Source: a virus
Strand: one strand, 5' to 3'
Length of the DNA: 32,673 nucleotides
Virus record (IMG/VR): IMGVR_UViG_3300028392_000198
Location: 1-32,673 of that record
Below, in pieces: positions 1-32,673 of this stretch (positions within the stretch are counted from its first letter, which is position 1; every line of letters starts with the position of its first letter). The position numbers were made by a program, and so were the translations under genes. The notes beneath the pieces were generated by a model that saw only the letters and a program-made list of their open reading frames with translations, did no database searches and was not told where the DNA came from.

Positions 1-127
1 GGTAAAAAACTCATCAAAAAGACACCCCGCTTCTTTGGCGGGGCATCAGTTTGCTTTAGACAGGGTTAGATGTCAGTAAGCCAGCATTGTTGACCATGCA
101 ATATGGTGCAGATGCCGAGGTTGCCGA
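1..127. repeat. Terminal direct repeat, left copy
   Basis: These 127 bases are identical to 32547-32673. The repeat contains the first 14 bases of the DUF115/glycosyltransferase gene, an intrinsic terminator, and the end of the decoration-protein gene. A repeat of exactly 127 bases matches a common largest assembly k-mer, so it most likely marks a circular assembly of a circularly permuted or circular genome. It is less likely to be a biological terminal repeat. Confidence 0.95.
15..44 (-). terminator. Rho-independent terminator after the capsid/decoration genes
   Basis: Read on the minus strand, a 6-bp G/C stem (CCCCGC at 25-30 pairing with GCGGGG at 38-43, plus a closing G.U) encloses a 7-base loop. 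It is followed after three bases by a run of five T (16-20). It lies 12 bases past the decoration-protein stop at 56-58, so it should end transcripts of the packaging and head genes. The T run ends one base before the ATG of the next gene, the DUF115/glycosyltransferase fusion. A second copy lies at 32561-32590 in the right repeat. Confidence 0.8.
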
Positions 128-589
128 GGTGTTAGCCACGATACCTTGGATATAACCGGAAGATACGGTTGTATCGTCCAATTTACCAGCGGTCGCTGTG
201 GTGTACAAAGGCACTTTAGGATTGCAAGCAATCAACAAGTTGACGCGCAGCATACCGTTAATGCCGATCCAGCCATAGTAGCTGGAAGCAATTGCGGTTT
301 GTGCAAAGCCAACCATGTTGTAACCCAACGCAGCAGCATTTGTGGTGGTCACGGGCACAGCACGCATCACGGGAGTCAAACTCGCCGAATCAGAGTATGT
401 GGACATGATCACCGCATCAAACTGAGCAATGTCGGATTCGGCGCGGGCAAAAATGTACACGCCGTTATTGGAAGTGCCGACCCGAGTACCAGGGGTAACG
501 GGGAACAGGGTAGTGGAACCGGCAGACGTAGACGCATAGGTTGCGGTTAGGTCAATACCAATTTTTCCATCGGTGACGTAATCAGCCAT
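56..589 (-). CDS. Putative head decoration / capsid-associated protein
   Basis: A 177-residue protein starting MADYVTDGKIG. This start was chosen over an upstream in-frame codon because AAGGAG lies just before it, and the earlier codon would run into the capsid gene. It is rich in Ala, Thr, Ser and Val, has no long charged helix and looks all-beta, as expected of a capsid-surface or decoration protein. It follows the major capsid gene by 11 bp and is the last gene before a strong terminator, the usual place for a decoration protein made in large amounts. I do not recognise a named family with certainty; a DUF2190-like or similar decoration fold is possible. Confidence 0.6.
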   Translation of the reverse strand: MADYVTDGKIGIDLTATYASTSAGSTTLFPVTPGTRVGTSNNGVYIFARAESDIAQFDAVIMSTYSDSASLTPVMRAVPVTTTNAAALGYNMVGFAQTAIASSYYGWIGINGMLRVNLLIACNPKVPLYTTATAGKLDDTTVSSGYIQGIVANTSATSASAPYCMVNNAGLLTSNPV

Positions 590-600
590 AATGATTCTCC

Positions 601-1581
601 TTATTCGGTCATTACGCCTTGGAACTGGAGTCCCGAGGCTGTCATATTTCCCGCCCACCCAATTAAACGAACGATCGCGTCCTGATTGGTCGACATACGT
701 TCATCGCCGATTGGGACGAAATTGCGGTTGGTGTGTGGTCGGAAGAAGATGTACTTGCTATTCAAGAAATAGCCAGTAGAGGCGGGGATATTGCCGCCGA
801 TACCACCGTCCAACACCACATCAGCGTTCATGTACTTGCTTGCAACAAAGCCGAGTTCAGCCATCTTGCTAGAGCCAGGGAAACGCTGGATGTTTTGCAG
901 GGAAGACATGAAGAATCCCCACAGGTTGTTATCCAACAAGATCAAGTCAACCACATCGCTACCACGCGAGGTCTTGGCATACAGGCGGTTGAAACCGGTC
1001 TGAATGTTAGAAGACGATGCGGACACGCCGAGGTCGTTTGAAAAGTCAAACGTCTGATTGCGCCAAAAAGACCATGTGCTGCGATCGATACCGCCGACCA
1101 CGCCGGTTGCCGGATTAGCGACCACCATAGCTTGCAGACCGGTGATCTGCTTGCCGTTGTTGGCTGTGCCGTCCGAATAAATACCGGTCGAAATCAAGTT
1201 CTCAATCGATGCCTCGGCAACGTCCAAACGTGCGTCAAACAGGTCAATAATCTGTTCTTCGCCGCTGTTTTGGAGCATTTCCAAGCCATTGATGGTCACA
1301 GCGACTGCGGCCTGCTTGATGGGGAACTGAGCCGCGCTGATAACGTCCGCAGGGCTGATGTCCAAGACTTCAGCGCCCGAGTAGTACATTGCGGTTGAGT
1401 TTGCTTGGAACGACAATTCTTGCAGAATGGTCGAACCGCCGGTGAACGGCTTGTACCGTCCTTTTTCACGCAGACGGGTCAGCAAAGCATTGTTTTTGGT
1501 CACGTTATCGGCGACTGTGCCGGAACGCGATTCAATGGTCGTTGCCAAAACGTCCGAGTAGTTTGCATTTGCGAATGCCAT
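601..1581 (-). CDS. Major capsid protein
   Basis: A 326-residue protein, the expected size for an HK97-fold or P22-like shell subunit. It would form the icosahedral head. The N-terminal segment (about residues 1-40) is helical and charged. The central region holds the typical run of a capsid protein, with a hydrophobic GLEML segment followed by an acidic helix containing DLFDARLD. The C-terminal part is Phe, Pro and Gly rich and ends GLQFQGVMTE. It sits directly after the Gln-rich scaffold gene (13-bp gap) and before the decoration gene, the standard scaffold-capsid-decoration order. The call rests on this position, length and general resemblance to phage capsid proteins. Confidence 0.85.
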   Translation of the reverse strand: MAFANANYSDVLATTIESRSGTVADNVTKNNALLTRLREKGRYKPFTGGSTILQELSFQANSTAMYYSGAEVLDISPADVISAAQFPIKQAAVAVTINGLEMLQNSGEEQIIDLFDARLDVAEASIENLISTGIYSDGTANNGKQITGLQAMVVANPATGVVGGIDRSTWSFWRNQTFDFSNDLGVSASSSNIQTGFNRLYAKTSRGSDVVDLILLDNNLWGFFMSSLQNIQRFPGSSKMAELGFVASKYMNADVVLDGGIGGNIPASTGYFLNSKYIFFRPHTNRNFVPIGDERMSTNQDAIVRLIGWAGNMTASGLQFQGVMTE

Positions 1582-1594
1582 GACTAACTCCTAG

Positions 1595-2647
1595 TTAACC
1601 GAAAGACCGTAGCGCATTGGCTATCACGGCCCTTCGATCCGATTGATTAATGACGGGGTTTGCGCTGCCACCAGGTGCGCCGCGCACACTTACCGCCGCT
1701 GTTCTCGCTCTTTGCACTTGGGCTGTCGCCTGCGCTTGTTGTTGCTGTTGAGCATACAAAGTTTGCGCTAATTGCGGATCGAGCCTAACTGCCGTGTCAT
1801 ATGCCAATTGCAATTTCTCGCGTTCGGACATCTGACTTGTGTCACCTAAAACCTGTGGCGCTTGGAGAAGCTGCAACATCCGGTCGGAGACTGCCTCAAA
1901 GTGCATATTTGCGGGGTCGCTCGCAAACTGCTGGATAACAGAGAGTGCCCTGTTTTCATTCGATTTCTGCGCTTGGTACTGCTGCTGCGTTATGTGTTGC
2001 GTCAGTTGCTGTACTTGTTGCGCGAGTTCATTGTAATGCGAATCTTGCTGAATTGGTGCAGTCCCGCCCAAATGTGCAGAAACTTGGTCAATTGGAATCT
2101 GAAACTGTTGAATCATGTGGGCTACGGCCTGGCTCTTTTGCGCCGGTGTACCCGTCCGCAGCAAGGCCGCAGTCTGCAAAAGGGGAGCAATTGCCTGCGC
2201 TGGCGTGGTGTTTTCGTTCCGCAGAATCCACTCATATGGGGCAAATTGCTCGGTGATGGCCCGTGCTTCGGCATCCCGTGATTTGTATTGGCTGATGCCT
2301 TTTTCGTAATCGGCATCGCGTTGGGCAAAGGCTTGCTGAAGTTCTTGCGGGGCTTTTTCCCAATGGTCTTTCAGTTCCAACCGCAGGGATTTGGGCATAT
2401 CCACCCGTTGTTTTTCGGGCGTATTGGGCGCTTGAGATTCGCCGGTTGGGAATTTTGGTGCAAATTTGCCCTTTTCACGGGGTTGGCTTGGGCTTTTGCC
2501 TTGGTTTGCAGAATCAGATGATGTTTTTGCCAATGCCTCGCGGATCGTATCGGCACGGCTTGGTGGCTCGGCTGGCGCAGGCGTGGACGTTTCGGGTGTT
2601 GAAACTAATTCGGTCGTGTCGGGTGCGACAACTTCGTTTTCCATCAT
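1595..2647 (-). CDS. Putative capsid scaffolding protein
   Basis: A 350-residue hydrophilic protein. It has an acidic, Pro/Thr-rich N-terminus (about 1-70), a helical middle, and a very Gln-rich stretch (about 205-235 and again near 300). Such composition, with predicted coiled coil and few aromatic residues, is typical of scaffolds that fill the procapsid and leave before or during packaging. It lies immediately upstream of the major capsid gene. The start overlaps the stop of the preceding 140-residue gene by ATGA, so the two are translationally coupled; a second Met follows at once. No protease is recognised nearby, so a P22-like exit of intact scaffold is plausible but unproven. Confidence 0.75.
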   Translation of the reverse strand: MMENEVVAPDTTELVSTPETSTPAPAEPPSRADTIREALAKTSSDSANQGKSPSQPREKGKFAPKFPTGESQAPNTPEKQRVDMPKSLRLELKDHWEKAPQELQQAFAQRDADYEKGISQYKSRDAEARAITEQFAPYEWILRNENTTPAQAIAPLLQTAALLRTGTPAQKSQAVAHMIQQFQIPIDQVSAHLGGTAPIQQDSHYNELAQQVQQLTQHITQQQYQAQKSNENRALSVIQQFASDPANMHFEAVSDRMLQLLQAPQVLGDTSQMSEREKLQLAYDTAVRLDPQLAQTLYAQQQQQAQATAQVQRARTAAVSVRGAPGGSANPVINQSDRRAVIANALRSFG

Positions 2648-3066
2648 TTCATCCTTTTCATTTGGTCGAGGGTCATTTTGATCATTTCCTTGCGCTCAGG
2701 CGGCGGTCGGTTGTGCAGCCGATTTGCCATCTCCACGTTCAAGTTGCTGCGCTGCACCGGCGCAATGGGTGCGCCTGGACGGTCAAATTCTTGCACCCGT
2801 GCCACTTGTCCACGCAAGCGGGCGGTGTGTGCCTCTTTTTTCTTTTGCCACTCTTTTTGAGCATATTTGACATCCGAATGGCCCATCTCAATGGTGTCGG
2901 TTGCCTTCAAGTGTTCGCGCCATTGGGAACGGCCCATGATCATTTTGCCATCAGGCGACCGAAAAGGCTCAATGTCGCCATACACCATCATGCGGTCGGC
3001 GGGCGACCCTTTGCTCTTCTCATACGGCTCGGAGCCGTCAGACGGGAAAACCCATGTTTCTTTCAT
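2644..3066 (-). CDS. Conserved phage protein of unknown function in the head operon
   Basis: A 140-residue, very basic and hydrophilic protein. The N-terminal half contains a short beta-type segment with Gly and Pro (MVYGDIEPFRSPDGKMI). The centre carries the Lys/Glu-rich helix AQKEWQKKKEAHTAR, and the end is Met/Lys-rich (KMTLDQMKRMK). I do not recognise an enzyme. It lies between a 120-residue protein and the scaffold gene and overlaps both by ATGA, so it is expressed with the head genes. A head-assembly or DNA-associated role is possible from position and charge, but this is inference. Confidence 0.55.
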   Translation of the reverse strand: MKETWVFPSDGSEPYEKSKGSPADRMMVYGDIEPFRSPDGKMIMGRSQWREHLKATDTIEMGHSDVKYAQKEWQKKKEAHTARLRGQVARVQEFDRPGAPIAPVQRSNLNVEMANRLHNRPPPERKEMIKMTLDQMKRMK

Positions 3067-3425
3067 AGCATTTCCAGTAGTTGTGCGATTTCTTCGTCAT
3101 CACGCCGCAATCTTATCCGAAATTCAAGCTGCCTTACTTTTTCCATCATGGCGGCATAGTCAATCGGGTCACGGGCGGCAATTTCTATGGCCTGAATTGG
3201 TGCGCTGGTTATTTCTTCACGTTCGGCTGGCGGCAAGCCAAACAAGGCTTCGCGCAACTTTAGCTTGCGCTGTCCTTCAGCCCGCCGGTCAGCATCCCAT
3301 TGTTCTCCGCGCTTTTTCTCATCAAATCCAAAATGCCCGCCAAGCGGAATTTCAACTATTGGCGGCGGCGCATTTGCCGCAAGAGTGCTAAACGGGAGTG
3401 CGGCAAAGGCTGAAAAGCCAAACAT
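3063..3425 (-). CDS. Small phage protein with GFSAFAALPFS N-terminus
   Basis: A 120-residue protein. I place the start at the ATG at 3425, which forms a TGATG junction with the preceding stop, rather than at the TTG one codon earlier. The N-terminus MFGFSAFAALPFSTLA is hydrophobic and followed by Ala/Pro residues. The rest is charged and helical, with many Arg and Glu residues. A GFSAFA-PFS-type opening recurs in small proteins of the structural clusters of environmental phages, to my recollection. The hydrophobic start could be a signal-like segment or a packing motif. Function unknown; it overlaps its neighbours in a tightly coupled operon. Confidence 0.5.
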   Translation of the reverse strand: MFGFSAFAALPFSTLAANAPPPIVEIPLGGHFGFDEKKRGEQWDADRRAEGQRKLKLREALFGLPPAEREEITSAPIQAIEIAARDPIDYAAMMEKVRQLEFRIRLRRDDEEIAQLLEML

Positions 3426-4243
3426 CAATCACCCCATTTGGCAGCGGGTGTTACCCAAGTTGGTGCGCTAGTTGCATTGCTTTGCAAGACCTGACCGGCA
3501 GTTCCAACTTGACCATTGAATGCAACCGATCCATTGGTGTTTATGGTCATTGCGTCTGTCGTGTTGACAGCGCCATAAGTGATAAAACTGATTTTTTGAT
3601 TGTCCCAGCTACCCAAAACCAACGGGCCACCATACGATTCCACAAAACTTGCCAACGGGGTTGAAAAGCCGTTGTTGGGGTAACCCGCAGCCGAATAGCT
3701 ATAGTTTGAATTGTTTATTCCCAATTCAGCATATGCCGTGTGCCCGCCATCGTTGACCGCATAGCTTGCATACGATGTGTTGGCGCTGCTTGTGTTTTGT
3801 AGGCTGGTGTACAAATAAAGCGGCTCACTTGCGGTAAATCCTGCAATTACGCCAGAATCGGTGTGTGATGTTGCATCTCCTACATTCAAGGAACCAACAT
3901 TGGTAACGCCTGATGTGTAAGGTATCAAAACACGGTTATTTGCGTCTTGATTTACTGATTTTCCGGCGGGATAGGACACAAACACATCTTTTGTTCCTGC
4001 GCCAAAAACAATCTTGCTGCCGGTGCTAGACGAAATTACCGTATCGCGGGTCAATGTGCCTGCTGAATACGTCCCAATGCCAACTTCCCATTGGGAATCA
4101 ATCGTGATTGTGTAATAGGTCGTATTTCCATCGCCTATCGCGCTGAATGACTGAAAGCCGGTGACCGATCCGTCTAACGTGAATGTGCCCGATCCCGTTG
4201 TCGTGGATGTCTGTCTGACCCGATCCGCGAGGACAAGGCTCAT
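3425..4243 (-). CDS. Short tail-fibre-like virion protein
   Basis: A 272-residue protein. The first about 95 residues contain a module common in phage tail proteins (VTGFQSFSAIGDGNTTYYTI, then WEVGIGTY, TLTRDTV and DVFVSYPAGKS). This is known as an N-terminal module of tail-fibre or tail-associated proteins. The remaining part is rich in Ser, Asn, Thr and Gly and ends with AGQVLQSNATSAPTWVTPA, a phrase typical of fibre C-termini. It therefore looks like a short fibre or spike, here placed between portal and head genes rather than beside the main fibre at 19725-20780. Its start overlaps the portal stop by ATGA. Confidence 0.65.
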   Translation of the reverse strand: MSLVLADRVRQTSTTTGSGTFTLDGSVTGFQSFSAIGDGNTTYYTITIDSQWEVGIGTYSAGTLTRDTVISSSTGSKIVFGAGTKDVFVSYPAGKSVNQDANNRVLIPYTSGVTNVGSLNVGDATSHTDSGVIAGFTASEPLYLYTSLQNTSSANTSYASYAVNDGGHTAYAELGINNSNYSYSAAGYPNNGFSTPLASFVESYGGPLVLGSWDNQKISFITYGAVNTTDAMTINTNGSVAFNGQVGTAGQVLQSNATSAPTWVTPAAKWGD

Positions 4244-6558
4244 TGGACGGCCTCCACGCCGACCACGAGCCCATCAGGGCCGCGAATGACGCGCTTGGGT
4301 GCGTTCAGCTTTTGCATAGCAGCGCCAATGTTCTGCATGGTTTCACCATGCATATTTGCCATTTGGTCATGCATCAAAGCCATTTTGTCCATTGCTTGCA
4401 TGATTGGTGCGCCTAGTTCATTGGTTATTTGTGCAGCCGCTGCTTCAACGACCGGTAGGTCGACTCCAGGGTTGCTACCAATGCGTGCCACCATGATTTT
4501 GGTCGCTGCATCCAGTTCGGCTTTCCATCGCTCATATTCTTCCTTACCGGCCATTTCACGGGCCTTTATCTGCAATTCGTTATTTTGCTTGGCAGTCTCA
4601 AAATCAGCCTTCATTTGCGCCAATTGCATTTCGGCTTGCATCTTGGCTTGCTGAATCTGCATTTCAAGTTGTGCCTTGCCTTGCTCAATCTGAGCCTGCG
4701 CTTGCAGTTTCATTTGTTCAGTCTGCGCTTGCGCTTGCATCTTCATCTGCTCTGCTTGCTGGTCAGCTTGCAATTGCAGCATTTCCGGTGATGGGCCAGG
4801 CTGCTGCTGTTTAGCCATTGCCGCCTTTTCTTCCAAGGATTTCATGGCGCGTTCGACTGCGCTTTCTAGCCCGCGACCGGCGCGGAACCGGCGCACCAAG
4901 AACAGCAGCATCTCGGATGCCATTGGCAAAGTTTCGGGCGCTTGGCTAATCATGGGGATTGCCTCACGCAAGAACACCCCAATAGCTTGGATGGCCTCTT
5001 GTGCGCCTTGTTTCTCTGCTTGTTCATCAATTTGCGCCAAGCTATCGGCCTCAACCGCAATGTGAAAGTCGCGGATGGTGCTGTTGGACAGCATCTGCAC
5101 GGCGGCTTGCAGCAATTGCGGGTTTTGCCCATCGGGTGTGTCCATCACGCCGGACATTTGCACAATCAGTTCGGGCGGGTAAAACTTGCAGATTACTTGC
5201 GCTTTCAGCTTGAAGATGTCAGACGCAAACCGCGCCACATCGCCTTGGCTGCTCCGCATTCGCAAGCTGCCAAAGTTCGCCTTTAGCTGCTGTGCGCCAA
5301 GGGTTTCTTGGGCTTTGGATGCGCCGCGCAGGATGTCCGAGATGCCCATGATCTCGTAGATGGCCTGCTTGACTTGTTCCCGTGCTGAATACAGTTCCCG
5401 CAAGGTGACAATGATGGTCGAGGTGTCCATCATGTCGATAGCGCCCTTCAAGCCGCCCTTTTCGCTCATTGCCGCCCATGCGGTCACAGGGAATAGCTTG
5501 TTGTCCACGCCTTCGGTGAATAACCGGCCCAATTCCTTGAATTCGGCATTGAACACGCCGACAGCTTTGCAGGCTTTGGTCAGCAAGTAGATGCGCTGGG
5601 TCAGGTTGTCCAGTTCTTGCGCTTGGTCTTCGTACTCAGCATAGTCCGGCACGGGGATCATTGTCCCTGTGGTGGTGGTTGCCATCAATGGGCGCGGGCA
5701 AGGGAAGAATTCTTCCAGTTCCAGCGGGTCATCACGCTCATCTAACGCCTGTGGATAACCTTTGGCAATCCAGCAAACCTTGCCGGTGCGCTTGTTCCAA
5801 ATCTCAAACACCTTGGCTTTTTTGTCATAAGTGTTCTTGGCGGTCATTGGATTTTTGGCATCCATGTCCGTGTTGCTGCTGTCTAGGCCCACGTTTGCAA
5901 AGACATCGCCAAAACGCTCCATGCCTTCGTCTTTAGTCATGTAGACGGCACGGGAAACCCACCATACTTCGTCCCATGTGCGCGCTGGGCTATGCAAGAA
6001 GTCTGTCCAATAAACGTAATCGATGGGGCTATGCGCCGCATCAATGCGCTCGGTTGGTTCTTCTTGCGTGTTGTAAATCTGAGCCTCGCCTGGCTCTTCT
6101 ACTTCTACAGCGCCTTCGCTTACTTCGGGCTGTTCGTTAACGATTACCGGCTCATAGCGAATCCACGCCGTACCGCGACCAGGCAGCAATCGATCTTCCA
6201 CCGCGCCGCGCATGGCTTGGTCAAAGTCGCCAAATTGAATGGTTTCGTACTCCATGACCCGTTCCAGCATTGTGGATGCCAGCCGACCAACGGGGTCTTG
6301 ATCCATGTAACGGCGGGAAACTTCGGGTTTGGCTTGCCTGCCATACAGCGCAGGAAACAGCACTTGAATGTTTGACCACAGGATGTTGTAGCGCACACGG
6401 GGCATTTCTACCGCATCGCGCTCGTCCCGATAACGCTTGACAATCTTATGCCCGCGCTTTTCCCACTTGTCAAAGACCTTTTGTGCGGCCTCTATTTGGT
6501 CGTGCCAATACGGGCCAGGGTTATCGCCCTCATATGCACCCATTTCTTGATAAGCCAT
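4240..6558 (-). CDS. Portal protein (P22-like)
   Basis: A 772-residue portal protein, which forms the dodecameric ring at the head vertex through which DNA enters and leaves. Size and layout fit the P22-type portals: a wing/stem region with the conserved style DRYRDERDAVEMPRVRYNIL-like start, many Trp and Tyr residues in the first half, and a long C-terminal part. Residues about 580-690 form an extremely Gln/Ala/Met-rich helix (QMKLQAQAQIEQ, QLEMQIQQAKMQAEMQ) resembling the coiled-coil barrel at the C-terminus of P22-like portals. It lies downstream of the terminase genes with a 92-residue protein between, in the usual terminase-portal order. The start overlaps the preceding stop by ATGA. Confidence 0.9.
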   Translation of the reverse strand: MAYQEMGAYEGDNPGPYWHDQIEAAQKVFDKWEKRGHKIVKRYRDERDAVEMPRVRYNILWSNIQVLFPALYGRQAKPEVSRRYMDQDPVGRLASTMLERVMEYETIQFGDFDQAMRGAVEDRLLPGRGTAWIRYEPVIVNEQPEVSEGAVEVEEPGEAQIYNTQEEPTERIDAAHSPIDYVYWTDFLHSPARTWDEVWWVSRAVYMTKDEGMERFGDVFANVGLDSSNTDMDAKNPMTAKNTYDKKAKVFEIWNKRTGKVCWIAKGYPQALDERDDPLELEEFFPCPRPLMATTTTGTMIPVPDYAEYEDQAQELDNLTQRIYLLTKACKAVGVFNAEFKELGRLFTEGVDNKLFPVTAWAAMSEKGGLKGAIDMMDTSTIIVTLRELYSAREQVKQAIYEIMGISDILRGASKAQETLGAQQLKANFGSLRMRSSQGDVARFASDIFKLKAQVICKFYPPELIVQMSGVMDTPDGQNPQLLQAAVQMLSNSTIRDFHIAVEADSLAQIDEQAEKQGAQEAIQAIGVFLREAIPMISQAPETLPMASEMLLFLVRRFRAGRGLESAVERAMKSLEEKAAMAKQQQPGPSPEMLQLQADQQAEQMKMQAQAQTEQMKLQAQAQIEQGKAQLEMQIQQAKMQAEMQLAQMKADFETAKQNNELQIKAREMAGKEEYERWKAELDAATKIMVARIGSNPGVDLPVVEAAAAQITNELGAPIMQAMDKMALMHDQMANMHGETMQNIGAAMQKLNAPKRVIRGPDGLVVGVEAVQ

Positions 6559-6836
6559 CAGCTACCCGCAGCAAAGAAGAATGTTACGTCCAATGCGCTG
6601 CCACCAATCGTGGCATAGAGACTTACGCCCACGTTGGCAGGAAATCGGTGAAACCCGATGGCGGGTGTAATCGTGCCCGACATTACTTCGCCGCTTGCGC
6701 CGCCATTGCGTAGCACCAAAGTGCCGATGGTTGTGCTGTTGACGTAAAAGCCAATCAATTGGCAAGGGCCGGTGCTGACTGCGCCGGTTGCTGTGATGTT
6801 CTTGTACCCACCGACTTCTGCTACTGGCTGGCTCAT
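6558..6836 (-). CDS. Small putative virion protein between terminase and portal
   Basis: A 92-residue protein, Gly/Thr/Val/Ser-rich, with no signal peptide or charged helix. Alternating hydrophobic residues suggest an all-beta fold (for example CQLIGFYVNSTTIGTLVLRN and a C-terminal DVTFFFAAGS). It resembles small structural proteins found between terminase and portal in environmental podoviruses, but I cannot name a family. ATGA-type overlaps join it to the terminase large subunit upstream and the portal downstream. A minor virion role is inferred from composition and position. Confidence 0.5.
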   Translation of the reverse strand: MSQPVAEVGGYKNITATGAVSTGPCQLIGFYVNSTTIGTLVLRNGGASGEVMSGTITPAIGFHRFPANVGVSLYATIGGSALDVTFFFAAGS

Positions 6837-8155
6837 ATACGTTCTCCACGATGTTGATGCGTGTCATATTCCCACAACTCATCCAATGTGATGGTTTGCA
6901 GGGTCTTGCCCTTAGGCGGCGTTTGATCTCTTGCCTCTTGCCGGTAGGCGACTGCAAGCATTCTAAAGGCATCCGCTGGGTGTGAGCACCAATCATGGCG
7001 GGGATTTTGTCGAAATGCCTTCTTGTCCTCGTCGTATTCCCGTTGATATTGGCGCAGCGCCTCTAGCCCTTCCTCACAGCTTGGGTCGAAATAGCACTTT
7101 GGCAGCACCATCCTGACCGCTTGGATGCCATCTTGGATGCCAATCTCAGGCACGATTGCCAGCTTACTCATGCCGCCAAGGTGTGCCGCAAGCTGTTCCA
7201 CAATGGATTTGCCGCCCGATGCCAGCGTCTTTGCCCGTGCGTCATGCGGTAGATAGTGTTTGGTGTACCGATAGCCCTTGTCGATCACCACTTGGGCTAT
7301 GTCCTCAATGCCTGCGCCGCTTACGGCGTAGTAATCCATGACCCTGATCTCGCCTCGGATAACTTGATAGAACCAAATGGCGGTATCGTCTCGATAACCT
7401 AAGTCCCATGCGGTATAGACCGGCGCATCGACATCGAATGGCAATTCCCTAATCCGGCCTTCGTCCTGCGCCAAACGCATTTCTTGCCCGTAATACGCGC
7501 CCATGATTGCCGCATCAAAGCTGCATTCGTATTCTTGATCAAATTGATCTTGGCTCAATTGCGCCCGTGCCGCCTCTAGTTCGGAATCAGGCAGGATTTT
7601 GCTTACAGATGCCGGTAAGCGCAACAGAAACCAATCCGGTGTGCCTTGGCTGACCTTGTAAATGTCGTGGAATTGGTTTTTACCTTTGGGCGTGCCGCCA
7701 AAGACCGCCCAACCCAGCCGGTCAGACAGCGTAGGCCGAATCACATTTCCCCAAACGCTAGGCCGAAAGTCGCCGTATTCGTCAAGATAGACACCATTGA
7801 AACCCATTCCGCGCATACTGTCAGCGTTGTCGCCGCCAAACAACATGATCTTTGCGCCATTGATCAGTTCCACCATTAGGTCGGATTCATTGCTTGTGCT
7901 GGTGATTGGTGCGGCGTAATACTTGAGGTAGTCCCATGCTACCCGCTTGGCCTGGCTGCGGAACGGGGCAATGTAAGCATATTGGGCGCTGTGGTTGCCT
8001 TCTGTTATCGCCCGCTTGATTACATCGTTGATTGCCGCCACGGTCTTACCGGCCCTTCGGTGGGCAACCAAACATGACCAGCGGGTCGTGCGGTTGTGGA
8101 ACGGCATAAATGCGTCCCTTGGGCTATACGGCAGGATTATTTCCCGTTTGCCCAT
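6833..8155 (-). CDS. terL: Terminase large subunit (ATPase/nuclease)
   Basis: A 440-residue packaging motor that hydrolyses ATP to pump DNA through the portal and cuts concatemers. Visible motifs: Walker A AHRRAGKT (residues 31-38), Walker B VYLDEY with acidic D125/E126, and the coupling segment GGTP (153-156). The RNase H-like nuclease domain starts with AWDLGYRDDTAIWF (Asp251, Asp256, Asp257) and continues with YLPHDAR (about 301-307) and a C-terminal HPADAFRM, where catalytic Asp residues are expected. Length is normal. The start overlaps the small subunit by 19 bp, and no strong Shine-Dalgarno is visible, consistent with coupling. Confidence 0.95.
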   Translation of the reverse strand: MGKREIILPYSPRDAFMPFHNRTTRWSCLVAHRRAGKTVAAINDVIKRAITEGNHSAQYAYIAPFRSQAKRVAWDYLKYYAAPITSTSNESDLMVELINGAKIMLFGGDNADSMRGMGFNGVYLDEYGDFRPSVWGNVIRPTLSDRLGWAVFGGTPKGKNQFHDIYKVSQGTPDWFLLRLPASVSKILPDSELEAARAQLSQDQFDQEYECSFDAAIMGAYYGQEMRLAQDEGRIRELPFDVDAPVYTAWDLGYRDDTAIWFYQVIRGEIRVMDYYAVSGAGIEDIAQVVIDKGYRYTKHYLPHDARAKTLASGGKSIVEQLAAHLGGMSKLAIVPEIGIQDGIQAVRMVLPKCYFDPSCEEGLEALRQYQREYDEDKKAFRQNPRHDWCSHPADAFRMLAVAYRQEARDQTPPKGKTLQTITLDELWEYDTHQHRGERI

Positions 8156-8454
8156 GTCACTATCATTTCCACCGGCCCTTGATCAGCGCCTGTGACTTCA
8201 GTCCTTGCCAGCTTAGGCACATGGTATTCCACCACCGATTGGAACAACTCAAACGCTTTTGCCGGATTGGGCTTGATCTCATGTTTAGGATCGCCATTAG
8301 CGACCGTATCAAGCCATTCGGTCAGTCTATGGGCATTACCATCAACAAACATCGCAATGGCTTCACGCGCCTGTTGCGTGGCCTTGTTGGGCGTTCCACC
8401 CGTGCGACCACCCGTTTTCTTTCTAGTCTTGCCTACTTTAGATTCTGAAGTCAT
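8137..8454 (-). CDS. Putative terminase small subunit
   Basis: A 105-residue protein. The basic N-terminus contains the phrase KKTGGRTGGTPNKAT, common in small-terminase-like phage proteins. A helical centre follows, then KPNPAKAFELFQSVVEYHVPKLARTE and a short tail ending VTWANGK. Small subunits recognise phage DNA and regulate the large subunit. Identification rests on this recognisable sequence style and on its position directly before, and overlapping, the large subunit gene. No classic helix-turn-helix is obvious by eye. Confidence 0.75.
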   Translation of the reverse strand: MTSESKVGKTRKKTGGRTGGTPNKATQQAREAIAMFVDGNAHRLTEWLDTVANGDPKHEIKPNPAKAFELFQSVVEYHVPKLARTEVTGADQGPVEMIVTWANGK

Positions 8455-8468
8455 ATAAAACTCATTCT

Positions 8469-9242
8469 TTATGGCTTTTTTTCATTGTATCCATATTCGT
8501 ATGGATAGCCTTCAGTTGACAAAGTGTTAGCTTTTACTTTTTTGCTAACAACGTTGTATTCGCCATTCAATGTGCTTTCGCCATGCTGTTTTGCGTATGC
8601 TTTACTTGTAGAAACCCAATCTCCGCTATTGATGTCGTTTACACCTTTGGGAACTGCTCTAAATATTTCAATTTCAGCATCCGGTTTTCCTCTAGCTTTC
8701 AAAGCTGCAATGCGCCATTCAGAATCAATTAGCCTATCGCCAATTCCATACAATTGTTTGCCTTGCGCCGAATAAACATCATCCGGCATGATTTTTGTCA
8801 AATCATCAAGTGTTGCGCCATAAGTGTCTGCATTCGGAGCCAAATGCCCTTGACCACGGTATGAAACATCTTTGATGCTTGCGCCCACCGGCAATCCTTC
8901 TGTGGCGCGAATTGCTTTGCCAGCAAATGGTGCAATTGCCAGCGCAGCACCAATGGTTTCGTCCTTTGGGCGGTAGGTCATGCCCGAGCCTGTTCCGACT
9001 GCATTGCCGTAAGACAAAGCATCGGCGGTCTTTTGGACATCGCCCATTCCAAGCAAATCCATCACTTTTTTGCGATTTGCCGCCAAAAAATCAATGCCAG
9101 GCACGCCCATGCGGGGCATCTCAGGCAGCTTGTAAGCCATGCCCAACAAGTCGGCAACACCGCCCAACACCGGATTTCTCGGTGTAGCTTGTATCGTGTC
9201 GCTATTTGTCAGCGCACCAGCCAATTGTCGATAGTCAGCCAT
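8469..9242 (-). CDS. ADP-ribosyltransferase-like phage protein (ART-PolyVal type)
   Basis: A 257-residue protein. The first about 120 residues resemble the Gly/Ala/Pro-rich N-termini of phage virion proteins (PRNPVLGGVADLLG, GTGSGMTYRPKDETI). The C-terminal part contains EIFRAVPKG (Arg195), GDWVSTSKAYAKQHGE (STS at 211-213) and LSTEGYPYEYGY (Glu244, Glu249). The order Arg, STS, Glu is that of R-S-E-type ADP-ribosyltransferases, and the phrase FRAVPKG...GDWVSTSKAYA matches phage ART-like domains I know. It would transfer ADP-ribose from NAD+ to a protein, possibly a host target after ejection. Activity and target are inference. It sits between a 49-residue gene (TAATG overlap) and the terminases. 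Confidence 0.6.
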   Translation of the reverse strand: MADYRQLAGALTNSDTIQATPRNPVLGGVADLLGMAYKLPEMPRMGVPGIDFLAANRKKVMDLLGMGDVQKTADALSYGNAVGTGSGMTYRPKDETIGAALAIAPFAGKAIRATEGLPVGASIKDVSYRGQGHLAPNADTYGATLDDLTKIMPDDVYSAQGKQLYGIGDRLIDSEWRIAALKARGKPDAEIEIFRAVPKGVNDINSGDWVSTSKAYAKQHGESTLNGEYNVVSKKVKANTLSTEGYPYEYGYNEKKP

Positions 9243-9391
9243 TATTTCTTCTTCGGCGGCGCTTTTTTGGCTTGGTCAGCCTTGTTGAATTCCTTGGCTA
9301 CCTTTACCGGAATGCCTGCCATTTTTGCAAATTTAGGGTTGTGGGCGGCTGCTGCCATGAATTTGGCTTGTTTGCTGCTAGTGCTCGGCAT
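9242..9391 (-). CDS. Conserved 49-residue phage protein
   Basis: A short basic protein, MPSTSSKQAKFMAAAAHNPK at the start and a Lys/Pro-rich end (KKAPPKKK). The pattern (a Ser/Lys start, a Met-Ala-Ala-Ala helix, HNP-FAK, GIPVKVAKEF) is a small conserved protein found in many tailed phages; its function is unknown to me. The stop overlaps the next gene's ATG by one base (TAATG), and its 5' end overlaps the GT8-like gene by 14 bp. The high basic charge would suit nucleic-acid or virion association, which is inference. Confidence 0.75.
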   Translation of the reverse strand: MPSTSSKQAKFMAAAAHNPKFAKMAGIPVKVAKEFNKADQAKKAPPKKK

Positions 9392-10061
9392 ATGCGTCCT
9401 TCATGTGAATCAAGCCGTTTAGCATCCGGCTCTTTGTGTTGAACCAAGGTTTACTGTAGTCGCAATCAGCGTAATGGTCAAATTCGGGTATGCCTAGCGT
9501 GTAGTGGGCAATCTTTGTCCGCAAATGGTCGTGTTCGCCTACCAGCACGTTCCATTCCCTTGGCAAGTCGCCAATCAATGAGTCGGGCAACCATTGGAAT
9601 CGGTGCAATTCCTCACCTGTGCTTTCCTCAATGAATTCCGGTGTCAGCACCCTGTTGCGGTTATGTTCGCAGTTCCACAACACCACGCTTGACCAGTTTT
9701 TTCTCGGATAGTCGCCATTTCGGGCTTCCATCGGTGTGCCAATGTACTTCCTCGGGTGTTTGGTCTGATAGTCATGCTTGACCACCTGGACGGCATAGCG
9801 CGGGTCAAACAGGCTTTCAAGGTCTTCAATGTCTGCCAGCATCAGCATATCGCTGCCATCTAAGAATATGGCTTTGCCTTGGTATCCGCACAGAAATGGG
9901 ACTAGAAACCGCTGATAAGTGAATGCGTTTGTGCCATCCCGCTGCTTGCCGGATAAGGGCGTGATACTGACCAGCCCCTTGGTGCGCTCTATGACCGATT
10001 GGCAGAATACATGGTAGCCCACGGCTTCCCGAGGGTCGTATCCTGCAAATATGCGGATCAT
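9378..10061 (-). CDS. GT8-like glycosyltransferase
   Basis: A 227-residue enzyme-like protein. The N-terminus MIRIFAGYDPREAVGYHVF, followed by AFTYQRFLVPFL and KAIFLDGSDMLMLADI, matches the GT-A fold of family-8-type glycosyltransferases. The metal- and sugar-nucleotide-binding D-x-D is seen here as D68-G-S-D71. Later segments (SVVLWNCEH, HYTLGIP, and W in SKPWFNTK) fit the acceptor side of that family. It would transfer a sugar from a nucleotide-sugar to an unknown acceptor such as host surface glycan, a phage protein or DNA. It is coupled by ATGA to the DUF5856-like gene upstream. Confidence 0.75.
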   Translation of the reverse strand: MIRIFAGYDPREAVGYHVFCQSVIERTKGLVSITPLSGKQRDGTNAFTYQRFLVPFLCGYQGKAIFLDGSDMLMLADIEDLESLFDPRYAVQVVKHDYQTKHPRKYIGTPMEARNGDYPRKNWSSVVLWNCEHNRNRVLTPEFIEESTGEELHRFQWLPDSLIGDLPREWNVLVGEHDHLRTKIAHYTLGIPEFDHYADCDYSKPWFNTKSRMLNGLIHMKDAYAEH

Positions 10062-10414
10062 TTGAGGGTTAAACGGTAAATCGTAGCGTCAACCAAAGCG
10101 GCAATTTCGTCCACGATGTTTTGCAGTTGGGATTCTTCCGGTAATGCCACCCGATTTTTTTCGATGTAAGTTTTTAGGCTTGCCATGTACTTTTGCGGGT
10201 CTTTGGCGTTGTGAAAGTTTTCGGGGTAATCCTTGATTTTTTCGTAGCATCCAGCGTAAGCCTCAGCAAAATCATCGGTCAACTCAATGATTTCGGGGTA
10301 ATACTTGCCCAATGCCTTGTGCGTTGCATAAGAATCGGTTGCCAAATGCATGAAATGCGTCACCGTGCCGCTGTGCAGCATGGTCGAAATAAAGTCCGCG
10401 ACATTGTTTTTCAT
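10058..10414 (-). CDS. DUF5856-like conserved phage protein
   Basis: A 118-residue, mainly helical protein with many His, Asp and Tyr residues (SGTVTHFMHLATDSYATHKA, then AEAYAGCYEKIKDYP, and a final helix LQNIVDEIAALVDATIYRLTLK). This pattern matches a conserved phage family that I recall as DUF5856. The spaced His/Glu/Asp positions on amphipathic helices could indicate a ferritin- or Dps-like bundle, but that is my inference. Start at an ATG with AAAGGA six bases upstream. The stop overlaps the GT8-like gene start by ATGA. Confidence 0.6.
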   Translation of the reverse strand: MKNNVADFISTMLHSGTVTHFMHLATDSYATHKALGKYYPEIIELTDDFAEAYAGCYEKIKDYPENFHNAKDPQKYMASLKTYIEKNRVALPEESQLQNIVDEIAALVDATIYRLTLK

Positions 10415-10443
10415 GGCAATCCTTTAAAGTTGTTGGCACTTGC

Positions 10444-10554
10444 CTACGCACTTAAAGGTGGAACACGTCCACCAGCGTCGCGCCGCTTTCGCAGGATTAC
10501 CAACACGGCTGGAGACTGTGCGCTACCCCAAGAATCCTTAGAGTCAATCCCCAT
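10444..10554 (-). CDS. Possible 36-residue basic small protein
   Basis: This small frame fills most of the 153-bp gap between the YbcO-like nuclease and the DUF5856-like gene. It starts with ATG preceded by AAGAGGT at an 8-base spacing and ends with TAG. The peptide has a Ser/Asp/Trp-containing start, a hydrophobic AVLVIL segment, then RKRRDAGGRVPPL. The DNA also contains a 6-bp hairpin (GGTGGA/TCCACC at 10457-10473) and a short GAAA-loop stem, so a structured RNA is an alternative. No family recognised; whether it is translated is open. Confidence 0.4.
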   Translation of the reverse strand: MGIDSKDSWGSAQSPAVLVILRKRRDAGGRVPPLSA

Positions 10555-10567
10555 GCGTGTTGACCTC

Positions 10568-10885
10568 TTAATTGTAAGGCAATGGAACGTCTTTAGGCCA
10601 TCGGCCCGCGCTAGTCAATGCATCCACCGTTTTTTGGTGCGCCTGATTCCATAGCTGCTGGCGCTCATTCTTGTCCAAATTTGGCCCTTGGTCAATCTCA
10701 AAATGGCAATGTAGGCACAGCGCAGCCACCAAATTATCGTCTGCCTTGATGCCCCGACCCTTGCCGCCGCCCCAATTTGTATGTGCGGCCTGCACCATTT
10801 GGCCTGATCCGCAGCATTGGCAATCAAGGCTTGCCACTAGCTTCAGCAACTTTTTGCTTCTGACGTAGTTGTGTTTTTGTAGCAA
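10568..10885 (-). CDS. YbcO-like HNH/zinc nuclease
   Basis: A 105-residue protein with the metal-binding arrangement C22-x-C24-C25, AAHTN (His35) and C57-LHC60-H61. Between them lies the segment GKGRGIKADDNLVAALC, the pattern of YbcO/DUF1364 prophage proteins, which have an HNH-type fold. These are thought to act as nucleases in phage recombination. The best start is a TTG at 10885 with GGAG seven bases upstream, giving a 62-bp overlap with the preceding zinc-ribbon gene in another frame; no good ATG is available. It lies near NinB, as in lambda-like nin regions. Confidence 0.75.
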   Translation of the reverse strand: MLQKHNYVRSKKLLKLVASLDCQCCGSGQMVQAAHTNWGGGKGRGIKADDNLVAALCLHCHFEIDQGPNLDKNERQQLWNQAHQKTVDALTSAGRWPKDVPLPYN

Positions 10886-11009
10886 TTACAGTCTCCAAGG
10901 TTGTGAATCGGTGCATATTGGCGCATTCAATCCGGCGGCGGCGGCTATTGTTTTCATCTGCGCGGGTTTCTTTGACCACAGTCCATGCGCCACATTTAGG
11001 GCATTTCAT
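10824..11009 (-). CDS. Small NrdR-like zinc-ribbon protein
   Basis: A 61-residue protein. The start MKCPKCGAWTVVKETRADEN has a CxxC (C3, C6). It is followed by a basic NSRRRRIEC and HRFTTLE, which resembles the N-terminal zinc ribbon of the regulator NrdR (CPxC...RRRxxC...RFTTFE). The second metal knuckle is altered to C29-x3-H33, and the ATP-cone domain of NrdR is absent. Small proteins of this type are common in phages and may bind DNA, but no function is known to me. The start overlaps the NinB stop by ATGA. Confidence 0.65.
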   Translation of the reverse strand: MKCPKCGAWTVVKETRADENNSRRRRIECANMHRFTTLETVIATKTQLRQKQKVAEASGKP

Positions 11010-11287
11010 TCGTCTACAAAAGCGCGGAATTTCACGCCCTGTTGTGTGCCAAAGGCTGTGGATAACTCTATTAGTTCGGTCATTTCCGGCACGGTCATCT
11101 TGCTAGTACGCGCACCAATCACGACAAAGCCGCCTTCAATGCCAGGCACTACTTTTTGTTTTTTAAGCGCGGCGGTCAAAACATCTTTCCATTCGTCTTT
11201 TGTCAGCTTAACACCGTACCACACCACTTGTTGGGCAATGTCTTCCAAGTTTGCCCACATCATGCGGTTTTGTTCAAGGCTTCTCAT
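11006..11287 (-). CDS. ninB: NinB recombination protein
   Basis: A 93-residue NinB (Orf) homologue. Conserved features include the start MRSLEQNRMMWANLEDIAQQ, the helix WYGVKLTKDEWKDVLTAAL, PGIEGGFVVIGARTSKM and the end MTELIELSTAFGTQQGV. In lambda, Orf/NinB binds single-stranded DNA and can replace RecFOR functions in phage recombination. Here ERF and an SSB-like protein in the other operon are likely partners (inference). The length is shorter than lambda Orf (about 146 residues). Its 5' end overlaps the nuclease gene by 14 bp. Confidence 0.85.
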   Translation of the reverse strand: MRSLEQNRMMWANLEDIAQQVVWYGVKLTKDEWKDVLTAALKKQKVVPGIEGGFVVIGARTSKMTVPEMTELIELSTAFGTQQGVKFRAFVDE

Positions 11288-11549
11288 CTAAGCCTCTAAT
11301 CATGTCTAAAGCCGCCTGTGGGCTGTCAACCCTGCATAACGTACCACCGGCCCAATTTTGGAAAAAGTCGGCTTGTAGGCCCGTTAAACGCTTTTTAGAG
11401 GTGGTTTTGATCTCCATCAAGAAAGTGTGCCCTTTGTATCCAATTAGTAGGTCAACCGGCAAACCAATGATCCACACATAAGCGCCAGCATCCCGCAGCG
11501 CGGCAACAATGGCCTGTTGGTTTGCGTCAACCCTTGCAGCGTGTCTCAT
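11274..11549 (-). CDS. PD-(D/E)xK / VRR-NUC-like nuclease
   Basis: A 91-residue protein with the compact nuclease core PVDLLIGYKGHTFLMEIKTT. Asp33, Glu46 and Lys48 form the D...ExK active site, followed by LTGLQADFFQNW, a helix common to VRR-NUC and related phage nucleases. The N-terminus MRHAARVDANQQAIVAALRD is a familiar opening of such phage proteins. It could resolve recombination intermediates or process ends. It is coupled by ATGA to the cytosine methyltransferase and overlaps ninB by 14 bp, so it belongs to a DNA-metabolism cluster. Confidence 0.75.
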   Translation of the reverse strand: MRHAARVDANQQAIVAALRDAGAYVWIIGLPVDLLIGYKGHTFLMEIKTTSKKRLTGLQADFFQNWAGGTLCRVDSPQAALDMIRGLDEKP

Positions 11550-12517
11550 AGCAAAGCATCAACCGCTTGAATTCTTTTGCCAATCCATGCCATCACAGGC
11601 ACAGCCATTGAGTTTCCTAGCGCCTTGTACCTTGGCCCGTCAGGGGTTGCCTTGCCCTTGGGCTGGATGTCGGTGTACCTGTCAGGGAACCCTTGCAAGC
11701 GCTCACACTCCACGGGAGTTAGACGGCGTACTGCCATTGCTTGCATCAATGTAATTGGCACATTACCACCGCCAGCGCCATATGTGGCTGAAACAGTAGA
11801 GCAGACATCTCCCAATTCACGCACTCTGCTATCTTGACTATGCAACTCATAAACAGGTTGTGCCACCGCCATTGGATTCTTGGCTTGCAATGTCTGAGTC
11901 ATGTCCACGCTACTTCCAAAGCGTGCTGCAATTGTTCCGGCAACTTCTTTCCCCTTTTCTCGGCTCGGCGCAGGATGCCCCGACAAGCTATGGCGCTCAA
12001 AAAGTACCGCTGCGGCAGGTCGCCAGTCTCCAAGGTATCCGACAACGAACACACGTTTGCGTCGCTGTGCCACTCCGAAATATTGAGCGTCAAGCACCCT
12101 GTATGCGAACCCATACCCGAGGATTGCCAACCCTCCGAGGAAGGAACCAAAGTCCCGTCCATCAGCGGAGGACAAAACGCCGGGGACGTTCTCCCAGACC
12201 AACCAGTTGGGGCGATATCGTTTAGCAATGGCAAGATAGGTAAGCATGAGGTTGCCACGAGGGTCATCCAATCCTTTTCTGAGTCCTGCGACTGAAAAAG
12301 ATTGGCATGGTGTTCCTCCAACGAAAACATCGACATCTGCATCAGGCCACTCCTTAAATTTGGTCATATCGCCCAAGTTGGGCACGTCTGGATAGTGGTG
12401 CTGTAGCACCTTGCAAGGGAACGGTTCAATCTCCGAATACGCTACCGATTCCCATCCTAATGGATGCCAGGCGACACTTGCCGCCTCAATCCCACTGCAA
12501 ACTGATAGAAATTTCAT
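11546..12517 (-). CDS. dcm: C5-cytosine-specific DNA methyltransferase
   Basis: A 323-residue enzyme that transfers a methyl group from S-adenosylmethionine to cytosine C5. Motif I is SVCSGIEAAS (5-14). Motif IV is GGTPCQSFS with catalytic Cys71, and motif VI is WENVPG (108-113). Motif VIII is QRRKRVFVVG (151-160), motif IX RRLTPVECERLQGFPD, and motif X YKALGNSMAVPV. All key residues are present, so it should be active. The target sequence cannot be read from the sequence. No cognate restriction enzyme is seen, so an orphan enzyme shielding phage DNA is likely. A second frame is open inside residues 59-206 (see 11899-12342). Confidence 0.95.
   Translation of the reverse strand: MKFLSVCSGIEAASVAWHPLGWESVAYSEIEPFPCKVLQHHYPDVPNLGDMTKFKEWPDADVDVFVGGTPCQSFSVAGLRKGLDDPRGNLMLTYLAIAKRYRPNWLVWENVPGVLSSADGRDFGSFLGGLAILGYGFAYRVLDAQYFGVAQRRKRVFVVGYLGDWRPAAAVLFERHSLSGHPAPSREKGKEVAGTIAARFGSSVDMTQTLQAKNPMAVAQPVYELHSQDSRVRELGDVCSTVSATYGAGGGNVPITLMQAMAVRRLTPVECERLQGFPDRYTDIQPKGKATPDGPRYKALGNSMAVPVMAWIGKRIQAVDALL
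11899..12342 (-). CDS. Nested out-of-frame gene inside dcm (candidate overprinted protein)
   Basis: A 147-residue frame on the same strand as the methyltransferase, shifted by one base and wholly inside it. It starts MQMSMFSLEEHHANLFQ at an ATG with a perfect AAGGAG exactly seven bases upstream (12350-12355). The peptide includes SGRTSPAFCPP, SSGMGSHTGCLTLN, GDLPQRYFLSA and a basic CRGILRRAEKRGKKLPEQL. I recall similar alternate-frame peptides annotated as hypothetical proteins at phage dcm loci, though I cannot verify this here. Because long shadow frames also occur elsewhere in this genome, open length alone is weak evidence. The ribosome-binding site is the stronger point. Function unknown. 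Confidence 0.5.
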   Translation of the reverse strand: MQMSMFSLEEHHANLFQSQDSEKDWMTLVATSCLPILPLLNDIAPTGWSGRTSPAFCPPLMDGTLVPSSEGWQSSGMGSHTGCLTLNISEWHSDANVCSLSDTLETGDLPQRYFLSAIACRGILRRAEKRGKKLPEQLQHALEVAWT

Positions 12518-12876
12518 TTTTTCACCTTTGCAATCAGTTCAGCAATTCTTGCCTTGTTCTTTGCCCGCTGTTCGGCGGTCAATTCATTCCCCAACTGCAA
12601 AAAAGGCGGCTCAACATAGCTGCGGCGCAGCAAATTGATCCATTGTGGCAACGTAGGCGGGTCTTCCGGCAAGTTCTCCAGCGCCCGCTTAATCGTAGCC
12701 GCGCTAAATCCCGCCATTTTTTCACTCCAATGATTCATGGCGTTGACCACACCGGCATCAGACCCGTCCGGCAGCGTCTGTCCAGTTTTCCATTGATTCA
12801 TAAACCGAGTGCCGTAATTGCCTTGCAATGCCGCAAACAGCCGCTGAATCCAGCCGTCAGGTAATTTTGAGGACAT
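12514..12876 (-). CDS. P-like replication (helicase-loader) protein
   Basis: A 120-residue protein starting MSSKLPDGWIQRLFAAL. This start was chosen over an earlier codon because AAAGGAA lies six bases upstream, and the longer version would run deep into the DUF1376 gene. Segments GWIQRLFAALQGNYGTRFMNQW, MNHWSEKMAGFSAATI and LENLPEDPPTLPQWINLLRR resemble the N-terminal part of lambda P-type replication proteins, which bring the host DnaB helicase to the origin. It is shorter than lambda P (233 residues) and ends in a Lys/Arg-rich helix. Its position immediately downstream of a DUF1376 protein matches the O-P order of lambdoid replication modules. Confidence 0.65.
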   Translation of the reverse strand: MSSKLPDGWIQRLFAALQGNYGTRFMNQWKTGQTLPDGSDAGVVNAMNHWSEKMAGFSAATIKRALENLPEDPPTLPQWINLLRRSYVEPPFLQLGNELTAEQRAKNKARIAELIAKVKK

Positions 12877-13540
12877 TGAAGTTCCTTTCGTCACCAAAGA
12901 TGGCCCTGGCTGCGCCCATGTTCTTGTCTTGATAGGCATGAGACTGCATCCATTCGGCCTTAAAGCCCGTCCAGCCCCGTTCACAGCACGTTTCAAGGAC
13001 TGTCTGTAAGCTGACCCCTGCTTTGTCCGCTTCGCGCTGTATGCCGTCTAAGGCGGTTTGCGTGACCGCAGCCTTTTTTGATTTTCTCAATTTCAACCAA
13101 TCCTGCCAAACACCAACCGTCACGCCGTGAGGCGGGGCGACTGTATTTGTATTCTTTGGTTTATGGTTATTGGTTATTGGTTCTTGGTTATTGGTTGGTT
13201 GAACGTCCGTTGAACGGGCGTTGCTCCGGCGTTCAGCAGATGCTTTACCCGCCTTTGACGCTTGTTCAATTTTGCTATGAAAATGAGCAATTTCCTTGTC
13301 CGCACGGCTGTTGATCCAGCCCTCATCGGTCAGCTTAAAAAACTCATCAAGAACAATGGCGACTTCTTGCTCATAGTCGCGCAATCCTATTTGCCGTGCA
13401 ACGACCGCCACACCGCTGTTCAACGGGCGTTCACTTAGATAGTAGGCATCCAGCAATCGCCGATATGCAATGTCTTCAATGGGGGAAAGATGCCTTGTGT
13501 GGCTGACGTAGTCACCAATGTTAAATTGATAATAGTGCAT
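12857..13540 (-). CDS. DUF1376 replication-initiator-like protein
   Basis: A 227-residue protein. The N-terminus MHYYQFNIGDYVSHTRHLSP, followed by DIAYRRLLDAYYLSERPL and a helix with WINSRADKEIAHF, is the DUF1376 (YdaU-type) domain, a winged-helix-like module common in phage replication genes. A low-complexity Asn/Pro/Gln linker (about residues 112-135) is encoded by a 7-bp DNA repeat. The C-terminal part contains WQDWLKLRKSKKAAVTQTAL and CCERGWTGFKAEW, a domain often fused behind DUF1376. It probably binds the origin and cooperates with the P-like protein downstream. A 103-bp gap separates it from the Cro-like gene. Confidence 0.8.
   Translation of the reverse strand: MHYYQFNIGDYVSHTRHLSPIEDIAYRRLLDAYYLSERPLNSGVAVVARQIGLRDYEQEVAIVLDEFFKLTDEGWINSRADKEIAHFHSKIEQASKAGKASAERRSNARSTDVQPTNNQEPITNNHKPKNTNTVAPPHGVTVGVWQDWLKLRKSKKAAVTQTALDGIQREADKAGVSLQTVLETCCERGWTGFKAEWMQSHAYQDKNMGAARAIFGDERNFNVLKIT
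13162..13196. repeat. Heptanucleotide tandem repeat (TTGGTTA-type) in the DUF1376 gene
   Basis: Five consecutive 7-bp units of the form N-T/A-T-GGTT lie at 13162-13196: TATGGTT, ATTGGTT, ATTGGTT, CTTGGTT, ATTGGTT. Partial units flank on both sides. Because seven is not a multiple of three, the coding strand produces a mixed Asn/Gln/Pro/Thr linker. The array could be replication iterons, as lambda ori lies inside gene O, or only a slippage-prone linker. Confidence 0.8.
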
Positions 13541-13643
13541 TTTTAACCTTACGTTATCGGTTTGCGTTACTTAAAAGAACATCGGCAGGGCGGTAACGAA
13601 TCGCCTTTTCCCCCGCTAAAGGTAGCCGTGCCCAAATCCTAAA
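13541..13643. other. Intergenic region between the Cro-like and DUF1376 genes
   Basis: No gene is seen in these 103 bp. The minus-strand Shine-Dalgarno AAGG of the DUF1376 gene lies at its left edge. It contains an inverted repeat CGTTAC/GTAACG about 22 bp apart and a short GGCG...CGCC stem followed by TTTT on the plus strand. I find no convincing sigma-70 promoter. It could carry a regulatory site for the leftward operon. Confidence 0.4.
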
Positions 13644-13793
13644 TCAAAACCACTCAGGGCGCAAATCTTTAGCCTGCCACAGCCGCGCCTTGGGCACAAC
13701 CGTCCATTGGCTGATAGCTGCCAGGCTAATGCCTAGCAACTCAGCCAGCGCCTTGCGTGAGCCTGCTTTGTCGATAAGTTCCTGTTTGGTCAT
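13644..13793 (-). CDS. Cro-like (YdaS-type) helix-turn-helix regulator
   Basis: A 49-residue protein MTKQELIDKAGSRKALAELL followed by GISLAAISQWTVVPKARLWQ and an end LRPEWF. The order of helices, with LAELLGISLAAISQW as the turn-helix, is that of small Cro/YdaS phage regulators. An in-frame ATG at 13829 would add 12 residues. I prefer 13793 because family members begin with the MTKxEL helix, and an operator-like site (13803-13815) then lies just upstream instead of inside the gene. TACAAT ends six bases before this ATG, so the mRNA could be leaderless. It probably binds the three TAAG-N4-CTTA sites to control both directions. Confidence 0.75.
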   Translation of the reverse strand: MTKQELIDKAGSRKALAELLGISLAAISQWTVVPKARLWQAKDLRPEWF

Positions 13794-13802
13794 CTTGCGA
13801 TT

Positions 13803-13815
13803 GTAAGCTGTCTTA
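13803..13815. promoter_or_regulatory. Operator-like site A
   Basis: GTAAGCTGTCTTA, one of three copies of the GTAAGYTNNCTTA motif (core TAAG-N4-CTTA, a near palindrome) in this 90-bp control region. It lies 10 bases upstream of the preferred Cro-like start. Its reverse strand overlaps a TACAAT hexamer, as expected for an autoregulatory site. Confidence 0.6.
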
Positions 13816-13856
13816 TGGGCATCAAACATAGGGTTTGCCCTAACGCATTTCGCAAT

Positions 13857-13869
13857 GTAAGTTGGCTTA
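13857..13869. promoter_or_regulatory. Operator-like site B
   Basis: GTAAGTTGGCTTA, second copy of the motif. It overlaps the possible -35 hexamer (TTGGCT, 13862-13867) of the rightward promoter. Its start is 19 bp from that of site C, close to two helical turns, so proteins on B and C would face the same side of the DNA. Confidence 0.65.
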
Positions 13870-13892
13870 ATGTGTGTAAGCTAGCTTATACT
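13862..13892 (+). promoter_or_regulatory. Putative rightward early promoter
   Basis: TTGGCT (13862-13867) and TATACT (13887-13892) match the sigma-70 hexamers at 4/6 and 5/6 with a slightly long 19-bp spacer. It lies 45 bp upstream of the first rightward gene. Operator-like sites B and C cover both hexamers, which supports the assignment. The exact start of transcription is not known. Confidence 0.5.
13876..13888. promoter_or_regulatory. Operator-like site C
   Basis: GTAAGCTAGCTTA, the most symmetrical copy: TAAGCTAGCTTA is a perfect 12-bp palindrome. It overlaps the first bases of the putative -10 hexamer TATACT (13887-13892), so binding here would block rightward transcription. Confidence 0.7.
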
Positions 13893-13937
13893 TGCCTCAA
13901 CCCGCACACATTGCAGCGGTCTTTTAAGGAAAGTCAA

Positions 13938-14030
13938 ATGACAAAAGAAACCTGGGACAACATCATTACAACGGCATCCATTGCAATCATCAGCTACACC
14001 ATTGGCTACTTTGTCGGGGGCGGCGTATGA
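13938..14030 (+). CDS. 30-residue single-pass membrane protein
   Basis: First gene of the rightward operon. The start at 13938 is chosen because AAGGA lies eight bases upstream; the frame is also open further 5' but that part crosses the operators. The peptide has a short polar N-terminus (MTKETWDN) and a single hydrophobic segment of about 20 residues ending FVGGGV. It is probably a small inner-membrane protein; no family is recognised. Its stop overlaps the next start by ATGA. As the first early gene it might act on the host membrane (inference). Confidence 0.6.
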   Translation: MTKETWDNIITTASIAIISYTIGYFVGGGV

Positions 14031-14221
14031 CCTTAACCAAATACACATATGAAGGCGCAGAGTTTGAAATCGCCTATGACGTTATCAAATGTGATGACCC
14101 TAGAAAAGAATGGGTCAGCATTTGGTCAATCACGCATAACGGCGTTGAGTTCTTTGACATTTTGGGCAAAGACTTGATTAAGCATTTGGAAGAGCAATTA
14201 GACAAAACATTGGAGAACTAA
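14027..14221 (+). CDS. Small acidic early protein, paralogue of the next gene
   Basis: A 64-residue soluble acidic protein (MTLTKYTYEGAEFEIAYDV at the start, then EWVSIWSITHNGVEFFDILG and a helix ending LEEQLDKTLEN). It appears homologous to the following 70-residue protein. Both have EF, a W/V-I-x-S core, G-x-E-x-x-D-x-L, and a C-terminal helix, in the same order and spacing. It looks like a beta-sheet plus C-terminal helix. I do not recognise a named family. The ATGA overlap with the 30-residue gene implies coupled translation. Confidence 0.6.
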   Translation: MTLTKYTYEGAEFEIAYDVIKCDDPRKEWVSIWSITHNGVEFFDILGKDLIKHLEEQLDKTLEN

Positions 14222-14434
14222 ATGGCAATCGTTAACAGTACACATGAAGTTGAATGGGACAGGATGGGCAACGGCGAATTTGCCAAGCTGCTTGTTGAAT
14301 ACGAATGGAACACCGATACCGATTCCCTTGTGATTTGCTCTGTGATCTACGAGGGCTTGGAATGGATTGACTACCTCAACCCAGCAACACGCAATTACTT
14401 ACGCCAATACATCAACGAAAGGCTCCAAAAATGA
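14222..14434 (+). CDS. Small early protein, tandem paralogue of the preceding gene
   Basis: A 70-residue protein with the pattern NGEFAKLLVEYEWN, DSLVICSVIYEGLEWIDYL and a C-terminal helix NYLRQYINERLQK. These match by eye the corresponding blocks of the 64-residue protein just upstream, so the pair probably arose by tandem duplication. Its ATG starts one base after the upstream stop, and its stop overlaps the next gene by ATGA. No function is recognised. Host-directed or regulatory roles are typical of such early genes, but nothing here shows which. Confidence 0.6.
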   Translation: MAIVNSTHEVEWDRMGNGEFAKLLVEYEWNTDTDSLVICSVIYEGLEWIDYLNPATRNYLRQYINERLQK

Positions 14435-14619
14435 AATCCGCTGAAATCATCAAAGATTGTGAAGATCGCGCCAATGCTTACAGCACCGACCGCTGCGATC
14501 GGTTGGCCTACGAAGTTGGATGCTTGCGGGCGCAAGTGCGGCATCTGTGTAAAGAAATTGAATTTGCTGTGGAAGAGATCGGCAACATTGAACAGATGCT
14601 GATGGGAGAACGCGCATGA
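14431..14619 (+). CDS. Small coiled-coil early protein
   Basis: A 62-residue, mostly helical protein: MKSAEIIKDCEDRANAYSTD, then CDRLAYEVGCLRAQVRHLCKEIEFAVEEIGNIEQML. Heptad-like hydrophobic spacing in the second half suggests a coiled coil and self-association. It has four Cys residues. I do not recognise a family; phage proteins of this kind with a DRCDRLAYEVG-like core are seen in early operons. ATGA overlaps link it to both neighbours. Confidence 0.55.
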   Translation: MKSAEIIKDCEDRANAYSTDRCDRLAYEVGCLRAQVRHLCKEIEFAVEEIGNIEQMLMGERA

Positions 14620-14852
14620 AATATCTACTATGCCTTGCGCTGGTAAGCTGCGCCAGCGAACCGCCCATGACCGAGCAGCAATTGGTGATGGATAAGAAAA
14701 TCCAATCAATGGGCCGGTCTGAGGTTATTGATGCTGTCAAACAATGTGAGACATCCGGATTGCGGGCAATCACGGTGTTTGGTAAGCGCAAGATCAATGG
14801 TTACACCGCCGAAACCATTGTTGATGTCACTTGCGGCCCACGATATTACTGA
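14616..14852 (+). CDS. Small putative lipoprotein
   Basis: A 78-residue protein with a very short signal peptide MKYLLCLALVSCAS and a lipobox LVSC, so Cys12 is the likely lipidation site. The mature part is polar (about 66 residues) with two further Cys (QCETSG, DVTCGP). It would be exported and anchored to the inner or outer membrane. A small phage lipoprotein in an early operon could act in superinfection exclusion, which is inference. It could be an o-spanin-like protein, but it is far from the lysis genes, so I consider that unlikely. Confidence 0.6.
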   Translation: MKYLLCLALVSCASEPPMTEQQLVMDKKIQSMGRSEVIDAVKQCETSGLRAITVFGKRKINGYTAETIVDVTCGPRYY

Positions 14853-14875
14853 TGCAAAAAATTAGGAACATAAAA

Positions 14876-15028
14876 ATGGACGACCATGTAAAACCTGACC
14901 GTGAATTGGAAGAATACGAATGCCCCGAATGCGGGCGAGACTGTGGGCAGAAAGTCAAAGGCGAAGTTGGCATTTGCTGGCACTTTTATTGTGAATATTG
15001 TGGAATTGATTTTGGTGGTGACTTATGA
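14876..15028 (+). CDS. Small zinc-ribbon protein
   Basis: A 50-residue acidic protein with cysteines arranged as CPECGRDC (16, 19, 23), Cys34 and CEYCG (39, 42), a compact zinc ribbon. I place the start at 14876, where AGGA lies nine bases upstream. An ATG at 14852, overlapping the previous stop (TGATG), would add eight residues and is the alternative. No family name is recognised. It could bind nucleic acid or a host protein. Its stop overlaps the next start by ATGA. Confidence 0.6.
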   Translation: MDDHVKPDRELEEYECPECGRDCGQKVKGEVGICWHFYCEYCGIDFGGDL

Positions 15029-15153
15029 CTAATTACGGTTGGGCTCTTTTAGAAAACATAGCATTGCTCGCTGCCATATGTTTTCTTGTTTGGGTAACAG
15101 GCTCAAGTTGGTGGGCTTTAATGTTGGTTTTTCTTAACTATCGAAAGGGGTGA
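15025..15153 (+). CDS. 42-residue membrane protein
   Basis: A short protein MTNYGWALLENIALLAAICF, then a tryptophan-containing segment TGSSWWALMLVFLNYRKG. It is almost entirely hydrophobic with one or two membrane passes and a basic C-terminus. The start overlaps the zinc-ribbon stop by ATGA, and its stop lies four bases before the ERF gene, whose Shine-Dalgarno (AAAGGGG) is inside its last codons. This tight packing supports a real gene. Function unknown. Confidence 0.6.
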   Translation: MTNYGWALLENIALLAAICFLVWVTGSSWWALMLVFLNYRKG

Positions 15154-15156
15154 TTT

Positions 15157-15765
15157 ATGAAAAATATTGCATCAGCTTTGGTACGCGCCCAGCGCGGGTT
15201 TGCACCGGCGTTAAAAACGTCCACAAACCCGCATTTCCGGTCTAAGTACGTTGATCTTGCCGGTTGCATTGAGGCCGTTGTAGATGCCTTAAATGCCGCA
15301 GGAATAGCCCTTATCCAGCGCACATCTGAGGACAGCACCGGCGTTACCGTGGAAACGGTGTTTGTGCATGAATCAGGCGAAATGATGGAATGCGGCAAGC
15401 TGCACGTTCCTGCCAGCAAACAGGACGCGCAGGGCTATGGCAGCGCATTGACTTATGCCAGGCGCTACAGCCTCATGGCGGCGGCTGGAATTGCGCCGGA
15501 AGATGATGATGGCAATGCGGCATCTAAAACACCGGCTCCAAAAGTGTCAGCGACCAAAACTGATCTTGTGCCGCCCACCCGCATGGCAGTTGTGGCAGAT
15601 GTTGCAGCATCCATTGATGAGCGCATGAGCGCCAATGACTTAATCGGTGCGTTTGAAGAATATTTGGGCATCACAGATGTGGAAGAAAAAACCGCTTTGT
15701 GGGGAATGCTTGACAGCAAAACCCGCAGCAGCATTAAAAAACACGCCGAATCACTTAAAGGGTAA
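15157..15765 (+). CDS. erf: ERF-family single-strand annealing recombinase
   Basis: A 202-residue ERF protein. Conserved blocks include NPHFRSKYVDLAGCIEAV (about 24-41), an acidic beta region ending in LHVPASKQDAQGYGSALTYA, and RRYSLMAAAGIAPEDDDGNA (about 108-128), the ERF signature. ERF proteins bind ssDNA and anneal complementary strands, circularising or recombining phage genomes. After a Lys/Pro/Ala linker, a C-terminal helical domain (about 150-202) follows. The AAAGGGG Shine-Dalgarno is nine bases upstream. It is followed by an SSB-like protein and probably works with NinB, the YbcO-like nuclease and the VRR-NUC-like nuclease. Confidence 0.92.
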   Translation: MKNIASALVRAQRGFAPALKTSTNPHFRSKYVDLAGCIEAVVDALNAAGIALIQRTSEDSTGVTVETVFVHESGEMMECGKLHVPASKQDAQGYGSALTYARRYSLMAAAGIAPEDDDGNAASKTPAPKVSATKTDLVPPTRMAVVADVAASIDERMSANDLIGAFEEYLGITDVEEKTALWGMLDSKTRSSIKKHAESLKG

Positions 15766-15767
15766 TC

Positions 15768-16016
15768 ATGTCAAAAATCAAAATGGAAATTACTTGTATC
15801 GTTGGAAGCTACACCAATGCCGATGGTCAACAAAAGAACCGCTATCAACGAATTGGGTCAATCATCCAAACGCAAAAAGGCGAAATGCTCAAACTGGATG
15901 TGATTCCGCTGAAAGAAGGTGGTTGGGACGGTTGGGCGTTTATCAATGAGCCACGCCCACGCGAGGACAAGTATCAAGGTTTGCCAAAGGAGAATGAAGA
16001 TGACATTCCTTTCTAG
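15768..16016 (+). CDS. Small SSB-like protein with DDIPF tail
   Basis: An 82-residue protein. The core MEITCIVGSYTNADGQQKNR, RYQRIGSIIQTQKGEML and KLDVIPLKEGGWDGWAFINE looks like a small beta-barrel, with aromatic residues that could stack on DNA. The C-terminus is the acidic NEDDIPF. Bacterial and phage SSB proteins end in such a tip (DDDIPF), which recruits partner proteins. Together with its place two bases after erf, this suggests ssDNA binding in recombination. It is much shorter than normal SSB (about 150-180 residues). ssDNA binding itself is inferred, not shown. Confidence 0.6.
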   Translation: MSKIKMEITCIVGSYTNADGQQKNRYQRIGSIIQTQKGEMLKLDVIPLKEGGWDGWAFINEPRPREDKYQGLPKENEDDIPF

Positions 16017-16296
16017 AAACACCGATCCGGTGACAAGTTACATGGCGGCAGCACAGGCCAATGGCCTTGCTAAAGATCACGCCATCATCATTGTTGATTG
16101 CTTGCAAAAATACGGGGCACTTGGCAAGGACGGCATCATGCTGCTGTCCAAGCTGGACAAGAATCAGATCAGCCGCCGGTTACCCGAATTGGAGCGCCAG
16201 GGGCTGATCAAACAAACGGGCCAATTGGTCAAATCATTGTCAAACCGGCTGGAACGTGAATGGGCATTTCAACCACAACAGAGGTCATTGTTATGA
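16000..16296 (+). CDS. Winged-helix DNA-binding-like protein
   Basis: A 98-residue protein. I start at 16000, where GGAG lies seven bases upstream; an ATG two codons earlier leaves almost no spacing. The sequence has SRNTDPVTSYMAAAQANGL, a helix DHAIIIVDCLQKYGAL and then LLSKLDKNQISRRLPELERQ with GLIKQTG. This is a winged helix-turn-helix with the usual recognition helix and wing, as in MarR-like or phage regulator folds. It overlaps the SSB-like gene by 17 bp. A regulator or DNA-replication accessory role is possible. Confidence 0.65.
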   Translation: MTFLSRNTDPVTSYMAAAQANGLAKDHAIIIVDCLQKYGALGKDGIMLLSKLDKNQISRRLPELERQGLIKQTGQLVKSLSNRLEREWAFQPQQRSLL

Positions 16297-16430
16297 GATT
16301 GATTGAAACCACATTGGCCTTGATTGGCTTTAGTTGTACCGTCACGGTTGTGTTTTTTTGGATTGGATACGCAACCTATTGCCCGCCATGCAAAAACGCA
16401 ATGGCAATCTTCACAGAGCATTGCAAATGA
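16293..16430 (+). CDS. 45-residue membrane protein with CPPC
   Basis: A short protein with one clear membrane segment (about residues 7-28: ALIGFSCTVTVVFFWIGYAT). It is followed by the short tail YCPPCKNAMAIFTEHC, which has a CxxC-type motif and a last Cys near the end. If the tail faces the periplasm, disulfide formation is possible. ATGA overlaps on both sides tie it to the winged-helix gene and the next membrane-protein gene. No family is recognised. Confidence 0.6.
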   Translation: MRLIETTLALIGFSCTVTVVFFWIGYATYCPPCKNAMAIFTEHCK

Positions 16431-16555
16431 ACGAAGACAATGATTCCGGTGGCGGCGACTTCTTCATTGACATGGTAAAGACAGTCCTTGCCGTGGGGTT
16501 TTTCCTTTTGTTTGTATGCACCGTTGGCGCAGTTTTGTGGGGATTGATAGCATGA
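16427..16555 (+). CDS. 42-residue single-pass membrane protein
   Basis: MNEDNDSGGGDFFIDMVKTV opens with a strongly acidic, Gly-rich stretch and continues into a membrane segment (VLAVGFFLLFVCTVGAVLWG) ending LIA. Topology would be an acidic N-terminal tail and one helix. The start is set by the ATGA overlap with the previous gene, and the stop overlaps the next ATG in the same way. A role at the host membrane is a guess from the fold only. Confidence 0.55.
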   Translation: MNEDNDSGGGDFFIDMVKTVLAVGFFLLFVCTVGAVLWGLIA

Positions 16556-16764
16556 TTCAAATTATTTTTATTCCTGTGCTTTTTGTTTGTATGAATGGAA
16601 ACTGCGAGTTTATGCAAGCGGAAAATTGGTACAAATCCGAAAAACAATGCCGCGCTGCGGTAGACGCACAAAAAGAAAATTTGCAAAAGATGGCGCTCAA
16701 AGGCGGCAGCATGGTCACGCTGATTGAGGGTACTTGCATCACATTGAAAGGTGGAATGCTATGA
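16552..16764 (+). CDS. Small exported or membrane-anchored cysteine-containing protein
   Basis: A 70-residue protein. The N-terminal MIQIIFIPVLFVCMNGNCEF looks like a signal or anchor sequence. The remainder is polar and helical (YKSEKQCRAAVDAQKENLQK) with a second Cys pair around ECQ and EGTC. Four or more Cys in so short a protein suggest disulfides after export. Proteins of similar layout (hydrophobic start, SEKQCRAA-type helix, late Cys) occur in many phages, to my recollection. It overlaps the neighbouring genes by ATGA on both sides. Confidence 0.6.
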   Translation: MIQIIFIPVLFVCMNGNCEFMQAENWYKSEKQCRAAVDAQKENLQKMALKGGSMVTLIEGTCITLKGGML

Positions 16765-17195
16765 CCGGATTTGATTCAAAACGTAGCGCGGCTGCGGACA
16801 AGTTGCAGGAGCCTGAGCGTGAAGCATTGAAGCTGGCTGTTAATGGGCTAGAAAAAATACTGCATACGTTTGTAAAAGACGGCAAAGTCGTAATGTCGTC
16901 AATGATTCGGAATGAGTTGTTCGCAGAAGTCAATTCACTTTTGCAGCAAACTAAAGCAGCCTTGGCACAGCCAGCGCAGGAACCCGATTACTGGCTTGGA
17001 TATGGATTGCAAGCGCATACAGAGAAGCCATTTGAAAACGCTACCGCTCTCTTTACCACCCCACCAAAGCGCCCGTGGGTAGGGCTGACAGATGAGGAGA
17101 TGTACTTAAATTGTCCAAACTGGTTAAGCCAAGACCAATGCAAAAAATGGCTGCAACAGATTGAAGCCAAACTCAAGGAAAAAAACAATGGGTGA
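16761..17195 (+). CDS. Early phage protein with TPPKRPWVGLTDEE motif
   Basis: A 144-residue soluble protein. The first half is helical and charged (EPEREALKLAVNGLEKI), followed by a Gln/Ala-rich helix. The middle carries FTTPPKRPWVGLTDEEMYL, a phrase found near the end of many phage proteins of unknown function. The C-terminal helix ends in a Lys-rich tail. I recognise the phrase but no activity. The start at 16761 is fixed by ATGA overlap with the previous stop; an earlier in-frame codon is possible but unlikely. Confidence 0.6.
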   Translation: MTGFDSKRSAAADKLQEPEREALKLAVNGLEKILHTFVKDGKVVMSSMIRNELFAEVNSLLQQTKAALAQPAQEPDYWLGYGLQAHTEKPFENATALFTTPPKRPWVGLTDEEMYLNCPNWLSQDQCKKWLQQIEAKLKEKNNG

Positions 17196-17346
17196 AACAT
17201 GGTGGGCTAAGTTTAGATGGTGGCTGTGCGGAAAAATTGGGCATCCGTTACCAAGAAAAGCATGGGTTTATAACGGTAAATACCATAAAGATTGCCGTTG
17301 GTGCGGTCGCATCGTGAGTGTTTCATGTAAGGAGAAAAACACATGA
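17188..17346 (+). CDS. Small Trp-rich zinc-knuckle-like protein
   Basis: A 52-residue protein: MGETWWAKFRWWLCGKIGHP, later DCRWCGRIVSVSC. Cys14, His19 and the CxxC (36, 39), with Cys47, could bind one zinc. The layout resembles small phage proteins of the DUF1660 type (C-x-x-GH plus CxxC), though I am not certain. Four Trp residues in the first 12 are unusual. AAGGA lies nine bases upstream of the ATG, which overlaps the previous gene by eight bases. Confidence 0.55.
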   Translation: MGETWWAKFRWWLCGKIGHPLPRKAWVYNGKYHKDCRWCGRIVSVSCKEKNT

Positions 17347-17975
17347 GTTACATCGTTGCGGCGCTGCCTCCATTGAAATGTTTTGTGCGGCGTGAGTTTT
17401 TGCACAATTTCACCAAAGGCCACGGCGAATTGGAGCCAGCGATTTGGGTCAGCATCAAAGCCTTGCGCGGGCAAGTGTTTCGCATTGAATCGCTGTTGCC
17501 AGCTTACGGTGCGTTGTACGACAAGCTGCCAATCCACGCTTATGTGTGGAAAACAGACCACGGTGATTTGCCCATCGATTTCTTGCAGCTATGGGATTGC
17601 ATGGGCTACCGTTTCACGGTAGTGGAAAAGATTGCTTTGCGTAATTTGGGCGTGAAATTCCTTGGCAAAGACAAGCAATGGCATCATGGTCATTACCTGT
17701 TCACCGTTGATTTTTGCGCTGATGGGCAAGACCTTGACACCGGCTTTACTGAACAAGCCGAAGAACACAAATCGTTCAATTTCATGCGCCTTGAGAATGG
17801 GCAATTTGCTTGTCAGCCAAACAACCGGTGTCTTTGGTATGACCAATCGTTAGTGCCCACAGAAACAAAATTCCCTGATTTCCAAGCGGCGCAGACTTTT
17901 TGGACGGTCGATGGCACACGCAAGTGGTCAGCAGGCGAAGATTGGTTTTACGACATCAAAGAAAAAAATGATTGA
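17343..17975 (+). CDS. Conserved phage protein, MSYIVAALPPLKCFVRREF family
   Basis: A 210-residue soluble protein rich in aromatic residues. Characteristic blocks are MSYIVAALPPLKCFVRREF, GELEPAIWVSIKALRGQ, LQLWDCMGYRFTVVEK, FLGKDKQWHHGHYLFTVDF and EHKSFNFMRLENGQFACQPN. I recall close relatives in other tailed phages, always without a known function. The region around residues 110-150 (HHGHYLFTVDF..D) contains His and Asp residues that could bind metal, but no catalytic motif is certain. It is the last gene of the rightward operon and meets the endopeptidase gene tail to tail with no gap. Confidence 0.7.
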   Translation: MSYIVAALPPLKCFVRREFLHNFTKGHGELEPAIWVSIKALRGQVFRIESLLPAYGALYDKLPIHAYVWKTDHGDLPIDFLQLWDCMGYRFTVVEKIALRNLGVKFLGKDKQWHHGHYLFTVDFCADGQDLDTGFTEQAEEHKSFNFMRLENGQFACQPNNRCLWYDQSLVPTETKFPDFQAAQTFWTVDGTRKWSAGEDWFYDIKEKND

Positions 17976-18392
17976 CTAAGTGATTTTTGCGCCTTGCTGA
18001 AGTTGGGCAAGAGTCATTCCACCCGTATATTGAAAGTGCGGGTATTCTTTAAACGTCTTCCAATCACCAGCCCATTCTAAGCCGCAAGATTTGCCAATTT
18101 CGCCCACTTGTTTCCACATGGCCTGATCGTCCCATATGGCTTTTCCATTGACCAAAGGCACTACATCCAAAGCGCAACGGTGGTTGTGCCATGATTCACC
18201 GGCCTTGGCTCGAGTGACAATGTTGCCAGGCGTTGTGCGGCCTTGAGCGTAAAGCGCGTTTTGGCTTTCGCTGTCGCGGTAGGTAGAGGTCACCAGCAAG
18301 TCAATGCCCTTGGCCTTGGCAGCATCTACAAACGCTTGTGCCCGCTGTTTAACGGGCGGGGCTAGGTCATCCAAACTGCGGGAATTGATCAT
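17976..18392 (-). CDS. Endolysin: M15 peptidase (L-alanyl-D-glutamate/D-Ala type)
   Basis: A 138-residue peptidoglycan endopeptidase. The zinc site of family M15 is visible as S67-W-H69 and D76 in SWHNHRCALDV, and H119 in YPHFQ. The surrounding segments LLVTSTYRDSESQNALYAQG and AMWKQVGEIGKSCGLEWAGDW are typical of phage M15 endolysins. No signal peptide or binding domain is present, so it needs the adjacent holin for release. The usual Gly between the His and Asp is replaced by Arg-Cys (positions 72-73), as in other SWHNHRCA-type enzymes I recall. It overlaps the holin stop by ATGA. Confidence 0.9.
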   Translation of the reverse strand: MINSRSLDDLAPPVKQRAQAFVDAAKAKGIDLLVTSTYRDSESQNALYAQGRTTPGNIVTRAKAGESWHNHRCALDVVPLVNGKAIWDDQAMWKQVGEIGKSCGLEWAGDWKTFKEYPHFQYTGGMTLAQLQQGAKIT

Positions 18393-18796
18393 TTGGCGGC
18401 AACCCCGTTGATTTTTTCAGCAGTACGCATACCGCCAAGGCCAAGCATTCCCAAAAGCAAAGGCATCATTGTGCCCATGTCCATGCTTGGAAATTTGATA
18501 GGGTGACCATAGATTGCGCTTCCCCATTCAGCCAACGGGCCAATGACAAACTGGACGGCAAAGCCTGCACCGCACACCCAGCCAATGCCTGGTCGCCAGC
18601 CGGAGACAAACACGCTAGGGTTTGCTGCCTCTGCCTTGTTGATGTCAAGCTGGCCCGCAATCATCGCCAATTCGCCGGATTGCTGTAGCTTAAAAAGTTC
18701 TAGTTTTGCGGCAGCAGCCTGTGCCGGATCAGGCCACAGCCGATCCATGACTTTGCCACCAATGTCAAGAAGTGCGGATACGGGATCAAGTGCCAT
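18389..18796 (-). CDS. Holin, 3TM (GTA-holin) family
   Basis: A 135-residue protein resembling the family of three-transmembrane holins first noted in gene-transfer agents. It has an N-terminal amphipathic helix (KVMDRLWPDPAQAAAAKLEL), then LDINKAEAANPSVFVSGWRP, a conserved phrase of the family. Hydrophobic segments follow at about 68-95 (GIGWVCGAGFAVQFVIG) and 105-125 (MMPLLLGMLGLGGM). Holins permeabilise the inner membrane so that the endolysin reaches peptidoglycan. It is directly upstream of the endolysin. An 11-bp overlap links it to the preceding membrane protein. Confidence 0.85.
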   Translation of the reverse strand: MALDPVSALLDIGGKVMDRLWPDPAQAAAAKLELFKLQQSGELAMIAGQLDINKAEAANPSVFVSGWRPGIGWVCGAGFAVQFVIGPLAEWGSAIYGHPIKFPSMDMGTMMPLLLGMLGLGGMRTAEKINGVAAK

Positions 18797-19037
18797 TTGT
18801 TTCTCCTACTTTGATTTCGTCCATGTGGCTACCGACCTTTAGGCCAGACAACCAGCCAATAAGTCCACCGACAATGGTTTGAAAAGCAGGGCCAATGATT
18901 TCAAAAATCTTGGTGTTGTCCACTTCCTTGACAAACAGCCCGTGGACTAGCGCACCAATAAGAACAACAACCACAGAGCAAAGGGTTGCGGTCACCATCA
19001 TAGTCACCCAATAAATCAACCGGTCTTTAGCGTCCAT
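18786..19037 (-). CDS. Two-helix membrane protein in the lysis cluster
   Basis: An 83-residue protein. The start at the ATG at 19037 forms TGATG with the previous stop; a GTG one codon earlier is possible. One membrane helix covers about residues 9-32 (WVTMMVTATLCSVVVVLIGA) and a second about 50-66 (FQTIVGGLIGWLSGL). The N-terminus is charged and the C-terminus ends GSHMDEIKVGETNGT. It could be a second holin, an antiholin or a pinholin-like partner of the 3TM holin. No known family is certain. Confidence 0.65.
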   Translation of the reverse strand: MDAKDRLIYWVTMMVTATLCSVVVVLIGALVHGLFVKEVDNTKIFEIIGPAFQTIVGGLIGWLSGLKVGSHMDEIKVGETNGT

Positions 19038-19312
19038 CACTTTGCCCTTTCATGCAATTGCTCAATTTTTGCCCGTATTTTCATGCTGTCAGATGACCCC
19101 ATAAGGGTTGGCAAATTTGCGTAAATCAATGTCAATTGCTGTTTGCTGCAAACCGGCCCTGATTCTTCCAACCATTCCCATGCCTTGTCTGCACGTTCTT
19201 TTGGATCATTGGTTGAGTACATAAGGTTTACAAACTCAGAAACGCTACATTCACGTTTGATCGTTGCGCCGTATACAAAAGCGGCAATTAAAAAAATGAC
19301 AAGGCCGCGCAT
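19037..19312 (-). CDS. Small N-anchored protein in the lysis cluster
   Basis: A 91-residue protein starting MRGLVIFLIAAFVYGATIKR, a signal anchor or uncleaved signal peptide. The following 70 residues are polar and helical (DPKERADKAWEWLEESGPVC, SKQQLTLIYANLPTLMG). Two Cys lie after the membrane segment. It could face the periplasm as an i-spanin-like protein, but no second nested lipoprotein reading frame was found. Function uncertain. Confidence 0.5.
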   Translation of the reverse strand: MRGLVIFLIAAFVYGATIKRECSVSEFVNLMYSTNDPKERADKAWEWLEESGPVCSKQQLTLIYANLPTLMGSSDSMKIRAKIEQLHERAK

Positions 19313-19546
19313 TCATTTGTCGGCTTTTGCTTCTAGCTTGTCAAAGATGCGCTCCAAAGTTGCGTCAATCTTGTCAAACCGGCTTTCGATGTCTGTTTTG
19401 CTAACATAGTTTTTGGGCAAGTCAATCTCAATCGCCTTGATGTCTGCTTTCAATGCTTTCACCGAGTCCCATATTTCTTTACACCACCACCCGACAGCGA
19501 CCAAGACCGCGCCGCCGATAAGGTTGAACACCGGTTGAAATTCCAT
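19313..19546 (-). CDS. Membrane-anchored coiled-coil protein in the lysis cluster
   Basis: A 77-residue protein with an N-terminal membrane helix (NLIGGAVLVAVGWWCKEIW). A charged coiled coil follows (ALKADIKAIEIDLPKNYVSK, then FDKIDATLERIFDKLEAK). Such anchored coiled-coil proteins occur in phage lysis cassettes near holins, and some are called spanin- or holin-associated. GAGG lies eight bases upstream of the ATG. It is the first of five consecutive lysis-type genes (19546 down to 17976). Confidence 0.6.
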   Translation of the reverse strand: MEFQPVFNLIGGAVLVAVGWWCKEIWDSVKALKADIKAIEIDLPKNYVSKTDIESRFDKIDATLERIFDKLEAKADK

Positions 19547-19561
19547 TTATTTTGCCTCAAT

Positions 19562-19723
19562 TCATGCTAATTGCTCATCAGTAGGACGCGCCAGTGTTGG
19601 ATGCTCCCACTTGGCTATGTATGCACCCTTGCCGTCCGAGTCATCTTGCAACTGGATGGTGGTCATAAAATCTTGCTCAGTCAGCGCAGGGTACAGCGCC
19701 ATTATTTTGTCGTAGAGTGTCAT
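19562..19723 (-). CDS. Small XkdW-like protein after the tail fibre
   Basis: A 53-residue protein MTLYDKIMALYPALTEQDF, continuing with IQLQDDSDGKGAYIAKWEHP and a tail TLARPTDEQLA. The phrase YPALTxxDF...YIAKWEHP...PTxEQL is a well-known small phage protein found beside tail-fibre genes (XkdW-like). The role is not known; such proteins are suspected to help fibre or tail assembly. It begins one base after the end of the fibre gene. Confidence 0.75.
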   Translation of the reverse strand: MTLYDKIMALYPALTEQDFMTTIQLQDDSDGKGAYIAKWEHPTLARPTDEQLA

Positions 19724-19724
19724 G

Positions 19725-20780
19725 TTATGCGCTCCTTATCATCGCTGCTTGAAAATAATTGCTGTTTGATGCTGTTTCATTAGTTTGAGTTGCATTGTTT
19801 TGCTGAACATAAATTTCAATGTAATCTGTAGAGCCGTTCAAATACACTTGACAAGAAACAATTGTCCAAGAAGAAGTGGCAGAAGAAACTAAATTTCCAC
19901 TTTTATACACAGCACCGTTTTTATAAACATATATATATGTTGATGCTGCTCCAGTAGCCATACTAGTAGAAGCATTTACTTGATAATATCCTGCAACGGT
20001 TGGTGTAAATCTACTTGATGCAAAATTTGAATTTGTATCCCATTCTTCCGTTCCATAGGTAATTTTTGTTGCTACATATTGAACTAAACTTGTTGTTGCG
20101 CTTGGATAAGCACTAAACGCAGGGCCATTTCCCGCAACATTAGCAGCCAAACCAGCTTGTGGCAAACCTGTGCAGTTTGTTAAAATGCCACTTGCAGGCG
20201 TTCCTAGTGCTGGCGTGACCAATGTCGGGCTGGTTGCAAGGACGTTGTTTCCTGTGCCCGTGTTTGTGACGCTAACTAGATTTTTTGACGCATCAGTTGC
20301 AACTGCACTAGATGCGGTCAACGAACTCAACGACAAACTTGCGCCTGCTATTGTCCCCGTCAAAGTTGGAGATGCAGACAACACATTGTTGCCCGTTCCG
20401 GTGTTTGCAACGCTGACCAAATTTTTAGACGCATCGGTTGCCACCGCGCTAGATGCTGTCAGCGCAGAAAAGACCGGTGTTGCGCTGAATGTAGCCGTGC
20501 CGCCAACAAACAAGCCCTTGGTGATACCTACCCCGCCAGCGGTGTAAATTGAGCCTGTAGAACCGCTGCTGGTGTCTGTGGCAAGGCTTGAATTGATGCC
20601 CTGTGCAAACGGGATTCGCACGGTGGTCGCCGTCTGCCCGTCCTTTGTGATTGCTGTGGACAGGCCGGTTGCTAGGTCTGCGGTCAGCGCATTGAATGCG
20701 GAACTGCTGATGACCGTGCCCGTCACCACGGGCTGGCCCGAGGTGTTGATTTGGAATGTGCCGCTGCCGTTGTAACTCAT
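19725..20780 (-). CDS. Tail fibre with C1q-like C-terminal domain
   Basis: A 351-residue fibre. The N-terminal part (1-95) contains MSYNGSGTFQINTSGQPVVT and VISSSAFNALTADLATGLS, known in phage fibres as the virion-attachment region. The middle holds two copies of a 47-residue repeat starting LTASSAVATDASKNLVSV at 107 and 154. The sequence TPALGTPASGILTNCTGLP follows (about 189-207), a typical fibre phrase. The tip (about 218-351; GPAFSAYPS, RFTPTVAGYYQV) has the layout of a C1q/TNF-like beta domain and probably binds the host receptor. This tip is strikingly AT-rich: 34% G+C over 19741-19920 by hand count, versus 52% over 20401-20460. That suggests exchange. Confidence 0.85.
   Translation of the reverse strand: MSYNGSGTFQINTSGQPVVTGTVISSSAFNALTADLATGLSTAITKDGQTATTVRIPFAQGINSSLATDTSSGSTGSIYTAGGVGITKGLFVGGTATFSATPVFSALTASSAVATDASKNLVSVANTGTGNNVLSASPTLTGTIAGASLSLSSLTASSAVATDASKNLVSVTNTGTGNNVLATSPTLVTPALGTPASGILTNCTGLPQAGLAANVAGNGPAFSAYPSATTSLVQYVATKITYGTEEWDTNSNFASSRFTPTVAGYYQVNASTSMATGAASTYIYVYKNGAVYKSGNLVSSATSSWTIVSCQVYLNGSTDYIEIYVQQNNATQTNETASNSNYFQAAMIRSA
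20211..20462 (-). repeat. 47-codon repeat in the tail-fibre gene
   Basis: Two direct copies (first copy 20322-20462, second from 20321 downwards, partial) encode LTASSAVATDASKNLVSVxN and TGTGNNVLxxSPTL. They differ at scattered positions, so the duplication is not very recent, or the copies come from a repeat-rich fibre family. They could support length change by recombination. Confidence 0.75.
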
Positions 20781-20784
20781 GGTT

Positions 20785-22380
20785 TCACCTTTGTTGCTGT
20801 GCTAGTGCTTCTTGATTTAGGCGCAGCCATTCATCAAGTCCGCTTTGTTGGTTGCCCGCTTGCCCTGCTAACAGAGCCGCCATCTTAGCTTGCTGCGCGG
20901 TCATTGGAACACGGCTGGACACCGCTTCTGCGCCCTTATTTAAGGCTCCCGCCATCTGACCATATTTATAGGCAGTTTCGCCAACAACCCTAGGACTAGA
21001 TGACAAAACATCAGCAGCCGCCAAAGCTGGGCCACCAGCGCCATAAGCCAAATAAGCTGTTGGAACATTGGATGCACCTTGCAATCCGCGAGGTGTCAGG
21101 CTGTTCATGGCTTGGCCTGCCAATGCTGGCATCAAGTCTTTGCCGCCTGCATTTGACAATTCTTGCGCCAAACTCAGCCTTTGCCCATAGTTGGTGTTGA
21201 CGTTGTTTCGCATCAATGATTGCAGCTTACGCATTGCGGTATCGGCAGATGCTTTATTGCCCAATGACAATGTGCGTTCAATTTCGTTGATCAAATCAGA
21301 CGATTCGCTATAGCCCTTCATCACTTCGGCATAAGTTGGCGCTTGTCTGCCAATTTCAGATTTGACCGAATCGTAAACCTGTTTTCCAGCACTAAATGCA
21401 GTTTTTTCTTCCGGCCCTAATTTGCCAAAAGATTCCCAAAGTGTTTGTTTTAAGGCATCCATGCCTTCCGGCGTATGGTAATCAGCGGCATTGGAATTTT
21501 TCCAATCATCCACTTTTTTCTTCATGTCTTCCAACACATTGGCGGCAGTTTGATCTTTGATTTTGCCTTTGTAATACGCCATGCTTTCTGCATTTTTTAG
21601 CGCATTGTCAATGCCGGTAAAATCAAGAACAGTCTTGTCGTTTTTGATGTTGACCATGCCCGACCGATATTCTTTCATCTTGTCGGCATTCATTTGAGCC
21701 AAGTTTGCTTTGGCATCGTCCAAGACTTGCAAAGACGGCACTTTGTCTCGCATATTTTCCAAAAAGGTTTGATTGCCTTCTTTGCCCGCTTTAATGGCTT
21801 GATTGATTGGCTCCGTTCCAACGCCTGACTTTGCAGCTAAATAGCCTTTGCCAAGTACTTCAGCGCCTTGACCTAGCTTGCTGGCGGCATAAGTAGCTTG
21901 GCTTACCGGATTCAAAACGTCCGATGCTTTGGTCAATATGTTGCCAGCTTTCAATCCTGCGCCAGCGCCACCGGCAAGCATTGAGACATCGCTCAAAATT
22001 CGAAATGGGTCTTCTTGTACAGTTTGCTTAAAACCTTGGGTTGAACTGTAAGGCTTCACCAATTCTTGACCAACCACATTGGCGGTTTGGATAGCACGCT
22101 GTTGCGCTTCGGGATTGACTTCAATGGCGTTGATGCCACGCTGAACGGCGGCTGGCATGGCGTTGTAAAACCCACCAGCGGCGACATCAGCAATGCCTTT
22201 TGCGGTCTGTAAGGGGCTAGATAAGGCTTCCACCAACCCGCCAATTGTGTTTTTGTAAAAGCTGCCAGGCGCATTGCCCAGCATCTTCATGGTGCTAAAT
22301 GGGATTGGCTCAACAGACGCGACATTCCATTCCGGCGGTGGTGCAGGCGCTACAGATACAACTTGCCAAGGTTCAGCCAT
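20785..22380 (-). CDS. Putative internal virion / DNA-ejection protein (531 residues)
   Basis: A 531-residue protein rich in Ala, Gln and Lys. It is predicted mostly helical with amphipathic helices and a hydrophobic, Ala/Gly-rich C-terminal third (YLAYGAGGPALAAADVL). The N-terminus repeats PPPEWNVASVEPIPFS-like Pro-rich motifs. Such composition, and position at the end of the tail and ejection genes before the fibre, fits internal core proteins that are ejected and form a channel across the cell envelope. No transglycosylase motif is seen. The start overlaps the preceding stop by one base (TAATG). Confidence 0.65.
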   Translation of the reverse strand: MAEPWQVVSVAPAPPPEWNVASVEPIPFSTMKMLGNAPGSFYKNTIGGLVEALSSPLQTAKGIADVAAGGFYNAMPAAVQRGINAIEVNPEAQQRAIQTANVVGQELVKPYSSTQGFKQTVQEDPFRILSDVSMLAGGAGAGLKAGNILTKASDVLNPVSQATYAASKLGQGAEVLGKGYLAAKSGVGTEPINQAIKAGKEGNQTFLENMRDKVPSLQVLDDAKANLAQMNADKMKEYRSGMVNIKNDKTVLDFTGIDNALKNAESMAYYKGKIKDQTAANVLEDMKKKVDDWKNSNAADYHTPEGMDALKQTLWESFGKLGPEEKTAFSAGKQVYDSVKSEIGRQAPTYAEVMKGYSESSDLINEIERTLSLGNKASADTAMRKLQSLMRNNVNTNYGQRLSLAQELSNAGGKDLMPALAGQAMNSLTPRGLQGASNVPTAYLAYGAGGPALAAADVLSSSPRVVGETAYKYGQMAGALNKGAEAVSSRVPMTAQQAKMAALLAGQAGNQQSGLDEWLRLNQEALAQQQR

Positions 22381-23234
22381 TACTTAACCCTTTCTGCTTT
22401 GCCGTTTCGCATCGACCATTGTTGTCCATTGGCAAATGTCGTGATATGGCCTTCTTTCAGCATAGATGCAGGCGGAGCAGCAACAGCAGCAGGCGCAAAA
22501 TTAGTCGGTGCGGTTTGGAAATTTTCTACGTTGTAATTTGCTTTTCCAAGATTTTCAATGCTTGTTTTGCGTTTGGCATCAATCAATGCCGCACGTTCTC
22601 TCATGCGGTTTTCAACCATTGATGGATTCATTCCAGGGTTTATTGATGTTTTGTCCCAAGCTGCTTTTTCTCCGGCGGTCAATGATGCCCCAAACAATGC
22701 ATTACGGGCCACATTGTCATTGGCTTCATGCGAAGCCCACCATTCAGCTTGCGATTGCTTATCACCGCCAAAAGTGCTTCCAATTGTGTTGGCAATGTCA
22801 CCGGCAAATTTGACCCCATAGCCAGCGTACTCGGGCTTAAAGGTTTCCATAAGGCGCATTTGAGTGCCCAATGAATTATCCAATCCGGTAATTTTTTCCA
22901 CTTCGCCGGACGTTAAATCACGTTTTTTAGCAGGCGCAATTGCTTCCCGTGCCGATTTATCGGCTTCTGCACGGGCTATTGCCATGCGTTGATCGTATGC
23001 CCTTGGGCTTTCCCCAGCTTGGCGGGGTAATGATGCACTTGCAATTGCAGCAGGGGCAACCGCACCAGCTTTCATTGTTTGCATGGCGGCAACCAAAGGA
23101 TCGGGCACTACCGCAGCAGCAGGCGCTGCCATTTGAACCGGCGCAACGGGACGCGGCTGTGGGACTATTGCTGGTGCAGCCGCTACCGCAGCGGGTGCGG
23201 GAGTACCATAAAGATCATCGTACAAAGCCATCAT
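22380..23234 (-). CDS. Putative internal virion / ejection protein (284 residues)
   Basis: A 284-residue protein. The first about 60 residues are Ala/Pro/Val low-complexity (MMALYDDLYGTPAPAAVAAA), followed by a Lys/Arg-rich helix (RAYDQRMAIARAEADKSARE). A more ordered C-terminal half contains WWASHEANDNVARNALFGAS and ends GNGKAERVK. It starts with ATGATGG, overlapping the previous stop by ATGA. I infer an ejection protein from neighbours and composition. I do not recognise a specific family. Confidence 0.55.
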   Translation of the reverse strand: MMALYDDLYGTPAPAAVAAAPAIVPQPRPVAPVQMAAPAAAVVPDPLVAAMQTMKAGAVAPAAIASASLPRQAGESPRAYDQRMAIARAEADKSAREAIAPAKKRDLTSGEVEKITGLDNSLGTQMRLMETFKPEYAGYGVKFAGDIANTIGSTFGGDKQSQAEWWASHEANDNVARNALFGASLTAGEKAAWDKTSINPGMNPSMVENRMRERAALIDAKRKTSIENLGKANYNVENFQTAPTNFAPAAVAAPPASMLKEGHITTFANGQQWSMRNGKAERVK

Positions 23235-24964
23235 TGCACCTTATAGCCTTTTGTGATTGCATCGCGGGTTACTTCTTCAATTGATTTGCCAGCGCGTTTT
23301 GCGGCATCTGCAATTTCTGCGCGGGTAGTGATTTTTAGCGTAGCCGTTGGTGCGGATGCTGGCGCACCGCCTGACAAAGTTGTAAAGTTTGACAATGCAG
23401 GCGTAAGGTCTTTTGGATTAAATCCTGGAACGCCTTCGTACGCAAGGCGGGACGCTGCTTCTGCAATTCGGACTTTGAGATTTGCCAAATCTTTTGGTGT
23501 GATGCCGCCAGCTTTGTTGATAAGGTTTTCACGCACCAATCCAGCAATCTGTGGAATGTTTTGCCAGTTTGCAGGCAATTGACCGGCTTCTGCCAAATCG
23601 GACATAAAACCTTTGTATGGGGCAGGGATGTCGCCCAAGGTGGCAAGCGTACCCTTATCCACATACCGAGAAACTTCACGCCCGCTTGCATCAGTCGTGG
23701 TGATTTTTTCAAGGTTGTTGCGAATTGGCCCTTTGATTTGAGCATTAGCCAAACGCTCGCTTGGTGGCAAACTCATGTCAACAATGACAACATTTCCACC
23801 TTGTTCAATTTCGTTGTAATGCGGCGACGTTTTAACGGCTTCTTTTGCAATTGCAGCAGCTTGACGTTTTGTAGGATCGGCAATATTGAAGTCTTCATAA
23901 AACACTTGGTTGCCTCGAGTGACTTCTTTCCAATTGGATTTTTCTCCAACGGGAGGTTTTGCACCGGCCTTAAACGATGCATCTTTATCCGCAGAATTCA
24001 AGTCATACCAACCAAATTGCGTTGTGCCATTAACATCTTTTTGACCTTCAACCCAATGCGGCGTAGCTGCTTTTGCTTCGGCTGGTTTTGCGCCAGCAAC
24101 AAAAGAGGCTGCTTTGTCTGTGGCATTTAAGTTGATCCAACCAGCCACAGGTTTTCCATCAACATTTTGCGTTGTTGCTTCCCAATGCGGAGTTGTTGAT
24201 TCAGATTTTGCTGCTGCTGTAGCTAACAAATTACCGGTTGGCCCACGCAATTCTTGACCTGGGCTAAGAGCAATTGGACGTTGTGGAGTTGGAGCCGCTG
24301 TAGCCACCGGTGCAAGTTGACCATTTGGCCCTTGTTGACGATATAAAACATCTCCAGCGCCAAGTTTTACATCTTTAGGCTCAAACTGTGCCAAATATCT
24401 AGCCATTGCCAATTGCTTGACTTCGGGAATGTCAATTCCTTGTAATGTCTCAGGGCTGATGTAGCCAGCGGGCAAGGCGGGACGCGCAGGAATTGCGGGC
24501 TGGCCTGGCACGGCTTCTTTGCCTGCCACAGCGGGAGAAACTTCGTATTGCCCAACTTCTCGCGGCATTCCATAACCGCCAAAACTTTTTTCAATTTGAG
24601 GAGCCATTACCGCTGGTTTGGCTGGAATGGCTTCTTGGCTTGGCACGGCTTCTTGTCCGGCGAATGCTTCTTGTGCAGGCGCAGAAATTGCCCGTGCCAA
24701 ATCGCCAAATTGCGTGTTGTAATTTGTGCGGTATTCGTTTTGCAATTTGGCGTAATCTTGCCGCGCTTTTTTCTCTTGATATGAACCAAGACCAGCTTCT
24801 AAGATTTTTGCCAATCCAGCATAAGGATTGATTGCAACGCCTGGCGTTGTGGGCATTTGCAAAACTTGCGATCCTGATTCTTGCAATGCTTGCGCCATGC
24901 GTTGCCGCCGCGCAATTTCTTCCGCTTGTTGCGAATAAGGATCAATTAAGCTAACTGCTGCCAT
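23231..24964 (-). CDS. Putative internal virion protein with four about 40-residue repeats (577 residues)
   Basis: A 577-residue protein with AAGGAG just upstream of its ATG. The N-terminal 90 residues are helical with Gln and Arg. A Pro/Ala-rich spacer (about 95-170) repeats AIPAKPAVMAP-like motifs. Residues about 258-412 hold four degenerate repeats (TPHWEATTQNVDGKPVAGWI; TPHWVEGQKDVNGTTQFGWY; SNWKEVTRGNQVFYEDFN; SPHYNEIEQGGNVVIVDM), each an aromatic beta-type unit. The C-terminus is helical. Repeated aromatic domains joined to helical cores occur in phage ejection proteins. It lies between two other likely ejection genes. No enzyme motif recognised. Confidence 0.6.
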   Translation of the reverse strand: MAAVSLIDPYSQQAEEIARRQRMAQALQESGSQVLQMPTTPGVAINPYAGLAKILEAGLGSYQEKKARQDYAKLQNEYRTNYNTQFGDLARAISAPAQEAFAGQEAVPSQEAIPAKPAVMAPQIEKSFGGYGMPREVGQYEVSPAVAGKEAVPGQPAIPARPALPAGYISPETLQGIDIPEVKQLAMARYLAQFEPKDVKLGAGDVLYRQQGPNGQLAPVATAAPTPQRPIALSPGQELRGPTGNLLATAAAKSESTTPHWEATTQNVDGKPVAGWINLNATDKAASFVAGAKPAEAKAATPHWVEGQKDVNGTTQFGWYDLNSADKDASFKAGAKPPVGEKSNWKEVTRGNQVFYEDFNIADPTKRQAAAIAKEAVKTSPHYNEIEQGGNVVIVDMSLPPSERLANAQIKGPIRNNLEKITTTDASGREVSRYVDKGTLATLGDIPAPYKGFMSDLAEAGQLPANWQNIPQIAGLVRENLINKAGGITPKDLANLKVRIAEAASRLAYEGVPGFNPKDLTPALSNFTTLSGGAPASAPTATLKITTRAEIADAAKRAGKSIEEVTRDAITKGYKVQ

Positions 24965-24974
24965 TTATATCTCC

Positions 24975-25865
24975 TTATGCAAATGCAGCTTTAGCCGCTA
25001 CACCGCCCAAACTGTAAAGCCCTGCGGTGTTTGCGTTTGATGCTGCCATTTGCTGGTTGTAGATATTTTGATCGGCTTGGCCTTTTGCTTGGGTAGCTGC
25101 AAAAATTGGTGTGCCAGCCACATTTGTGCCTTGATAAGCGCCAAATTGAGGATTCTGAATCTGACTACCGGACATCAATGCGGTGATCTCATTTAGCGGC
25201 ATTTGACGCTGCTGGATGGCTTCTGCAAGTGCCTGCTGCTGTGCGGTGTTGGCAAAGGTTGCGCCGGTTTCCGCTTGGTTAAAACCTTGAGCATTTGCAC
25301 CTATGTCCACATTGATGCCTTGCAATGCCGCTTGTGTGCGGGCATCGTTTTCCTGCTGTCCCAATAGATGAATGGCGTTGTCGTAAGCCTCTGTGCCAGG
25401 CCGCAAGCCTTGGTTTATCAAGTTGGTTTCGGTGGATGTACGTTGCTTTGCCAATGATGGCTCTAGGCGCGACATGATGGCTTCTTGCGCTGTTGTTCCG
25501 GCGTTAACCGGCATCTTGGCAATGTTGCTTAAATCTAGTGAGGTTTGAACACTTGGGCCGCCAAAATTAAAAGACTTGTCAAGGACATTGCTTGCAAGAT
25601 CAGCGCTTTTGCCTCCAAGTGATGCAAGCTGATATTGGACTTTTTGCTGTTCTTCTAATGTTTTTTGGGCTTCGGGATTTAGCGTTTGCGTAATGGTTGG
25701 TTGATCGCCTTCATAAGACACCAATTGCGTACCATAAGGCGTGTATGTGTTGGGATTGTTCAGCTTGGATTGAACACGCGCCGTTTCGACGTTTGCCGCG
25801 CCTTGCTCTTTTGCAGCGCCTACATAGTCAGGCGTTGCGGGTGCTGCTGGTGCACTTTTTCCCAT
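24975..25865 (-). CDS. Putative tail-assembly / ejection protein (296 residues)
   Basis: A 296-residue protein starting MGKSAPAAPATPDYVGAAKE. This start (25865) has GGAG six bases upstream; an earlier codon at 25895 is less likely. The protein is helical and Gln/Ala/Asn-rich (EGAANVETARVQSKLNNPN-like, TQAALQGINVDIGANAQGF), with a Gly-rich, hydrophobic end. The PATPDYVGAAxxQGAANxExAR opening is one I associate with the tail and ejection gene clusters of podo- and siphoviruses. It overlaps the GNAT gene by 38 bp in another frame. Exact role unknown. Confidence 0.65.
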   Translation of the reverse strand: MGKSAPAAPATPDYVGAAKEQGAANVETARVQSKLNNPNTYTPYGTQLVSYEGDQPTITQTLNPEAQKTLEEQQKVQYQLASLGGKSADLASNVLDKSFNFGGPSVQTSLDLSNIAKMPVNAGTTAQEAIMSRLEPSLAKQRTSTETNLINQGLRPGTEAYDNAIHLLGQQENDARTQAALQGINVDIGANAQGFNQAETGATFANTAQQQALAEAIQQRQMPLNEITALMSGSQIQNPQFGAYQGTNVAGTPIFAATQAKGQADQNIYNQQMAASNANTAGLYSLGGVAAKAAFA

Positions 25866-26271
25866 ATCGATTCTCCAAATATTTGCATCGTTCATTTGGC
25901 ATTGTGAGGATTACCATATCCCCATCTGCCATCGCATCCTTGATCCGTGCTTCCTCTTGGAAACCCATTTTTTCAACGAATTTGATGCTTGTGATGTTTG
26001 CGCTGCTGACCGGCACAATGATCTTGCCGACCTTGCAAACATTGAACGGGTAGTCGAAAATGGCTGCTAAGTAGGCCGGAGTCATTCTGCCGGTGACCGC
26101 AATGTGGCAAGTGATTGACTTGCCATGCCAGTTTTCGTAGATGACACCGGCGACAAATTCGCCGTCTTTCTTCAACCCGATAGACTGGCTGCGCTCTTGA
26201 AAATAGCCACCATCGACCTTTTTTGCAGTCCAATGTCCTGCTGAATGGTCTGAAGTGATCTCAAAGGACAC
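25828..26271 (-). CDS. GNAT-family acetyltransferase-like protein
   Basis: A 147-residue protein. The segments SQSIGLKKDGEFVAGVIYEN, TCHIAVTGRMTPAYLAAIF, DYPFNVCKVGKIIVPVSSAN and TSIKFVEKMGFQEEARIKDA match the fold order of GNAT N-acetyltransferases. The last is the acetyl-CoA-binding and C-terminal beta region. It would transfer an acetyl group to an amine, for example on a protein or sugar. I take the GTG at 26271 (GAGG at six bases) as start; a TTG at 26283 gives 151 residues. It lies inside the tail module, overlapping both neighbours. Confidence 0.7.
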   Translation of the reverse strand: MSFEITSDHSAGHWTAKKVDGGYFQERSQSIGLKKDGEFVAGVIYENWHGKSITCHIAVTGRMTPAYLAAIFDYPFNVCKVGKIIVPVSSANITSIKFVEKMGFQEEARIKDAMADGDMVILTMPNERCKYLENRYGKKCTSSTRNA

Positions 26272-27808
26272 CACCAGCCTCAAACACCAAGTCGGTTGCG
26301 ACCCATTGCAATTGTATCCCTTGTGTTGCTGTGTTCAACGTGGGAGCAAAAGAATATCCAATGCCGGTTGTGCCCTGCCAATCAGCGGCTGGAGAAAGAC
26401 CGCCACCCCAATAGGCAGAATCCCACAATCCGCTATCCCAAAGACCATATTGCGGAACAGAAAAATTTAATTGCGCGCTTTGGTCATCAAGGTTGTAATC
26501 GACATTTACATTGCCAAAAATCGATGGTGTGCCGTTGCTTAACAAGTGATAACGAATCATCTTGCATTGCTTTTGAGTCGCCGACCCGTAGTTTTGAAAA
26601 CTTTGCAAGGCAAAACCGTTGATGTTGGATGTGTCATCCACCGTGCCATTCCACGCTTTTCCAACATAACCATTGCCGCCAAAATAAGGATCATCTTGAT
26701 AAATTTCCCAACAATTGGCGCTCCAGCCGGTAAAGTTGCACCAGCTTTTGGTGATGGTGTTCATCACATATTGTTGCTCTTGCCCTGTAGCGACAGGGAC
26801 ATTCATAATCAGTTGATTTTCTTTAGGATAGTAAAGCAAACTCCATCCAAAATTTGCGCCATAGGTAGAGATGGCAACGCTCATGGCATATTGGATTTTG
26901 TTGGTAATAGACACCCGAGGGTCAAGGCGGGACGATTGCAAGCTGCCGGACATGGGAACCACGCCGTCTTGGGTGATGATTAACAAATCGCCGCCATATT
27001 TCAACCAGCAGCGCCGCCCAATAGGTGCGCCAACTTTCCACAAACCGGTCATGGAAATGCCGCTTGGCGTTGTTGGATCGGTCAACCGCCAAACAACAAC
27101 TTCACCATTGCTAGTAATAAACGCAAGGTAATCGTCCATGCCATAACCAGCATCTAGCGTCCAAGTCATGCCCGCCATGATGTAGCCGCCATATTGGACA
27201 AGGCTGGTCATGTCTAATGATTGCGCCGCGCCGCCAATGCTATTGATTGGCAAATACCATGCTTTTAGCGACCCATTTTCCACTAACCACACGCGATTCT
27301 TGAATAGCGTAATGTTCACGCAATTGGCAGTATCTACGCCGGTGATGTTGTAGGGCGACCCATCGCCGTCTTTATGCCAAGCCGAACCGTCATAAGTCCG
27401 CAGCTTGTCCGCGCCATTGACGCACATCAAATATGACCCGCCGGTGGTGGTCATGTTGATGTACTGAAACTTGGCATTAGATAGGCCGGTAATATCCGCA
27501 GCGCCCACCGTGCCGCCTGCCGTGATGTTGTAGATCGAATCAATTGCCGCCGCAAAAATTTTGTTTGCTGTGCCGGAACTGTAGGCAAAAATGGTCTGAA
27601 CCGTGCCGGTGATGCCGGTCGCAAACTTGGTGTACCCGTTTCGCAAGATAACCGAGTTTGTGCCAGGCCAAAAATTTGTCAGAGTGACCGCATCTAGCGG
27701 CTCCATTGCGCCCAATGCATCGCGGGCATTCCAACCGCCAATTGGCGCGGCTACAGATACCGTTTGGCTACGCTGATTTGGTGGCACTCTGCCAAATGAT
27801 GCAAGCAT
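26261..27808 (-). CDS. Tail hub / packaged-DNA stabilisation protein, beta-propeller type (P22 gp10-like)
   Basis: A 515-residue protein. It has many short beta-blades with recurring aromatic and Gly positions (LCVNGADKLRTYDGSAW, LFKNRVWLVENGSLKAWYLP, YLAFITSNGEVVVWRL, KYGGDLLIITQDGVVPM). This looks like a beta-propeller, the fold of the P22 gp10 tail hub. P22 gp10 closes the connector after packaging and holds the DNA in. The start phrase GGWNARDALGAMEPLDAVTL is common in phage proteins of this position. Length and position after the adaptor protein agree. Assignment to the gp10 role is inference. Confidence 0.7.
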   Translation of the reverse strand: MLASFGRVPPNQRSQTVSVAAPIGGWNARDALGAMEPLDAVTLTNFWPGTNSVILRNGYTKFATGITGTVQTIFAYSSGTANKIFAAAIDSIYNITAGGTVGAADITGLSNAKFQYINMTTTGGSYLMCVNGADKLRTYDGSAWHKDGDGSPYNITGVDTANCVNITLFKNRVWLVENGSLKAWYLPINSIGGAAQSLDMTSLVQYGGYIMAGMTWTLDAGYGMDDYLAFITSNGEVVVWRLTDPTTPSGISMTGLWKVGAPIGRRCWLKYGGDLLIITQDGVVPMSGSLQSSRLDPRVSITNKIQYAMSVAISTYGANFGWSLLYYPKENQLIMNVPVATGQEQQYVMNTITKSWCNFTGWSANCWEIYQDDPYFGGNGYVGKAWNGTVDDTSNINGFALQSFQNYGSATQKQCKMIRYHLLSNGTPSIFGNVNVDYNLDDQSAQLNFSVPQYGLWDSGLWDSAYWGGGLSPAADWQGTTGIGYSFAPTLNTATQGIQLQWVATDLVFEAGGVL

Positions 27809-28095
27809 TAGTTTTTGTTTCTTTGTGATATGGCCTTAGATTTGGCCCTTGCATCTTCTTTTGAACTGGCTCCCCATGCTTTCAATGACAAAGCCAATCG
27901 AGTCGGCTCACCGTTCTTTTCCATTGGGCCAGGCATATTGCCCATCCGCGCTAAAAAGCTGGCACGGCGTGGGTTGTCGCCTGACTTTACAGGCGGTTTC
28001 AAATCCATGCCTTCTGCTTTTGCCGAGGCTCTACCCTTGGCGTTCAAGCCGCCTTCGGGATTCTTGCCTTCTTTGCGTTGCCAAGCCGCTGTCAT
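27808..28095 (-). CDS. Conserved basic phage protein (DUF6321-like)
   Basis: A 95-residue basic protein: AAWQRKEGKNPEGGLNAKGR, then MDLKPPVKSGDNPRRASFLA and ARMGNMPGPMEKNGEPTRLA, ending in Ser/Ala/Lys-rich helix. This is a small protein seen in many environmental podoviruses, which I recall as DUF6321. The strong positive charge and disordered appearance suggest DNA or virion association, which is inference. ATGA and TAATG overlaps couple it to the flanking genes. Confidence 0.7.
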   Translation of the reverse strand: MTAAWQRKEGKNPEGGLNAKGRASAKAEGMDLKPPVKSGDNPRRASFLARMGNMPGPMEKNGEPTRLALSLKAWGASSKEDARAKSKAISQRNKN

Positions 28096-28250
28096 TTCTT
28101 TTTCTCAGGCTTTGCAGTCTTTGCAGATTCTTTAAATGCCTTGGCAGTAGGTGCGCCCTCTGTGCCAGGCTTACGCATTTTTTCGCCTGATCCTGCGGCT
28201 ATCCTTGCCCTCTTTGCTTGGATGTTGGCGTAAAGTCCATCTAGTTTCAT
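28092..28250 (-). CDS. Small conserved basic phage protein (LYANIQAKRARIAAGSGEKM)
   Basis: A 52-residue protein MKLDGLYANIQAKRARIAAG with GEKMRKPGTEGAPTAKAFKE and a Lys-rich tail. It recurs in phages next to the preceding type of protein. The start at 28250 has AGGAG five bases upstream; a longer version at 28295 would overlap the adaptor gene and is unlikely. Function unknown. Its high Lys content suggests a structural or DNA-associated role. Confidence 0.7.
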   Translation of the reverse strand: MKLDGLYANIQAKRARIAAGSGEKMRKPGTEGAPTAKAFKESAKTAKPEKKK

Positions 28251-28258
28251 ATGATCTC

Positions 28259-29176
28259 CTATTGTGCGGGCCAATTCCCGTCTTGAACACTCCAAGGGCC
28301 AACCAGCGGATTCATGCCAATTGGGGCAAGGGATTGCGCGGGAACAGGCACATCCTGCGCTTTTGTGTAACTCAATGCCCGCATGAATTCGCCCAATTCA
28401 ACAGAATAATCTAGCTTTTTGGCTTTGAGGAAATAAAACTTCAGACCCGCCAGCATGAGGTCATCAGGGAAAATTGCCGTGTCGGTATCAACGCTATATG
28501 CGCCCTTGTCACCTTGGGTTGCGCCGCTAGACATCACCCAATAATTGCTGACGTACTCAAACGCAAAGGTGTAGATGCTTGTTAAGGCTTGAAAAATCCG
28601 CAAGCGGTTGTTGTATATACGATAGCGTTCACGCGGGCCAACCGAGATGATGCCGCCTTGCAGCCATTGCCATTCTTGGCTGGTTTTCGTTCCAAGGTTG
28701 CGCCAATGGTTTGTGCGATCCCAATTTGTATCCGAAATCATGCGGTCAAAGTCGGTCGGCATCGCATAATCTTGCTTGGCAAACGTCATAGACACCGCTG
28801 CCGTCGAGGTTGCCACCGGCGTGTTTAGCGTGACTTGGGTTGCCGAATCAACAGACAAAATCTCAGCGTATGGCGCTTGACCTGTACCGGTGACCACATT
28901 TCCGGCCTCTAAGCCGGTGGTCGTTCCCATGCTGGTGATGACCTTTGACCCTGCCGTGATTGTGCCGATAGTGCTGATTCCGGCGGTTGTTTGCAGGACA
29001 TAAGCCTTGACCAACCGCTGCCACTCAAATTCGCGCACCAAGTCTTTGCCCAATCGCTGAGACAAAGCCAGCAGTTGGACGGTTTGATTGTTGGTGGAAC
29101 CAATTACTGCCGCTGGTTGGGACAAGCCCAGTTCGCCCGAAACTTGGTCAACCAGTTGCAGTAATGTGTATGCCAT
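28259..29176 (-). CDS. Putative connector / head-tail adaptor protein
   Basis: A 305-residue protein with start MAYTLLQLVDQVSGELGLSQ and a helix LLALSQRLGKDLVREFEWQR. A beta-rich middle with phage-tail phrases such as VTGTGQAPYAEILSVDSATQ follows, then a stretch with DFDRMISDTNWDRTNHW, GERYRIYNNRLRIFQ-like sequence and FAFEYVSNYWV. This is a well-spread phage protein found after the portal-head genes in podoviruses, comparable with adaptor or tubular proteins (P22 gp4 or T7 gp11 position). It follows a 196-residue protein and precedes the gp10-like hub, as expected for an adaptor. Function by position and resemblance. Confidence 0.7.
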   Translation of the reverse strand: MAYTLLQLVDQVSGELGLSQPAAVIGSTNNQTVQLLALSQRLGKDLVREFEWQRLVKAYVLQTTAGISTIGTITAGSKVITSMGTTTGLEAGNVVTGTGQAPYAEILSVDSATQVTLNTPVATSTAAVSMTFAKQDYAMPTDFDRMISDTNWDRTNHWRNLGTKTSQEWQWLQGGIISVGPRERYRIYNNRLRIFQALTSIYTFAFEYVSNYWVMSSGATQGDKGAYSVDTDTAIFPDDLMLAGLKFYFLKAKKLDYSVELGEFMRALSYTKAQDVPVPAQSLAPIGMNPLVGPWSVQDGNWPAQ

Positions 29177-29767
29177 TTATTCCACCACTTCTTCTTTGCG
29201 AGGTCTGCCAGCCTTTTTGGATGTCAATTCCGTAATCATGGCACGAAGTTCAGCCATTTCAACTTCTTGGGCCTTCAATTTTTCATCAGTCTCAGCGCGG
29301 ATTTTGTCCATCATTTGGCTATCTTGCGCCGCACCAATGAATGCTTGAGCCTTGGCCCGCAATTCGTTGAAACCCATGATTTTGTTGCCTGCGGAATCCG
29401 GCAGCTTGGCAAACTGGTCAATCGTGAAGATGTTGAGCGCCCGAAATTCAGCCTTTTGCGTGTCGCTGATTGCTGCCCATGCCTCAATCGGAGTGCCATC
29501 GGATTTTTGCTCTTTCTTTTGCTCAAACCGCGCCCACTCAATTGGATATTCTTCCATGTCGGTTTCGCGCATTGGGCGGTCAACCACCAACGTGGAATCG
29601 CCTGGAACCAGCTTCTTCAAGTAGATGCGTTCCTCAAAGATTGGGCGTTTTTCCAAGTCCGATTTGTAATTGTTCTTAATTTGTACAGCATGGAAAAACA
29701 CCGCCATCTTGCCTCGGTTGTCCTCCATGAAACTTTCATTTGTCCATCCAGCCGTTTCGTTCTTCAT
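29177..29767 (-). CDS. Conserved phage protein with AT-hook-like tail
   Basis: A 196-residue protein. The first half has ordered segments (MKNETAGWTNESFMEDNRGK, KNNYKSDLEKRPIFEERIYL). The middle has QFAKLPDSAGNKIMGFNELR, and a long charged coiled coil follows (DEKLKAQEVEMAELRAMITE). The C-terminus is KKAGRPRKEEVVE, in which GRPRK matches the AT-hook core that binds the minor groove of AT-rich DNA. The protein type is common beside adaptor genes in environmental podoviruses, but its role is unknown. The AT-hook reading is inference. Starts by ATGA overlap with the DUF115-like gene. Confidence 0.6.
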   Translation of the reverse strand: MKNETAGWTNESFMEDNRGKMAVFFHAVQIKNNYKSDLEKRPIFEERIYLKKLVPGDSTLVVDRPMRETDMEEYPIEWARFEQKKEQKSDGTPIEAWAAISDTQKAEFRALNIFTIDQFAKLPDSAGNKIMGFNELRAKAQAFIGAAQDSQMMDKIRAETDEKLKAQEVEMAELRAMITELTSKKAGRPRKEEVVE

Positions 29768-30498
29768 GCCATTTCCTTTAGTTGAAGTGCCGTTTCTTGC
29801 ATAAGCCCGTCACCGAAAAATGCGATCTCCGCATCCTGAGTTGTGATGAATTGTTCCATCTCAATCGCTGCCTGTAGCATTTGCTTGGTGGTCTGAAACA
29901 CTCGGTTTCCAGCTTTCACCATAATTTTAGCTTGTTCCTTGCCCAAATGTGCCCCAGCGTGCCGGTCGGTTGTAAATGAGCAATCCATGCCGTGAATGTT
30001 AAACCGCCGGTAGCCAAGCGCCGCCATGACATTCATCGCCCGTTGCCCGACCGAACTGCCGCCGCCAATCATGCTGTTTGCGCCTTCCGGATGGTTTTGC
30101 ATCACCCATGCAACGGTTTCTAGGTCATCGCCGTTGATCAGATGCCACAACCGCACTTGGCGGCCCTTCAGCACTTCCCAATATTTTGGGTGGCAAACGG
30201 TAGCCATCAGGTAAATGGTCTTGGCCTGCGGGTTTTGCAGCATCCGCGCCTTGTGTTCCCTTGGGTCGCAGTCCACATGGAAATCCGGCACGATTCCGCG
30301 CCTGACAAGATAATCATGGGCGCCGGACACCGTGACAATAGGCCGTTTTATTAGCTTCCAAGTGTCCGCAAGGCTTGGGCCATAGCAGACAATGGATGCC
30401 CATTTATCGTTAAATTTGGGCCTTTTCTTAAGCATTTGCCCATGCGCTTGCGACATTTGGGCATGGCGCTCGGCGTTACTTAGGACACCTTGTAGCAT
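29764..30498 (-). CDS. DUF115 / MptE-like protein (second copy)
   Basis: A 244-residue protein of the DUF115 group (MAF_flag10/MptE-like). Blocks SIVCYGPSLADTWKLIKRPI, SGAHDYLVRRGIVPDFHVDC, CHPKYWEVLKGRQVRLWH, NSMIGGGSSVGQRAMNVMA and NIHGMDCSF form a Rossmann-like domain. DUF115 proteins occur in flagellar glycosylation (Maf) loci and in nucleotide- or pterin-phosphate-binding enzymes. It is clearly paralogous to the N-terminal half of the 544-residue protein in this cassette. A role in sugar transfer to virion or host surface is inference. It overlaps the methyltransferase gene by 19 bp. Confidence 0.75.
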   Translation of the reverse strand: MLQGVLSNAERHAQMSQAHGQMLKKRPKFNDKWASIVCYGPSLADTWKLIKRPIVTVSGAHDYLVRRGIVPDFHVDCDPREHKARMLQNPQAKTIYLMATVCHPKYWEVLKGRQVRLWHLINGDDLETVAWVMQNHPEGANSMIGGGSSVGQRAMNVMAALGYRRFNIHGMDCSFTTDRHAGAHLGKEQAKIMVKAGNRVFQTTKQMLQAAIEMEQFITTQDAEIAFFGDGLMQETALQLKEMA

Positions 30499-31082
30499 TC
30501 AACCCTCATGTCTCGGAATGGAAAGTGATAGCGCGGATCAAAGAATTCGATGCGTTCCATGCCAACCGATTGCAGCATATCGCGCAGCGGGTTTTGAAAC
30601 CAGCCCCACCGGTGACACATGGCAGGGTCTTTGTGCTTGGGGTCGCCCCATAGCGCATAGGTGACCATAAACGGCTGCAAAGGCTCTTTATGCACCACGC
30701 AATTGTGGATGTAGGCAAACACTTTATCCATGCATGGCAATTCAAGAATCATCTTGCCGCCAGGCTTGAGAACACGCATCCACTCAGACAGCAGGGCGTG
30801 TACTTCCCATTCGTAAAAATGCTCCAGCACATGAATGGCGGCGACCGCATCGGCTGAATTGCTGGCAAGTTCCAGCTTACGCAAGTCGCATTTGATGTCC
30901 GATGTTTCGGAATACAGGTCTACGTTTACCCAGCCGTTCCAATGTTTTTTTCCGCATCCGAGGTTGTAGGCCGTTTCGTAATCGTCTTCCATGCATCGAT
31001 CACTATTTGCGGCGAGTATTTTTCCATCACGAATTGTTGCGCCGCCAAGATATTGCTTGACACGTTCTTCTGTGTTGTCCAT
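30480..31082 (-). CDS. Class I SAM-dependent methyltransferase
   Basis: A 200-residue methyltransferase with motif I YNLGCGKKHWNGWVNVDL (LGCG 41-44, acidic Asp55). IHVLEHFYEWEVHALLSEW, with the HVLEH motif, and WMRVLKPGGKMILELP follow, the order of a Methyltransf_11-like Rossmann fold. The best start (31082) has GAGGG six bases upstream. It gives a 157-bp out-of-frame overlap with the DUF115/glycosyltransferase gene. A Met at residue 31 (30992) would shorten the overlap to 67 bp but lacks a clear Shine-Dalgarno. Substrate not known; by context a sugar or a glycosylated product. Confidence 0.85.
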   Translation of the reverse strand: MDNTEERVKQYLGGATIRDGKILAANSDRCMEDDYETAYNLGCGKKHWNGWVNVDLYSETSDIKCDLRKLELASNSADAVAAIHVLEHFYEWEVHALLSEWMRVLKPGGKMILELPCMDKVFAYIHNCVVHKEPLQPFMVTYALWGDPKHKDPAMCHRWGWFQNPLRDMLQSVGMERIEFFDPRYHFPFRDMRVECYKVS

Positions 31083-32560
31083 TCAATGCCCTCTTTGATG
31101 TTGCCAATCCAAATGCCAGAGAAACCCTCCAATGCTGGATGCGGCTCTGCGACTACAAAACACCCTTGACGGGTTGCCTCAATTGCCCGATTTGGGCTTT
31201 TGTAGGTATCGGTGGCGGGGATCACCACGATGTCAGCGCGGGCAAATTCTTCCAACATGGTTTCATGCGACCAAGGGATTGCCCCGCCGAAGTTGGACAC
31301 CACTCGCAGCGGGTAATGCTCAATGTCCGGCAAGATGCGCTGTAGGCTTTGTTTGTTGACGGCGTGCCCATACCACAGCAGATTCACGCCGTTGCAATGT
31401 GGCAGCATCTGATCGTATTCAAAAGGGTCGGGAATGACCACGGCATCTTTGCCCAATGCCTTGATGCGCTTTGCCATTTCTTGGGTTGGACAAGTCACCA
31501 CATCGGCAATCCGCAGCGCCTCGGCATAGTGCGTCCAATCAAAATGGTCATCGCAAAAATCCACAATGACCCGTGCGCCACGCGCCTTGGCCCGAGCCAT
31601 TTCCATCAGTTCATGCGCTTGAGGTTTGGCAAACACCAATGTGCCCGCGGTCAAGTCATTGAGGCTTGCCCATGTGCCTGCCGGTATTTTTGCGCGGTAA
31701 CGCCAGCTTGCCGACCAAACATCGCCAAAGTGAATAAACGAAACCCGATCATTTTGCTGCGTTTGGGTATTGATGATGCCGCCTAGTTCCATCATGTTTT
31801 CTGCCCTTTTGCGAATGATGGCCTGGATCAGCCCATGCCCGTGACCGTTGAACACCGCATCCGGTAAGTAGTCGTAATATGTTTGGAAATGCTCGGCCTG
31901 CAAAGCCATTGCCGTGTTGCAATAGAAAGTCTCGCCATCAGGGTCGATTCTGACTTCAATCAAGCTGTCGCCGTCTTTTAGGCCATCACCATTCACCCGC
32001 AGCATTTCGCCATCATTGCAGGAATCGTAGCCAAACAGTTCAAATTTTCGCCAGCCAAGGACATAGAACAACGACATGGCGCGTAAGCCGGAAGTTGTAC
32101 CGCCGCCGATCAGCATAGAGTTTTTGGGGCGGTTTTGGCCTTTGGTCAGGTATGGATGCCACAGGGTCACATCGCAGCCTGCAAGGTTGTCAAACATCGC
32201 CGGATGGCATTGTGAAGCAATCATATACTTCACGGCCTTATGAGGCTTGTAGAACGCGATCCGATGCTCTTGTGGGTCGATTGCTAGGGCGTAATCAGGA
32301 ATCACGCCGTTGTCGATTAGCCAATCGTGTGCGCCCTTAATGGCAACAACCGGCGCACCGGCTGCTTGCATCTTTTTGATGAGTTCTATTTGCCCTCGAA
32401 CGCTTGGGGCGCTTGCTACCAGCAAGATCGAGCCGGTCTTTTCCGATTCAGCTTGCTTGACTTGTGCAAAGCCTCTAGCAATTGCCGCATCCATATGCGC
32501 GAATAACGTCTCGTCATCCGCGACACATTGACCGTTAACTTTAAGAGGTAAAAAACTCAT
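30926..32560 (-). CDS. DUF115-like / GT-B glycosyltransferase fusion
   Basis: A 544-residue protein with two parts. Residues about 45-270 form a DUF115-like domain (GSILLVASAPSVRGQIELIK; IKGAHDWLIDNGVIPDYALA; IDPQEHRI; SMLIGGGTTSGLRAMSLFYV; ELFGYDSC). Residues about 290-530 resemble the C-terminal GT-B half of group-1 glycosyltransferases (VIVDFCDDHFDWTHYAEALR; DVVTCPTQEMAKRIKALGKD; VIPDPFEYDQM; DIVVIPATDTYKSPNRAIEA, the usual nucleotide-sugar region). The ATG at 32560 is chosen over a TTG one codon earlier. Its first 14 bases lie in the terminal repeat, directly after a terminator. Likely modifies a virion or host surface component. Confidence 0.8.
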   Translation of the reverse strand: MSFLPLKVNGQCVADDETLFAHMDAAIARGFAQVKQAESEKTGSILLVASAPSVRGQIELIKKMQAAGAPVVAIKGAHDWLIDNGVIPDYALAIDPQEHRIAFYKPHKAVKYMIASQCHPAMFDNLAGCDVTLWHPYLTKGQNRPKNSMLIGGGTTSGLRAMSLFYVLGWRKFELFGYDSCNDGEMLRVNGDGLKDGDSLIEVRIDPDGETFYCNTAMALQAEHFQTYYDYLPDAVFNGHGHGLIQAIIRKRAENMMELGGIINTQTQQNDRVSFIHFGDVWSASWRYRAKIPAGTWASLNDLTAGTLVFAKPQAHELMEMARAKARGARVIVDFCDDHFDWTHYAEALRIADVVTCPTQEMAKRIKALGKDAVVIPDPFEYDQMLPHCNGVNLLWYGHAVNKQSLQRILPDIEHYPLRVVSNFGGAIPWSHETMLEEFARADIVVIPATDTYKSPNRAIEATRQGCFVVAEPHPALEGFSGIWIGNIKEGIEWTTQKNVSSNILAAQQFVMEKYSPQIVIDAWKTITKRPTTSDAEKNIGTAG

Positions 32561-32673
32561 CAAAAAGACACCCCGCTTCTTTGGCGGGGCATCAGTTTGC
32601 TTTAGACAGGGTTAGATGTCAGTAAGCCAGCATTGTTGACCATGCAATATGGTGCAGATGCCGAGGTTGCCGA
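32547..32673. repeat. Terminal direct repeat, right copy
   Basis: Exact second copy of 1-127, including the 5' end of the DUF115/glycosyltransferase gene (32547-32560) and the terminator. Joining the two copies makes the decoration gene (56-589) and the glycosyltransferase gene neighbours on the circle. Confidence 0.95.
32561..32590 (-). terminator. Rho-independent terminator, right-repeat copy
   Basis: Same hairpin and T run as at 15-44. In the closed molecule there is only one. It stands immediately upstream of the ATG at 32560. Confidence 0.75.

Follow-up and report, generated by a model that had tools for sequence, protein, structure and literature searches.

A position-fixed cassette of DUF115, glycosyltransferase and methyltransferase genes among the virion genes of freshwater phages, with a possible role in virion glycosylation

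Phage virion glycosylation is known from few systems. Mycobacteriophage glycosyltransferases modify the phages' own capsids and tail tubes, the examples named being Che8 gp110 and Corndog gp38 (work by Freeman et al. 2023 that PMC12363180 cites). Maf proteins transfer nonulosonic acids to flagellin, and they belong to hypervariable islands for which methylated derivatives are predicted (PMC13317340). The DUF115 family is not new in phages, because structure libraries already hold 'MptE-like' proteins of uncultured phages; a literature search on DUF115 or MptE-like proteins in phages found no relevant paper. Here we describe a phage cassette that encodes two DUF115 proteins, a glycosyltransferase (GT) domain and a methyltransferase (MT). 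Its fixed slot, the reshuffling of its DUF115, GT and MT parts and its link to a decoration-type head protein were not found in the literature searched.

Cassette genes and their domains

The window, that is, the whole stretch of 32,673 nt analysed, is a complete genome, because bases 1-128 recur at its end, and it closes to about 32.5 kb. The features considered here are as follows.

1-128 and 32546-32673, no strand: identical terminal repeat of 128 bp
601..1581, minus strand: major capsid protein (PHROG 9953, 4e-106; 50-56% identity to the BUCT555 and Mx8 major capsid proteins)
56..589, minus strand: decoration-type head protein, 177 aa, Mx8 p49-like (PHROG 29386, head and packaging, 2.3e-6)
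32567..32593, minus strand: terminator-like hairpin and T-run, directly before the cassette ATG (present again at 22-48, within the terminal repeat)
30926..32560, minus strand: DUF115 (Maf-like)-GT-B fusion, 544 aa (DUF115 at about 32015-32437, GT-B-like domain at about 30971-31753)
30926..31082, minus strand: 157-nt overlap of the fusion and methyltransferase genes, containing the methyltransferase GCG motif
30480..31082, minus strand: SAM-dependent methyltransferase, 200 aa (Pfam Methyltransf_11, 7.5e-11; GCG motif invariant)
29764..30498, minus strand: stand-alone DUF115 (Maf-like) protein, 244 aa (Pfam PF01973, 8.6e-19, residues 20-177)
29177..29767, minus strand: Mx8 p50 homologue, a conserved protein of the structural cluster that marks the right border of the slot (PHROG 20268)
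28259..29176, minus strand: adaptor/tail protein (PHROG 6013, tail, 3.5e-42; Pfam SU10_adaptor 2e-4, under cut-off)
9378..10061, minus strand: GT8-like glycosyltransferase-like gene outside the slot (Pfam PF01501, 5.5e-4, under cut-off)

The label 'decoration-type' reflects gene position and the PHROG head category. Once the terminal repeat is joined, the order reads terminase, portal, capsid, decoration-type protein, hairpin, DUF115-GT, MT, DUF115, the gene at 29177, adaptor and a PHROG 'amidase'-type protein, so that the cassette has head genes on one side and neck/tail genes on the other, with the decoration-type gene directly upstream across the genome join. An earlier note on this DNA had set the cassette inside the virion operon, between decoration and adaptor genes. 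Its neighbours are phage structural genes, as that note held, and the decoration side is right after the circle is closed through the 128-bp repeat; on the other side, however, the gene at 29177-29767 intervenes before the adaptor. Homologues of this gene adjoin the adaptor gene in relatives. The GT8-like gene is a possible partner of the cassette.

Both DUF115 proteins exceed the curated cut-off of 34.6 bits for PF01973 (MptE-like, formerly DUF115), the fusion with 62.1 bits (7.5e-17, residues 42-182) and the stand-alone protein with 68.4 bits. They are paralogues (BLASTP 1e-27, 33% over 213 residues), and the motif blocks quoted for them in the earlier note align in order; P-S, A-H-D, D-P-x-x-H, C-H, W-H, G-G-x(3)-G-x-R-A and G-x-D are fully or almost fully invariant in both copies and in a distant relative. 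The methyltransferase proposed to lie between the copies is of class I, SAM-dependent (Methyltransf_11, 43 bits against a cut-off of 21.2). For the C-terminal domain of the fusion, Pfam gives weak GT4-type matches, all under cut-off, and Foldseek matches of a moderate-confidence model to HepE, PimA and TarM support the two-Rossmann GT-B fold that had been suggested there. No hydrophobic stretch of membrane-anchor strength was found in any of the three proteins.

The AF2 model of the 244-aa protein (pLDDT 86, pTM 0.85) has Maf (5mu5) as its best PDB match in Foldseek (E 5.8e-8, TM 0.69 by query length), clearly ahead of the second-best, M. jannaschii HPPK/MptE (TM 0.43-0.48); sialyltransferases follow. 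The fusion model (pLDDT 70.5) also finds Maf 5mu5 first (5.7e-6), followed by GT-B enzymes and MptE. A single-sequence phmmer search of the PDB gave no significant match, and a profile built from both DUF115 copies matched Maf at 3e-5 and MptE at 0.08. Both proteins therefore show a Maf/GT-A-like, sialyltransferase-related fold with 5mu5 as top structural match, which upholds the Maf precedent drawn in the earlier note; in one relative (L252), the slot's DUF115 protein has a PHROG match named 'alpha-2;3-sialyltransferase' (3.7e-5). Sequence profile and fold both favour Maf and, with it, a glycosyltransferase over a pterin kinase. Maf flagellin glycosyltransferases use CMP-activated nonulosonic acid and modify Ser/Thr, and in Maf-1 the part that binds flagellin is a TPR domain. 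Pfam recognised no flagellin-binding part in either DUF115 protein, the 244-aa protein being too short for such a domain, and no flagellin gene lies next to the cassette.

Codon comparisons indicate that the 157-nt overlap is dual-coding. In the frame of the fusion gene, the fraction of four-fold third positions changed is 0.51 outside the overlap, 0.21 inside it and 0.13 in codons 481-540; in the methyltransferase frame it is 0.07-0.08 in codons 1-40 against 0.54 past the overlap. Change inside the overlap is thus less than half in the fusion frame and about seven-fold lower in methyltransferase codons 1-40, so both frames are in use. A hairpin stem followed by a T-rich tract directly precedes the cassette ATG in 43/43 distinct upstream sequences, with differing stem sequences. 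The evidence for the hairpin is this conservation, because the copy in the window is one of five terminator-like sites that the scan gave, no more than chance would produce.

Conservation of the cassette and variation of its slot

The carriers of the cassette are a freshwater phage family. With each DUF115 protein as query, at least 80 relatives were found in viral contigs, and the gene order was nearly always unchanged. Because this first contig set had been found by the cassette itself, contigs were also fetched by capsid protein, and the cassette was present in 64/64, 56/56 and 47/47 testable contigs, meaning those long enough to reach it. Within its phage group it ranks as core. Median dN/dS (simple NG86, pairs of moderate divergence) is 0.05-0.11 for the cassette genes, as compared with 0.05 for capsid and 0.05 for adaptor, and by this measure the cassette genes are under purifying selection. 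Being core and position-locked, the GT genes stay beside virion genes throughout the lineage.

The wider set comprised 130 relatives with a complete slot, in 35 capsid clusters, with fetched loci of 4-17 kb. Slot length ranges from 83 to 5326 nt, and 30 of the 130, from six capsid clusters, carry a DUF115 protein there. The earlier note had named relatives carrying the cassette in unrelated positions as evidence against a virion role; when these were looked for, DUF115 lay in the same slot in 30/30 carriers and nowhere else in the fetched loci. DUF115 is absent from the cultured relatives Mx8, BUCT555 and ppBjS10J-1, in which the order capsid, p50-type protein, adaptor, amidase-type protein is retained. 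The BUCT555 slot holds holin and endolysin genes, and other slots hold tail/fibre-like or structural-protein-like proteins. Because the slot is a variable insertion site with such contents, position alone is weak evidence of function. In tblastn against named phages, the stand-alone DUF115 protein had no match and the fusion protein had weak matches to its GT domain only. The genome-contig scan gave one relative, L155, whose fusion protein as query found no viral relative; Rfam found no intron in its interrupted capsid gene.

The slot contents of carriers are built as follows.

Window: DUF115-GT, MT and DUF115
L394, L439: DUF115, GT and MT as separate genes
Many relatives: DUF115-MT
L252: DUF115-MT and a PHROG 1962 GT
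L412: PHROG 1962 GT-DUF115-Methyltransf_24
L446 group: PHROG 1962 GT-DUF115-FkbM
L155: N-terminal domain-DUF115
L448, L433: DUF115 alone

A methyltransferase accompanies DUF115 in 28/30 carriers, fused in 27/30 and adjacent in one more. The partner methyltransferases fall into three or more dissimilar types (Methyltransf_11/25-like, Methyltransf_24 and FkbM), those of L412 and L446 matching neither one another nor the remaining ones in BLAST. GTs accompany DUF115 in several carriers, and in some no GT was recognised in the slot. The N-terminal domain of the L155 fusion had been taken by eye for a GT, an assignment dropped for want of a Pfam, PHROG or PDB match. That assembly from dissimilar parts recurs argues that DUF115, GT and MT would work together.

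Candidate acceptor and alternative readings

With a probability of roughly one half, we propose that the cassette puts a methylated sugar on a protein of the virion surface, for which the decoration-type protein is the likeliest candidate; the sugar chemistry itself is well supported. Three soluble enzymes would be made late in infection and probably at a low level, because the hairpin separates the cassette from the capsid and decoration genes, which are highly expressed. The Maf/sialyltransferase-fold DUF115 domain would take an activated sugar made by the host, which may be a CMP-linked nonulosonic acid, and attach it to side chains on a virion surface protein, the likeliest target being the product of the gene immediately upstream; none of the genes scanned was recognised as serving sugar-nucleotide synthesis. 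The GT-B domain would then extend the sugar and the methyltransferase O-methylate it, in an order that is presumptive, and the second DUF115 protein may add another unit or work at another site.

The best hint to the acceptor is co-occurrence. In a search over all frames, a full-length decoration-type homologue was found in 30/30 DUF115 carriers, whereas of 100 non-carriers 30 have the full-length protein, 7 the N-terminal half only and 63 none detected, these being raw counts that ignore relatedness. Within a group whose capsid proteins are about 88-92% identical, the non-carriers L421/L422 and L425/L426/L428 have an 88-aa half form, and L467/L469, placed on the capsid tree with the carrier L452, show a similar pattern. 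Ser/Thr content of the decoration-type protein is 0.21 in carriers and 0.17 in non-carriers, kinship ignored, and was not used as evidence. A more far-reaching version of the proposal, which we put forward only tentatively, gives a widespread podovirus group a dedicated locus for glycosylating the virion coat, in which the Maf/sialyltransferase-fold enzyme is repeatedly joined with dissimilar GTs and MTs in one slot beside the capsid genes; it would act on the C-terminal half of the decoration protein and so vary the sugar coat of the particle, much as flagellar glycosylation islands vary flagella. The joint absence of DUF115 and that half could instead stem from one contiguous deletion or allele swap.

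Such swapping is at the heart of one alternative, moron-like cargo, in which blocks of decoration and sugar genes are exchanged by recombination and the decoration association is linkage only. Slot contents do vary widely, and the short forms of non-carriers all stop close to one position, as might be expected of a single shared allele. Against this, the cassette belongs to the core of its group and its dN/dS resembles that of structural genes, and similar DUF115/MT/GT sets of dissimilar parts recur in one slot, so that we hold cargo to be distinctly unlikely. Somewhat unlikely, in our judgement, is that the cassette alters a host cell-surface glycan (O-antigen or capsule), blocking superinfection or keeping progeny from sticking to debris, with the slot merely a convenient cargo site. 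Maf-fold and sialyltransferase-fold enzymes also act on lipooligosaccharides (CstII), O-methylated surface sugars are common, and the slot takes variable accessory genes, in BUCT555 those for lysis. Yet the three proteins show no hydrophobic membrane-anchor segment, the genes scanned include no recognised flippase or GtrA-like protein, and DUF115 in the fetched loci is never outside the slot and always occurs with the full-length decoration-type protein.

Glycosylation of phage DNA (hypermodification), with the methyltransferase as partner, would have precedent in DNA-modifying phage GTs (cited in PMC12619734), and the window genome also encodes a C5-cytosine DNA methylase. We consider it highly improbable, however, as the genes scanned include no recognised base hydroxylase or hydroxymethylase, the cassette sits in the structural cluster and not beside replication genes, and DUF115 resembles glycosyltransferases of proteins and glycans. 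Scarcely credible is a hydroxymethylpterin pyrophosphokinase (MptE) serving cofactor metabolism as in archaea, with GT and MT as unrelated neighbours: the Pfam family is named after MptE and the M. jannaschii enzyme is the second-best structural match, but Maf scores higher, fusion to GT and methyltransferase domains is repeated, and the cassette lies among virion genes with no pterin gene recognised nearby. This argues for reading phage 'MptE-like' proteins as glycosyltransferases in preference to pterin kinases. If the proposed coat modification is correct, a modular, position-fixed sugar-coat system would be common in uncultured freshwater phages, with possible effects on adsorption, particle stability or recognition and an acceptor that can be tested.

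Comparison with known systems

The cassette shares with the Magnetospirillum flagellin glycosyltransferase Maf (motility associated factor, 5mu5) the DUF115-domain fold and sequence profile, and Maf genes are likewise paired with methylation genes in a variable island beside a surface-structure gene (PMC13317340). The phage proteins differ in being short, one a stand-alone protein of 244 aa and the other a domain fused to GT-B, in lying beside capsid genes, in having only about 15% identity to Maf, and in the lack of any recognised flagellin gene or flagellin-binding part. Archaeal MptE (6-hydroxymethyl-7,8-dihydropterin pyrophosphokinase, 8sd5) has PF01973 and a related fold in common with them, at a weaker match than Maf, and differs from the phage proteins in that these have no pterin context and are fused to GT and methyltransferase domains. 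The nearest structural relatives are 'MptE-like' proteins of uncultured Caudovirales in BFVD (540-714 aa, such as A0A6J5L5C1 and A0A6J7X5Q0; E to 8.7e-18), whose annotations are automatic, one naming a methyltransferase-domain protein. The podoviruses Mx8, BUCT555 and Bradyrhizobium phage ppBjS10J-1 have the same structural gene order and capsid proteins 50-56% identical, but are without the DUF115 cassette, their slot being short or, in BUCT555, filled with lysis genes. The mycobacteriophage systems resemble the locus in using phage-encoded GT genes, with no mention of DUF115 or a methyltransferase in the available part of PMC12363180; here the GTs lie beside head genes and are known from their genes.

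Interruptions in and beside the capsid gene

The major capsid gene is split by inserts of roughly 0.8 kb in several of the relatives whose loci were compared with the window (L155, L443, L446 and L447):

L155, 3863-4636 and 4800-5610: capsid-gene interruption
L443, L446 and L447, about 858 nt: capsid-gene interruption

These inserts are possibly introns or inserted elements; an Rfam search for L155 returned no match. At a further locus, L426, a 154-aa ORF located 57-522 nt past the capsid gene separates it from the decoration-type gene and, by eye, resembles an HNH homing endonuclease.

Elements in the window

9378-10061: second glycosyltransferase-like gene (weak GT8), kept upstream of terminase in many relatives
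11546-12517: gene for a C5-cytosine DNA methylase
13564-13632, minus strand: int-alpA RNA (Rfam), scoring 36.9, barely over the gathering score of 35.8

Slot content in BUCT555

In phage BUCT555 (L232, 10076-11396), the slot that carries the sugar cassette in the window is filled by holin and endolysin genes.
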